Shown here: piece by piece, positions 1 through 64,000 of the stretch
Layout of the letters: every line of letters begins with the position of its first letter
How positions within the stretch are numbered: position 1 is the first letter of the stretch
DNA from: Isoetes taiwanensis
Lineage: Eukaryota; Streptophyta; Lycopodiopsida; Isoetales; Isoetaceae
Assembly (NCBI GenBank): GCA_021234155.1
Contig: JAJEKV010000016.1
Coordinates: forward strand, 18,680,620 to 18,744,619
Direction of reading: 5' to 3'
DNA length: 64,000 nucleotides
The notes under the pieces: generated by a model
The model's input: the letters and a program-made list of their open reading frames with translations, nothing else
What the model was told of the DNA's origin: nothing
Database searches by the model: none
Translations under genes and position numbers: made by a program

Positions 1-2006
1 CAACTGCCTCAGATCTGACTTAAATCCATGGGAAACAGATCGAAATTGATCCAAGAAGGATCAACACAAACGGGTGTTAGAAAATGTGGAAACACCTTGA
101 AATGAATTGGGTCAGCCGATTTGGGTCCGAATGGATCGAATTGGTCGTGGGTCATGGGGAGATGGAGGATTGATGCCGAAATCTTGCAGCCTTTAAGAGC
201 CCAAAATACGCTTTCCTTTCTTCCCTGTAATTTTTATAGGTTTGTTGTTATTCATATTTCTGCTGCTAGTTTGTTGCTTTTGGTCAATTGTTAGGATATT
301 ATATTAAGCTATAAAACTAGGAAACCATGGAGATAATAAGTTTGCACTTTGACTTAAGGAAGTGGAAGAACATAACCGCTTCGAGATGAGCAACCGCGGT
401 AGTTTCAAGTAAGAGAAATCTATGAATGTATAAGGTTAATAGTTACAATTGGAGAAAACATGTATTAACGAAGATAATATACATTTTAAGACTAAAATGT
501 CTAGAACTATTGAAAATTGGTATTTCTTGGCTCTTGGAGATGGGATTCAAATAGGGATCAGTTGACAGCTTATTATATGCGCTATTCTGGCCACGAGACC
601 TTAGAGATTTTAAGCCGAAAGAGGACGAATTTTGAGTTTTACATTAGACGATTAATAAATCCCTTTAGCTAAGGAAGGTGGGTTTTAATTGAAATATTAA
701 AAACCTTAGCTAACAATTGTTAAAGATAAATTAAAGAATGGAATCTTGGAGATCAACCGGGTTGGGGCCGAGAGCAATAGGAGGTATATGGAGTGTCCAA
801 ATGAGGCTATGGTATGGAGCACCGTAAGTCTAAGTGTATAACCCAAAGTTTTAAGTTGTTGAGCTATATTTTATGAGAGGCATCATAGCTAATGGATTAT
901 CCTCATGGGAGAATGGTTCCGAGGTAAGTTTGCATTGTTTGAATGTTGTTTTTCCTTGTTCGAAGAACATAGGTATGGGAGCTACATCAATGATAGTTAG
1001 GCTTGTGACTTCCTCAACATGTTTGGATCAAGTTAGCTACCTCAACATGGGCAAGTTGTACAGCAACATCGCTGCCAGTATGATCTAGGCACATTTATAG
1101 TAAATTCTCTAATGAACGCATTATGTTATGGTCTTGCATTGTTCCAATCGCCGCTCTTGGTATTTGATTATGTCTCTTGAACCTCCTGGCCCGACTTCTA
1201 GGTTCTAAGGGGCCTAGGTTGCTCCAAGATGCTTATGTTCATCCGCGATTCTCTCGGATTATTGTGCTCTGTGACACCGGGCGCTAGTTCTCCCCGGCCG
1301 GGATTGCTACGCCACCAACTCTTGTGAACTCCATGGTAAGAGGTCCTCCAACGCCAGACGGGGGAAGGGTATGATAACGGTGGTTCACCCCACCAACTCC
1401 GCCAACGGGCTCTAATGTGAGCCGGCCGCATTTCTCTCGCAATGTGGCCTGCATGTAGGCCGGGCCGAGCTTCCCATTGTCCCCGAGAGCCGTGGTCATG
1501 ATGGTTTGGTATTTTGACTATGTGTTCATGTTTGGTATTCCTTGGATCATGTTGTCATTGTTCAGCAATCGTACTCAATGTAGGTTTTTTTTCCGTCCCA
1601 GTTTGTGCTTACCCAAGATTGCAGAGTATTTCCATGCATGCAAAGGGCAGCCGGATCCCCACTTAGTCACGAGGACTAACCCCAGTGAATGCATGTGCAG
1701 TGAATGAGCAAGGGATGGCAGCGGTGCAGTTGAGGATCGTGGTGGAGCGAAGCTCTTGGGAGGAATTGTTCACAATTAGTCGTTATATTTGTTGAGAATA
1801 TGGATTCTTTGGATGTTAATATTATCTGATTATATTGAGATCATAAGTATTTTGCTTATTGAGTTTTGAGCGTGTCATTTCAACCGCGCAAGAGGAAGAT
1901 TCAATTTTTCACCATATCCAATTGTTTGTCACGCCAACCTAGAATTAGCACAAGATTGACAAGATCCCGAAGTTGCCTAGAGGGTCAACCCCTACAGCTC
2001 GCCACG
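1..2006 (+). repeat. Left LTR, lacking its first ~5 bases
   Basis: Aligns along its whole length with 2950-4927. It carries an extra ~35 bases near 432-467 and scattered short indels relative to the right LTR. Its end (ctcgccacg) lies four bases before the primer-binding site. Short open frames in it, such as 873-1088, are broken in the other copy and are not treated as genes. Confidence 0.85.
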
Positions 2007-2009
2007 CTT

Positions 2010-2021
2010 TGGTATCAGAGC
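2010..2021 (+). promoter_or_regulatory. Primer-binding site, initiator tRNA-Met type
   Basis: TGGTATCAGAGC is the common plant LTR-retrotransposon primer site complementary to the 3' end of initiator tRNA-Met. Its position immediately after the left LTR fixes the element's orientation as plus. Confidence 0.85.
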
Positions 2022-2944
2022 GTGTTGGATCTTTGGGAGTTGGCTTGTTTGGTTGTGGCATTGTGATGCTAATGGTTTTTCTCTTTCGTAGACACATCAA
2101 CGATGGTATCCCCGTGAGGGAGGAGCAAAGATTCTAGAGGGGTTAGCATATGAAGGTGCTAAGCAAGAATTCCCCATGTAAGCATCAGAAGTAGCTTTCG
2201 ACGATGTAGAGGTACAACTTTCCTTGTATAGATTTGGTGTATATATGATCATGATAGTTCTAGAGGATTTGACAAGTGCTACTAAGATTCAGGATCGTCC
2301 CATGAGGACATGGGTTAATTTTTTTAGAAGGGGAGACAGAATCGTCCCGCCCCCTTGATGCCTAATATACACATTTGTGTATGGTACGATATGGGTTGTA
2401 CTATATGTACTTGTGCATGCATGCATGCAAAGATGGGCTCATGTAAACAAAGGGTTTACAAAATAAGACAATTTTGGGAAAGAGGGCTTTTTGCAAACGT
2501 GAAGCTATGAAGCTATGGGAAGGCGTGAGCTTGGAAGGATTGCAACCGGAGGATTGTTGAAGAAAGGACATTGGAGCTTGGAGACTGTGATCGATCTTCT
2601 CTTATCAGGTGGGGTTTTCACGGATTCAAGTGAGTTATAAGCTGCTATGAATCATTAGATGCATGCTTTGAGTATTGATTCCCTGTGTAATAGCTATGAC
2701 GAGAGCTGTTGATGCTTTGGTAGAGCAAGTTTTGCTGCATGAATTGTAGAATTAATTGAGAAATTATGGGCTACTTCAACGGCTTAACCTGCAGCAGAAT
2801 TGCCACAAATCGGATGCTGCTTATGGAAGCTTCTCGCGGGACCAGAAACGATGGATTTGGCTTGCTAAGAAGTCGAATTGAAGGAATCCAGGGCTGATTT
2901 GATAAAATCATAGGTCGGCATGGTCATTCCGTAATACAGGAAAG
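2022..2944 (+). other. Non-coding interior of the LTR element
   Basis: No long frame and no gag, protease, reverse transcriptase or integrase motif is visible. A short purine-rich run just before 2945 is the likely polypurine tract for plus-strand priming. This internal domain is far too short for an autonomous element. Confidence 0.7.
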
Positions 2945-4927
2945 TGACTCAACTGCCTCAGATCTGACTTAAATCCATGGGAAACAGGTCGAAATTGATC
3001 CAAGAAGGATCAACACAGCCGGTGTTAGAAATGTGGAAACACCTTGAAATGAATTGGGTCAGGCCGATTTGGGTCCGAATGGATCGAATTGGTCAGGGGT
3101 CATGGGGAGATGGAGGATTGATGCCGAAATCAGAGCCGGAAGAGCCCAAAATACGTTTCCTTTCTTCCTGTAATTTTTTATAGGTTTGTTGTTATTCATA
3201 TTTCGGTTGCTAGTTTGTTGCTTTTGGTCAATTGTTAGGATATTATATTAAGCTATAAAACTAAGAAACCATGGAGATAATAAGTTTGCACTTTGACTTA
3301 AGGAAGTGGAAGAACATAACCGGTTCTGAGATGAGCAGCTGGGCAGAGTTTCAAGTAAGAGAAATCTATGAATGTATAACGAAGATAATATACATTTTAA
3401 GACTAAAATGTCTAGAACTATTGAAAATTGGTATTTCTTGGCTCTTGGAGATGGGATTCAGTCTAGGGATCAGTTGACAGTTATTATATGCGCTACTTTC
3501 ACGAGACCTTAGAGATTTTGCCGAAAAGAGGACGAATTTTGAGTTTTACATTAGACGATAATAAATCCGTTAGTTAGGGAAGGTGGGTTTTTAATTGAAA
3601 TATTAAAACCTTAGCTAACAATTGTTAAAGATAAATTAAAGAATGGAATCTTGGAGATCAACTCAAGTTGGGGCCGAGAGAGCAATAGGAGGTATATGGA
3701 GGTCCAAATGAGGCTATGGTATGGGAGCAATCGTAAGTCTAAGTGTATAACTGTAAGTTTTTAAGTTGTTGAGCTATATTTTATGAGAGGCATCATAGCT
3801 AATGGATTATCCTCATGGGAGAATGGTTCTGAGGTAAGTTTGCATTGTTTGGAATGTTGTTTTTCCTTGTTCAGTGAAGAACATAGGTATGGGAGCTACA
3901 TCAATGATAGTTAGGCTTGTGACTTCCTCAACATGTTTGGATCAGTAAGTTAGCTACCTCAACATGGGCAAGTTGTACAGGCAACATCAGCAGCAGTATG
4001 ATCTAGGCACATTTATAGTAAATTCTCTAATGAACGCACATGTTATGGTCTTGCATTGTTCCACTGTCGTTCTTGGTATTTGATTATGTCCCTTGGAACC
4101 TCCGGGGTCGGACTTCTAGGTTCGGTGGCCTAGGTTGCTCCGGCATGCTTATGTTCATCTGTGATTCTCTGTGATTATTGTGCTCTGTGACACCGGGCGT
4201 TAGTTCTCCTGGCCGGGATTGCTACGTCAGTCAACTCTTGTGAACTCCATGGTAAGAGGTCCTCCAAATACGACGTATCGGGAAGGGTATGCGATAACAG
4301 GTTCACCCCCACCAACTCCGCCAACGGGCTCTAAATGTGAGCCGGCCGGCATTTCTCTTCCAACGTGGCCCGCATGTAGGTCACGGCCGAGCTTCCCATT
4401 GTCCCTAGAGTCGGGTCATGATGGTTTGGTATTTTGACTATGTGTTCATGTTTGGTATTCCTTGATCATGTTGTCATTGTTCAGCACTATACTCACGTAG
4501 GTTTTTTTTTCCGCCTGCGGTTTGTGCTTTACCCAAGATTGCGTAGTATTTCCATGCATGCAAGCAGCAGCCGTGGATCCCCACTTAGTCACGGCAGGAC
4601 TAACCCCAAAGAATGCATGTGCAGTGAATGAGCAAGGGATGGCAAATGCGCTTGAGGATCGTGGTGGAGCCAAGCTTTTGGGAGGAATTGTTCACAATTA
4701 GTCATTATATTTGTTGAGAATATGGATTCTTTGGATGTTAATATTATCTGATTATATTGAGATCATAAGTATTTTGCTTATTGAGTTTTGAGCGTGTCAT
4801 TTCAACTGTGCAAGAGGAAGATTCAATTCTTCACCATATCCAATTGTTTGTCACGCCAACCTAGAATTAGCACAGTATTGACAAGATCCCGAGTTGCCTA
4901 GAGGGTCAACTCGGCAGGCTCGTCACA
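2945..4927 (+). repeat. Right LTR
   Basis: Begins TGACTC after the polypurine tract and ends CGTCACA, giving the TG...CA termini expected of an LTR. It is the copy of 1-2006. The sequence after 4927 (acaaatag) has no similarity to the left copy, which fixes the boundary. Confidence 0.8.
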
Positions 4928-5222
4928 ACAAATAGCAGTTCTTTATATCTATACCTATCTTTAATATATAATCAGTTACCTGTATGTATAGAAGGAACGA
5001 TTTCTAAAATAGATAGACTGTGAACTCGCCACCACGAATGAAACAGTGAGACTGTTCACTTTTGACAGTCCAAACTGATGATCATGTCTGATCCATGCCT
5101 CTACCACTTATATCCCAAAGTTATAAATTGCACATTACAAGTCATTTCAAACTTGATCACTTTGAACATGACAATGTCTGTGTGACTTATAATCCCACGC
5201 TCTCTCTTTAAGGAGGGGAGAC

Positions 5223-5309
5223 TTCCTTCCAATGTATGATGTGTTGCCCTGCAATAAGAGTAATCTTGATGCTGAGGACAACATCATTTTTAAGGTGGGG
5301 AGAATGTGA
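5223..5309 (+). pseudogene. C-terminal end of a Ty3/gypsy polyprotein
   Basis: A 28-codon frame ends in AEDNIIFKVGRM followed by TGA, and the stop overlaps the start of the downstream LTR. An acidic D/E-D segment, then an F-K-x-G-G/R pattern overlapping the polypurine tract, is the usual finish of Ty3/gypsy pol in plants. Nothing of integrase or reverse transcriptase remains upstream, where the neighbouring LTR element begins 300 bases away. The piece is a remnant; the assignment rests on layout and a short peptide. Confidence 0.55.
5292..5304 (+). promoter_or_regulatory. Polypurine tract of the gypsy remnant
   Basis: AAGGTGGGGAGAA is followed directly by TGTGACGTTCC, a standard polypurine tract to 3' LTR junction. 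Confidence 0.75.
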
Positions 5310-6981
5310 CGTTCCACATATTTATACGCATATTTAAGTATAAATACGTGACACGTCACTATGAATAATTAATGGCACATTAATTATTCATAAGCTAAGG
5401 TTAGCTGTGTTAATAATTAAATTATAAAGGTGGAAACCTAACCAAAACCCTAATTCGAATTTAGGGCTTATCCTAATATTAAAAAGGGCTAAAATACCAA
5501 ATTAGCTAATATTAACCAATGTAGAGCATGCCACCGCCCAAATCGATTGGGGGCAGGTAGGGTTTCCATTTTGGACACCCAAATTAGGGCTTTGTGCCCC
5601 AATTCAAATTGGGAGCAATTGGGGATGGAGGAGGAGGAGCAAAGCAGCCAGCGCCTTCCGCTTAGTCGAGATGGAGCAGCCCAAGACCGATTTGACTCGT
5701 TAGTCAAGAGGTTATTTTGTTGATTTATAGCATAGCACCTCTCTATGGTGTGTTCTCTCTCTCTTTTCCTGTGGTTTTACCTGCTAGACTAACCCTTGAT
5801 TGATATGGTGAGTATTCTTATCTCTAGTCTCAGACGCGTGCTTTTGGTTGATGGTTTAGTAGTTCTTTGCTTAGTTAGCACTCCTGATATGGGGGATTAC
5901 GGGGGTAGAGACCTCTGAGCCCATGTATTGTAGTATGCTCCTAGATATAGCCCCCAGATTATTCCCATTAGATGCGCCTGTGCACAAGAGCCCACCGGTC
6001 ATAGATGCTATGGACCCGCTTAGCACCGTATAAGGAACACAAGGGTGAAGTGGTTGGTGGGGTCTTGCACCTAACATAAAAGGCTCCGGGACTCCTATAG
6101 TGAGCTAGGCCTGATAGCCGGTCACGAGAGGGGCGGGTATGGGTCCGACACTCCCCGGTGTAGAGGTGTGACCGTATGGGGCACCTTTGCACTTTGAGTA
6201 GATTTAGGGCGAGTAAGTCGGGTAATGGATGCGGGTCGCCGATGCGCACGTATTCTCTAGCTCACCCATGGAACCACCGCGATTCTCGAAGGGGACGCTT
6301 CCCGACCCGCCTCATCGGACCGGGGCTTCATGAACCCGGAGTAGGCTCAAATAGCGGTGATGCCTCGAGCCCGCTCTCCTGGAAGGCTATAGCGACGCCA
6401 TAGCGTGAATTGACCCATCCGCAAAGTGTGCACAGGAGGGGCGGATGGAGTGGACAACCCTAGCCGATGTTCTATGCCAGCCAATGCCGTTTATACCTGC
6501 AGTCACGATCTCTTGAGGTCGAGCCGCCGGTCCATCCTCATCGGAGTCCGAACCGGGGTAGAACCCGGGTTTGGGGTGTTTTTCTTAGGTTTAGATGCAT
6601 ATTCTTTGTCGTTGGTACTTGGATGCATGTGCCACCCTTCGTGGTGGTTATTTATATATGATTTATGATGTGTGCTAACATGTATTCACGCTTCCCGACG
6701 TAGGAGCCCCATTGAAGGCGTGGGCGAATGACCCTTTCAGTGTCCTTCTTTTCGGCATCATATTATAGATGACCCGAAATAGACGGAGGGTTCTCGCCAT
6801 GGCGAAGTTGGTCGCCATGGGAGGGAAAGTCCCGTATGTATACGTCCGAGGGTCGATATGTTCGTGAGCCGCCACAAGAATGAAGAAATAGAATAGGTTT
6901 GAGGCTTGCTTTCATATGAAACGTGGAATTTAATATTGCATGTGCAAAAGCTAGGTCTTTGCTAGCTGAATGTTGCGGCAA
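5305..6981 (+). mobile_element. Gypsy 3' LTR, right end not resolved
   Basis: TGTGACG opens the LTR after the polypurine tract. AT-rich TATA-like sequence lies at about 5325-5345. The rest to 6981, including the GC-rich 6100-6560 part, has no credible coding frame, and only one copy is in the window. The true LTR end is not evident; the Penelope-like repeat begins at 6982 and may have truncated it. The reading frames here (for example 5968-6249 minus) overlap on both strands and show no family motif. Confidence 0.5.
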
Positions 6982-8962
6982 AAAAAAAACCTTTAAATTT
7001 GTCTTAAACACAAACTTTTTACCATACTTGGACTTTGCAAGACCAATTCTGGTACAATTTGCAGCCCTAGCTTAAGACAGGTGTCTCTTAACCTAGGCCT
7101 CTACTTGGCCATATGTAAAACTTTAATCTAACTCAGAACATAGTCATATTGTATCCATTTTTACAAAAATAAGCTTCCTGGTATTATATTGATAAAATAA
7201 TACATTTATATTGTTCCATATACTTCATAATCAAGAAGTAATTGCATAAAAAACATTTAACCTTCTCATTTACATAAAATAATAGAGGAAAATACCCTGT
7301 TTTAGCAGATTTCCATTTATCCATTGTTCTACTTACAGTTTTCTTGTGTCATAGCTTTACCCAATCATAATTTTGAGAGAACAACTTCAAAGAGTAAGAA
7401 ATCATGTTACCTGTAATGAAACCAAATGCAAGTTAGCCTTATACAGGGTAATTACATAAGCCATTACAGGTAAGCTAAAGATTTCTTAGGCTTATCGCCC
7501 TTCACTTTGTTTTGTTCAAGAACTTTTAAGATCATCACACTGCCATCATCCAGTTTCCAACAGCAGCCTATATATACTGCCTTTGTTCACAATACATAAG
7601 AATAGATCCCAATATACTTGATATCATACTTCCTATATGCAACATCAAAGTCAGCATGCAAATTTCTACTTAACATTTACTCAAAATAGATAGTTAACAA
7701 ATTCCTCCAGAATCCTCCCAATCTGTCAATTATAATATGTGACTATCAAATTGTTTATTTAATCTTTTCGGATCTATGTCTCAGATGCATCAAATACCAC
7801 ATGGGACCTCACAAGATACTCTATGCTTTACAAGACATAATGTATAAGTAGAAATCTCAAATTCCTTAGATCAAACCTTTTGTTTTTACGATTTTGATTG
7901 TCGGTATCTTGTGCAAAGCAAAGATTAGCCTTCTTGTTTATTGAATGTACATGACACTTTGCTCCCCTTCATCGATCCACCATGGATATAATATTTTCAG
8001 CTTTCTCATTTTGCTCACATGCCAGATCTGCATCATTCACTTCTTTCTCATTCCCCTTTGCACTTGAGTCAGCCTCTTTTCCTGCTGCATCTAGCTCCAT
8101 GTTCCCACAAGGAATCACTACTTTTTTGTGATATTGGAAGAATTTTGGCCTCTTTGAAGCCCCAAATTTCTTCTTCAATCCTTTTTCCTCGTAGCCATAT
8201 TCAGATCCCCTTTCTTTCTAGTCATGGCTCTCAAGAAATCTCCTACTCTATTTCTATAAGGGATGCAAACCCTGCCACAAAGAATTTCTACACTGCCAGG
8301 GCCATGCTTTTTGCCCTTGAGAGAATCGGCAGCCTGTGAAGAACAGCATGCAAATACAACCAAGTATATATTCATCTAAGCAGTCCTTAGTACCGTCAGC
8401 GCCGTACCTTATAGAACTGTTTCATACCGAAAATCAATCCGGCCATTTGATCTTGGTTCACTCTCCCAAGATGCCATATCGGCCTATGTTCGCAATAAGC
8501 CCACGATTTAGGTTTTACCATTTTTCAATATTCTCAATAACCCTAGTGCTTGCTATTATCCTATTTTATTATGTCAATTTTTCTGTAGTATTATCAAATT
8601 TCCTTACCATGATACTTGACCACACTTGTATATGTAGCCCCACTCCTCATAAGAAAATCCATTTACCAGTGTTTTTTGCTCCAAGCTTCGTAGTTGCATG
8701 TGTCCTAACCTGCCCTTTCCAACAATTCATTATTAATCCCCTTTGTGTCTTCTGGTCCTGTACACATATTTCCATTTCGATGTTAGATGTACACACATTC
8801 ATGTTCTAATATATAAAGCCCATTAACTTTTGTAATCCAATGAGTCAAATTAGCCAAAAGAAGAACTTTCATTTGCACTCCTCATATTTACCCAATAATA
8901 TCCATTATCCATGATACATCTCATAATATCCCTGTCCAGTTTATGTTCCTGCTTTTTTAATA
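6982..8962 (-). repeat. Terminal repeat A, main part
   Basis: Matches 17327-19311 nearly base for base, with small indels. It resumes at 13226 after the Helitron. At its low-coordinate edge a run of A (AACCTTTAAATTTG context) is shared with repeat B, and sequence identity stops exactly there. Confidence 0.85.
7969..8375 (-). pseudogene. Broken copy of the terminal-repeat coding exon
   Basis: This is the repeat-A counterpart of the exon at 18218-18673. The frame is cut by small indels, for example around 7975 and 8165-8190, where repeat B reads on without interruption. The translated pieces (69 and 66 aa) match the repeat-B protein on either side of the breaks. Damage in A but not B indicates that A is the non-functional partner. 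No separate function is inferred. Confidence 0.75.
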
Positions 8963-9367
8963 TCTACTTTGTTAATTTGGAAATTTCCGGTATGGTCGAA
9001 AATGTTTTTGGAATTTTTTTTTAATTGATTTCCTAAGATTACATGGGTTTTAGCTACCGGATAAACTTGCCGACTTCCAAAAATCGAAAAAAAAATCCTT
9101 ATGTTTCTTAGGCCCGTTTACCGTCTGCATATCCGGCATGTCCCGGAAGATTTTCAACGAGCGCGAAGTTTTTGGCATGGACAAATTTGGCATGGCCAAC
9201 ATCTGTCTGCCTGCCAGATGCATTAGACGAATGGCTCATGGCTCCATTTGGGATCTTCTATCTTATCTGATAGTTTCGGCCATTACAGATATTTAGAGGG
9301 ATTTTCCTGTGCGGCAAGGGTGCTCAGGTTTGATTGGTACTGCAGTTTGGTTTCGTCGCGAATGGTC

Positions 9368-9755
9368 CAACGGATTCTGCCATATGATGTGAGCATAAGC
9401 TTTCTTTTCCTTTAGGTTTTCGTCAGAGCTCCTTTGAAGCTCCATATTTGTCTTGCTATATTTTTGCATGATATATGTGCTAACTAGAAGGAATCAGAAA
9501 GGTGATTTGTGCTCAGCATTTACTCTTCTATGCCAATCAACTCAAGAGAATGTGAAGCATGCAACGGATTCTGCGATATGATGTGAGCATAAACCTTCTT
9601 TTCCTTTAGGTTTTCGTCAGAGCTCTTCTTTGAAGCTCCATATTTGTCTTCCTATACTTTTGTTATCATGTGCTAACTAGAAGGAATCAGAAAGGTGATT
9701 TGTGCTCGATCTTTTGTACTGCATCAATATGCAATTAAGATTAACAATGCAGTAT
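9368..9755 (+). repeat. Tandem duplication inside the Helitron, ~194-bp period
   Basis: The stretch beginning CAACGGATTCTG at 9368 recurs at 9562 with a few differences. Within it, AGCATTTACTCTTCTATG recurs near 9517 and 9799, so part of the captured exon was copied too. Confidence 0.8.
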
Positions 9756-9786
9756 GCAATTGGGATTAAGGATGGTTTGTTTGCAG

Positions 9787-9944
9787 GTTTCATCATCGGT
9801 AGCATTTACTCTTCTATGTCAATCAACTTAAGAGAATGTGAAGCATGATGTTCATCTTCATAGTTTTACCAAAAGAGTTTTGGATGCTATCTCAGCATGT
9901 TCACAACAAGCTGGAAAGAGCAATTCTCTGCTTCGTCCTACAAG
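9787..9944 (+). pseudogene. Captured exon fragment 1, with a nonsense change
   Basis: A TTTGTTTGCAG acceptor precedes a stretch that reads VSSSVAFTLLCQST, a TAA stop, then ENVKHDVHLHSFTKRVLDAI (continuing to LLRPTR). The earlier partial copy near 9517-9560 has CAA (Gln) where this one has TAA, so a single C-to-T change broke the frame. It resembles a host-gene exon carried by the Helitron. I do not recognise the parent gene and name none. Confidence 0.5.
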
Positions 9945-10556
9945 ATAAGTTGGTTTTCATGGACAATGTTTTTCAAGATCTTTCTAGCATTCAAATGCAT
10001 GCATTTTTAACCTATTTGCATCTAGAATAGATTGACAATAGTGCCAAGATTCTGCATTCTCCTAAGTCTATGTTGTCTCATCAATTTATTGGATTTTTAT
10101 TTGATTCCTGTGTTGTTGTGATCTTTACTACCATATGTTCCAGCATTTTCTCATTGTGTGTCATCTAGAATTTAGTCTTCACATCTTTTCTTAGGCTTTG
10201 TGATTCGTCCTTCAAGGCTTTAGCATCAAATGGATTGAGCACGTGAATTGGTGTAAGTGAATTGCTGGCATTTTATTTCCCTTTCCTTATGGCTAAAGAG
10301 TTCGCTTTTGGTGATCATTTTAGAATCGTTTTGACACTGGCTATGGCCAGTGCAGATCCTAAATGCTTGCTTAGTTGCATGCAAAGCTTTGTGTCTTTAA
10401 GTTATGGTCGAATAATTTGTTAATAAGGGAGACGATTGTTTTCATCATTTTCCCTATTTTTTGCAAGGCTCAATGCATAACAAGATGGTTTTAAATGAGA
10501 TATTGTGACAAACGGACTACCTTGCCTCATTTTTGTTCGTTTTCCTTTTTGGGCAG

Positions 10557-10641
10557 GAATCAAAACATTTCTTAATGAAGTACCAGATGAACAGAGGATT
10601 ACATATTCAAGCTCTTGCTTGCTTAGGTTCAGCAGTCCAAG
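10557..10641 (+). pseudogene. Captured exon fragment 2
   Basis: Flanked by a good acceptor (tttttgggcag) and a good donor (AAG|GTATGT). The 85-nt exon reads ESKHFLMKYQMNRGLHIQAL and on to GSAVQ, leaving one extra base (phase 1). That base completes a codon with the two leading bases of the exon at 11535. Agreement of phase between two exon-like islands is good evidence for a real captured gene piece. The gene family was not recognised. Confidence 0.55.
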
Positions 10642-11534
10642 GTATGTATCTATATCATTTCTCAATTGATTATCCTGCTTTTTGATGAAACTACGTCTTC
10701 CTTATTCATTTTTTGTTCAAGATGTGATTTGTATTTCATGAAGTAAAAAGGTCTATTCCCGTGGTTAAAAGATCTGCTCCTTTTCTATGAGACATGTAAT
10801 TAGGTTATACTAATTCACTATGATGGCATGGTACAAGGCCTTTGCATCTAACATTATGTGAGGGATGGAATGCAGCGTAATTGTGCCATGTCAATGATGA
10901 GGATTTTATTGTATTCTATCACAGTTTGATTAGCTCCTCTTTGCATTCTTTATCTAGGACATTAAAAAAATTGCCTACTTCCGTTATTACGTGGAGCTAT
11001 AAAATGTTTTCAAAGGGCATGCATATTTCGTTGAGCTTGCAGTATATAGATATGTCATGTTTCTCTTCTAAGTTCAGATTGAAACATTTCAATGAACTGT
11101 TGAACAACCTGAGAGGAAACAACTTGGGAAGACCTAAGTTCAGATGGCGGAACATATATGATTTGGGGTTCGTGGATTTCCAGGGCATACCGGATGTTGC
11201 CACACAGAATATGCATGGATCTTAGTGGGATCTATAAGCATATCTTTAGAGGATTTGCAAGCCGGGTGGTTCCCACGTCCATGTTCTCCACAGGTGATTG
11301 TTGCTTTACCCTCATTATCTTTGGTAATTGGTTTTGTCTGGATTTGCACGAGCAGGGATTTTTCACGGTTTGAGAAAAAATAGGGTTTGAGTTTTTTTCA
11401 ACAGGTTTTACCCCGCAATGGCCTCGCATCAGACTCTATATGCAGACAAGCCAGGCATGGCCTGGCAGACTTATGGTATAAAAAATGGCCTCTTGCTAAT
11501 AATATGGTGATCAAATAATTGTTTTCTTCCTCAG

Positions 11535-11599
11535 CCATAGTAGCTCTCCACGAATTGGATAGAACTGTGAATGAAGCAGAAAGAATAAAAGAAGCTGAG
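11535..11599 (+). pseudogene. Captured exon fragment 3
   Basis: The acceptor ttcttcctcag and donor GAG|GTAAAT bound 65 nt. Read in the phase left by fragment 2, it gives AIVALHELDRTVNEAERIKE and a further AE, a charged helical segment. It probably comes from the same parent gene as fragments 1 and 2. The ~0.9 kb between fragments 2 and 3 behaves as intron. The parent gene is not identified. Confidence 0.55.
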
Positions 11600-11604
11600 G
11601 TAAA

Positions 11605-11860
11605 TTAAGCAGGTCCACATGAATTGTGACATTTTTATTTACTAGAGAACATGATTATGTTATAGCTGGTGTTCAGTTAGGCAAATCCACATGAATTGTA
11701 AGACTCATCTGCCCACATGAACTGTGACATTCATGTTAAACATTTCTTCATTTGAACTGTGACATGCATGTGCCCACATGGACTCTCATTTAGGTGCCAC
11801 ATGAACTGTGACATTGGCAATGTTTCTTCATTGGATATATTGTGTATAAACAAGCATGTG
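11605..11860 (+). repeat. Dispersed short repeat, CCACATGAACTGTGACATT type
   Basis: Variants of a ~19-bp word (ccacatgaaYtgtgacatt) occur at about 11612, 11690, 11716, 11753 and 11798 with irregular spacing. No coding sense is seen. Confidence 0.6.
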
Positions 11861-13197
11861 AACTGTACATGAAGCCTATGTGCAGGATCCAGTAGTAACT
11901 TGATGTATGTTATTCTTTTCAACACAGTAACTAAGCTACTCAAATGCAGAATATTTATTTTCAAAGTGGCATTGGATCTTGATTCTAATTATAATCAATG
12001 GAGCAAGTCCTAGATGTGCATGAGTATTAATAGATAGTTTCAAATATAATTTAAGAGGCATTTATTTGTGAATGGCACCCACATATTTGTCAGAAATCTC
12101 TTATTCCACAAGTGCTACAATTGTATGAAGCTAGGACATTGTGTTTGACATCAGGTGCAATGAAAAAGAATGCAAATCTATATAGGAGAATCACCATAGT
12201 GCACCATGGTCCAATCGTGGACGGAATGCCGATGTAAAACTATAGGCTTATAGGATGGCATGTCAAAGCATAAACTAAAATGTCCAATAGTAAACCCTTA
12301 CTTGCACCACCATGTGCTTATCTAGAGATCACTATACAAAACTTCTCATTGTAACATTTAGACTAAGCACCATCAAATCAACACAAGCTCTTTCCAACAC
12401 GCATCAACGCATGTGCTCAACCAAATTCCACCAAGCATTGTACGTGCCTATGTGAATATAATATCATAAAAAACCAACTACCTCTTTCCATACTAGAGAA
12501 TATTTAATATTTAAAGTTCATACATATGCATCTACAAACAACTATCCCATTTTATAAACCCTCGACTTAAAAAAGTTCACTACACATAGCCCAATCCCAT
12601 TTTATAAACCACCAACTTGAAATATAAAGTTTACTACACATAGCCCAATGTTCTCTCTCCATATTACATATTAGCTAATATTATGTTATGGTGAAAACTC
12701 CCAAACAGAATCAAAAGTTTCCACATCTAATTTGTCCATTTCGTTTAGCATCATATAATAGCATTCAACAATAGCTCACGTTAGCTCTATACGTTATTGA
12801 CCTCCTTCTCCTCATCATTATCTAATATCACAATGTGACATCCATGTTCAACTTTAACAATTGATGGTCTACCTACAATCTGTTTCGACTCACTTACAAT
12901 ACATGCATAGAAATATGTTTCTGTGCCACTACATTTAAGTTCAAAAAGCTATAACTTCAAGACAACCACCATTCCTACAGAAAAAGAACTATCAACATCC
13001 AATTTACTTAAACCAGGTCACGCCAGGCAATGTGCTTTGATTCACACATTGCTTACGCCATCACAAAGCTATACAAAACTACATGTGAGTCAAAGAAAGA
13101 GCTCATGGAATTTTTGAAAGCAAATCTCTTCCCCATCTAGCAATTTCTAAATGGTGAGGTCACTTCACTTATTGACATCTTTTCAAATTGTTACTAA

Positions 13198-13225
13198 GCC
13201 CGGCAACGCCGGGCACCATAACTAG
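13198..13225 (+). other. Helitron 3' terminus: hairpin and CTAG
   Basis: GCCCGGCAACGCCGGGC (13198-13214) forms a perfect 7-bp stem with an AAC loop. ACCATAA and the terminal CTAG (13222-13225) follow, then host T. This is the canonical Helitron termination signal. Confidence 0.95.
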
Positions 13226-13257
13226 TACTCATTATATTTCAAACATTATAATAAAAA
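13226..13257 (-). repeat. Terminal repeat A, remainder after the Helitron
   Basis: TACTCATTATATTTCAAACA and the following bases match 19312-19343. With 6982-8962 they complete terminal repeat A. Confidence 0.85.
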
Positions 13258-13391
13258 ACCCTGCCTCCTACCGTAGGACAGGGGGACCTTGTAGTACTTT
13301 GAACTTTGTCTTTCTATCTTTTTGGTAACAACAAGGAGAGTAGGACCTTGTTGTACCACAAGGCCCTACCCATCCTATGTCTATTACCTAC
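13258..13391 (-). other. 3' untranslated region of the retroelement with a GC hairpin
   Basis: Between the reverse transcriptase stop and repeat A, 13259-13284 folds as an interrupted inverted repeat (CCCTGCCTCCTAC against CGTAGGACAGGG). A second related pair (aaggagagtaggacc / ggccctacccatcc) lies at 13335-13375. These could act as an RNA structure near the 3' end. No hammerhead core (CUGANGA with GAAA) was seen here. Confidence 0.45.
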
Positions 13392-15455
13392 TCAAAGCAT
13401 GGATTTTAGACTTCTTACCATATCTCCAATGCTGTATCCCAGTCCTGGAAATTTATCATTCTCCAAAGTGCATAAAACTTTCTTACTGATGTCGTACTTA
13501 TTGAACCGATTATAGCAGAAGGCATCAATTAGTTCTACCAAATCCCTAGCTGCCTCAATAGCATTAGAATGTGTATAAATATAAGGCATTACCTGTGAAA
13601 TTATAACTTTTGATGCTTGTGAATAGGGTCTGCAACTTTCAGCTTTAATATACTTGTATACTGCAAATGGTAGTCTTTTCCTTTTATCAAACCTGTTTAT
13701 GTTGAAAATCCCTTTATTGTGATCAAGGACACTGATATTGATATTCAAGAAGCTGCATTCGTATCCCACAATGTCATTCACTCCCTTATACTTTGTTTCA
13801 TCTTTGATCCCCAGTATCTCCATGTTGTATATTGTAATTTTGGAGCCTTTTGTGAGGAATTCCTGCAGGTCTCCACCATTCAACACATTTAAATCATCAA
13901 TGTATCTTCCTGCATATTGGAATCTGTATATATCAGAAATTCTGTCCGCATTTGCAAGTTTGAATATGAATCTCAATTCATACCAAGCTAGGTATAAGTT
14001 GCACCACGCAGGGCTACATGCAAATCCCATGGGGATCCCTTTAATTTGTTTCCAGACTTTGTTACCCATTTGTAAGTAACAATGACTGAGTAACCACTGA
14101 TTCATTGCTTTGAAAGCAACTTTTTCCATACATTTCCAGCTCACATATTCTTTTTGTTTAGCTGTTCTTACCCATTTAACTATGATATCTTCCCCTTTTA
14201 CTTTGTATATAAGGTCAAATCTGCTCTGTTCTACTATCATGTATTCCCATGTGAGGTCTATAATTTCATCCAGGATTTCAATAATCCCCTCATTCCCATA
14301 TAGGGGAATAGTTTCATAGCACCTTGTAATATCAGCAGAAAATACATTATAAATTTTGGCTGGTAAGTTGAGCATCACATCATAAGTAGAATTGATTAAC
14401 CAACATGGGTTAACCCTTTGTTGCCCCCATAACCTTAGCCTGGCAGTTTTTTTGTGACATATTTTGGGCCAGATTTCCAAGCAACTATTCAGTATAGCTG
14501 TTGCCAGTTTTGCACATTCGGAAAACATCGTATTATGCGCATTGGTGATCCATCTATACTCCTGTTTATGTGCTTTATAACTTGCCATCAAATAGGGGAG
14601 TTTATGTGATCCAATTTTCTGCTCACCCATCATCTCCAAAATCTCCCTTTCACATGTATGCTTTATTTTTTCTGGAGATTCCGTGCATTTTTCAAAATCT
14701 TCACCATTCAACCTATTTATAGCAGCTTCAGCAATATGCACAGGGCAAATAAATGCTGCATTGTTACATGCCTTAACCACTTCAGCAACAAATATGTTAC
14801 GGTTTAACCAATTCATATTTTTTATCACCTCTGGTTCTCTCCAAAGGAACCTCTTCTGTTTTAGTTTGCACTTCAATTCACATATCTCAGTATGTGCTAA
14901 CTGTCTTAGCATGTTACATAGGTTTTGTTTATCCTCTTCAATCAAATCTAGCAAGTCAAATTTGTGGACTGAGATAAATTGTTGGCAGGCTTTTGAAAAA
15001 TCATCCATAAAATCCTGCACACTTAACCCATCATCAGGTATGTGATTTAAACCACATGCAAAAGCATTTCTGAGTTTTGAGCAGTGTATAATGGCAAGGT
15101 CAGTAGTTCTCACATGCTGGATTTTAGGATCAATATAATTCTTAAGATTGGGATTTGCACAGGGGCATTGATTCTTTGTTCCATCCGCAAAAACTCTAAA
15201 TGGCTTGCACACTTTATGTCTGATCTGGTCAATATACTTCCATGCAAATGTAGTATTTTCCACTAATTTTGTTCCTCTGTCTGCCAATGCCTCAAATAAA
15301 ACTATATGGAAGATTTCTTTTGTCTTGAAGTTATCTAAAGCTTTAGATAAAAAGGTAAGGTGGATCACCTTGGTTTCTTTCTTTTCTTTAACCACAACCA
15401 GGTGCCTTTTTCCATTGATGTCTTTGTTGATAACTCTGGTCTTGTCATCATAAAC
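13392..15455 (-). CDS. Penelope-like reverse transcriptase (exon, no ATG of its own)
   Basis: Copies element RNA into DNA. In the 667-residue frame counted from codon 15395, the pre-A block PYLMASYKAHKQEYRWI lies near 267-283, motif A (FSADITRCYETIP) near 352-364, motif B (GIPMGFACSPAWCNLYL) near 453-469 and motif C (YIDDL) near 498-502. The catalytic aspartates of A and C are present. DI..CYETIP, IPMG..CSP and FLNINI fit the Penelope/telomerase-related class rather than LTR or LINE enzymes. No RNase H, integrase or GIY-YIG nuclease follows the stop. The codon at 15395 is GTG. The frame opens a further 20 codons to 15455, where a TAG stop lies inside a tgtag|GTT acceptor. Translation must therefore reach it by splicing. 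There are no internal stops, so the copy may be recent. Confidence 0.85.
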   Translation of the reverse strand, partial: VYDDKTRVINKDINGKRHLVVVKEKKETKVIHLTFLSKALDNFKTKEIFHIVLFEALADRGTKLVENTTFAWKYIDQIRHKVCKPFRVFADGTKNQCPCANPNLKNYIDPKIQHVRTTDLAIIHCSKLRNAFACGLNHIPDDGLSVQDFMDDFSKACQQFISVHKFDLLDLIEEDKQNLCNMLRQLAHTEICELKCKLKQKRFLWREPEVIKNMNWLNRNIFVAEVVKACNNAAFICPVHIAEAAINRLNGEDFEKCTESPEKIKHTCEREILEMMGEQKIGSHKLPYLMASYKAHKQEYRWITNAHNTMFSECAKLATAILNSCLEIWPKICHKKTARLRLWGQQRVNPCWLINSTYDVMLNLPAKIYNVFSADITRCYETIPLYGNEGIIEILDEIIDLTWEYMIVEQSRFDLIYKVKGEDIIVKWVRTAKQKEYVSWKCMEKVAFKAMNQWLLSHCYLQMGNKVWKQIKGIPMGFACSPAWCNLYLAWYELRFIFKLANADRISDIYRFQYAGRYIDDLNVLNGGDLQEFLTKGSKITIYNMEILGIKDETKYKGVNDIVGYECSFLNINISVLDHNKGIFNINRFDKRKRLPFAVYKYIKAESCRPYSQASKVIISQVMPYIYTHSNAIEAARDLVELIDAFCYNRFNKYDISKKVLCTLENDKFPGLGYSIGDMVRSLKSML

Positions 15456-15645
15456 CTACATATATGTTTAGAGCAAGCATCCATAAATATAAGAAAAGCT
15501 TTTTTATAAATTTCTTTGGTTCAAGGAACCAGGCCAAATGGCAAGAAGGTAATGAATACCAAATATGTAATGTATTCAGATTATGAATATAACAAAATTT
15601 TGGGCTATATAAGCTACAAGAAATGAAGGGGCATTCTACCCATCA

Positions 15646-17214
15646 TTATATCACAGAATTTTCCACTTCGTTTGGAGCATATTCTTCAACATATGCTATC
15701 TTATTTCCACCTTTAGTAATGGAATACTCATCCAAGTTATTGCTGTCTGCAGATTTTTGCACTGGTGTATTAGCCATAATAGGAAGATTCACTGTTTGCT
15801 TGGGATCCATAGTGATCCTAGGAGGCATCTTGAGAGTGGCTTTTGTAGCTGTATTTCCCCTGCTTGCACCTCTCTTATTAACAAAGGTTGGTCTGTTACC
15901 CGGGCTTTGGAACTTCAAGAAAGTAATGGGTTTTATCATTTTTTCCGCTATGTCAGCAAGCTTATCATTGCCAAATGCTATTTTCAAGTTTCTATCCTTG
16001 GATTTAGCATAAGCTGTGGTCATCTCAAACATGACTTTTCTTGCTTCCAAGTATGATACATATGCCAAAACAGCAGGTCTGAGTGTACCATTTATTAATT
16101 TGGACAGAGCCACCATTTTTCCAAGTGGAGATGTGTCTGGGTAGATCTGATCCAGATTGTTCAAAAGAAACCAAATGCCATGGTCTAACCATATGATACC
16201 ACAGCCACACTTTTCTTCTTTTTTTGCAACAAATCTTAGGTTCTTTTCACATTTGCAAGTGAAGTATGGGCAATGTGTGCGCCATATACGATTTAAATAA
16301 AAATCATCTCTCTTCATGTTAGGGTAGGCCATGTGACCTTTTTGGCAAATCTGTATTCCTCTTTTCTTGATGCATTGTAAGTCAAAGAACTCCATATCAA
16401 ATGGTATATTACCTTCCAATTTGTTGAAATATTTATCCAACTTATGCGCAGCAGTATTGGCAGCCATGATCTCATCCTTAGTGATACCAGCAAGCGCACT
16501 CCAAGTGTCCATATTGATAGGGGCTAATGCACCCAAATTTTGACTCCTCCATATAGCGTGGTCATACATTGCACTGTAACATTCCACAGCTTGTTCGGTA
16601 ATTACTGGAAAACATGCAGAATTAGCCAAATTCAGGTTTGGCACTTTGTCTTCTACAGCAGTAGCTTCCATATTTGCTTCTTTCAGCATATCTTCATATT
16701 CATGCTGATCTTCTTCTGACAGATCTTTGTCCGAGAATAAACAGTTTCCCATCTCTTCTTGTATGCTAACATCCACCTTATCAGTAACTTCCTCATCAAA
16801 AGAAGAAACCAGATCATTTGCAGTTTCTAATGCAGTCAACCCTTCCACAAATAGTTTAGCCATGTTATCTTCCAGGCAAGTTCTATTGAAAAAAATACTA
16901 TTTACCTCAGAATAAAGGGTATTAATGCACTCTTTGCATTTAGCATACTCAAAATTGATCTTCTTCATCATTTGATACAGCTTGAACCATCCGTTGAATC
17001 CAAGGAATGTAACAAGAGATTTACTTTTGTCACCAAGGTTAAATTCCTTAAATAGGATAAAAGAGTGTACTTCCTTGTTCTTGATGCAAGCTATGATGGT
17101 TTGGACTGCAAAACTAGGGCTGTTGATGCCAAATTCATTGTACTTCAGTTGCACAAGCTCTTTTAACCACTGGTTATTGATCTCCATATCTTCATCATTT
17201 ATTTTTAAAACTTC
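15646..17214 (-). CDS. Retroelement ORF1 protein, 513 aa from its first ATG
   Basis: Intact 513-codon frame from the ATG at 17187. It also opens nine codons upstream (EVLKINDED) to a ttatgtacag|GAA acceptor at 17214 in phase 0. An acidic stretch lies at about 130-185. A Cys/His-rich segment at about 270-325 (CIKKRGIQICQKGH, then CPYFTCKCEK and CGCG) could bind zinc. The C-terminal ~80 residues are basic and Pro/Asn-rich. No database family is recognised. Its place upstream of the reverse transcriptase and on the same strand suggests an RNA-binding or particle protein like other retroelement ORF1s; that role is inferred. It lies 190 bases before the reverse transcriptase exon. Confidence 0.7.
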   Translation of the reverse strand, partial: EVLKINDEDMEINNQWLKELVQLKYNEFGINSPSFAVQTIIACIKNKEVHSFILFKEFNLGDKSKSLVTFLGFNGWFKLYQMMKKINFEYAKCKECINTLYSEVNSIFFNRTCLEDNMAKLFVEGLTALETANDLVSSFDEEVTDKVDVSIQEEMGNCLFSDKDLSEEDQHEYEDMLKEANMEATAVEDKVPNLNLANSACFPVITEQAVECYSAMYDHAIWRSQNLGALAPINMDTWSALAGITKDEIMAANTAAHKLDKYFNKLEGNIPFDMEFFDLQCIKKRGIQICQKGHMAYPNMKRDDFYLNRIWRTHCPYFTCKCEKNLRFVAKKEEKCGCGIIWLDHGIWFLLNNLDQIYPDTSPLGKMVALSKLINGTLRPAVLAYVSYLEARKVMFEMTTAYAKSKDRNLKIAFGNDKLADIAEKMIKPITFLKFQSPGNRPTFVNKRGASRGNTATKATLKMPPRITMDPKQTVNLPIMANTPVQKSADSNNLDEYSITKGGNKIAYVEEYAPNEVENSVI

Positions 17215-18217
17215 CTGTACATAATTCCAGATTTATAACAAGTTAGTAAAAATTATTATTATTACATCTGCAATTTTTTAACCAAGACAGAGGTCTCTGG
17301 TATAACCATAGAACTGAGTATGAAATAAAAAAACCTTTAAATTTGTCTTAAACACAAACTTTTTACCATACTTGGACTTTGCAAGACCAATTCTGGTACA
17401 ATTTGCAGCCCTAGCTTAAGACATGTGTCTCTTAACCTAGGCCTCTACTTGGCCATATGTAAAACTTTAATCTAACTGTAACATAGTCATATTGTATCCA
17501 TTTTTACAAAAATAAGCTTCCTGGTATTATATTGATAAAATAATACATTTATATTGTTCCATATACTTCATAATCAAGAAGTAATTGCATAAAAAACATT
17601 TAACCTTCTCATTTACAAAAAATAATGGAGGAAAATACCCTGTTTCAGCAGATTGCCATTTATCCATTGTTCTACTTACAGTTTTCTTGTGTCATAGCTT
17701 TACCCAATCATAATTTTGAAAGAACAACTTCAAAGAGTAAGAAATCATGTTACCTGTAATGAAACCAAATGCAAGTTAGCCTTATACAGGGTAATTACAA
17801 AAGCCATTACAGGTAAGCTAAAGATTTCTTAGGCTTATCGCCCTTCACTTTGTTTTGTTCAAGAACTTTTAAGATCATCACACTGCCATCATCCAGTTTC
17901 CAACAGCAGCCTATATATACTGCCTTTGTTCACAAAACGTAAGAATAGATCCTAATATACTTGATATCATACTTCCTATATGCAACATCAAAGTCAGCAT
18001 GCAAATTCCTACTTAACATTTACTCAAAATAGATAGTTAACAAATTCCTCCAGAATCCTCCCAATCTGCCAATTATAATATGTGACTATCAAATTGTTTA
18101 TTTAATCTTTCAGATCTATGTCTATATGCATCAAATACCACATGGGACCTCACAAGATACTCTATGCTTTACAAGACATAATGTATAAGTAGAAATCTCA
18201 AATTCCTTAGATCAAAC
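17215..18217 (-). other. Inferred intron joining the terminal-repeat exon to ORF1
   Basis: A donor at AAG|GTTTGATC (exon end 18218) and an acceptor at ttatgtacag|GAA (exon start 17214) are both phase 0. The edge of terminal repeat B (17327) lies within it. Confidence 0.5.
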
Positions 18218-19345
18218 CTTTTGTTTCTGATTTTGATTGCTGGTATCTTGTGCAGCAGCATTAGCCTTCTTGTTTATTGGAATGTACATGACACTTTGCT
18301 CCCCTTCATCAGGATCCACCATGGATATAATATTTTCAGCTTTCTCATTTTGCTCACATGCCAGATCTGCATCATTCACTTCTTTCTCATTCCCCTTTGC
18401 ACTTGAGTCAGCCTCTTTTCCTGCTGCATCTAGCTCCATGTTCCCACAAGGAATCACTACTTTTTTGTGATATTGGAAGAATTTTGGCCTCTTTGAAGCC
18501 CCAGCTTTCTCTTCTTCAATCCTTTTTCTGGTAGCCATATTCAGATCCCCTTTCTTTCTAGTCATGGCTCTCAAGAAATCTCCTACTCTATTTCTATAAG
18601 GGATGCAAACCCTGCCACAAAGAATTTCTACATTGCCAGGGCCATGCTTTTCGCCCTTGAGAGAATCGGCAGCCTGTGAAGAACAGCATGCAAATACAAC
18701 CAAGTATATATTCATCAAGGCAGTCCTTAGTACCGTCAGCACCGTACCTTATAGAACTGTTTCATACCGAAAATCAATCCGGCCATTTGATCTTGGTTCA
18801 CTCTCCCAAGATGCCATATCGGCCTGCCCAGTAGATGTTCGCAATAAGCCCACGATTTAGGTTTTACCATTTTTCAATATTCTCAATAACCCTAGTGCTT
18901 GCTATTATCCTATTTTATTATGTCAATTTTTCTGTAGTATTATCAAATTTCCTTACCATGATACTTGACCACACTTGTATATGTAGCCCCACTCCTCATA
19001 AGGAAATCCATTTACCAGTGTTTTTTGCTCCAGGCTTCGTAGTTGCATGTGTCCTAACCTGCCCTTTCCAACAATTCATTATTAATCCCCTTTGTGTCTT
19101 CTGGTCCTGTACACATATTTCCATTTCGATGTTAGATGTACACACATTCATGTTCTAATATATAAAGCCCATTAACTTTTGTAATCCAATGAGTCAAATT
19201 AGCCAAAAGAAGAACTTTCATTTGCACTCCTCATATTTACCCAATAATATCCATTATCCATGATACATCTCATAATATCCCCGTCCAGTTTATGTTCCTG
19301 CTTTTTTAATATACTCATTATATTTCAAACATTATAATAAAAAAA
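17327..19345 (-). repeat. Terminal repeat B (pseudo-LTR), uninterrupted
   Basis: Direct copy of 6982-8962 plus 13226-13257. It keeps the Helitron empty site at 19311/19312 and an intact coding exon. Confidence 0.85.
18212..18742 (-). CDS. Retroelement 5' coding exon in repeat B (unknown protein)
   Basis: The open frame is 176 aa, but the likely exon is 18218-18673 (152 codons). It starts after a ctgttcttcacag acceptor at AADSLKGEKHG and ends KQK before a GTTTGA donor. The N-terminal MNIYLVVFACCSSQ part would then be intron. The protein has the segment CGRVCIPYRNRVGDFLRAMT, then a Lys/Arg-rich region (RKKGDLNMATRKR, KRPKFFQYHKK), then an acidic, Asn/Gln-rich tail. No family is recognised. Phase 0 at both ends matches the acceptors of ORF1 and the reverse transcriptase, so one spliced polyprotein is possible. 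A candidate upstream exon starts with an ATG near 18822 (MASWESEPRSNGR), but its donor does not fit cleanly. Confidence 0.6.
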   Translation of the reverse strand: MLTVLRTALMNIYLVVFACCSSQAADSLKGEKHGPGNVEILCGRVCIPYRNRVGDFLRAMTRKKGDLNMATRKRIEEEKAGASKRPKFFQYHKKVVIPCGNMELDAAGKEADSSAKGNEKEVNDADLACEQNEKAENIISMVDPDEGEQSVMYIPINKKANAAAQDTSNQNQKQKV

Positions 19346-19360
19346 AAAAAAAAAAAAAAA
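19339..19360 (+). repeat. A22 homopolymer at the element edge
   Basis: An uninterrupted run of 22 A follows CATTATAAT exactly where repeat B ends. In repeat A the same place has only six A. On the coding (minus) strand it reads as T22 at the 5' end. Confidence 0.9.
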
Positions 19361-19864
19361 GACAAACTTGGCATCTACATCCAGAGTTCATGTAGCCTCT
19401 CCCTAAAGTCATAATAAGTAATCTAAGTGCTAAGCTGTCTTGAGCAAACCCCTGAGAACCAGCCAAGCACTCTCAACCTATGGATCCAAGAATTCACCTA
19501 CCCGTTATTACAACTTCCATTTATAATACCCTTTTATTAGCATCTTAAACAATCAGTAAACGTCGATCTCACATCTAGAAATTTGAGAAGAGGAGGTTGA
19601 CCATGACACACATCACGATAACCATTGGTAATGTGGGGCAACACACAAGATAAATGGCAGGAATAATATTTCAATGTTTTAAGGAATAAGATAACAAAAC
19701 TCTTAGTATCTTGTGAATATAACCCTCTTGTCTAAACTATATAATTGCTATAGGCAAGTCTCATATAGGTGACACCTGACACCTGTCTTAAGTATGTCCG
19801 GGGGAAACAAGGTGCTGCGCACGGAGGGTTGCCCTCCATGGCCAGAGGGTGATGTGGCTTAAGT
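19361..19864. other. Unassigned spacer
   Basis: Between the retroelement and the PPR remnant. No frame over 60 codons and no repeat ends are seen. Confidence 0.5.
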
Positions 19865-19986
19865 CATAGTTTAAAACCAGTAAGAATGCCATTAAAGGCT
19901 ATATGATATGATCTGATGCCACTATGCTGCATGTCTATGTGGGCAACCCTCCGTGTCTCTGATGTCACCAATTTGGGCATATCATG
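19865..19986 (-). pseudogene. PLS-class PPR pseudogene, 3' portion beyond the CACTA insertion
   Basis: Read on the minus strand from 19986, the sequence gives YAQIGDIRD and, in another frame, MQHSGIRSYHIAFNGILTG. These are the ends of two consecutive PPR helical repeats (…MIxGYAQxGDI… and …MQxSGIxPxxxTFNxIL…). It continues the reading of 27694 onward, which stops at WGAMIA; the CACTA element separates the two. A TGA stands where glycine (GGA) is expected at the junction, and the frame shifts soon after, so the gene was probably already dead. PPR proteins of this class bind organelle RNA and often guide editing. Confidence 0.7.
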
Positions 19987-20345
19987 CACTACAAGAGAAT
20001 GTCTGTTCTGCGTCAGAAAAATCGTCAGAAATCCTTCACAGAATAGCAATTGCCCAGGTTCATATAGCTGACGCATATTCTGACGTATATTCTCTGACGA
20101 AAAATCGTCAGATTTTGCGTCAGAATTTTCGTCAGATTTTCTGACGATTGTGCGTCAGATGTTTCGTCAGATTTTATTGTCAGTTTTTTCGTCAGAATTT
20201 CGTCAGAATTTTCGTCAGAATTTCTGACGATTGTGCGTCAAAGTTTCGTCAGATTTATCGTCAGTTTTTTCATCAAATTTTACGTCAATTTTTTCGTCGA
20301 ATTTTTCATCAGATTGTGTCAGTTTTTTCGTTAGATTATCGTCAA
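19987..20345. repeat. CACTA left terminal repeat and CGTCAG subterminal array
   Basis: The terminal inverted repeat is followed by more than a dozen copies of (C/T)GTCAGA or TCTGACG variants separated by T-rich spacers, up to about 20345. Confidence 0.85.
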
Positions 20346-20589
20346 TCAAAAGTAGTTACTGCAAGTTGGATTAACATTAAATCCATGAAAAAGGATGTAA
20401 ACTTAGAAGCATCTAACACAAATGCATATTTTATGATGAACAGTTATACAAGGTAGGGAATGAAAGTAAGGAAAGAACTTTTACAAGGCTTTGCAATTTA
20501 ACATTCCAGCTTTTCCATTTATATTTTATGAAAGGTTACACTTGTAACTTTATATGAAGCACAGAAATCATCCACCACAATGATGTAAT

Positions 20590-20733
20590 TCAGAAAGAAC
20601 CTCCAAGGCATTTAGCAAAAACTGATCCAGGGGTTTTTGACTTATCCAAAAGTTTTTGAGCTCGTTCTTCAGCATGTCTAGGCAAGGAGCTTGTGCTTGC
20701 TTGTCCAGATGACATTGCACTCCGACGCGGCAT
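20590..20733 (-). CDS. Possible terminal exon inside the CACTA element
   Basis: A 47-codon frame starts MPRRSAMSSGQASTSSLPRH and ends KCLGGSF before TGA. It is Ser/Arg/Lys-rich in the first half and looks like the C-terminal tail of a nuclear or transposon protein. It may be the last exon of a minus-strand CACTA gene whose earlier exons include the repeated segment at 20761-21168. No family is recognised, and no transcript evidence is available. Confidence 0.3.
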   Translation of the reverse strand: MPRRSAMSSGQASTSSLPRHAEERAQKLLDKSKTPGSVFAKCLGGSF

Positions 20734-20760
20734 GCCTTCAACCATAGTAAATCAAAAATT

Positions 20761-21168
20761 GAGATTAAATAATGAACTCAAACATGACCAAAAGATTTCA
20801 CTCACCTTGATACAAGAACAAATAAAATGACAACAAACTGGTTAGCATCAAAAGTAGGAAACCCTTCTTACTTGGTAATATTATTTGCTGCAACATTGAT
20901 GGGAAGATTGCCTAAAGAGTTAACATGAATGAGAGTCTTGCTAAAGTTTGTGGTGAAAGTACATTGAGATTAAATAATGAAATCAAACATGCCCAGAAGA
21001 TTTCACTCACCTTGATACGAGAACAAATAAAATGACAACAAACTGTTTAGCATCGAAAGCAGGAACCCCTTCATACCTGGTAGTAGTATTTGCTGCAACA
21101 TTGATGGGAAGATTGCCAAAAGAGTTAACATGAATGAGAGTCTTGCTAACGTTTGTGGTGAAAGTACA
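20761..21168 (-). repeat. Tandem duplication of an exon-like segment, 204-bp period
   Basis: 20761-20964 and 20965-21168 are near-identical. On the minus strand the segment reads CTFTTNVSKTLIHVNSFGNL and on to PINVAANTTT, then a GTATGA donor-like site. In the second copy this extends upstream through VCKWGYYQIEE. The CKW and PAFDAKQ features loosely recall the DUF4216 tail of CACTA TNP2 transposases, but this is weak. Both copies look decayed. Confidence 0.5.
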
Positions 21169-21385
21169 TTCTTCTATTTGATAATAACCCCACTTGCACA
21201 CCAAAAGTTCGAAACATAGTCCTCATAGATGCCACATTGTAACGGAACCAAGCGCAAGAAAACCTTCCATAATAATCAGTATGAATTCCATCATTTTCTC
21301 AACTATAAACAACAACCTTATCTACGTAATAAATGATACCATCATCTACCCAAAATACATTCAATTAGTTGATATCTGCTTGTAG

Positions 21386-22873
21386 AATATGTACAGGACT
21401 GCAAAGCAGTACTAATGATAATGCCTAATGCTACTGCTTTCAAAATGCAGCCAATATTTGAAGCATGCATTTGATTTCTTGAGTATACATCAAACTTATA
21501 TTAAAAACAGATCGCTGTATGGTTTCATTTAGTTTCTTGTGTTCTTATCTTGAAAGTATAAAATAAATGTTGCCCATCTCACCTCAAGAACAGCATCCTT
21601 TGAGCACAAAAACAGGCACTAGCATAAGATGAACGTGCCTATAACCAGCATGCCTGATGGTATATATCTTCAAATCTCACTTGCTGTAACAAAAGATAAA
21701 ATATTTACTCTTGCCTCATAAATATTTATGATAGAAATCATTACTCTTGCTTGGAGAGAAGCAGCAGCAATCTACACACGTTAAAATAGCAGTCTAAGTA
21801 ATCTACAAATGTTAAAATAGCAGTCTAAGTCTGTACATTGATAAATGCAGGACATTCATATCTATTCACCAGTTGACTTTCACCATAAAGCATGCCTTCT
21901 ATGCAAGGCAATAGAAATACTTCATCTGGACAGATTAAGATCAGGTTTGAATATTTCTGTCCAATAGAATACACTCCAATAAAGTGCTATATCAAAGATC
22001 AAAGCCACATTTTGTCCTCAAAACTCCAAAATTAAATTTTTGTCTAGGATGACATTTAGTCCTTTCAAAACATCTAACCATTAATCGTGTAATGGCAGAG
22101 TGAACCTGAGCACTTAGCCTTGAAAAATCATATGCTGCTTCAAAGTGAATACATTGAACCAACATATGCATTTGCTATCTATATTTAAAATCATAAGCAA
22201 TTTAGAATAAAGCATCAGAATCCATAAGCTAACCTGAATCATTTTGCTCCAAACATGAATCCTAAATCGAATATGTATCCACCAAATGATTTTTGAAAAT
22301 AACTTCCATCCATCTAGCCTTCATTCCTTTGTAAGACCATCTGCATGGGATATGGTAATGGCAAGGCTAAATTATGTTTTGCCATCATAGGAAGCCCGTG
22401 TGTATTTTTCTAGAAAAAATCTCAGCGCAAACAAATCATTACCTGTGCATAAGTAAAACCGTGTATTTGCCAAATCAAAGTCATCGGCCATCAAATATCC
22501 AGGCTCTTGAATATCAGAGGCATCAATGATGCTCTGACTAACTGCAGTGGACAACAAGGGCTGGCTATGGCGATCCTGGCAAAGCCGTTTAAGGCAAAAC
22601 AAAATCTGGCAGTGCCATATTCGACATTCAACAGATATTTTGCGGCCGTATCATCACAAGCAGACATATTTTCGGCAGCAAATCCGGCAACATAGCATCA
22701 GGCATATCCAGAGGTGTGTTTTTGTAAATCCGAAGGCTTCAGATTGTGATGCGACCACTGTGGTCGCATGGCGCTAAGTTCATGGCCGAAATCCTCACCT
22801 GACCTAATCCACAATTAAGAAATGCATATACGAAATTTCTTTTTTAAAGATTGAAAGTTTTTAGTAAGAGGCA
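21386..22873. other. CACTA interior without recognisable genes
   Basis: AT-rich sequence. Overlapping short frames at 22372-22777 fall on both strands and show no family motif. Confidence 0.5.
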
Positions 22874-22922
22874 TAGAACATTCGGGTAAAATATTGGCTC
22901 CCTAACCAAACATTCAAAACCA

Positions 22923-23112
22923 TGCGTATATCGAGTTCGATATACGGCGTATATCGAACTCGATATACGCATATCCGGCAGGGCGCCGGAAAATAGTGTA
23001 TAAAAAAAGCGTATAAAATTAATATATAGTAGTATATCGAGTTAGATATACTATAGTATATCGAACTCGATATACTATAGTATATCTAACTCGATATACT
23101 ACTGTATATCAG
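22923..23112. repeat. Left subterminal palindrome array
   Basis: Five copies of GTATATCGARYTCGATATAC or one-base variants (22924-22970 and 23028-23108). Each is a self-complementary word with a GT/AC centre, and each could form a cruciform or bind a dimeric protein. Confidence 0.85.
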
Positions 23113-23514
23113 ATTTTTTTTGTGTTTTTTCCGGATTCTTCGGAGCGATTTCCGGCGCGTTTTTTGGAGAGAATTTCGGGAGCAGTCATACCTGATCAGA
23201 TCATGGAAGAAGCACCAGGTTAGTAAGCATCAAATTCCTCAAAGATTTCTTTACTTTTACATCTCGTTCTTGTATGAGCTCTTCAACCGTTTATTTTCAT
23301 GCTTTTGATGTGATCGTTTAGGATCTAAAAGTCAATTGATGTGATCGTTTAAGAGAGGTGGGAACTAGAATTAGGATCTAAAATTCAAGGAGATTGGTTT
23401 TATTTTTGGAAAACGTATATTGAGTGCGATATACTCACTATATTCGTATTTTGATTTTTATGTGAATATTAAATGTAAGATTAGCGTATATTGAGTTCAA
23501 TATACGTCTTCCAC

Positions 23515-23750
23515 ATGTCTACAATGGTGCAACATGACTTACACATGTCGCTTTATGTTGCAACATGACTTACACATGTTAGCACATGCCGTGCACATGA
23601 GGTGACATCTATGATATTGCGTGAGAATGTGAGGGAACATAAGTTGACATGTCAATGGTTAGATAGGACATGCCAGCATGATTTTTTTTTATGTTGCAAC
23701 ATGACTTACAAGCGTGAGCACATGCGTGCACATGAAGTGGCATCCTTAGG
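23515..23750 (+). repeat. Short dispersed repeats inside the nested element
   Basis: Three variants of TGCAACATGACTTACA (about 23526, 23560 and 23695), two of them followed by a gcacatgc..gtgcacatga segment near 23580 and 23718. No coding content. Confidence 0.6.
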
Positions 23751-23937
23751 AGGACGTCATAATGATCATTATGATAATTGATGATGTGGCATGTTAAAAA
23801 AGGCATATATTTTGATGGCGTGACATGTTAGTATTAGTAGTTTTTCAGTTGTAATGTTGATATGATATGCTTTACACTCTTTTCTTTTGTGGATTATAAT
23901 GTTATTTAGATGCTCCTACTTAGCATAGGTTAATGTT

Positions 23938-24103
23938 TTGTATCTTGATCAAATAACAGATATTCAGTTTGAGGACGAGGAGATGATGGACTCAGATCAT
24001 TCAGAGCACTTGTCCCAGCAGTCCATTGACGAGTTTCCTATAGGCTTTGAGCTTGCTGCAGAGGATCGGCCGCATCAGGTTGGGGACATCATATGGAGGT
24101 CAG
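23938..24103 (+). pseudogene. Exon-like segment of the nested element's gene
   Basis: Reads DIQFEDEEMMDSDHSEHLSQ and on to QVGDIIW, ending at a GAG|GTCAGT donor-like site near 24101. It is strongly acidic and Ser/His-rich. It is probably the 5' coding exon of the element's own gene, upstream of the basic frames at 24406-25117. No family is recognised, and no ATG can be chosen with confidence: the ORF's first Met lies in AT-rich sequence upstream. Confidence 0.35.
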
Positions 24104-24289
24104 TACCTTCCTCTTTAGTCTTAATTGATTTTTTTATATACATTTTTAATTGGCTAAATGTTCAATAATTAAAGCATTTATATTACATTGCATGAAATTT
24201 GTATGTACTTTCATTAGAAGTTTATTTATTTCGCTTACTTGTTATGGGAGCTGGGTAGGGAGGGTTTATAGTATTCTTTGTTGTCTAGG

Positions 24290-26010
24290 AGGAGAGTAGG
24301 GGGGTGGTTGATTCTTCGCCAAGTTTTATGGATTGAGCCAGGTCGTGTGGGTTCTCACCGCTCGGGTATGAGGATTACCATGTTCATGGTGTGCATCCAT
24401 GATGGTTGCACACATCTAGCGTTCAAGGAGGCGTGAGCCGGGCTTGGCTTGGGTTCCGTACACGGAACTCAGCCTGGGCGCACCATAGAGCTCATCACCC
24501 GGAGGAGACATGGCCTAGAGCTTCCATGGGTCGTCCACGTGACTCTGTCTCTGTTCGGGCACCACATCAGCGAGACTATGAGCGGGAGAGGGCCCGACGT
24601 CGTAGACTAGATCCAGAGCTCCGCTTGCGATACTCAGATGCATCATCACGATCCAGGGATGCCGCCTTAGTTTCTAGTCTAGGCCATAGAGCTACCACCA
24701 CCTTGTCTCCAGATGAGTTGTTGCAGGCCTTTCCAGATGGTCTTGATGCCTGCCTGGATGGCCCAGGTGGTGGCTCAGAGGGAGTACGAGAGGGAGACTA
24801 CTAGACCTCTTAGACTTCGATGGCTTCAGGCCCATCCACAGGGCGGTAGAGTGCCTGCACAGGACGGGGGTTTGAGTCAGAGGTGGTTTCAGAGACAGTT
24901 TGAGGAGCGTATGAGGGCAGGACGCTATCCTAGTCAGGCAGACTTGGCAGGGTTTGTTCACGAGTTGAGAGGACAGCAGCAGCAGACACATGTAGGGGTT
25001 GATGGATGCACGCCTCCACATGATGGGGACACTCATGGTGCATCAGCTGAGGCTACTGAGCGGGCCAGGCAGGAGGAGTCAGAGAGACGGCGGCTCTTGG
25101 TGCAAGAATCAATATAGAGCGAGACAGCAACTGGCCGGGAGGAGGAGGCTTGAGCTAGTAGGACAGTTGTATGGTGTCAGGCTGCATTTGACGAGGCGGA
25201 GAGGGTGAGACAAAGAAAGGAGGACGCAGAGGGGTGAGACAAGAAAGAGGAGGCGGAGATGATAGCGAGGAGGAGACAAAAAGATGAGGAGGAGGTAGAG
25301 AGGATGACACGAGATGTAGCAGAGGAGACAGAGAGGTTGAGACAGGAGGAGGTAGAGAGGTGCTTACTGGATAAGGAGATGGAGGCGAGAGGTTGAGACA
25401 AAAGTGTGATGCACCTGGGAGGGAGGAGATCATTGATCATTTAGAGAGTTGGAGGAGAGTAGGGTGGATCCCAAAGCAGAGATGCATAGAGACAAAGACA
25501 CCATGGCGTAGAGAGGACATTCCACGGATATGTTCATGCGCATACCTCCTCCACTAGAGACACTTAGAGAGGGATAATGACGCCTTCGATAGACCTTCCC
25601 TTGGCGCAGAGGGGTCATCGCCTTTAGTGACATCTTGCACAATCGAGATGGGACCGGGGGCTTCAGTACTTATCACACACCATTTCCACCACATGAGGAT
25701 GCACACAGGCGAGGCGCATGGATTAGAGACCGGGCTAGAGGTTACTTCTGTTTTGGGAGGCGGTATGGGAGGCATGATATCCGGGCATGTCCGTTGGCAC
25801 GGCCACCAGTGGATGGGCGGATGAGCGAAGGAGGGATGTGCGATATCCCCTTGATATTGTGATGCCACCACGAGCTTGAGCTGCGGCTTGCATTCTTTGA
25901 GGAGGTGTTTATCTTTGCCGGGGACTATAGGGTTGACATCATCCGCGGAGCTCGGCGTTTGGTGGATAGGGATGGTGTGTATGTGCATGTGAGATTGCAC
26001 GAGTTTCCAG
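24290..26010 (+). pseudogene. Degenerate Arg/Glu-rich protein with a zinc-knuckle-like segment
   Basis: A once-continuous coding region is now spread over several frames (24406-24804, 24713-25117, then about 25150-26000). The first part is basic (RDYERERARRRRLDPELRLR). The middle is a long Glu/Arg run typical of coiled coil. Near 25735-25830 is CFG-x2-YGRHDIRACPLARPP, close to a CCHC knuckle (C-x2-C-x4-H-x4-C) with one cysteine lost. A tail ELRLAFFEEVFIFAGD.. appears around 25870-25925 across a frame change. It could be a nucleic-acid-binding protein of the transposon or a gag-like protein. The family is not recognised and no catalytic residues are seen. Confidence 0.4.
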
Positions 26011-26070
26011 CACTGGCCATCAGGGTTGACCATCACGTATATCAGCACTGGCCATCAGGGTTGACAATCA
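26009..26070 (+). repeat. Short tandem duplication, ~36-bp unit
   Basis: CAGCACTGGCCATCAGGGTT is present twice back to back at the inner edge of the right palindrome array. Confidence 0.75.
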
Positions 26071-26345
26071 GCGTATATAGCGTATATCGAGTGCGATATA
26101 CGTATATGGCATATATCGAGTTCGATATACGCTATATACGCCGTATAATTGTATAAAAATAAACGCTTATATACGGAATTTTCCGGCCGGCCAGAATCGA
26201 AAATTATAAAAAAAAAAAAAAATCGTATATCGAGTTCGATATACGCAGTATATCTAGTTAGATATACAGCGTATATCGAACTCAATATACGCTATATATT
26301 TGTATATCGAGTTCGATATACGCAGTATATCTAACTCGATATACA
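26071..26345. repeat. Right subterminal palindrome array
   Basis: About seven copies of the same 20-bp palindrome as on the left, including variants with GTGC or CTAGTTAG centres. An A14 run (26208-26221) and GGCCGGCC (26180-26190) lie in the middle. Confidence 0.85.
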
Positions 26346-26395
26346 TTTGGTTTTGAATGTATAGTTAGGTGCCAATAGTAGCACCGTAGAACATT

Positions 26396-27210
26396 ACCTA
26401 TTTATTTTTTTTACATGGTGCTTTGTTGACAATTCATGAATTGGTTCTCATCCCCAGCTTCAACTTTGGATACTCTTTTATAGATTTTAAAAGATAAAGT
26501 AAGTTGTGTGCATGCAAATGGAAAAATGAAAAAAGTAACAATGTGGCATATAGGCAAAAGCCACAAGCATAAGGAAAAATGATTTTCTGCCAATGATACG
26601 CTCCTAACATTTTAAAGAGGCACAGAAGCCATAAAATAAATGCACATTTTCAAGTCATAGCCCCATAGGAATAATACAACTTGCATTATTTGGTCTCTAG
26701 CAAATACCAAGCCATTAGAAATGCTAGTTTCAGCGAATTTAAATTCACAGTGGTTATATTCATCACATCCACTAGCATTTAAAAAAGCCAGTGAAGCCAA
26801 AATTAGATCCAACCCATTACAAGTTCAGCAGGGGGCCTTGAAAATGATTTTTTGGATGAGGGTTTGATGTCCAATGAATATGAATTAAAAATTTATCTTA
26901 GATTGAGTTCAAAGATATATGCATTTCACACAATTTATTTCTTGCAAGAATCATAATAGATTCCCAATATATAATGGTTGTGCTTTGATCAATTTAGTGT
27001 CACCCTTCTCCTTATTTAATTCTTCTTTCCAAAGCCAAGATGACATTATACAATTTACCTCATGTAACTATTCGATATGTTTGACGTATAAGATGTTCTA
27101 TATCTGATATGCATATGAGCATTCCTTGTTCCTTTGGTATGTATGTAGTCATGGAACTCCTAGAAATAAATGTGGAACCATGTAATGTTGGCTTAAAGCT
27201 AAAAAAGGAC
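26396..27210. other. CACTA interior, right side, without recognisable genes
   Basis: AT-rich; no frame over 70 codons with a family motif. Confidence 0.5.
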
Positions 27211-27214
27211 ATAT

Positions 27215-27690
27215 CAGGTATTCTGACGAATATTCTGATGAATATAGTGGCCGAAAAAATCGCCGAACATTAAATCGAAATTTTTAGTCATTTTATTCGT
27301 TAAAACGTTAAATCGATTAGTCGCCGGTTGTCGCCGGATCTTTCATCGGTTTTTTCGTCACAAGTTTCGTCATTATCGTCTACAATTTTCGTCGGCAAAT
27401 CTATCGTCCAATTTTTCATCGGTTTTTTTCGCCGTTTATCATCGATTTTAAGTCCGATTATTCGTCGATTTTAAGCGTCCGCGTTTTTCATCGCTTTTTC
27501 GCGTGCAATTTTTACGTCGAATATCGTCACAAATTTCGTCGATGAAATTTATCGTCGATTTTTCGTCAAATATTATCGTCAGTTTTTTCGTCAGAGTAAT
27601 CATCACAAAAATCGTCAAAGGCTCACTTAAAAAATCTATAAGATTTTTCTGACGTATTTTCTGACGCAGAACAGGCATTCTCTTGTAGTG
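27215..27690. repeat. CACTA right subterminal array and terminal repeat
   Basis: Many TCGTC / CGTCAG / CGTCGA words, more diverged than on the left, end in the inverted repeat CTTGTAGTG at 27690. Confidence 0.85.
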
Positions 27691-27693
27691 ATG

Positions 27694-28885
<1,192 letters not shown>

Positions 28886-29006
28886 AGTTAGAAAAAGACA
28901 TGGAGATCCCAATAAACATTCTGGTATGTGACATATGTAACCAGCATGCATGATGCACAAAACTTAAAAGATTATTGTTAGAAAAATACATGGAGATCGC
29001 AATAAA
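28886..29006. repeat. ~110-bp tandem unit, shared with 34740-34895
   Basis: The unit ttagaaaaatacatggagat...caataaa...ctggtatgtgacatatgtaaccag...gatgcacaaaacttag is present about twice here and again at 34740-34895. Confidence 0.7.
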
Positions 29007-29413
29007 GTGGATCCTCTATTGGTGCCGTCTTAGAACAAGATAAGCATCCCATTGCTTTTGAAAGTCGTAAATTGACTCCGACTGAGCTCAAATACACAGT
29101 CTATGAAAAAGAATTACTTGCTATTGTTCATGCCCTTGAGACATGGAAGCATTATCTGATGGGATCCCGTTTTGAAATCAAAATAGACCAGCAGAGCATA
29201 CAATTCCTTCTTACACAAGCTTCTGCAACCCCTCGTCAAATTAAGTGGGCCGAATATTTGCAACAATTTGGAGTGGATAAGATCCAGTATTTGCCAGGCA
29301 GCACAAATAAAGTTGCCGATGCACTGACTGATCCTTCACACCATTCCATTATTCAGGTGAATAACTTTTCCACTTGGAAGGAACGTACATTACAAGCCAG
29401 GTATCTGACATAG
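29007..29413 (+). pseudogene. Ty3/gypsy RNase H domain fragment
   Basis: The plus frame begins SIGAVLEQDKHPIAFESRKL and continues through TPTELKYTVYEKELLAIVHA, LETWKHYLMG and LTQASATPRQIKWAEYLQQF to LPGSTNKVADALTDP. This is the RNase H region of a gypsy polyprotein, which removes the RNA strand during reverse transcription. The family pattern S.kLt..E.nY...EkElLAiV.al..W.hYL.G and the late catalytic D (ADAL) are visible. Reverse transcriptase upstream and integrase downstream are absent. The ~394-bp piece sits inside one unit of a tandem repeat, which resumes at 29401. Confidence 0.88.
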
Positions 29414-29459
29414 GACACTATGTAACCAGAATGTGTGATGCACAAAACTTAGAAGATAA

Positions 29460-30900
29460 TGTTCTGGCATGAGTTAATCATGCCAACCTTTAACGTCCAT
29501 ATGCATGTTGATATAGGCAAGAATAGACAATATTTGCTTTTGTGAATATTTTTATATTAAAATTGTCTAATAATAGTATCATCAATATATTAGCTTTGAG
29601 TTTATCAATTTCAACAGAGAAAACAATGCTTTATAAGAAATGTGTTAAATCTACTTCTAAAGACGAAAATTTGGAAAGACAAATCCAAAACTTATGCTCA
29701 AAATGTCACCCTTAGAAGTAGTTAAGTACACTAAATAAAAATAGGTACATAAATCCAAAACTCAAAATTTTGTCCTGGCTCATTGACGTATTTTAGTTCA
29801 TGATGGAACTTATTTTAGTTCTTAGTTTGGCCTTATAGAGTGATTATCGTTATATATGGTTCCAACATTGTTCGTGACTAAATATTGTAGTTGGCAAATA
29901 CAACAAACCATTTGCATTATCTGGCCTCGACATGTTATCTAAAAGTTGGATATGGCAGGTGTTATATTTACTCACAGGAACAGGAGTTCCCACATCGGCA
30001 TTCTCGTACGCGCCTTCTACTAATAATTGCATCCATCGGCATTGTCGTTTGCGCCTTCCACTAACAATCTTTGCATAACACGTCCAATGCATGTATAATG
30101 AGGTGGGTGCCATTGCATAATTCCTTATGATTATAAGTCGCACACATATGCATGATATGGTCAAATATATGCTTTGTACCTCTATTAATTGCATTCCCAT
30201 TTTCTAAACATATATAAGGCAGTTGGGTTTTTTGTTTGAACCTAATATTTTTTCGCCAGCAAAAAACTTGGGGGCGACACGTGTTTTTGAAAAAGAAAAA
30301 AATGAAAATAAGAAAGAAAATTTGAGGGCTCTGGATTTCTTGCTCTGGAAGCAATCCTCTCCTCTGGATCTGTCACAGAGCTTTAAAGGTTCAGAAATGC
30401 GCTGACGCTTGGTTTCCGGCAGTGCTGGGTCTGGCTATGGCGATTGCCCCTTCTGTTGCGTCAAAAAGGGCTATGGCAATGGCCGAATGCATGGCAGAGT
30501 GGTTGGAGAGAGCCGCGAACGCCAAACGAATATAAATCCGCAAGTGTGGAAGCAATGTGCATTCTCGAATTGTCTGCTTTCAGTTGTGTTGGATCAGTTT
30601 AGCGAATCCCATTGTGTTGTATCAAGGCATCAGCTCAGAATGAACGAGAGAGGGCCGCTGCAGAGGGCCACACTATGGTGCCCGCTGGAACGGGCGGGAA
30701 GACTCTGGAGGCTCAGGAGCACCTTGCTGAAGGTTTTGCTCCCCGCCCCCTTTTTTTTACCTTAGTTTTTTTCTTGTGAATGCTCAAAGTTTGATGTTAT
30801 TAGGTTAGCAAATGCATACGAATGCTCAAGTTTGAAGCTAAGTATTTGGTTAGCATATGCATAATGCACTGTATGTGATGAAATGCAGGACGTTATGTGG
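29460..30900. other. Intergenic or intronic sequence without a recognised gene
   Basis: AT-rich, becoming GC-richer near 30400-30750. The frames 30223-30405 and 30409-30765 have no family features. Confidence 0.4.
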
Positions 30901-30948
30901 AAGGCAGGGGACGTTATGTGAACCTGGCCTGGCAGGGGAGCAGGCTAC

Positions 30949-31162
30949 CTGCAGCAGCCATTCCTTCTGGGCATGTTTTGTCAATCTTTTTCTCTTCAAT
31001 TACTTCTCCAGCCGAAGAATCTGTCTCATCCGGTGCTATTCTGAAATAGTTCAGCCAATCCAAATTCTCATCATCTTTTGCTTCTTCCTGCAGTTTCTTC
31101 AGTGACACGGATCTCTTGAAGATCCCAATCTCCTCTTTTGCCTCCTCTGATCCGCTGCTCAT
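30949..31162 (-). CDS. Exon-like start of an unidentified acidic protein
   Basis: Starts at ATG 31162 with MSSGSEEAKEEIGIFKRSVS, continues LKKLQEEAKDDENLDWLNYF and ends CPEGMAAAG at a GCTGCTGCAG|GTAGCC donor-like site near 30949. Composition is acidic and charged, with a helical KKLQEEAKDDEN segment. It looks like a first coding exon, but no downstream exon on the minus strand could be linked. The family is not recognised. It lies on the same strand as the MCM2, TLP18.3 and RPA1 fragments. Confidence 0.4.
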
Positions 31163-31842
31163 CCTTCCACGGAGGACAATCTTCTAATTTCCTTGCCAAA
31201 TCTGTGCTTTCTTTCTATGCGGACCTGCTGGAACTCTGAAACGAAAACTCCTCCCCCGATTCATCTACCAGGGTCCCCAATTCAGGCTCTATTTAAGACT
31301 GTAAGAAACTCTAACGTAATCAAGCTTCTCAGCTTTTCGATCCTGAAGTGAAACAAGGAGAGGTGGCAAATTTGACCGTGGCCTGAGTTCTTCTTCTAAT
31401 AGAGATGCCTAGATAGGTCATGGCACAATTTACAGGACATCCATCCATCCATGCTCATCAATCTATTCCCTAGACCTATTCAGAAGATCACGGATATCAT
31501 TTCTATCAAGAAGTGAGGTTTGGAAGTAGGTATCTTTGCTGCTCTAAATAGCATGTCAGCATGCATTTCATTGCTCATTTATGAGTTCTGTACACAGGCG
31601 GCCCGATAAAATTGGATTAACCTGTTTTCAGTAGTTTGCAGAATAGCCGGATAGTCAAATTAAAAGATTGTTCATCTCGCATTGCTGGACTTGGAAGGAG
31701 ACAATTTCTTAAATGCAAATCATCACTGCTTTGTTCCAGGGTATTGCTTAACCGGCAACACAAGCGTCAGGCAAGAAAGGAGGTATTGGGAGGCGCTCAC
31801 AAAACCATGGACTAAAAAGAATATTCAAGCAAAAGAGTAACA

Positions 31843-31939
31843 ATGTCATCTCAGGTCGACCAGGAAGATTATGAGCATCCGCTGCTCAGATCAGATGTAG
31901 GAAAGCGTCCTTTTGAAGGCTTCATAAAATCCTTTAGGT
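31843..31939 (+). CDS. Exon-like start of an unidentified protein
   Basis: ATG at 31843 gives MSSQVDQEDYEHPLLRSDVG, then KRPFEGFIKSF, and reaches a TTTAG|GTATGTTCC donor. Context (AACAATGTC) is good for a plant start. The continuation past the donor reads into junk, supporting a splice. No downstream exon was recognised, and the protein family is unknown. It is on the plus strand, unlike its gene-fragment neighbours. Confidence 0.35.
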
Positions 31940-32241
31940 ATGTTCCTATGAAATCATGTTTACATTGTCCTGAAAGAAACGAGGGCCTTCACATTTGGGA
32001 TTGCAAGGAGCAAATTGACCATTAAAATACGTGTTCCTTGCCTATTAATGTGCTTGGAGGTTCTTGAAATTTTTGTATGTGATGACCAAACATTGTTTCA
32101 GCAGTAGCACTTATGATCTATTTGTTATGCAGGGATGTGTTTCAGAGAGATGTGTTAGAGTCAGAAATTGCTCTCATTGCGTTGTGAGGCTGATCCTCTT
32201 TCCAATCACCTGACAAGCATGTTAACTGCAGTGGATCCATA

Positions 32242-32399
32242 GGGGTAAATATATAGATCAAACAAAAGAACACGTACATGCCACCAACCGAACTTTGCAA
32301 GCATAACCGACATTTCTTTAGGGGTAAATATATAGATCAAACAAAAGAACACGTACATGCCACCAACCGAACTTTGCAAGCATAACCGACATTTCTTTG
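32242..32399 (+). repeat. Perfect tandem duplication, 79-bp unit
   Basis: 32242-32320 and 32321-32399 are the same sequence (GGGGTAAATATATAGATCAA...), so the duplication is recent or is an assembly repeat. Confidence 0.9.
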
Positions 32400-32606
32400 T
32401 GTATGCCTTTCTTATCTTAAATCAACACTACTAATGAAAAGGCCAAGATAATGGATTATTCCCTTGACAAAATCCCACTTGATTGAAAACAAATCCCCAA
32501 GGTCACTTATGCTTAATATGCTTAATAAACCTAAGAGCAGTGGGCTCATTGCAATTAACTGTAATAATATTATGAAACTATAAATGAATCGTTAGGACTT
32601 CGAGTT

Positions 32607-32756
32607 TTAGATACCCTCATATCCAGATAACTTGGAGAATTCAGAAACTTGAAATTGCTGGGATATCTTCCATGGAATTTGATCCCCTGAGGGTTGACTT
32701 CCATCCGTCAGACTTTTGAGATATGACTTTTCTATAATATTTCCTTCTAAGCAAAC
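32607..32756 (-). CDS. Terminal exon of an unidentified gene
   Basis: A tttcatttgcag acceptor precedes a 50-codon frame in phase 0: VCLEGNIIEKSYLKSLTDGS, QPSGDQIPWKISQQFQVSEF, SKLSGYEGI, stop. The peptide has normal globular composition, no stops and a clean acceptor, so it is likely a genuine last exon or a captured one. I do not recognise the family. Upstream exons were not found at higher coordinates before the tandem repeats at 33132. Confidence 0.45.
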   Translation of the reverse strand, partial: VCLEGNIIEKSYLKSLTDGSQPSGDQIPWKISQQFQVSEFSKLSGYEGI

Positions 32757-33131
32757 CTGCAAATGAAACATCATCTATAAGCATAGTTGCACTGAAATGT
32801 TGTTCCCTCAAATGGATATTTAACTTCAAAACAACAGTTTTTGATATGTATGTTAGACCTCTGAACCTAACAATCTTAGTATTAGAGATTGATATTGTTC
32901 CTCGCTTTTTTGGCGATTTTGATACTCAATCTTTTCTTATAGTTCATATTACCAAGCACTTCCATAGATCATATTCTAATAGTCAAGTATGCTTCACTGG
33001 GCATGTACACATCACACAAGGTTGGAATCAATAAGCGAGTTCTGAAGAGAATCACGTAGTTTGTATTCATCTAGGGCTAGAATAGATGTTCATGGCAGTC
33101 AGTTATTGAAGAGAATCACACAATTTGCATT

Positions 33132-33269
33132 CATCGAGGGCTGGAACAGACATAATTTGAACAAGTAAATGGGTCGTAAAAGAGAAATGTTCCCGGCGGT
33201 CATCGAGGGCTGGAACAGACATAATTTGAACAAGTAAATGGGTCGTAAAAGAGAAATGTTCGCGGCGGC
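33132..33269 (+). repeat. Tandem duplication, 69-bp unit
   Basis: TCATCGAGGGCTGGAACAGA starts two near-identical 69-bp units. The second runs straight into the GC hairpin at 33261. Confidence 0.9.
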
Positions 33270-33296
33270 TTGGCCGCCGCGATAAATTTCTTGTAT
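33261..33296 (+). other. GC hairpin with conserved tail, copy 1
   Basis: CGCGGCGGCTTGGCCGCCGC plus G makes a perfect 9-bp stem with a TTG loop. It is followed by ATAAATTTCTTGTA. The same block, with the same orientation and tail, is at 37000-37035. Confidence 0.8.
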
Positions 33297-33299
33297 CAA

Positions 33300-34700
33300 T
33301 ATAAATTTTTGTGTAGTTCCGATAACAATTTAAATAGAAGCATTGCATTGTTCAACATCTCCAAAAAGGAACAAAAGGAACTTACATTAAAGGAACTTAC
33401 ATTCTAATAAGCAATCATAATAACTTAGGCTAAGTTAGGCAAACACATGCTCTACAAAGTTCTTGGATTTTATCCATATAGGCAATGAAATCTAGCAAAG
33501 GGAGAGTGCGCCATATTTTAGAGTTCCATGAGCACAACAGTTTGAACCATGACACCCTTACCGCCATAAGTAAATCCTCCAGGATGAAATCCTCCATGAA
33601 ACAAAAACAGACACCTTACTGTACATTCAAACATCATAAGTGTGTCATATAATGAAAAAGCTATTATCCAAGGGGCATTTAACACTCATTACCTACCAGC
33701 TCTTGCCATAAGCATAAAGGCACATGCAACTTGCTGATACTGGCACATAGCAACATGTTGTGAAGATTCAGTATAAGACAACAGAGATGACATGGCATTG
33801 CTTGCCAGACTTGCTTGCTATGACATGTCTTCAAATGCAACAGTTGCTTGCCTTGCAATGCTGCAGAGATGAAACAACAGATACAACTACAAAATGGTGA
33901 AGAAAACTCACATGCAAATTGGGTATTTAGATAGTTCGCCTTTACGCATAGATCCACCTTCAGTATTATTAGATGGCATGTCATGAGTTCTCATTGCTGC
34001 CGAAACATGCGAGAACAAACAAACGATGGAAGAAAGTACAAAGGAGAAATAAAAAATGATCTCCAAAACTATTTTGATCAAACTCAAAAGTAATAGAGGA
34101 AACTGAAAGCAAAAAAACTGTCAGGCAGACTTCTGAATCTCAGAATCCTAAACATCAGCATGGAATGAAGATCTACTCTAAGAAATTTTAAGGAGATGAA
34201 ACCTATTATGTTGTCACCGCAAAGGACCTCTTATCCTTCTTTGCTTAATGACAAGCTTTACAGAATAAGAACTTACATTCAATTTGATATGAAAATGGCC
34301 CCAAAATAAGAACAGTGAAATTATGCAAAGAAGTACACCTTGCATGCGGGACTGGCTTGCAAAAACGCAATGCAATGTTGGCTTCCTTTGTGACAGAGCA
34401 GCAGATTCTCGGATTTTCCATCCTAAACAATCCTAATAGAGCGCAGTACCTGCTTAAAAAAACGGTGATTAGAAAACTCTGCAATTCTAAAATTCAGAAT
34501 TCTGTGATTAGAAAAAAAAACCCTGTGATTTGAAAAACCTGCAATATGAGCAAGTCAATGCGAAATTTTATTCAGTCGATCTCTATGATAGATCAAGATT
34601 ACTACCCAGAATATTTGGGAAAAATGATAATAGAGAAGCTAAGATCGAGAAAATAACATTCCTTTATTCTGAAAATCGCATGCCACATACAGGGCATATC
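33300..34700. other. No recognised gene
   Basis: AT-rich sequence. Short frames on both strands (33679-33984 minus, 34245-34484 minus) lack motifs. Confidence 0.4.
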
Positions 34701-34895
34701 TGAAGTAAGAAGTGCCACATACAGGGCATATCTGAAGTAAGAAGTTCTGGTATGTGACATATGTAACCAGAATGCATGATGCACAAAACTTAGAAGATTA
34801 TTGTTAGAAAAATACATGGAGATCGCAATAAACAGCCTGGTATCTGACATAAGACACTATGTAACCAGTGTGATGCACAAAACTTAGAAGATTAT
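34655..34895. repeat. Short tandem repeats, including the ~110-bp unit seen near 28890-29460
   Basis: GCCACATACAGGGCATATCT is doubled at about 34681 and 34714. After that the ATACATGGAGATCGCAATAA unit and GTAACCAG / GATGCACAAAACTTAGAAG occur as at 28900-29450. Confidence 0.75.
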
Positions 34896-34909
34896 AATTA
34901 AAGAGGTAC

Positions 34910-35293
34910 CTGGAAGGTTTTCTGTAGTGGCTGCTTCTAGTATACTATCTCCCACTGCTTTGATGGAAGCAGGGCCTCCAGTTACAGCACCTTCCTTTTG
35001 GGTCGTGATAAGCAAAACAACGCCCTTCTTGTTTCCCTCTTCGATAGTAGGGTACCATTTCTCCAGTAACATATCAGCAAATTCAAAAGCATCTGCCTTG
35101 CTCTACAGAGCATAAAACCACATCGTTATACAGATTTGCAAGACAAAAACAAGCTTATTCAAACCCTAAATGCCATGCCCCATCATGTTTTTCTTACAGT
35201 GAGTTTGCGCAGTGTAACCACATTGATATGATACCCTGTCCGCTTTTCCAAATCCGTCAACAATCTCTTTAAATCCGATTTCGTGATCCGTTG
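34910..35293 (-). pseudogene. TLP18.3 (TPM-domain thylakoid lumen protein) fragment, two exons
   Basis: Exon 35198-35293 (96 nt) reads QRITKSDLKRLLTDLEKRTG, then YHINVVTLRKLT. Exon 34910-35102 reads SKADAFEFADMLLEKWYPTI and continues EEGNKKGVVLLITTQKEGAV, TGGPASIKAVGDSILEAATT and ENLP. The splice sites (gattgcag|CAA, ACT|GTAAG, tctgtag|AGC, CAG|GTACC) are good, and the exons join in phase 0. This matches the lumenal TPM domain of the photosystem II repair factor TLP18.3 (At1g54780 type). Frames are intact. The downstream part of the domain and the C-terminal membrane anchor were not found; short tandem repeats begin at once below 34900. It is either a truncated gene or one with very long introns; I favour truncation. 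Confidence 0.8.
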
Positions 35294-35667
35294 CTGCAAT
35301 CATATTTAACCTTTCGCCAGAATTGGGGAAACACTCGACCCAGGGTTACAACACCGCCAATTCTAATCATGCACACCAGTTAACCGGTTTCACAGGGGCT
35401 GCTCAGCAATAGAAATGACCGCCACTTTACCCCCCATAATGGGTTTTTAGCAGTCATTGGCATATTCCAGGTATATATCGACATATGCTTGGAATATGCC
35501 ACAAGCCCACATAAACAAGGGTTTGCCCCCCTAGGGGCAACCCAAAAATATGGAGGATTAAAAAAAGAAGACACGTTGAAATGGGACGCAGTCCAGATCC
35601 GTTGCTAGGGTTAATTGAAGCTTCTTTCAGGCCTTTGCATCTCGAGCTGGCGAGATAGACTTCGCAT

Positions 35668-36162
35668 TTAAATGCCACGTTTTGTGGATAAATCTCCATA
35701 AAAATATTTACGAAAGCGATTTGGAGGATTCTGCCTGTTCTTCATGGATCCCGGATTGGATAGGCCCGATAAAACTTTGCGGCAAGCAATACTATAATCC
35801 GGTACTATAATCTGGCGGTTCTGCAAACCGGCCCGCTTTGCTTTTAATTTCGAGTTGTTGAAAGTCATGGGGACCATTTCGCAGCCTTCACTGTTGAATA
35901 ATTTCCTCTCGCTTTTGCTGAGAATCAAAGGCGTGAACGGGGAAAGAGTTGGATAGAGGCAACGTAACATACGAGAACCATTCGGTTTCATAGTAACCAT
36001 AACGTCCCAATCTACCACGAATTTGAATGCAATCATGAAAGGAAAACCAAGAATCGGGAAAAAAAAAGAAGAATGAAGACCGTGATGCTTGAAATTCGAA
36101 TCGATTGAAATCTTTGAAATCGTGTGCTTGCCACCAAAGGGAAAATGTCTAAACCGATTCAA
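35668..36162 (-). CDS. Possible first exon (transit-peptide-like) upstream of the TLP18.3 exons
   Basis: A 164-codon frame in the right orientation, ~375 bases upstream of the first recognised TLP18.3 exon. From the internal methionines (MVTMKPNGSRMLRCLYPTLS...) the sequence is rich in Ser, Arg, Lys and Asn and poor in acids, like a chloroplast transit peptide. No lumen-targeting hydrophobic segment with a cleavage site is obvious, and no clear donor was found, so the link to TLP18.3 is only positional. It could equally be an unrelated frame. Confidence 0.25.
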   Translation of the reverse strand: MNRFRHFPFGGKHTISKISIDSNFKHHGLHSSFFFPILGFPFMIAFKFVVDWDVMVTMKPNGSRMLRCLYPTLSPFTPLILSKSERKLFNSEGCEMVPMTFNNSKLKAKRAGLQNRQIIVPDYSIACRKVLSGLSNPGSMKNRQNPPNRFRKYFYGDLSTKRGI

Positions 36163-36164
36163 AG

Positions 36165-37060
36165 CATTGAGGAGAAGCTTAGGGACCGAAATCCTTGGAT
36201 TGGCCCTTCGCTTGCCCCCTGCTTTTGACCCGCTTTCTTCGTACTAGCCTTTTGAGGCAGATCCGCCACAAATCAAATGCAAAGCAAAGCCAAATTTTTT
36301 CGCCCTTGTTTGGATCGGTCACGTAGATGGAGAGAACGGAAAAACGAAATGGTTAAATGAGATTGCTTTGTGTACTCTATGGAAAATTTATAACAAGGAT
36401 CTTTGGTCAAAAATCTAATACCATGGCGAGGGTTAAACACACAACCTTAGTGGTGTTCACTAAAAACAGAGGGACACAAAAATCAAGACGAGTAGGAGTA
36501 TAGTACAAATATGAGTATAGTACAATTAATGGCTTCTTTGAATTATCTCATTACTTTTGCAATAATGAGAATGATACTAACATATACTCCCCTAGTGCTT
36601 AACTCTTTTCAACGAGGAAATGCAAATGCTTCTGGTACTCTTATGCAAACGCTAACTAAGCATATATATATTGATTGTTGCCCCTACATTGTATTTGAGG
36701 GAGGAGATCAAGTTGTTGACCCAAATTTATTTTACTTCACTTTTTTCTTAACTTGCAATGGTCTTAATATGCACAATGCCTTATAATAAATTTGAGGCTA
36801 GCTATAACATTATTTGTTGTCATGCCTCATGTTTATAAAATAAGTCAAAAATCAAGTCTAGAGTAGCATTATACAGACAAAAATCGAGTATTAATTAGAT
36901 GATGTATTACTAAACATTTGATATTAATAGCGATATATTACTAAACATTTGATATAAATAGCAGGTCCAACTATGCAAGTTTGGAACCAAAGAAATGCTC
37001 GCGGCAGCCTTGGCCGCCGCGATAAATTTCTTGTAAATATAATTCCCATGAATGGCTCAA
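36165..37060. other. No recognised gene
   Basis: AT-rich. The frame 36511-36786 (plus) has no family motif. Confidence 0.4.
37000..37035 (+). other. GC hairpin with conserved tail, copy 2
   Basis: TCGCGGCAGCCTTGGCCGCC, then GCG, followed by ATAAATTTCTTGTA. It matches 33261-33296 with one substitution and one insertion in the stem. Confidence 0.75.
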
Positions 37061-37064
37061 TCGA

Positions 37065-37415
37065 TTAAGGGTTCTTATTTGCTGGCTTAAACATGCCTTT
37101 TGATATAGTAAAAACCTTATCAATACGAATATGCCTATAAAATATCATGGTAAGGGCATCAAAACATACCACTCTTATCTTGCATGATTCAAAATCAATA
37201 ACATCAAAATAGAATAGAATCTCAGTAACTTTGGAGGATGCAAACTTCTTCAAAGCTACCATTGCTGACACTCTAAACTTAGACTTCCAATTAAAGATGT
37301 AAGGAATTAAACTATGAATAGGAACAATCCTGGGCTCTCTAATACTTGAAAAGGAACATGGAACAGAAGAAGGAACATCAGAACATGGCACATCACATGG
37401 AACAGAAGAGGGCAC
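37065..37415 (-). pseudogene. RPA1 (replication protein A 70 kDa) OB-fold fragment
   Basis: After a low-complexity leader (MPSSVPCDVPCSDVPSSVPC), the frame reads EPRIVPIHSLIPYIFNWKSK, then FRVSAMVALKKF, IRVVCFDALTMIFYRHIRID and KVFTISKGMFKPANKN. The pattern pI.sLnPY...W.ikarV..k......F...l.D..g.eIrv..Fn......y..i..gkvy.IskG.lkpAnk is the start of DNA-binding domain A of RPA1, which binds single-stranded DNA. About 90 residues are present without stops. RPA1-like genes also occur as cargo of plant Helitrons, which matters here. The rest of the ~600-residue protein is missing. Confidence 0.75.
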
Positions 37416-37419
37416 ATTA

Positions 37420-38640
37420 GAAGATGGAGCATCAGATCCAACAGAATGGGGAGCATCAGCAATGCGATATCACTAGATGGAAAGAAGAGGAAGGAACATT
37501 AGAACTACCAGCCAATCCAGATATTAAAAACTATAAAAAACATTACTGAACTGCAATCTCAAACTTTGCCGCCTTCATCTGCGGTTCCTCCTCTTATACA
37601 ATCGGCAGTGAAAACCCACATACACTATTGGTTGCATAAATTTTTGATATCTTAGACTTTCAATCTGGAGAGAAACTCAAAAACGCCTAAATAGCTTCGA
37701 AAATCATTGCTCCAGATTTTTGAAACAATAATCTTAGGAAATAAAAAAATAACACCAAATTTTTGTTCTGCCAAACCGTAAATGCAACTTATGTTGTATT
37801 CAGTCCTCTAAGCCTATCCTGTGTTGCCACGTATCATATATTCTTTTTCAGGAAAGTTAACTTAAATTACGTCCTGAATATTTACTTCACATTCTAAAGA
37901 ACATTCCAATATTTCATTCTGTTTTTGCATTCTATGTGACATTCCAGATTACATTCTGCAAAACCAAGAAAGAATGGTAGATTGGTAGATATTCTATTTG
38001 GCATTCCAGTTTTCATTCTGTAAAATCAAGAAAGAATGGTCGAAAAAATCAATAAACTTTGACATTTGTTAGCATTTTTACACGATTGGATTTCAAAATA
38101 GTGCTCCTAAATCGGGACACCCGTAACTCAAATCCGAAAACTATCTATCATCGGGACGCTTCAACTTATGATAACAACAAAATGCACATATATTTTCATT
38201 CTTGTTCCATGCATAGAAGAGCTAGGGAAGAATAAAACATGCACTTGGAACATTCTCAAAAAATGCGAAGCTAACATGTAGACCCCGCACAAACAAACAA
38301 ACAAACAAGAAAGCGGTGAAGAAAGAAACAGAAAACATGAGAGCTCCAAAGGAGTAAAACCCTAACAGACAAATGACGAGCAAATCTTGCGTAAGGCTTT
38401 CAATCGAAGATGGAGTAGGATGCCAGAGAGCAAGGGTTCTAGGTGGAGGATGTATATGAATATTTGGTAAACCGGTCCTATCAATGGGTGGAAAAAGTAG
38501 TTTTCATTGTGTTGGCCAATAAATTGTGATTTTAGGAGGTTATGCTTGGCCATTCTTCATCATTTGTGAGTCGTGTAAGGGAAAGTGAATTGGGTATAAG
38601 GGACATCAAACTTTTCTAACCGGGCTATGGCGTGTTTAAT
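37420..38640. other. No recognised gene; direct repeats near 37920-38045
   Basis: A ~65-bp segment (GGCATTCCAG...CAAGAAAGAATGGT) occurs twice, near 37925 and 37990. A (CAAA)n microsatellite lies at 38291-38312. Confidence 0.5.
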
Positions 38641-38659
38641 CGATTCCTTTGGCCTTTAG

Positions 38660-39380
38660 GCCATGATGGTTCGAGGAGGCATTTGAGTTCTTCAACGAAA
38701 TGATTGAGAAGGGCTACACACCGGATGTTATTACATATAGCACACTTCTTGATGGCCTTTGTAAGGCCGACCCGGTTGGATAAAGCATGTGCCATTATGG
38801 ATGAAATGATCGCAAAAAGCCATCCGGATGCGATTACTTATCCTTCTCTAATTGACGGCCTATGTAAAGATTCCAAATTGGATGAGGCGTTTCACTCTTG
38901 GGGGTGATGCTTGAAAAAAGGTTTACTTGCAAATGTAGTTACATTCGATTACTTTAATTGTTGGTCTTTGCAAGGCTCATTGAGTTGAAGAAGCATACAA
39001 GTTGTTTAAAGAGATGAGTAGTCACCGTGTGCGCTCCAAATGGAGTCACTTATAATTCAACGCTTCAAGGTCTATGCAAGGGAAACAGAGCTCATGATGC
39101 CTATGAACCATTTCTAGATATGAGGAAAAAGGGAAGCACTCGACGTTATCACATACACTATCCTTATCCATGGACTTTGTCGAGCTAGAAAATTCTGAAG
39201 CTTTAGATCTTCTTAAGGCAATGGTTGCGATGATCCTCTTTCTAGTACATACATATACAATAATCTTGTGGATGCCTTACGCAATACAAAGCCAGCCAGA
39301 TAAGGCCCAAGAAGTTATCAAAGGCATGCTACATAAGCAAGATCTTTCTATGATTGCCGAATCATGTCTTAGTATGTAGT
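38660..39380 (+). pseudogene. P-class PPR pseudogene
   Basis: Successive 35-residue motifs can be followed across frame changes: EFFNEMIEKGYTPDVITYST with LLDGLCKA; KACAIMDEMIAKSHPDAITY with PSLIDGLCKDSKLDEAF; VEEAYKLFKEMSSH; APNGVTYNSTLQGLCKGNRA; then DVITYTILIHGLCRA. The DVxTYxxLIDGLCK signature is that of Rf-like P-class PPR proteins, which bind organelle RNA. At least five frameshifts and stops are present, so no protein is made. The 3' end decays into non-coding sequence near 39370. Confidence 0.85.
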
Positions 39381-39399
39381 TTCAATGTAATTTCATTTT

Positions 39400-42300
39400 G
39401 ATATGTACATGGTGCGGGGTGTAAGCGACATATATTGCGAGCTATTGAGCTTTTATCTAATTTTCCTCCTGAAATTAGGTGTTCTCAGAGTCCTATGTTC
39501 CTGAAAACAGTTCCCTTCTTCTTTCTAGATATACTGCCAGAAGACCTCTCGTGGACTTAAAACCTCTTTTGGATACCTTTATATCTTTGAAGTCCATTTT
39601 GAATTACGATACACTATGAGAAAAAGCATGAGAAGGTAGGCACATTGGTATTGCTTTGCACCTTCAAATATGAAGTATGGCGATTGCCACAACTTCTTCC
39701 GTTCTTCATATGGAAAAGCAGATAAATCAAGGCAAGAAGGGCCATATGTTGGGGTGCATCCTAAATTGAAGGGTTTGGCTGGAGTTGCTAAAGGGTTTGG
39801 ACTTACCTCTATTGGTGGCTTGCATGATGGTGAGATGAGGAAGAGGAATTCTTACTGGATGGATATGTTATGATATATGAAATAAAATTTTTTTTGCTAG
39901 ACACATGTTCTCCATAAAGTATGGGAAACATCATTGCCATGCGAGTCACTTTATTATTTCATTGCCTATAGGTGCTTTCGTGTAGTACATGCACTTTTTA
40001 TTACAAGCTCTTGGCAATCTTCTGATGAAGTGTTGGAATATACCTTGCATCCACGGGACAATTCAGGCAAACAGAGGTACAGAAACGACGTCCTGGAGGT
40101 CCCAATAATGCAATGAGTAAATGCTTCCCGTTCCATGCATCAATCTGTTTCTAACCTTTTTGGAACCATGGCTGCTCGACACTACACCAGACATCGTCCT
40201 CTTTCAAGGTTTACAAGAAATAGTGCCAGCTTGATTTGTTCTATATGGAAACCTTCAAAGACATCTTTGTTCTATTGCATTTATCAACAGGAGGCAACTT
40301 GTTTATCACTAGAAATGGTGGTCTTATTTTTGCTCTTTTTGAATGTAAAAATCTTTCGAACTTGATCCTTTTAGTAGACAATCTCTTATATATATTACTT
40401 TGACTTATGGGAGTCTGGAGATTCTAGTGATATCTCAAGCATAATAATACAAAAGTTTTGGGACTTGGCATTTGCAACGGAACTACCAAAAGATGATGAA
40501 GATGTACAAAGGTAGTTGTTTGTATCCTCAATGTTATCCTCCATTTCACTATTTTAAGCTTTTCTTTTTCTTTTTCTTTTTCTTTTTTTCCTTTTTTTTG
40601 GCAATGAAACAACAACATCTGTGTGACAATAACACCAGATGTCTTTGGTTCAAAAGCTGGAAGAGCTACTTATAGCTTAATTTGGACCACCTAATTCCCT
40701 TCTTTTTAGACAAAAAAATGTACACGTTCATAGATTTAGGCGTGGTAGGCATCTTTGAGTCCTTAATATGAATATTAATTTGCCTAGAATTCCATATTTA
40801 ATGAGATTGTTTTCAAAATCTTGAAGTCTTACGGTACTTATGCACCCGCAATTGTTCAACAAATTGAAGATGATGAGGGGTTGTGTACTACTTTGGAAAG
40901 CTAGGGTTGATTGACCAATACCACTCGCATTCCCCAAAGGGAGATCCAACTTGTGACGGCATTGTGAAATGTAAATTTTTCCAAATGACCAAGCCCCAAT
41001 GAGCGGGCTAAAAAAAACCGGATTGCCATGCACATTTTGCCCTTTGAAACATACCATGCTAACATCAATGGTTGGATTTGTGTTCAACACACATGCCTCA
41101 GTATTTCGATGCTCGTTCATCAAAAATCATACCGGAAGAACATTTTCCCCCATGTGCGGCTTTCTTATTTCAAATCCTAGAGGTCCATCAAACGTATATT
41201 GCCTTTGATTAACAAAGGTTCCAGAGGTAACTTGTTGGTTATGTGATTAATTATGTCCCCGTTGTGCATTAGCGAGGGGATATATATCTTGGGAGGCCAA
41301 GGGCGTAAAACCGGTGGTCCATCCATCATGCATCGACGATGTTGACTACCGAAGCCATCCCGAATCAAAGACAAGCGATTGTCTTCTACTAGGGAAATAG
41401 AGAACGGCTCTGCGTACAACCCTTATATGGAAATATGAAGGCAAAGATATGGGACCACTTTCGGATATGACATTTTCTCGACTTCGTTCAAACGCGCATG
41501 GTATGGTATGTGCTTACAATCTCCTTTTTCGCGATCACTTGTGAAGTCTAACCGCATGACGAGATTTGAGTGGAAAGTTTCTAAACCTTAATGAAGCATA
41601 AAAAGTAAAAGCGTCTAATGAATGTTGAGGACTCTTTTGTAATCTTTATAACTTTGGAAATTTTAGCATACATAATGTACTTGATTCATGGCTTTCGGTC
41701 ATGTTTGCAAATTTGTTTGAGAAAGTTGGATTTTTGAAAGACGATGCAATTGCAATCAATATGCATAATACCATTTGATGTCATTATCTATCTTGAGATT
41801 GTGCTAGCCAGAGGGGTTGTGGTTTCAATAGCTGATAGCTTTCTAGCTTGTGGAAATTGAGAATTGGTTGATAATCTCAACCAAGGGAATAGTCATTCAG
41901 GCCACCTTAGTAAAAAGGCAAGAAATCTCTCTCTTAAATGGTCACAGATAAAAATTTTGACACTTTTTCTCTCTTTGTGCTATACATGCCAAACAAATAT
42001 AAAACTCTCGCACTACCTGGAGAATTTTCAAATATTAGATTTACTTCTGGAACAATAGGCATAAACATTATCCTACAGAAATTGACTAATATGTTTCTTC
42101 TTCAAAAGTCCATAGTATATACCTTTTATTACCTGGTTATGATTACATAGACCACATTTCATTACGTACGTAGACGTAATAACTTTTCTACAAACTATCG
42201 ACCCTCCTCCAAAATTAATCGGAAGTTATTACCAACACTCTTCCAATATCTAGCACAACACCAATCAATAGGCAAAACTATCCCTTGATAGAATTAGCTC

Positions 42301-43780
42301 CCTACCAAGCCCGTTGAACAATCAATGCACGTAACATTCCATGTAGCTTCTCTTCTTTCGAACTGAAAAACACATAGTGGCAGTGAAAATGCACCTCAGA
42401 CCTTATCAGAAGGATTATGGATGAGCTCCTCAAATGTATAGCATAAAGACGAGATAAAAACAACTTATATAATTACAATGGAAAGAGCAAACATGACAAG
42501 ATCAAATTGGTTATTTCATCATTGATTACAAACGAAACAAACTATCATTGGTCTAAAGTGCACCTAACAGGCTCCCATGAAGGGAGTGCTACGCAAATTA
42601 GTTGGAGATAAATAAAAAAGACAAACTTCTTAGATTGAATAGTGTTAAAGTGACTAAATATGGTTGTTGGCCTGAACATCCTCCTTACTCTAGGATAGCT
42701 TTCTATAGAGGCTGATGCAAGCCCCATTAGTGTTGTCAATAAGGAAGCCAAACGAAAGTAATGAAATAGAAATTTATATGTAATTGGTTTCATGACACTC
42801 TTAGGTATTGAATAGACCACTTATTTTCCTTTCTTTATTCATTTCTGCAGCGAGAAGGGTGACACCACAGGCAATGACAATGAAGATTCATATCCATGCT
42901 CTGTGGTAAATAAAGCATGTCTTGTTGGCGGAGTGACTGGTTGTGCCCAATTCATTCCAAAAGGTCTTAATTGGTTACTGCTCCTATAAATATTTATCCA
43001 TGGTAGAATAAATTGACAGTGTAGTTTGTGCCTTGGTAACTATGGATGGCCTTTTAATACCACATGTCTGAGTTGGATATGTAATACTTGAGTTAGATGT
43101 CCGTTCTGTTGTTATAATTATTGGTGTTGTATGCTCCCCAAGGCCAAGAATTTGCACAAGCCATCAGATGTGGATGGCCGTAAATGTACTCCAAGATGTG
43201 GTAACCACTGCTGCTCAGTTTCAAGCTCAAAAGATAACGGTTGCTGCATGTTTTTTCACTGATCTTGCTTGATCCGTGCTCAAATCATCTGCTCTCTTGA
43301 TAGAAAGAATGAGGTTTTTAGGGGTTGGCAAGGCGATTCCACCGCTCAAGAAGCTAATTGCAAGCTCTATTCAAAGGTCAGCATGCCAAAACAAAGTCCC
43401 ACGCTCAGTTCACCGCGTGGTTATCCTGGCCAAAAAAAACCTGGTTAGCTCGGACAAAAGTGTGGTAAGCTCGTGGTTAACCCGGACATGTGTCCGGGTT
43501 TACCACATCCCGGAGTAGATATACCGCGTTCCATCAGATGTAAGTGCTTCACGGTAGGAAAATGTCCCGACTTCTTTGTAGTTAATGTTTGGAGCATAAC
43601 ACTTAAAATTCTTGACCTCGAGATGCAGTGGCAAGGCGCTACAGATTTATGTAAGGGCAAGATAGATAAGGTTTGATGGGATGCATCACATGGATGTAAG
43701 AAAAACATAGATAAGGCTTGAAGCGATGAATATCATGTTGCATAGGATGCATCATATAGTAAGTTCTAGCTTTCAAGAAG
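39400..43780. other. Long stretch without a secure gene
   Basis: A 67-codon plus frame at 39670-39873 (starting MKYGDCHNFFRSSYGKADKS, with GLAGVAKGFGLTSIGG) has protein-like composition but no known family. A (CTTTTT)n pyrimidine tract is at 40559-40601. Minus frames at 41177-41419 and 40728-41123 look like pieces of one decayed coding region (NRLSLIRDGFGSQ...; CFKGQNVHGNPVFFSP...), not identified. The rest is AT-rich and empty. Confidence 0.35.
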
Positions 43781-43804
43781 TCCAAAGAGAATCTTATTGT
43801 CACG

Positions 43805-43954
43805 GTGAGAATGTGTCACAAGCAAATTCAAGCAGGCACCATCATCATGCATTACTTGGCTTCTTGTCAAATGCCTGCAGATCTCCTCACAAAGGCCCTG
43901 AGCCTTGAATCCTTCCGACGCCATTGCAGACATTGGCTTCAGACCATTCCTTGA
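43805..43954 (+). pseudogene. Ty1/copia polyprotein C-terminal remnant
   Basis: The 49-codon frame starts VRMCHKQIQAGTIIMHYLAS and continues CQMPADLLTKALSLESFRRH to WLQTIP, then TGA. It matches the end of copia RNase H, where ..G.i.l.y..s..Q.ADilTKaL....F is conserved. The upstream catalytic part is missing or shifted. A copia LTR should follow within a few hundred bases, but none was recognised. Confidence 0.75.
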
Positions 43955-43959
43955 GCAGA

Positions 43960-44820
43960 GCTAAAAGGGAAGATATGGCAGCATATATCTCTGTTCAAAT
44001 TTGTACATTGTTCGCATGTTTTTGTTCTGCTCTAGTCTGTGCATTGTTTCAGTTTTGTTCACTCTTGTACCAGTTTATGGGCTGTGTGGAGGTAGTTACT
44101 TATAAGAACATAAAAAAAACTCCATTCTTGGAAGGACATTATTCCGTTGTATCTAGAGTATAAATTGAAGCTGGTACAGCGTTAGGGTATGGCTATTTTC
44201 TTGTTTGTGCTCGTTCTCCTCTGGTTTCAATGGAAAACCTAGCAAGCAGACACGAGAATCATTATTGTCTTTGGCATTTCAAAAGTATTCCTCAACAATC
44301 GGTTATCCTCTTTGGTATCTAAGGATGAAGGTTACCAGCATCGGACTGCAGATTATTCTTGATGACTATTTGATAACATGGCTAGCTTACCAACATAAGA
44401 GATTCAAAGTTGAATGCTGCTTACAATTGATTTTATGCAGATATATTGATAGATTCTTAAACATCCTTTCAGCCAAAAGCCTGCCTTACATGTGGAAAAT
44501 TTTGAATGCCCATAAAATTCCTGGATGCATAGATTAAGCAGTGTAACTGATCTTGTCTTCACATAATCAGCTTTACATAATTATAGGAAGATTATGATTA
44601 GCAAGACTTCACATAATCATGACAGCTACTACTCATACTTTTGAGGTAAAATTTACTATAATCATGTATAGTCAATTATATGGCGTCACAAGATATGTCA
44701 TAATAGCCGTGTTATACTGCAGTTTTCATAACCAAACACTTTTAAAGTTTTAATGGCACTTGCTGCCTTGTCTATAAGAACATAGGACGACTAAAAACAA
44801 AAAACGTTCCAAGAAAAACT
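43960..44820. other. 3' flank of the BTB gene; no gene seen
   Basis: May include the copia LTR remnant and the BTB 3' untranslated region. The frame 44205-44537 lacks motifs. Confidence 0.4.
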
Positions 44821-44822
44821 GG

Positions 44823-46373
44823 TTACTTCCTTGCAAGTTCCATTGGCTCTGGATTTGAAGTCTTAATATTGCGATCTTTGCGAGTTCTCCTTAACTTCCC
44901 GCAACAGCAATACAAAGCCTCTTCAAGAATTCCAAGCGTACCTGAGGCCTCAATCCAGACTTTGAAAATCATCTTCTGATTTATCAGTGGAAGAGATTTA
45001 ACAACATTGCAAACCAATTCACCCTTCAGAATCTTACAATCTTGCTTAGCAATAACAGGCAGCCATTTTCTTAGGAGGTCCACTCTCACTGCAATAGATA
45101 CCATCACTTTTCCATTTTGCAACATCCCAAACATATGATTCACCAAGGAAGAAACAACCTCTCCCGATAGTTTGCAAGATATAATACCATCAACCAGATC
45201 TTTATTACCAAGAATCTCAAATGCATTCTCAGCAACCTGACATTTGTCCAATTGGGTGAGTAAAAACTCCAAATGAGATGCCTCAAGAATCCGCGGCTTA
45301 CACCAGGACTCAATCCAGATTTTAAAAATCATCTTCTGATTTATCATCGGAAGTGATTTCACAGCATTGCAAAACAATTCACCGTTCAAAAGTGTACAAT
45401 GATGTCGAGCAAGAATAGGCAACCATTTACTTAAGAAGGCCACTCTCACATCAACGGACACCATCACTTTCCCATTCTGCAGTGCCCCAAACATATTATT
45501 CACAATGGAAGAAAAATGCTCAACCGTAAAACATGAGCTTGATATACCATCAACCAGATCTTGATCAGCAGCAAGCATTTCGAATGCTTTCTCAGCAACC
45601 TGACATTTATCCAATTGGTTAAGTATCCACTCTAAATAAGATGCCTCAACTGACAATTGATCCTCTTCCATAATCCCATAGTCCAAATCTCCCCGCAGGA
45701 CATCCCTACTCCGTCGCAGCTCTTCCAGCACGATGACATCATTCAATGTTCCAAATGTAGGATAAAAAATGGGCTCAACATTCTCTTCCATTAGTTTATC
45801 AGCGACATCCTGAGCCCCATACCAAGCAAAACTTGTGATAATATCCTTCATCATTTCTACAGGCTTATCAGGTATAGAGAGCTTAGCTGCAAGGTCTAGA
45901 GTGGGTGTTAAATGGAAGGTAGAAATGCAAGATCTGATCAACTCTTCCTCCTCAATGCTCAAAGCAGAAAATTCTAGATAATGCATGCAAGCAGTGATAC
46001 AAGCATGGAATAAAAGTTGAGCGGCTACCTCTAGGACGCTAACAGCCTCTTCAACACTGTCAAATGAGCAATGGAGAGTTTGCTGGGGCACATACATCAG
46101 TTCCATACATTTTACATACACAGGTATATTTTTGCACTTGTCCAGAGTGAGCTGCAAGGGACGTTTATCAACACTTGATGTCCAACGTTCTGAAAGTCGA
46201 GCTTTGAAGTACTCTGATTGGCAAAGGACATGAGAATGGACATGCAAGGGTGTATATTTCTCACCTTCCATTGATTCGAGCGTGAGCACCACATCTGCTG
46301 TCTGAATATCTCCCAGTTTGAAAGGAAAATCACCTGCGGAATTGCTGCCGCTGCTACAGGCTAGTCCTTCCAT
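44823..46373 (-). CDS. BTB/POZ domain protein with a duplicated C-terminal repeat
   Basis: An intact single-exon frame of 516 aa starting MEGLACSSGSNSAG. The BTB domain spans about 24-135 (DVVLTLESMEG, HVHSHVLCQSEYFKARLSER W) and is followed by a BACK-like helical region to about 240. The architecture matches the plant At3g05675/At1g63850 group. BTB proteins of plants typically act as substrate adaptors for CUL3 ubiquitin ligases; that role is by family. The C-terminal half is two copies of a ~110-residue module (about 246-357 and 366-477) at an exact 120-residue period; LDKCQVAE, QNGKVMVS, KWLP, NGEL/KGEL, VKSLP and INQKMIFK recur. A basic tail (CGKLRRTRKDR) ends the protein. The ATG lies 10 bases after a purine-poor leader and no better start is upstream. 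It is the only clearly intact host gene in the window. Confidence 0.9.
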   Translation of the reverse strand: MEGLACSSGSNSAGDFPFKLGDIQTADVVLTLESMEGEKYTPLHVHSHVLCQSEYFKARLSERWTSSVDKRPLQLTLDKCKNIPVYVKCMELMYVPQQTLHCSFDSVEEAVSVLEVAAQLLFHACITACMHYLEFSALSIEEEELIRSCISTFHLTPTLDLAAKLSIPDKPVEMMKDIITSFAWYGAQDVADKLMEENVEPIFYPTFGTLNDVIVLEELRRSRDVLRGDLDYGIMEEDQLSVEASYLEWILNQLDKCQVAEKAFEMLAADQDLVDGISSSCFTVEHFSSIVNNMFGALQNGKVMVSVDVRVAFLSKWLPILARHHCTLLNGELFCNAVKSLPMINQKMIFKIWIESWCKPRILEASHLEFLLTQLDKCQVAENAFEILGNKDLVDGIISCKLSGEVVSSLVNHMFGMLQNGKVMVSIAVRVDLLRKWLPVIAKQDCKILKGELVCNVVKSLPLINQKMIFKVWIEASGTLGILEEALYCCCGKLRRTRKDRNIKTSNPEPMELARK

Positions 46374-48474
46374 AATTTCTTGGACCCAGCTGCAGAATTA
46401 ATGTATTTAGGGTAGGATTTGCATTTCTTTCTTTGATTTCGATATTTGTTTTTTCTTCTCTTCGTCGAAATGTCATTTTAGGTGTATCACATTTTATTAA
46501 ATTAACCATCGTGTAGTATGCCTAGCTTTAAACTAGCATCAGTTTGTTGTAATATAAATGTAACATATGATGATTTTGGAAGGTTTTTTCTTGTATTCGT
46601 ATTAAAATACCTAGGTTGCTGACCGTGGACCCCAATATACGAAAGAGAAGTGGTACTCCAGAGTTCTAATGCTTCAGGTATGGCCTTAGGTTCTAGTGAA
46701 GGCGGCAACGGCTTCTGCCGCGATGCTCCACAGGGCAAGTGATATACCATGGTGAGCGGCCATAGCTTTTGTTCTCTCAGGATTTTGTTCTGTGTTTTCA
46801 GCCTCAATCAATGTCAAGACCTCAATGAATTTTTTATTTTTTTTTTTAATTCTTGTTGAGAAGCTTCTGATGAGGACCAGATGCCTGAGAGGTTCGATTC
46901 CCCTTAGTTTGTTTTCTATTGTTTTCCTCAGCTCTTCTTCTCAAGCTCTAGCTGAGGTCGGCAACCAGGCTCTACCTGCGTTTATTCCTCTCAGTTCTCC
47001 TTGTCAAGCCCTAAGAGGTCGGCCACGGTGATGACTTTAAGGTGTGATATATCGTGAAAATGCTATATTTTTACCAATTATATAAATCTAAATTTGATGG
47101 TTTAGTAGGATGCGTTAGCTTAAAGATTTATAAAATTGCCAAGATTTGATAATATTGCATCCTGCTTATACTAAATTCGCCAAATTAATGGATATTTCTG
47201 TAGTAAGAGATCTTAGCTTTTGGTAAGATATATTAATTCTGCTAAATTCATTTCAATAAAAAGTTAGAAAAATAGAAAACAATCGCCACCATTTCTATGG
47301 TTTAGAACTAGACAAAGGATGATAAAGTCATCACTGGTCGGCCCTGTAGCTATGTTTATTCCTCTTAGTTCTTCTTCTCGAGGTCTAAGGTTCGGCAAAC
47401 GGGCTCTATTTGCATTTATACATGTATGTTCTTCTTCTGGAGCTCTAAGAGGTCAACACAGTAGTCAGGATTCAGGACTGCAGTGTGGACGATTATTTCT
47501 CAGAGTTTCAGGGTTTCAAAGTTTCGCAAGCTGTTTTATTTTAATGTCCTTTCTTGCATTCTTTCTTTTATTCCAAGATGCAGTAGAAGAGAATCATAGC
47601 AGCAACCCATCGTTTGGGCTGCTATGTCCAGAAGAGCATTGGCATCTTGTTGGTTCGATTCTCAGGCTCTACTCTATGTAATAGTTTGAATTTTCTGAAT
47701 GAGATATTGACTTCTCTTAGAACCATTACATTGGATTTTTGGATGCCCTCCTTTTAAAACGGGTCAAAATGAGGCTATTTGACCCCATCTTGATTTGCAG
47801 CCAAAAGATCATAGCCTACCTCGTGGAATATCCTACTATACATATCATGATCTAATTGTTCAAAAAATTCTAAAAGCACCCCCATAGTCTACACAATTGC
47901 TTTTGTATCATTTTAGTATATTTTGGCTAAGGTAGAACTATGATTCTTGCTATGTCTTTTATGTGTGTTGATTTGCTTTTTTTGTTTTTTTGGATTTTAA
48001 TACTTTTGCACAAATGCCTGTCCAGGATTTCGAGCATTCTGAGGCTATCCACGTTGCAGCCAGCTAAGTTTTTTTAGCAGGTGGATAATGTTTCAATCTT
48101 TGGAGGCCATGGAAATTAAGAAAATTCGAGTCCGCTATGGAAGCAGAAGGGTATCTCTGATAGGGTTGCTTTCGTTTCCCTCAATTGCGTTTTGAGCGAG
48201 GCTTTCTGAGTATTGGGATGTTGGTTTTTATGCAGAGTCATGTGTAAACATCATACTGCAGATGTAATCTTTTTTCTGATGGGAGATCAAACCCCGGGCA
48301 GGTGTTCGACCCGTGGATCAAGCTTATTACAATCTTCCGGGGATTTTCCTTTCTTGATATTCCTTGCAAATTTTGGAAAATATTGGTTGATAACATCCAG
48401 CTATGAAAGCTTTAGTTCCAGTTTTAGGAAATAAGTGTCTCCACTTTAGATGGATTTCAATGTCATCTTACCGT
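46374..48474. other. Upstream of the BTB gene; repeats, no gene seen
   Basis: Related blocks (CTCTTCTTCTCAAGCTCTA... GGTCGGCAAC...GGCTCTA) recur at about 46930, 46990, 47350 and 47430 as a diverged ~60-90-bp repeat. The frames 46792-47031 and 47319-47681 arise from it. The BTB promoter should lie in the first few hundred bases, but no TATA box can be fixed. Confidence 0.4.
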
Positions 48475-49970
48475 TAAAAAGAAAAGAGACCTCTTGGGAC
48501 TCGATTCCCTTTCGATCGATGGCGCAACTTGCGCCATTCACATGGGATTGCTCCATCTTTTAGGATCGACTAACCCATGGGCCAATTGTTGTTCACATGG
48601 AACCTTTATCCACTTTAATCTTTAAAGTTCTCATTTGAATACTTCCTATTACCACCAAGATCTGCACTGAATGTTGTTCCACTCGGGCTCATGCCGGGAG
48701 CTGCTCCACAACACCCACATCCTCCTACTCATCGAGGCCTCGCACTTGCCATGATGGCCGGCTGTAGGTGGCGCACTTCAACGCCATCTATTTTCGGGGC
48801 TATTTGATTCGGCAGGTGCCTTTTACAACTCCTTAGAGGATTTCGATCTCCATGAGCATCGTCCTGCTATTTTTCAATCAATATCGTTCGTGGGATCTAG
48901 GTTAGTATGCACAAGGGCACCGTAACCCGGCCTTCGATTCATCCCGTAGTGCCAGTCCTGCTTACAAAAAAAATGGCCCACTTGGAGCTCCAATTCCAAT
49001 GGAGCAAGCCCGGTGCCTTACCTGTTTAACTTTGAGAATATGTTGAGGGAGTTTCTCCCCCGATGCCTCTAATCATTTGTTTTACCCGATGAAACTTTGA
49101 ACGAGCTCCAACTATCCTGAAACTTTGGAGGGAACCAGCTACTAGATGGTTCGATTAGTCTTTCATCTGACGAACGATTTGCATGTCAGTATCGCTACGA
49201 GCCTCCACTAGAGTTTCCTCTGGCTTCGCCCTGCTGATGTATAGTTCACCATCTTTTGGGTCCCAACAGGTATCCATGGTCACACTCAAACCTTTCACAA
49301 AAGATCATGGTCCGCGAATAGTGCACCTGACATCAGGGCTCCCACGCATCAGTTCCAAGACGGGTTTTGAACCCACCAACACACAACATGTTAAACTCCT
49401 TGATCCGTGTTTCAAGACGGGTAGAATGGAAAGCCCCACAAGCCAATGTCCGAAGCATACAGGTGCATGGTAGCCCACCAATGTAGTTTGTGCCCCAGGC
49501 CCAAGCCTTGCCTATGGCATTGTCGGATCAACATGGTTCCTCTTTATCCCGCAGATGGAACCAACGTTGTCCAGCACCCTGAGTTGATCAGGTCAGACCA
49601 GTTGAGGTGTTTCCTCACCCAGGAACACATCAATAACCTTCATTCGTTTCCCTCCCAGTAATTTCAAGCACTTTTTAACTATCTTTTCAAAGTTCGCTAT
49701 TAGTCTCTTGCCAATATTTAGCCTTGGATAGAATGCAACAAGGTCCGGGCCTGACGGGGCTCTCACCCTCTCAGGCATCCACTTCCAGGGAATCTCGATT
49801 CCACTGCAGAGGACTTCTACAGACTATAATTCGCAACACAAAATGCCTCGATTCTCAATATGGGCACCTTCTAGTTCACTTGCCATTACTAGTGACGTCT
49901 CTGTTGGTTTCTTTTCCTCTGTTTAATGATATGCTTAAACTCGGCAGGTAGCCTTGACTGATCTGAGTTC
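48475..49970 (-). pseudogene. Decayed 25S rRNA, 5' part
   Basis: Minus-strand similarity to plant 25S rRNA is clear from its 5' end (near 49970) inward. Landmarks on the plus strand include TGATATGCTTAAACTCGGCA at 49929, GGGGCTCTCACCCTCTCAGG at 49757, GTAATTTCAAGCACTTTTTA at 49659, TCAAGACGGGTAGAATGG at 49411 and GATCGACTAACCCATG at 48563. Differences from a functional gene are mostly C/T and G/A transitions, with several internal deletions. Only the first ~1.5 kb of ~3.4 kb is present. It cannot be a working rRNA. Confidence 0.88.
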
Positions 49971-50209
49971 TTTTGAGTAGTATCCACACAAGGGAACCAG
50001 CCGATGCTTTAGTGTCGAGCAACATGTTGGCAGGTGGGGGACACCGCCTAGGACCAGCTACAGCCGGAAGGAGATGATAACTCGAACCAACCCTGCCAGT
50101 CATGTGACACATTTGGAGTGCGGCATCCTCCCTATGCACTTCAGTCGACTATGTCTTGTCATGGACGGCCAATTTGTGTTTCGCAGCAAGTGCGAACGAG
50201 AGGAACGAT
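49971..50209 (-). other. ITS2 of the decayed rDNA unit
   Basis: Spacer between the 25S and 5.8S similarity blocks; its length (~240) is ordinary for ITS2. Frames in it are not genes. Confidence 0.7.
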
Positions 50210-50365
50210 TAGATGCTCAGCCAAACATACCGTCGGACAAGCCCCGGCCGCAAGCTGCATTCAAAGATTCAATGATTCGAGGAGTTCTACAATTCACATC
50301 ATGTATCGCATTTCACTGCGTTCTTCATCGTGGCAAGAGCTAAGATATCCATTGTTAATTGTGGT
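50210..50365 (-). pseudogene. Decayed 5.8S rRNA
   Basis: About 155 nt on the minus strand, the right length for 5.8S rRNA. Plus-strand landmarks are CTACAATTCACATCATGTAT, CGCATTTCACTGCGTTCTTC and ATATCCATTG. Numerous C-to-T type changes are present compared with the conserved plant sequence. Confidence 0.88.
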
Positions 50366-50681
50366 ACTATCTATTATTTCGCTATTTGGTGTGGGATAGC
50401 CGGAAGCCCTCCCCCAAATCCGTGAGTCGCCGCCATCCAAAACACATAAGGTTCCCGAAACGCAATGCAAATGGCACCCGAGCCCCGCGAGGCACAGGAG
50501 GAGGGGAACACTTGCCCAACCCACGAGAACCCGAGCACGTGGATGACACCAGCAAGGAGCCCCACCCAATGCCATCCCTTGGTACCTCGCAAGGTCACCA
50601 AATAGGGGAGCCATGGCGCGAGCGACCACAACTCCAAGTGTGACCCCTCAGAGGGACAAGGAAATGGTTCAACGGTTGTCT
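50366..50681 (-). other. ITS1 of the decayed rDNA unit
   Basis: Spacer between the 5.8S and 18S blocks, ~316 bp. The open frames here (for example 50374-50637) are chance. Confidence 0.7.
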
Positions 50682-50721
50682 CGATGATCCTTCTGGAGGT
50701 TCACTACAGAAACCTTGTTAT

Positions 50722-50752
<31 letters not shown>

Positions 50753-50793
50753 ATGAACTTCTCACCTCGTCACTTGCAACGAATGTCGAGGTA

Positions 50794-50833
<40 letters not shown>

Positions 50834-51228
50834 GGGACGATGTGTACAAAGGGCAGGGACGTAATTAACGCAAGACGATGACTCGCACTTACTAGGAATT
50901 CCTTGTTGAACATCAATAATTGCAATGATCTATCTCCATCACGATAAAATTTCAAAAGATTGCTCGAACCTATCGACCCAAATCATGAACTCGTTGAATT
51001 CATCAGTGTAGCGTGTGTGTGGTCCAGAACATCGAAGGGCATCACAGACCTGTTGTTGCCTCAAACTTTCATCCGCTAGATGTGAATAGTTCCTCCAAGA
51101 AGCTGGCCGCAAAAGAAGATCTTTGCCTAGCTAGTTACCAGTCTGAGGTCTCATTCGCTAACGAAATTAACTACACAAATCACTCCACCAAATGAGAACG
51201 GCCATGCACCACTACCCATAGAATCAAA
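50682..51228 (-). pseudogene. Decayed 18S rRNA, 3' part
   Basis: Similarity starts at the 18S 3' end (TGATCCTTCTGGAGGTTCAC at 50684) and runs ~545 nt. Landmarks are CTTCTCCTTCCTCTAAATGA, CACTTCACCGGACCATTCAA, GTGTACAAAGGGCAGGGACG and AACGGCCATGCACCACTACC. It ends abruptly at 51228, so the 5' two thirds of 18S are missing. Changes are mainly transitions. Confidence 0.9.
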
Positions 51229-53865
51229 TCTCGCCGTCAATGGTGAGTAGTTTCTTTTGTTTCTTCTTCTCAATTGCCTCTCAAGATGCCAAAGAAGTCT
51301 CAGGGAGAGTTTGATTCGAAAAGGTATGAATCTCTCACAAAGTGATTTCCCTCAGTTGCCATCTCGGGATGTTCCCTTAAATGATAGTAGAACATACGTG
51401 CTAAGTTCTTCTAAGTCTCTTGTCATTACTCCTGATATTAGAATTCGAAGTGATAGTGCTTCTATCCTCCCAGCTCCTTCGGTTGTAGCATGTGCATATG
51501 TTTTTTTTTTAACTAAATTATTGAGAATATTCAATTGTTTTTTGAATTTTTGGATCGTATTGTACCTATTTTGCTAGTGTTTGAAACTGGACCTTATACT
51601 ATACAGAACTTTTATGACTTTTATAGTATTACATAATAGAAATGTATTATAGATTTTTTATCTATAATATTTTACTGTCTTGGATCAGCTCTAGATTCGA
51701 CGGTGAGAATTTGATTTGCCTAATGGACGATGGGGATTCAACACGAAAAAAAGTGCAATGATTTCTATCGAACCTTAAGCAGAGCAAAGAATATGTAGCA
51801 TAATAACAGGGGGTTACTTTTGTATTTTTGTACGCTTTTCACTAAGGTTTTGCTATGATTTTGTGGCGTATTTCAATTGATGTACTAATGCGTACATCTA
51901 GAGCGCGCATACACAGATAGTGATTTTCATGTTTTCTTTCAATGGTGGGCACCCATGCTTTTTTTTTTTTTTAAACTGGTGGTATATTAGTGGTCTACAT
52001 GGCATGCAGGCCTGGAAGGTCTTAATTTTAGGGTTAGAAATTTCTTTATCAAACTCGGATGTGGCTTCAAGGGCTAATTTGGGCAAACATAGATAGGGCC
52101 CGGGCGTGCTCTTGTGTTTCATTATGTTAAAAAAATGGAGACGTGCATAACCTAGGCAGGAAGCCAGCTGATCTTGTTTGAATGGGACTGTAGCGTTGAA
52201 TCCAGCTGATCTTATTTCAAAGGGATCACAAGGTGAGTCTGGGATTCATTTGGTGCATAAAATTTTGCCATTGCAGTCAAGAGGCCGTGTAGAACCGGAG
52301 GCCTGAGTTCGATGAAGATGGGTAATCTGAGTTCGATTGTTGGGCGCAACCCGGTCCGGGATAGGTTGCATCCCAGTTCCACGCATTTCTTGGTTTCATG
52401 TAGCTTGATCTGGGCCCAGCTTCTCTTCGTATACTGAGGGTTTTAGCATCCGACAAGGGGATTCATAGAGTTTTTGAACAGGATTGCGGATTAACTATTA
52501 ACTTGAATATCTAGCACAATCGCTGCTAATATTTTCTCATCTATGCTTTTTCTCATATTTACAGATCGCAATGAGACATATAGGATATTTGTGGATCCGG
52601 CATAAGTAGAGCATAGTATACAGACGAATCAGACTGGATATTAGAGTAGAGCCGGACAACTTATTTTTGGGTTTTTTGTAACACTATCATGCATGTAACG
52701 CTGTCTCTGCATGCCGACTGTAGGAATCCAACTGGCACAGATCTGTAGTAGGCTCTGGATGTCTGGATGACGTCTATGGAAAGTCCAAGAAAAATGGGCC
52801 ACAAACTTGAGGTAATTCAATCCTGCCTTCCCAGTCCGTGATTCTTGTATTGTGTTACATACTTTTCTTAAGCATCAACTTCGTCACGCCGTGATCCGAC
52901 TTAGCGACTTTGAATATTTTGCCACCACAGAATGTTTTTTTTGATGGAGATGTGTTCACCGGTTTCTTCTAAGAGAATAAAACCACTTTCGAGAAGAATA
53001 TGATGTGGTCATTTTTCCCAAAGAATGCACAATGGACGAACCAATATTCGAAAGTGGCGAGACACATATAAAACCAATACTTGAAAGTGACAGAAGGGCT
53101 GAGAACTCTTTTGCTTCCCTTTCCTATTATATCTTCGTGCTTTACTTGGAATGCTCAACTCAACACATCCATCGGGTTTCAACGGGCAACGGCCGCAAAT
53201 ATGACTTATTATTTGCCTAAATGGTTTAGGAAGATGGGCATTTGAGATAGAAACAAGCATGGATACAAAGTGGAATGATGGTAATCCTAACTCCTGGTTC
53301 CAAAATGCAGAAATTTGTCACATCTCTTCTTTGTTCATATGTCCATGAGATGTTATCTATGGAATGATGCAAAAACTTGCTATGTATCTAGTGGTTATTG
53401 TTGGTGAAAATTGCAAAATATCATAGCAATAGGTGCTATGAAAAATATAGAAATTTATCCAAACCTAATCTACTCCTCTATGAACTCGTTGCCCATATAT
53501 AAGGTATATTTTTGCAGAGCCTTGAAAGATATACCATCCATCATTAGAGTATTAGGTCCATCCTTAAGGCCCCGAAGGGGCCAAAATTTTTTTTAGTTAA
53601 CACAAACCATTAATACAATTAATAACATTATTAACACAAACTATTGCATTTGACACATTTAAATTAAAATCCCCCTTAAACCCCCTTTGGTTTGGGTGCC
53701 TCTGGTGCCATTGTCTATCATTGATTGAAAGAAAAAATTAAGAGCTCAATATGAATTCGGCAAACATCTTAGTTCAAGTTTTGTTTTTTGCGGGTTTTTT
53801 ATGTGGGTTTCTGCACATTCTTTAGGTTTTGGAGCTTGCTGGATATGATGCTTGGGACAACAAGA
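51229..53865. other. No recognised gene
   Basis: A ~110-bp block at about 51800-51905 (AATAACAGGGGGTTACTTTT...) is repeated at 54875-54980. An A/T-rich microsatellite is at 51960. The frames 51257-51577 and 53005-53220 have no family motif. Confidence 0.4.
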
Positions 53866-53869
53866 AGAA

Positions 53870-54330
53870 TCACAGCATCCCCGGGCATATACAACTTGCT
53901 ACTCTTCTGAAATAAACAAAGCTTTTCATCAAGTTATTTGCAGATCCAGTTGCATTTAAATCATTTGCCATAAGATGCTTAATTTTGCAAACATGCTCAA
54001 TTGAATTCTCAGGAGTACTCGCTCGGGTGGAAGTTTTAGATGCATAGTAATGCTTCAAGATGTGCATGAGATCCCTAGCAGTGCTATCTCCCTTAATTAA
54101 CATTGCCAGATTGGCATCTGATCCTTTGTAGAACCACAATTGGGTTGCAATCTTTCTCAAGGTCATTTGACAAATCTACAACCAAAATGCTAGAGATACT
54201 ATTGTCCGTACATTAGATGCTTGAGATCCACAAAGTCTGTGATCCTCGAGGATTATGTGCATCCTCCACTTCCACATTTGGAAGTTCTTCTCATTATATG
54301 TGAAATGGTTTTAAATATTTCAGATGAGGT
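53870..54330 (-). pseudogene. Ty1/copia gag fragment
   Basis: Minus-strand pieces NEKNFQMWKWRMHIILEDHR and, after a frame break, MTLRKIATQLWFYKGSDANL, AMLIKGDSTARDLMHILKHY with YASKTSTRA and NSIEHVCKIKHLMANDL. The pattern f.G.N(Y/F)..WK..M...L..., then ....A...W..L...Y, is the N-terminal gag/UBN2 region of copia polyproteins. It binds the RNA in the particle. The frame is broken, and no downstream protease or integrase is visible. Confidence 0.7.
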
Positions 54331-54334
54331 TATG

Positions 54335-56190
54335 CTAATCTTCAGAATTGTATAATTGTCAGTTTATATTTAGAAAAGAAGAAAGAGCTTGCTAGCAGTT
54401 AAAGCATTAGTATGTTTCTTTGAGCTTATGCAGCATATACTTAAACAAATAATCTTTCGCACATGCCATTTTAAATTCTAGGTTATGGATCTCTATAGAA
54501 TTTATAATTAGTGTAAGCCAAATTATTGCATCTATTATTGTGCTATCTCGCCTTAGGCACCCTTGAATGCGTGGGTTGCTAGATATGTGGTTGGATGTCT
54601 GGCTAACTACCATTATTTTATATCTGCTACTTTGTTGTGGTGGTGTTGTGGCCAATGTGTGGATACTTGGAGGTCATTCTTCATCAACTGAAGCTCCAAC
54701 TGTATATAGATGTGATCTGAGGTTTATGCAAGATTAGTTTCTAGAATCTCAAGTTCATCTTACTTGATCTATGTTTTTGTAGGCTGTAAGGGAAGCTAAT
54801 TATATGTGTTTTGGGCCTATGCAAATTGTGCTTTTTTCCATGAGGAGGACAAACTACTAACATGTAATATCTAGCATAATAACAGGGGGTTACTTTTATA
54901 TTTTTATACATTTTTTCACATGGTTTTCCTATGATTTTGTTGCTGTATTCATGCAAGTGTACTAATTAGTATTTCTAGAGTGAACTTATTCTGAGCCGTG
55001 GATTTTGAATCAAAATTCAATCCTGTGGTTGTGCTCTCTCAAAATTTGGATAGTTGTTGCAATTATAGTTTTAGAATCTGTGGTTGTGGCCCCCACAATT
55101 GAACCCTAAAACAAAAACAAACTTGACCATATCTCCTACAATCAAAGCTCGGCAAAGGCTGGTAGGCGTATAAGAGGCATTCCTAGGGCAACGCCCTTGT
55201 AGTTTTTTTCTTCAGAGCTCTAGTCACGCCACACATCTCGAGAGCAAGCAAACAAGGTTTCATGAATCGTTGTTGGTCTTTTTAAGCTCCAGTTGCACCT
55301 TATTTTTGAATGGCTCCAGAGCTCTGCAAGCCAGTTTTTTCATAGAAGGCAACCCCTGCAAAATTCCTTCTAACTTCCTCTGAACTGGTTCAACAAAGCC
55401 GATTGAACAAGATTGGCTCAACCAGTTCGGGTAACCCAGCAAAAAATTGCCCCTGCCTGTGTCAATCAAAAACCTCGTCTCCCGCCGGACTCACCACGGT
55501 ACAAAGTAGAATATGATTCTTGTTTTCTAAATGCAACAATGAAAGCAATAGTGCAAATGCTCCTTTGAATAGATGAGCTCCTTTGTTGGGCATGGGGTAA
55601 CAACAAAGAGTAAGAAAAATAGATGCCCCATCCCTCCATATCTTTACTAAACATGATGGACGAGCATCAAAGAAATTTATGAGTTCCATGGCACCATCCT
55701 TTATGGTATTATCCTGATCGTGATGATTCTTATCTATCTTCCTCATCTTACTCAGTCCTACTAGTTCTCGGACTCTAATTGAGCTTGCCCATATACTAAG
55801 CAACACCACGGGGTTTATGTTTTGGAGGCCATATCCTAGTCGATTCGGCGGGATCTTGCACAATGTCATGACGACGAGAGGAGGGTGTTGATGCCAAAGG
55901 ATGGATGCTAGCATGTAGTGATTTTTGCCCCAAGATGCTAGACATATGCAAAAGTTTGATGCATTGGCTTTGTTTTGTGTTCACATTGAGATGTAGGTGA
56001 ATTTGGATAAACAAAAATCATGGCAATGGGGGTTCTTAAGTAGGAATTTCAGTTGCAATATAATGGAGAATGTATTCGGTGTATGAATCCTACAAATATC
56101 CGGGCTTGACGGTTCATTGAAATCATGATGGAATACATGTATAGCTTTATATGCGTTTGCAAAGCCAATGTAGAAAGATTCATATGTGGT
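54335..56190. other. No recognised gene
   Basis: Includes the second ~110-bp repeat copy at 54875-54980. The minus frame 55462-55914 (150 codons) has protein-like composition in places but no motif I can name. Confidence 0.4.
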
Positions 56191-56195
56191 AAAGG

Positions 56196-56345
56196 CCTTT
56201 GAAAATACAACTCTTTTTTGCTCTTGTACAGTCAGTAGTGTTGTATGGTTGTGAGGTCTGGGGACCGGGTTTGCCAAAGGGGTTATGGGATGACATTGAG
56301 CAAGTATTGAAGAATCCACTTTGGCATCATCCCCTTGGGATCTAT
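56196..56345 (+). pseudogene. LINE (non-LTR) reverse transcriptase C-terminal fragment
   Basis: KIQLFFALVQSVVLYGCEVW, then GPGLPKGLWDDIEQVLKNPL. The pattern l....LV.SvllYGcEvWg......w..iE is the conserved segment just downstream of the palm domain in plant LINE-type reverse transcriptases. It is a ~50-codon scrap, and the satellite follows within 15 bases. The catalytic motifs are missing. Confidence 0.75.
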
Positions 56346-56349
56346 ATGA

Positions 56350-57546
56350 CGAGTTCCAACATGCCACCTAGGCTCCAACATGCCAAGGTGGCCCAGAATG
56401 CCATGCAAGCTCCAACATGCCACCTAGGCTCAAAACATGCCAAGGTGGCTCAAAGCATGCCACCTAGGTTCCCAACATGCCACCTAGGTTCCAACATGCC
56501 AAGGTGGCTCAAACATGCCACCTAGGCTCCAAATGCCATCTAGACTCTAATATGCCACTTAGGCTCCGACATGCCACTTAGGCTCAAACATGCCAAGGTG
56601 GCATGCCACTGAGGCTCCAACATGCCACCTAGGCTCAAACATGCCAAGATGGCTCAAACATGCCATGCGGGCTCCAACATGCCACTAGGCTCAAACATGG
56701 CAAAGTGGCTCAAGCACGCCACCTAGGCTCCAACATGCCAGGTGGCTCAAACATGTTATTTTAGACCCAACATGCCATCTAGACTCTATCATGCACCTAG
56801 GCTCCGCATGCCACCTAGGCTCCAAAATGCCACCTGCTAACATGACAAGGTGGCTCAAATATACACGCGGGCTCAACGTGCCACCTTGGCATCATGTTAG
56901 AGCCTAGGTGGCCTGCTGGAACCCACGCTAATGCCAAGGTGGCACGTTGGAGCCTCGGCATGTTTGAGCCACCTTGGCATGTTTGAGTTTAGGTGGCATG
57001 TTGAAGCCCTTTCCGGCAGGCATATTTGAGCCACCTTGGCATGTTTGAGCCTAGATGGCATGTTGGAGCCTAGGTGGCACGCTGGAACCCACGTGACATG
57101 TTTGATGTGAATGGGTATGTTGGAGCCTAGGTGGCATGTTTACGCCCATCTTGGCGTGTTTGAGCCACCCTTTGCATGTTAGAGCCTAGGTGGCATGTTG
57201 GAGTCTAGGGTGGCATGTTGAGCCTGGGTGGCATGTTTGAGCCCAGGTGGCGTGCTTGAGCCACCTTGGCATGTTTGTGCCTAGGTGGCATGTTGAGCCC
57301 CGCATGGCATGTTTGAGCCACCTTGGCATGCTAGTTGGCATGTTGGGAGCCATCTTGGCATGTTTGAGCCACCTTGGCATGTTTGAGCCTAGGTGGCATG
57401 TTGGAGCCCCATGGCATGTTTGAGCTAGCTTGGCATGTTTGAGCCCCTCCAGGGTGCCATGTTGAGCTAGGTGGCATGTTGGAGCCCACGGCATGATTGA
57501 GCCACCTTGGCATGTTTGAGCCTAGGTGGCATGTTGGAGTCTAGGT
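56350..57546. repeat. Satellite in two inverted arms, ~19-bp units
   Basis: The left arm (56350 to about 56880) repeats CTCCAACATGCCACCTAGG and CTCAAACATGCCAAGGTGG, alternating. The right arm (about 56885-57546) repeats their reverse complements. By length this is about sixty units. The whole could fold into a ~0.55-kb-per-arm hairpin. The reading frames here, on either strand, are the same translated repeat and not genes. Confidence 0.93.
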
Positions 57547-58215
57547 CTAGTCAAAACTCTGACCTTGCTTACTTGGCATGCCATGTCACCACAGAGTGCC
57601 ACATCATCTTTTTCCATGTTTGTTTGGTGGTGCTACAAGGGTAACGACATGCACTATCAAATCCTGGCCACTTGTGGTAAGGAGAGCGTACCATAATATG
57701 AACACTACATTTTTGCATCAAGATGGAGACAAACAACCACCGAGAGTTTGCATATGGTCATTATTATGTCCATGTCACCCTATATCTTGCCAAATCATCA
57801 AAACTTTGCCACATCACCCCATGGAAAACCAAAGTTGCATATTTTTGGATTTTGGGCTAGTCAAAGTTGGCATGACATGTCAAATGGCATGCCACATCAT
57901 CATGTGCATGTCAATCCCGACTTCTCACCGGTCAAAATTGGTATTGCTTAGAGAGCTAGTTTGGTAAGTGTAATTAACTTAGATAAGATTAGCTCAAATT
58001 AGCAATACTACATATATAAAAGTTTCATCTTTGGTTTCGCCTTGAAGTGATGGTTTAAGCAAACTTTTATGGCCTTTATCAACATGATGGTTTATTTATA
58101 ATGTGAAATTTTTCTTTCATGCTTTGTGTTCTCTCGTGCGGATGATCCTTGCTATCACTTGACATGTGCGACAAATGCCATTCGCCAAATATCACTTCTC
58201 ATGATTTTGGCGTAG
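57547..58215. other. Flank of the satellite; LTR-like words, no gene
   Basis: GTCAAA..TTGGCATG.CATGTCA motifs recur at 57550-57600 and 57855-57930, resembling an old LTR. Not resolved. Confidence 0.35.
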
Positions 58216-61200
58216 GGTGGGCCGTAAAAGGGGGGATTCCAAATTTTTTTTTCTGGTCTCAGGCGTTCTTCTCTTTTTGTGGTTGCTGTTCATGGTCGGA
58301 AATAGCAGGTGTATAGCGGTGTTGGCTTCACGGGCTGCTAAGAATAGCCCGATGGAGGCGCCGGATGCCCCGCCTCAGATCCAGATCACCTGCCTGCTTC
58401 AAATCGCCTAACGATGGCATGTTTGGCGATTCCCCGCTTCTTCTTGCTTCTTGATGCCCTGATTTAGCATATTTTGCACATCATACCTTCATCTAATGGA
58501 CATAAAAACATTAACACATGGAGACATTAACACATGCGGACAATGCCAAAACACATACACATATAGAAAATTGTGTGAGACAAAGCCAATTAAAGAAAAT
58601 ACCATAGAAAATTGTGAGAAAGCCACTAAAAAAAAAAAATACCAAATAAACGGCCCGAGATGTGGGAGTCTTAATTAACGGCTTGGATTTTGATCAGAGC
58701 CTATTGTTCTATTAATCGATCAATTCCTACCTTGCCGCTTTGCATGCCATGTACATTCTCGCCGTCTTCCTCATCCTCCAGCATTCTTCATCCTCCTCTT
58801 GGCCTCTGCATATCCGGCCCCTCTGTTGTGATCACTGGCACTTGTGCAAAGAATTGATCTTGCAAACTAATCCGTGAGGATACTTGATTGCATAGGAAAG
58901 AAGAGCCATTGGAATTGACATGGCATACAAAGTGGTGCAACATCATCCCTTGTTTTCCCAACATGGCTTTACTATCCTGTTCACATCCTTGTTCTTGTTT
59001 TCATGCAGGCGCTACTTTATGCATGCTCCTGCTCTTGAGGCTGCGTAAGATCCGCCAAGGTGAATCCGCTTCTGTATTCTTCTGCTGATCCCTTTGCATG
59101 TCATTCCAGCTCCCCGAATTCATTTTCAGGGTCCTTTTCGCCGAGATGGCATCCGAGGATCCGGAGATGCCATGTTAGTCCCGTGACGCCCCGGGTACGT
59201 AGACTATTCATGCACACCTCGGACCAGCGTAACAAGAACAAGGCCAACCAGTCCCCGACCGGGCCAGTCAAAAGTTCCGTACATCAATACTTAAGGTCAC
59301 GCCTAAAAGTCAGCCAAAGAAGAAGCCGAGAATAGATGTATATTTGTCCGCCGCGTCATCGCGATCTGTGCATTTCCAAGAGGCACCGCCAAAGATTCCT
59401 GAGAAATCGTGCCTCCTTCAGAGTCGGCACCAGGATTCAATGGTATCTATATTGGGCCAAAGGTCTTGTACTATATATATGAGTAGAGCTATGATTCAAG
59501 GGTTAGATGAGTTTTGTTCTGTTCTCAATATTTCTCGATCGCTGTAGAGCTCATGTATCCGATTGATATCAAGAAAGTTTTATTCAATTTCATTGTGTTT
59601 CTGCTGTGTTCTTGTTTTCCCTTCTCTTGTTCTTTTGCAAATCCCACGATTACGCCTCCCATTCTCCCGGGTTCTGATCCAAGGGTCCCCACAGGCCGTC
59701 TTTGCATGAGTTCCCCGAACCCACTCCTAAATAATCACGCTGGGTCTCGATCTTTCTTCTTCCTCTTTCCACTATATCCGCCGCGCTTTCCTCACCCTCG
59801 AGGAACTCTCTTTCACCAAATCCATACGGCCTTCTGGGCTGGAGAGCCATCAACATCGCGGGAGGTCAGAATCAGGAGTGACAATGTTTATGACATTGAG
59901 GGAGGTCGTGTCCGCCAAGACCCTGGGCCAGCAGGACCACACCTCGGGTCCATTCCTCCCACCACGGTCTCCCCCAGGTCGGGCATTGTTCTTAACCCTA
60001 CGCTTATCATTAACGACCAGCTCACTTATTATTTCCGGTGACCTGAAGCACCTTACATTACCATACCCTCGTGCCACACCCCTCCGCTTCGCAGAACTAT
60101 CTCTCCTCCCCGGCTATCATTAAGTTTCCTTTGCCCTCCCGGCAATCTTTAACACTTCTTTAGGTTTCTTTTCAGCATGTTTCTTTTCCTTCTCGCAATT
60201 CTCAACTCATCATCTAAAGTCGACAGGGTATTCCTGGCGGTCCTTTCACCATTGTGACGTTCTTTTCTCCGCCCTCTGTTTTCTCTCGTTCTAATACTCA
60301 ATTTGTTCTCACCACGACTCCGTCTTAGCTATACCTGTATGTTCGAGATCCGCTCTTATGCGCCGGGCTTTCACTTTCATCTCCCATCACACCTGCTGAC
60401 TTTATCCTATTTTGCAACACTAGCAGTAAACCTCGATCAGTGCCCTCAAGCTTCACATGGAGAATTCTGAGGCCTTGGCCATTCAATGGCCACGCCAACC
60501 TCAACTTAAGTTTCACATCTTTTCTACCATCGCCGCGAGAGGCTCTCACCAAATGGCTCTTCCGCGGCAACAAAGCCACCGGAAGCAATTGGCAAGAAAA
60601 TGAAAAACGCATTCCTCTCTCATTATGGCACCAATGGATGATGATCAACTTCTAAGCAACTCAGCAATGATCTCGGCAAAGAGGCAACCCACCTGAGTCT
60701 CCGCTGGATTCGCGGGAATCGCCTTCACATCCTTTATTAGTAAGTCTTGTGAGTACCCCACGCAAAGCCAGATTTTGTCCGTTTCTCAAGTAGGGCCTTC
60801 CTCCCGCTATTCGCTCTCATGACGGAGTACCTTATACCCCAAGTCTTTAGAACAAAGTGATGAATGGCTATCAATCACTTCTAATAACGTTTTCAAGGGT
60901 TGCTCTCACTAACCAATACCTTCATGCTCTACTCTATGTTCCCTCCTAATACGCCTTCAGCCTCAGCACCTGGAATCCATAATGCTCTTCGCGATCCGTG
61001 CTATATATCTCAGAATATCAAGGATTATCCAAGCAATGAATGCAACTCTCAAATGGACCTCCTCATTGCAAACGATGCACATGTGTAATCATGCCAATGG
61101 AAGAATGCACTCGCTCATCCCACACCCTAGACAAAAATGGTTTTTCAAGTGCAAACCACACGCCAAAGAACAACCATATCAGCCTCGTAGCCTCTAAACC

Positions 61201-63435
61201 CAACAACCTCACGACAACCTACACCGCTAGCCACTGTGGGACAAGACTCTCATTCAACCTTTTGATCCTTCCAAGGCTCAAGGTTATCATTGTCACTAAT
61301 GGGGTTTGATACCACCACGGCCCTCAACTCTCGGCATAAGTTCAACTTTCGAACAAATCAACCTCGTCAGACGCCTTCATACCTTATCACTGGCTGCTAA
61401 TGGTAAACAAGGCCCAATGCATCTGTTTTGAGGAAGCCACCACCGGCCCCCTCAAAGAACAGAGACCTCAATGCAAGATTCACCAAATCGGGATTAACAA
61501 GCTCAAGAAGAAATATATCGCACTCAATCTCCTGGCCCAAGCAATAAATTGGGTTGGTTTGTTTCAATGCACTCAGGACTCTTCACGCCCCTAACCATCA
61601 TCCCCACGACACACACAACCCGCTTGTTGCCCACACCATCCCCATGAAGATGACAAAAGGTCCACTCACTCGTGATGGATAAACCTCATTTCACGCTATG
61701 CTGGTGATATGGCTGTAGTGGTTTCAACTCATGTAGCAATAAGGTTGACCTCTGTAGTCAGTTCATGTAACAACTGAGTTTCAAGAATACACGTAGGTAA
61801 TCGGTTGCCATTCCATGTGCCCACGCCTCACCAGACCTAATATTGCCGGGGCAGTGGAGCTTCTCAAAGAGGTTTCTCGCCTTCCTTACTCCTCGACTTC
61901 CCGCTTCCCTTTGATCCTCGGCTGATCCATTTTCTTCTATGTTCCTTTGAACTTCAAGAAGAGCTTTCTGCCAAAATCAAGATCCTCTTTGAGCCTTTGC
62001 CACCGCTTTTGAACTCGGCTCGCCTCAAAGACCAGCTGCCCTTCCCACTGCCGGGCTCGTGAGCCGCATATTAACACCCATGGTGCATGCCACGGTAAGG
62101 CAATCAAAGACACTTCACCATGTTCAAATTGATCTGAGGTGTTGTCAGAATCTTACATCGATAAGCTCGGGAAGTACCTCCATCAAGTAACTTTACCATG
62201 CCCTCTATGGGGACATCAAGTTGGCTAATGGCCATATCATTAAGACCTCGGGCGCCACTCCTCCTCTTCCTACATTAGTGACAGGGATCTCACCCCCTGG
62301 AATTAGGTTTGGTGCTGGTGAAGATCCGTGTGATATGAAATGCCGGGTTGGAAGACCTTTTTCTCCGCCAAAGCAAAAGTACCAATACCGGGCCACGGAC
62401 CAACTTATTGGCTATTGATGGACATCTCAATGCTACTATGGATTTGAACCGGGTAAGTTAATCGCTTTGAAATGCCGAACCTTAAATCTCGCGACATACG
62501 ATTCTCAAGAAGTACAAAATATCTATCATGTTCAGCTCCACCTACGTAGTCTTCTCTCATCCTACCTCGAAAGTATGTTGATCCTTGGGGCGATGACTTT
62601 GATGAGGACCGAAGCCGTCATATTCGCTGACCCCACCGCTCCTCGTAATCGGGACCAACGCCGGACCATTTTTCGGACGCAGAACTTCCTCCCGGTGACC
62701 GTGGATGTTCATGTCATGAAGCAACCTCCGCCGCCAAACCCCTTCTTCACCACTCAAAATGTCACATCTCCTGGCTATGCTTGAACTCCGGGCCATGTTG
62801 TTGAGGACACCTAAGGTTGTTCCACACATCTTCGTATCTGCAGGTGGAAATCGTGGGACATTGGTAACAATCAACCAGTCCTAATTAGCGTCTAACTTCC
62901 ATCAACCTATATAAAGCATTGCTCAAAAATTCAAACATATTTTTATGGAGCTATAAAGACCTTAGAGGTATCAAAAGAATTGGGGAACTCACCATTCCTA
63001 CCAAACCTAACACATCTTAGCAACGACAAGACATGTGCTCAACCCCACTACCGCGGACTCATGTCAATAAATTGACAAACTTTGAACGAAATGCTGGCCT
63101 GGATTTATGAGGTCAAACATTCAGAGTGGGTGAGCCCCACATCGGCCTCCCGCCAACCCGCAGATCCGCTGGCCAGGACCATTAACGCAAACCCAACTCC
63201 AGCCGAGCCGATCACCTCCTCTGCCGCACTGTGCCCGGAAGAGGCTACAATGCGAGATGCAGCTCACAAGTGGATGGCTTCTCCGGGTACACCGATTTAT
63301 CAAGGAAGAAGATCAACCTCAAACTACTTTCTACCACCCTGTGGGGTACTTTTGTCATTTTTCAGCATCATGCTCGCTCTCCTTTTGTTAGTTTGTCCTA
63401 AGTTTGATTCTCAGATCCTTTTCTAACTTCTTCTA
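58216..63435 (+). other. Cytosine-rich, formerly coding-like region of unknown origin
   Basis: Compared with the AT-rich neighbourhood this 5 kb is richer in C on the plus strand and contains peptide-like blocks: IRSDNVYDIEGGRVRQDPGP near 59860; RPWPFNGHANLNLSFTSFLP near 60475; HIIKTSGATPPLPTLVTGIS near 62235; AVIFADPTAPRNRDQRRTIF near 62615. None stays open for long, and no reverse transcriptase, gag or transposase signature was found. It may be one or two decayed genes or a retrotransposon body. The direction is a guess from composition. Confidence 0.3.
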
Positions 63436-63710
63436 CATCATCGCAAGATCAATACAACCAATTTGAATTGAATTTGTTTTACTATTTCAGAGGTGTAAGA
63501 GGGATCTCTTCAAACTTTTATTTTCCCACAACTTCTTTCTACATCCTTGCCGAAGATTTTATGTTTAGTAGTAGCTTGCATTTTTGAGCAAAAAATGCTA
63601 TATAAGATTTAGCCCCGCATTACAAGACATAGAATGCTCAGTATTGCACATACAAGAACTACGAGTAATACACACAACATCAAAATAGACTTTGTAGCAC
63701 AAAAGATGAA

Positions 63711-64000
63711 TCTACTTTGTTAATTTGGGATTATCCCAGATAGCAAGAAACTTTGGAATTTTGTCGGGACGATTTTTCAAAGGTTTTAAGCGCTTTAGTT
63801 ATCGGATAAACTTGTCAATTTCCAAAAATAAAAAAAATCCTTCGGTTTTTAGGTTTGTTAATTGTCTGCATATCCCAAGAGATGTCCCGAAGATTTCCAA
63901 CACGCGAAAAACCTTGTGGAGAAGTTTAAGATAAGGCAAATTTGGCATGACCAACATCCACCGGCTCGAAAGCAATACGTAACTGAACGAAGTATAATAA
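63711..64000 (+). mobile_element. Second Helitron, 5' end only (runs off the window)
   Basis: Starts TCTACTTTGTTAATTTGG after a host A, identical for 18 bases to the Helitron at 8963. Similarity continues with substitutions and indels through CGGATAAACTTG, TTCCAAAAAT, GTCTGCATATCC, GATGTCCCGAAGAT and AAATTTGGCATGACCAACAT. The 3' end is beyond 64000. Confidence 0.9.

Follow-up and report, generated by a model that had tools for sequence, protein, structure and literature searches.

INTRODUCTION

Endonuclease-deficient Penelope-like elements, such as Athena and Coprina and those of Selaginella and conifers, are known mainly from telomeres. They have a telomerase-related reverse transcriptase (RT), no GIY-YIG domain, two open reading frames (ORFs) with the RT second, telomeric repeats at their junctions, retained introns, and tandem and 5'-truncated copies. 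Canonical Penelope elements (Dryad, Poseidon) carry the GIY-YIG endonuclease; their RT shares ancestry with TERT, and their coding start is held in direct pseudo-LTRs. Descriptions of Penelope-like elements (PMC3846280, PMC6431247, PMC9033089) include terminal repeats with the coding start, introns retained in the copies, tandem arrangement, and truncation at the 5' end, and the pLTR of Pen2a_Av measures 218 bp (PMC3846280). The Terminons of bdelloid rotifers, which are endonuclease deficient as well, have extra ORFs, head-to-tail arrays, and a structured 3' end (PMC6431247).

Here, we describe a retroelement in a 64-kb stretch of Isoetes taiwanensis DNA (the window, i.e., the whole stretch analyzed). 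Its telomerase-like RT, together with the lack of a recognizable endonuclease, integrase, or RNase H, fits the endonuclease-deficient Penelope-like elements, with which it also shares the order of the two ORFs, the retained introns, and the tandem and 5'-truncated copies. However, the copies of the window family lie scattered through chromosome interiors and have T-runs, not telomeric repeats, at their junctions, both of its ORFs appear to need a leader exon in the terminal repeat, its 3' untranslated region (UTR) holds a covarying RNA, its ORF1 matches no known family, and no hammerhead was matched; in these sequence features, it differs from that group. Direct repeats with the coding start are common to the window element and canonical Penelope elements, but they are 2 kb long compared to 0.2 kb, and the window element has a separate ORF1, no recognized endonuclease domain, and no short target duplication that could be seen. 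With the Terminons, the window element has in common the missing endonuclease, an extra ORF, head-to-tail copies, and a structured 3' end. However, the Terminons reach up to 40 kb, compared to about 8 kb here, and neither telomeric repeats at the junctions nor a match to a hammerhead, GDSL, exonuclease, or Rep was found in the window element.

RESULTS

Architecture of the element

The element occupies the minus strand from position 19344 to position 6980 and leads from a T-run through a 2-kb repeat with the leader exon and an intron to ORF1, the RT, a structured 3' UTR, the second 2-kb repeat, and a final T-run. Its features are as follows (slashes mark splice junctions):

17318..19344, minus strand: TR1, the 5' terminal repeat, ~2.03 kb; opens with TTTTTTATTA, preceded by a long T-run, and closes with AAAGG-T7
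18218..18565, minus strand: leader exon 1, coding part; ATG at 18565, MTRKKGDLNMATRKRIEEEK...; donor AAG/GTTTGA after 18218, phase 0
15646..17214, minus strand: exon 2, ORF1, 522 amino acids; from acceptor CAG/GAA to its own stop
15456..15645, minus strand: interval between ORF1 and RT; holds the RT 3' splice site and a GCCATTTGGC-TGGTTC motif that is conserved (alignment of 17 copies)
13392..15455, minus strand: exon 3, RT, 687 amino acids; acceptor TAG/GTT, coding 15455-13395, stop 13392-13394
13318..13372, minus strand: conserved 3' UTR RNA with helix A (GTAGGGCCTTG and CAAGGTCCTAC) and helix B (GGTACAACAAGG and CCTTGTTGTTACC)
13259..13285, minus strand: terminal hairpin/purine-rich tract CCTACGGTAGGAGGCAGGG, directly before TR2 and conserved across copies
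13226..13258, minus strand: first 33 nt of TR2, before the nested insert; identical to 19312-19344; TR2 resumes at 8962
8963..13225, plus strand: nested Helitron-like insert in TR2, 4,263 bp; TC... hairpin GCCCGGCAACGCCGGGC ...CTAG, between A and T
6980..8962, minus strand: remainder of TR2; 97% BLAST match to TR1; its final AAAGG-T10 marks the element's 3' boundary

Within TR1 lie the leader exon and the greater part of intron 1; three other copies (L040, L041, and L043) share this architecture. The two direct repeats of the window are 2.0 kb long and 97 to 98% identical (TR1 versus TR2, BLAST), and in the copies compared, the repeats are 94 to 98% identical and sharp-ended. The leader exon recurs in TR2, where its frame is damaged (exon match at 7879-8408, with stops). 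The Helitron-like insert is foreign to the element; its ends and target were read directly, and TR2 sequence continues on both sides. The 33-nt direct repeat 13226-13258/19312-19344 was considered as a target-site duplication and rejected, as both terminal repeats begin with it. The 3' boundary at 6980 was set from paralogous empty sites. The element is larger than the extent of 13392-18673 given in the initial annotation, and its leader exon forms part of a 2-kb repeat found at both ends.

A dispersed multicopy family

The window element is one copy of a large multicopy family. Light-harvesting proteins mark the host as a photosynthetic eukaryote. Family searches of the genome listed at least 65 matches of the RT, at least 82 of ORF1, and at least 150 of the leader exon, many of the latter paired on either side of a body; in many of the listed copies, ORF1 lies immediately upstream of the RT. 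From these, 30 loci (the window and 29 others) were surveyed for the RT splice acceptor and 16 copies for the ORF1 acceptor, 22 clean copies (56 to 67% identical to the window protein) entered the RT protein alignment, and 12 ORF1 proteins or copies were used for the domain search and the donor check. The copies are dispersed in chromosome interiors (median distance to the contig end, 2.55 Mb for 30 copies), and many have open frames. Among the RT and leader-exon matches, C963 carries an array of element copies. In C996, a tandem, the insert starts within the upstream RT (residue about 109) and runs into a full unit with a fixed 3' end.

Splice signals and expression

In 30 of 30 loci, the RT frame opens right after an in-phase TAG acceptor and has no conserved ATG; the first in-frame upstream stop is the TAG of that acceptor, which lies behind a T-rich tract (TGTAG/GTT at phase 0 in the window). 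Judged from the aligned copies, this pattern is not due to chance. The ORF1 frame, also without a conserved ATG, starts directly behind TAG in 12 of 16 copies, with CAG used in the window (TACAG/GAA, phase 0). All eight leader exons examined have a conserved start of the type M-x-RKKGDLN, followed 342 to 384 nt on by a phase-0 [CA]AG/GT donor (AAAAG/GTTTGA, phase 0, in the window). Copies that have diverged still share the splice sites, and the introns are retained in the genomic copies: each of the 30 loci shows the RT acceptor with intron-like sequence upstream of it. A conserved donor near the ORF1 end was looked for in 12 ORF1 copies and not found, and all clean copies of ORF1 still end in a stop codon of their own.

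From this conservation, we infer splicing and its pattern. Apparently, both proteins can be made only by splicing the shared leader onto one of two later exons. Given this ORF1 stop and the lack of a conserved donor, two alternative messages (leader to ORF1 and leader to RT) fit better than one three-exon protein. Foamy-virus-type pol expression works in a comparable way, with a separate spliced message for the RT that carries a common leader; the likeness is one of expression logic only, and the RT and replication are unrelated.

The initial annotation had placed the three minus-strand frames correctly (RT 15455-13395, ORF1 17214-15649, leader end 18218). Its RT frame without an ATG, its opening of ORF1 from an acceptor at 17214, and its phase-0 junctions were borne out in the copies, and its suggestion of retained introns finds support in the intron-like sequences. 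The leader exon had been given as 18218-18673; the donor end at 18218 stands, but the coding part begins at the ATG at 18565.

Reverse transcriptase and ORF1

The RT has an invariant D375 (motif A), GIPMG..SPAWC (motif B), YIDDL (motif C), and an invariant KxHK. Pfam matched RVT_1 in 21 of 22 members, although weakly (best E value, 6.9e-7). No PDB chain was matched by sequence profile, and no relatives were confirmed in viral contigs and prokaryotic genomes. With a structure model of moderate quality (mean pLDDT, 70.8; pTM, 0.61), Foldseek returned six matches at an E value of ≤0.001, all of them telomerase (best, 4.5e-6). VIA-align filled rows 1 to 15 with TERT (Z 9.8 to 8.0, most over residues 76-687), above LINE-1 (Z 7.2) and group II (Z 6.6); Z scores near 8 to 10 are barely above the level that VIA-align calls common, and sequence identity to TERT over the structural alignments is just 7 to 14%. 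The predicted fold resembles that of telomerase, with telomerases rather than LTR or LINE enzymes as the best structural matches, and the counterpart stretch of TERT takes in the TRBD, RT, and C-terminal regions. Unlike TERT, the window RT is mobile and multicopy, comes with terminal repeats and an ORF1, and has the invariant KxHK motif.

No endonuclease, GIY-YIG included, was found by Pfam in 22 RT, 12 ORF1, and 3 leader proteins, and the element proteins gave no Pfam match to gag, protease, RNase H, or integrase. LINEs have an APE or restriction-like endonuclease, a 3' A-tail or simple repeat, and no terminal repeats, whereas the element has 2-kb direct repeats and no recognized endonuclease. 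The initial assignment to a Penelope/telomerase-type retroelement without a recognizable endonuclease is supported, with telomerases as the top matches of the predicted structure.

ORF1 has conserved Cys/His positions (C287, H300, C321, C326, C328, and C342; P0002 numbering, from the alignment). As in the initial annotation, it was not recognized: Pfam and sequence-profile searches found no recognized domain and no convincing family or PDB match, and no relatives were confirmed in viral contigs. The structure prediction that had been proposed was carried out and yielded a pLDDT of 45, too poor to interpret. ORF1 might hide a nuclease or other function.

RNA structure and insertion sites

By its substitution pattern, the 3' UTR contains a covarying two-helix RNA: standard pairs are seen in 97% (helix A) and 95% (helix B) of cells with double-sided changes, above slid controls. 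The helices are mutually exclusive, as the CAAGG strand is common to both. No Rfam match to a hammerhead or other ribozyme was found in the window, L040, and L043, a search that a divergent ribozyme could escape.

The 5' ends read T_n-ATT(A) in the window and in L040, L041, L043, C1094, C1065, C908, C985, C1040, C1070, C306, and C920, and the 3' ends of copies read AAAGG-T_n. The 64-kb window has only 7 A/T runs of ≥10, and two of them are the ends of the element. At two paralogous empty sites, there is just a short TTCTTTTCTT tract in place of the T-run, element, and T-run of the window; compared with these sites, no target duplication beyond the T's is seen. No telomeric repeats were found at the junctions. 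The joined flanks of C985 and C1094 gave no clear empty sites.

DISCUSSION

The element is probably a retrotransposon with an RT of the Penelope/telomerase class, autonomous, present in many dispersed copies, and free of a recognizable endonuclease, that would splice its leader alternatively and be primed at T-tracts. In our model, transcription would start in the first repeat, and the leader exon would be joined to ORF1 or skip ORF1 to the RT exon, and therefore, both proteins would share one start codon and N-terminus. The end structures point to the form of the template and to the priming. The introns have not been lost, a body of unit length is bordered by leader repeats, and the start of one insert lies within an upstream RT; for these reasons, the template may be a dimeric or circular RNA that is unspliced and exceeds one unit. 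The 3'-terminal RNA structures would probably recruit the RT, which would begin cDNA at the U-tract after AAAGG, with the A-rich target end as the primer. Synthesis would usually halt at the next U-tract (TTTTTTATTA), at a distance of one unit and one repeat, and there the cDNA could pair through its A-tract with the target T-tract; the host or ORF1 may supply a nick or break.

The initial annotation had joined all three exons in one transcript, and a single polyprotein of leader, ORF1, and RT would agree with the phase-0 state of all junctions and with scattered phase-0 AG/GT sites in ORF1 (column 64 in 8 of 12 copies, column 411 in 5 of 12). However, the column-64 site is missing in the window copy, its use would remove most of the conserved ORF1, and with the retained ORF1 stop and no conserved donor near the ORF1 end, we regard this reading as improbable. 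An LTR-type retroelement, with 2-kb repeats formed by strand transfer and GGAAGGAGGCAGGG as a polypurine tract, is very improbable: the nearly identical, sharp-ended repeats give the element discrete ends, and a purine-rich tract lies exactly before TR2, but the predicted RT fold is telomerase-like and not retroviral, the LTR-type domains searched in Pfam are missing, the repeats open with T's and not TG...CA, and there is no target duplication beyond T. Furthermore, an insert that starts inside the RT with a longer repeat is not a product of LTR replication.

The telomerase-like RT, two ORFs, missing endonuclease, and tandem copies are also what a telomere-targeted element of the Athena/Coprina/Terminon type using chromosome ends would have, but a median of 2.55 Mb to the contig end and T-run junctions free of telomeric repeats leave it hardly any probability. 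Also unlikely, though less so, is a deep TERT/Penelope-class lineage that would not be a Penelope-like element in the accepted sense. In its favor, the RT showed no family beyond the weak RVT_1 match, the viral and prokaryotic collections yielded no confirmed relatives, ORF1 is unrecognized, no hammerhead was matched, and a T-tract stands in place of endonuclease or telomere targeting; however, a coding start within the terminal repeats, copies that are 5' truncated or in tandem, and introns kept in the genome are all described for Penelope-like elements. Starting from the alternatively spliced, T-tract-primed retrotransposon that we favor, we suggest only tentatively that it represents a distinct telomerase-like lineage, marked by alternative splicing from a repeat-borne leader, an intron-bearing RNA of more than unit length, endonuclease-free pairing of U-tract and A-tract at T-tracts, and a bistable 3' RNA replacing the hammerhead.

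In sum, copies in chromosome interiors with open frames, fixed T-tract ends, and empty paralogous sites make priming and integration directly testable. The family would be an intron-keeping retroelement with conserved, apparently obligatory splicing; since it would splice yet keeps its introns, a single unit would have to supply RNA for two fates, message and template. The telomerase-like fold predicted for this mobile RT, including a region that pairs structurally with the telomerase RNA-binding domain, may bear on the origin of telomerase.

RESULTS

Three coding parts, namely a reverse transcriptase (RT), ORF1 and a leader exon, were found on the minus strand, in agreement with the initial annotation:

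15455-13395, minus strand, RT
17214-15649, minus strand, ORF1
ATG at 18565, donor after 18218, minus strand, leader exon

The 1.66-Gb genome carries light-harvesting protein genes, which mark its owner as a photosynthetic eukaryote. It holds at least 65 matches to RT and at least 82 to ORF1, and among the matches listed, ORF1 lies immediately upstream of RT at many of the same places. The copies sit in contig interiors, at a median distance of 2.55 Mb from the contig end.

RVT_1 was matched in 21/22 RT members (best value, 6.9e-7), and the motifs D375 (A), GIPMG..SPAWC (B), YIDDL (C) and an invariant KxHK are present. An AlphaFold model was built from 22 copies (pLDDT 70.8, pTM 0.61). With this model, telomerases were the only Foldseek matches at E ≤ 0.001, and TERT filled rows 1 to 15 of VIA-align, most over residues 76 to 687, with Z scores of 9.8 to 8.0, a modest level; LINE-1 (Z 7.2) and group II (Z 6.6) followed. 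Because many TERT chains agree over most of its length, above all others, the modeled RT appears telomerase-like. ORF1 (510 to 535 aa) is strongly conserved, with a mean column identity of 63%, and yielded no convincing family, PDB match or usable fold match. Its Cys/His positions are conserved, and the zinc ribbon suggested by the initial annotation is therefore possible.

Splice signals were compared in RT loci cut from the genome (the window and 29 others). In 30/30, the codon preceding the open RT frame is TAG, found at an identical alignment position and with a T-rich tract upstream, and no ATG near the frame opening is conserved; the 22 clean RT copies aligned are 56 to 67% identical to the window protein. 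The ORF1 frame begins right behind a TAG in 12 of 16 copies, and no conserved ATG was found at its opening in these 16. In 8 of 8 copies, the leader exon opens on a conserved motif of the M-x-RKKGDLN type and carries a phase-0 donor, [CA]AG|GT, at +342 to +384. Thus, the junctions are conserved over copies that have diverged to <60% protein identity. Clean copies retain the ORF1 stop and show no conserved donor near the ORF1 end. The initial annotation had proposed one spliced transcript joining all three parts; the simplest reading of these signals is that two messages, leader-ORF1 and leader-RT, would share a common leader.

Leader-exon matches flank RT copies in pairs, and of four whole copies fetched, three have direct terminal repeats of ~2.2 kb, running from a T-run soon past the RT stop to a T-run ~110 to 120 nt ahead of the ORF1 acceptor; the fourth (contig C996) has a longer repeat. 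Within copies, the repeats are 94 to 98% identical. In the window, the arrangement is as follows:

17318-19344, minus strand, 5' terminal repeat (TR1), 98% identical to TR2 over 2.0 kb
13226-13258 and 6980-8962, minus strand, 3' terminal repeat (TR2), interrupted by a 4,263-bp insert
8963-13225, plus strand, Helitron-like insert (4,263 bp) with 5' TC, hairpin GCCCGGCAACGCCGGGC, CTAG 3' end and A|T target

Because the repeats map to these positions, the 33-nt repeat of the window is the start of both. The Helitron-like insert contains no long ORF and is probably non-autonomous. At C1028:3945755-3949912, just 3.9 kb separates two leader-exon matches, which may mark a non-autonomous derivative of reduced length.

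Sampled copies begin with T_n-ATT(A) and end with AAAGG-T_n in unrelated flanks, and no target duplication beyond T was found at their ends. The window contains only seven A/T runs of ≥10, two of which are the element ends. Two paralogous sites without the element carry only TTCTTTTCTT where the window's two flanks join, so the long T-runs were at least partly gained upon insertion. The 3' flank on C985 is itself repetitive, and this repeat bears a T-run at other loci as well; another fetched copy (L040) follows immediately on an older copy's T-run tail. The C996 insert begins at RT residue ~109, crosses a repeat of 3.8 kb and then a complete unit, and stops at the usual 3' end. This structure implies that the 3' start is fixed, that the 5' end varies and that the template exceeds one unit. 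The two sequences flanking the window element are found again at C990:29542-46045 (93 to 94% identity), separated by ~16 kb that includes leader-exon matches; this is a duplicated or allelic site with the same insertion.

The 3' UTR contains two helices, which are mutually exclusive because they have one strand in common. Helix A (11 pairs) has 97% of cells paired and 7 changed on both sides; helix B (12 pairs) has 95% and 12, respectively. Each exceeds all 500 shuffles in cells paired, doubly changed cells and covariation score, and all slid controls in cells paired and covariation. A purine-rich hairpin follows immediately before TR2. No Rfam family matched in the window or in the other copies searched. 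This RNA may act in RT recruitment, in processing or as a switch. Two further non-coding parts were noted:

15456-15645, minus strand, ORF1-RT interval with GCCATTTGGC, then a GGTTC..GAACC palindrome, conserved in nearly all aligned copies
17240-17320, minus strand, candidate hairpin just past TR1, its loop TTATA (window copy, TCTATGGTTATACCAGAGA)

In the candidate hairpin, stem letters vary among copies and pairing is kept.

The genome also contains two different mitochondrial-type COX1 genes, one intron-free (538 aa, C681) and one in pieces across ~26 kb (C163); one of them perhaps derives from an associated organism.

DISCUSSION

Penelope-like elements have an RT of common ancestry with telomerase and direct or inverted repeats within which the coding sequence starts; they also show 5' truncation and keep introns (PMC3846280, PMC6431247, PMC9033089, PMC5718144). 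Those deficient in endonuclease contain two ORFs and are associated with telomeres (PMC6431247); among plants, Selaginella and conifers are listed as carrying them (PMC9033089). The family studied here resembles the endonuclease-deficient elements in layout and RT type but does not share their telomere feature. The leader exon within the repeat, which would serve two alternative coding exons, the T-tract ends and the 3' RNA are undescribed in the papers compared here (PMC3846280, PMC6431247, PMC9033089, PMC5718144), and we claim no priority for these features. There is a real chance that the family represents a separate lineage.
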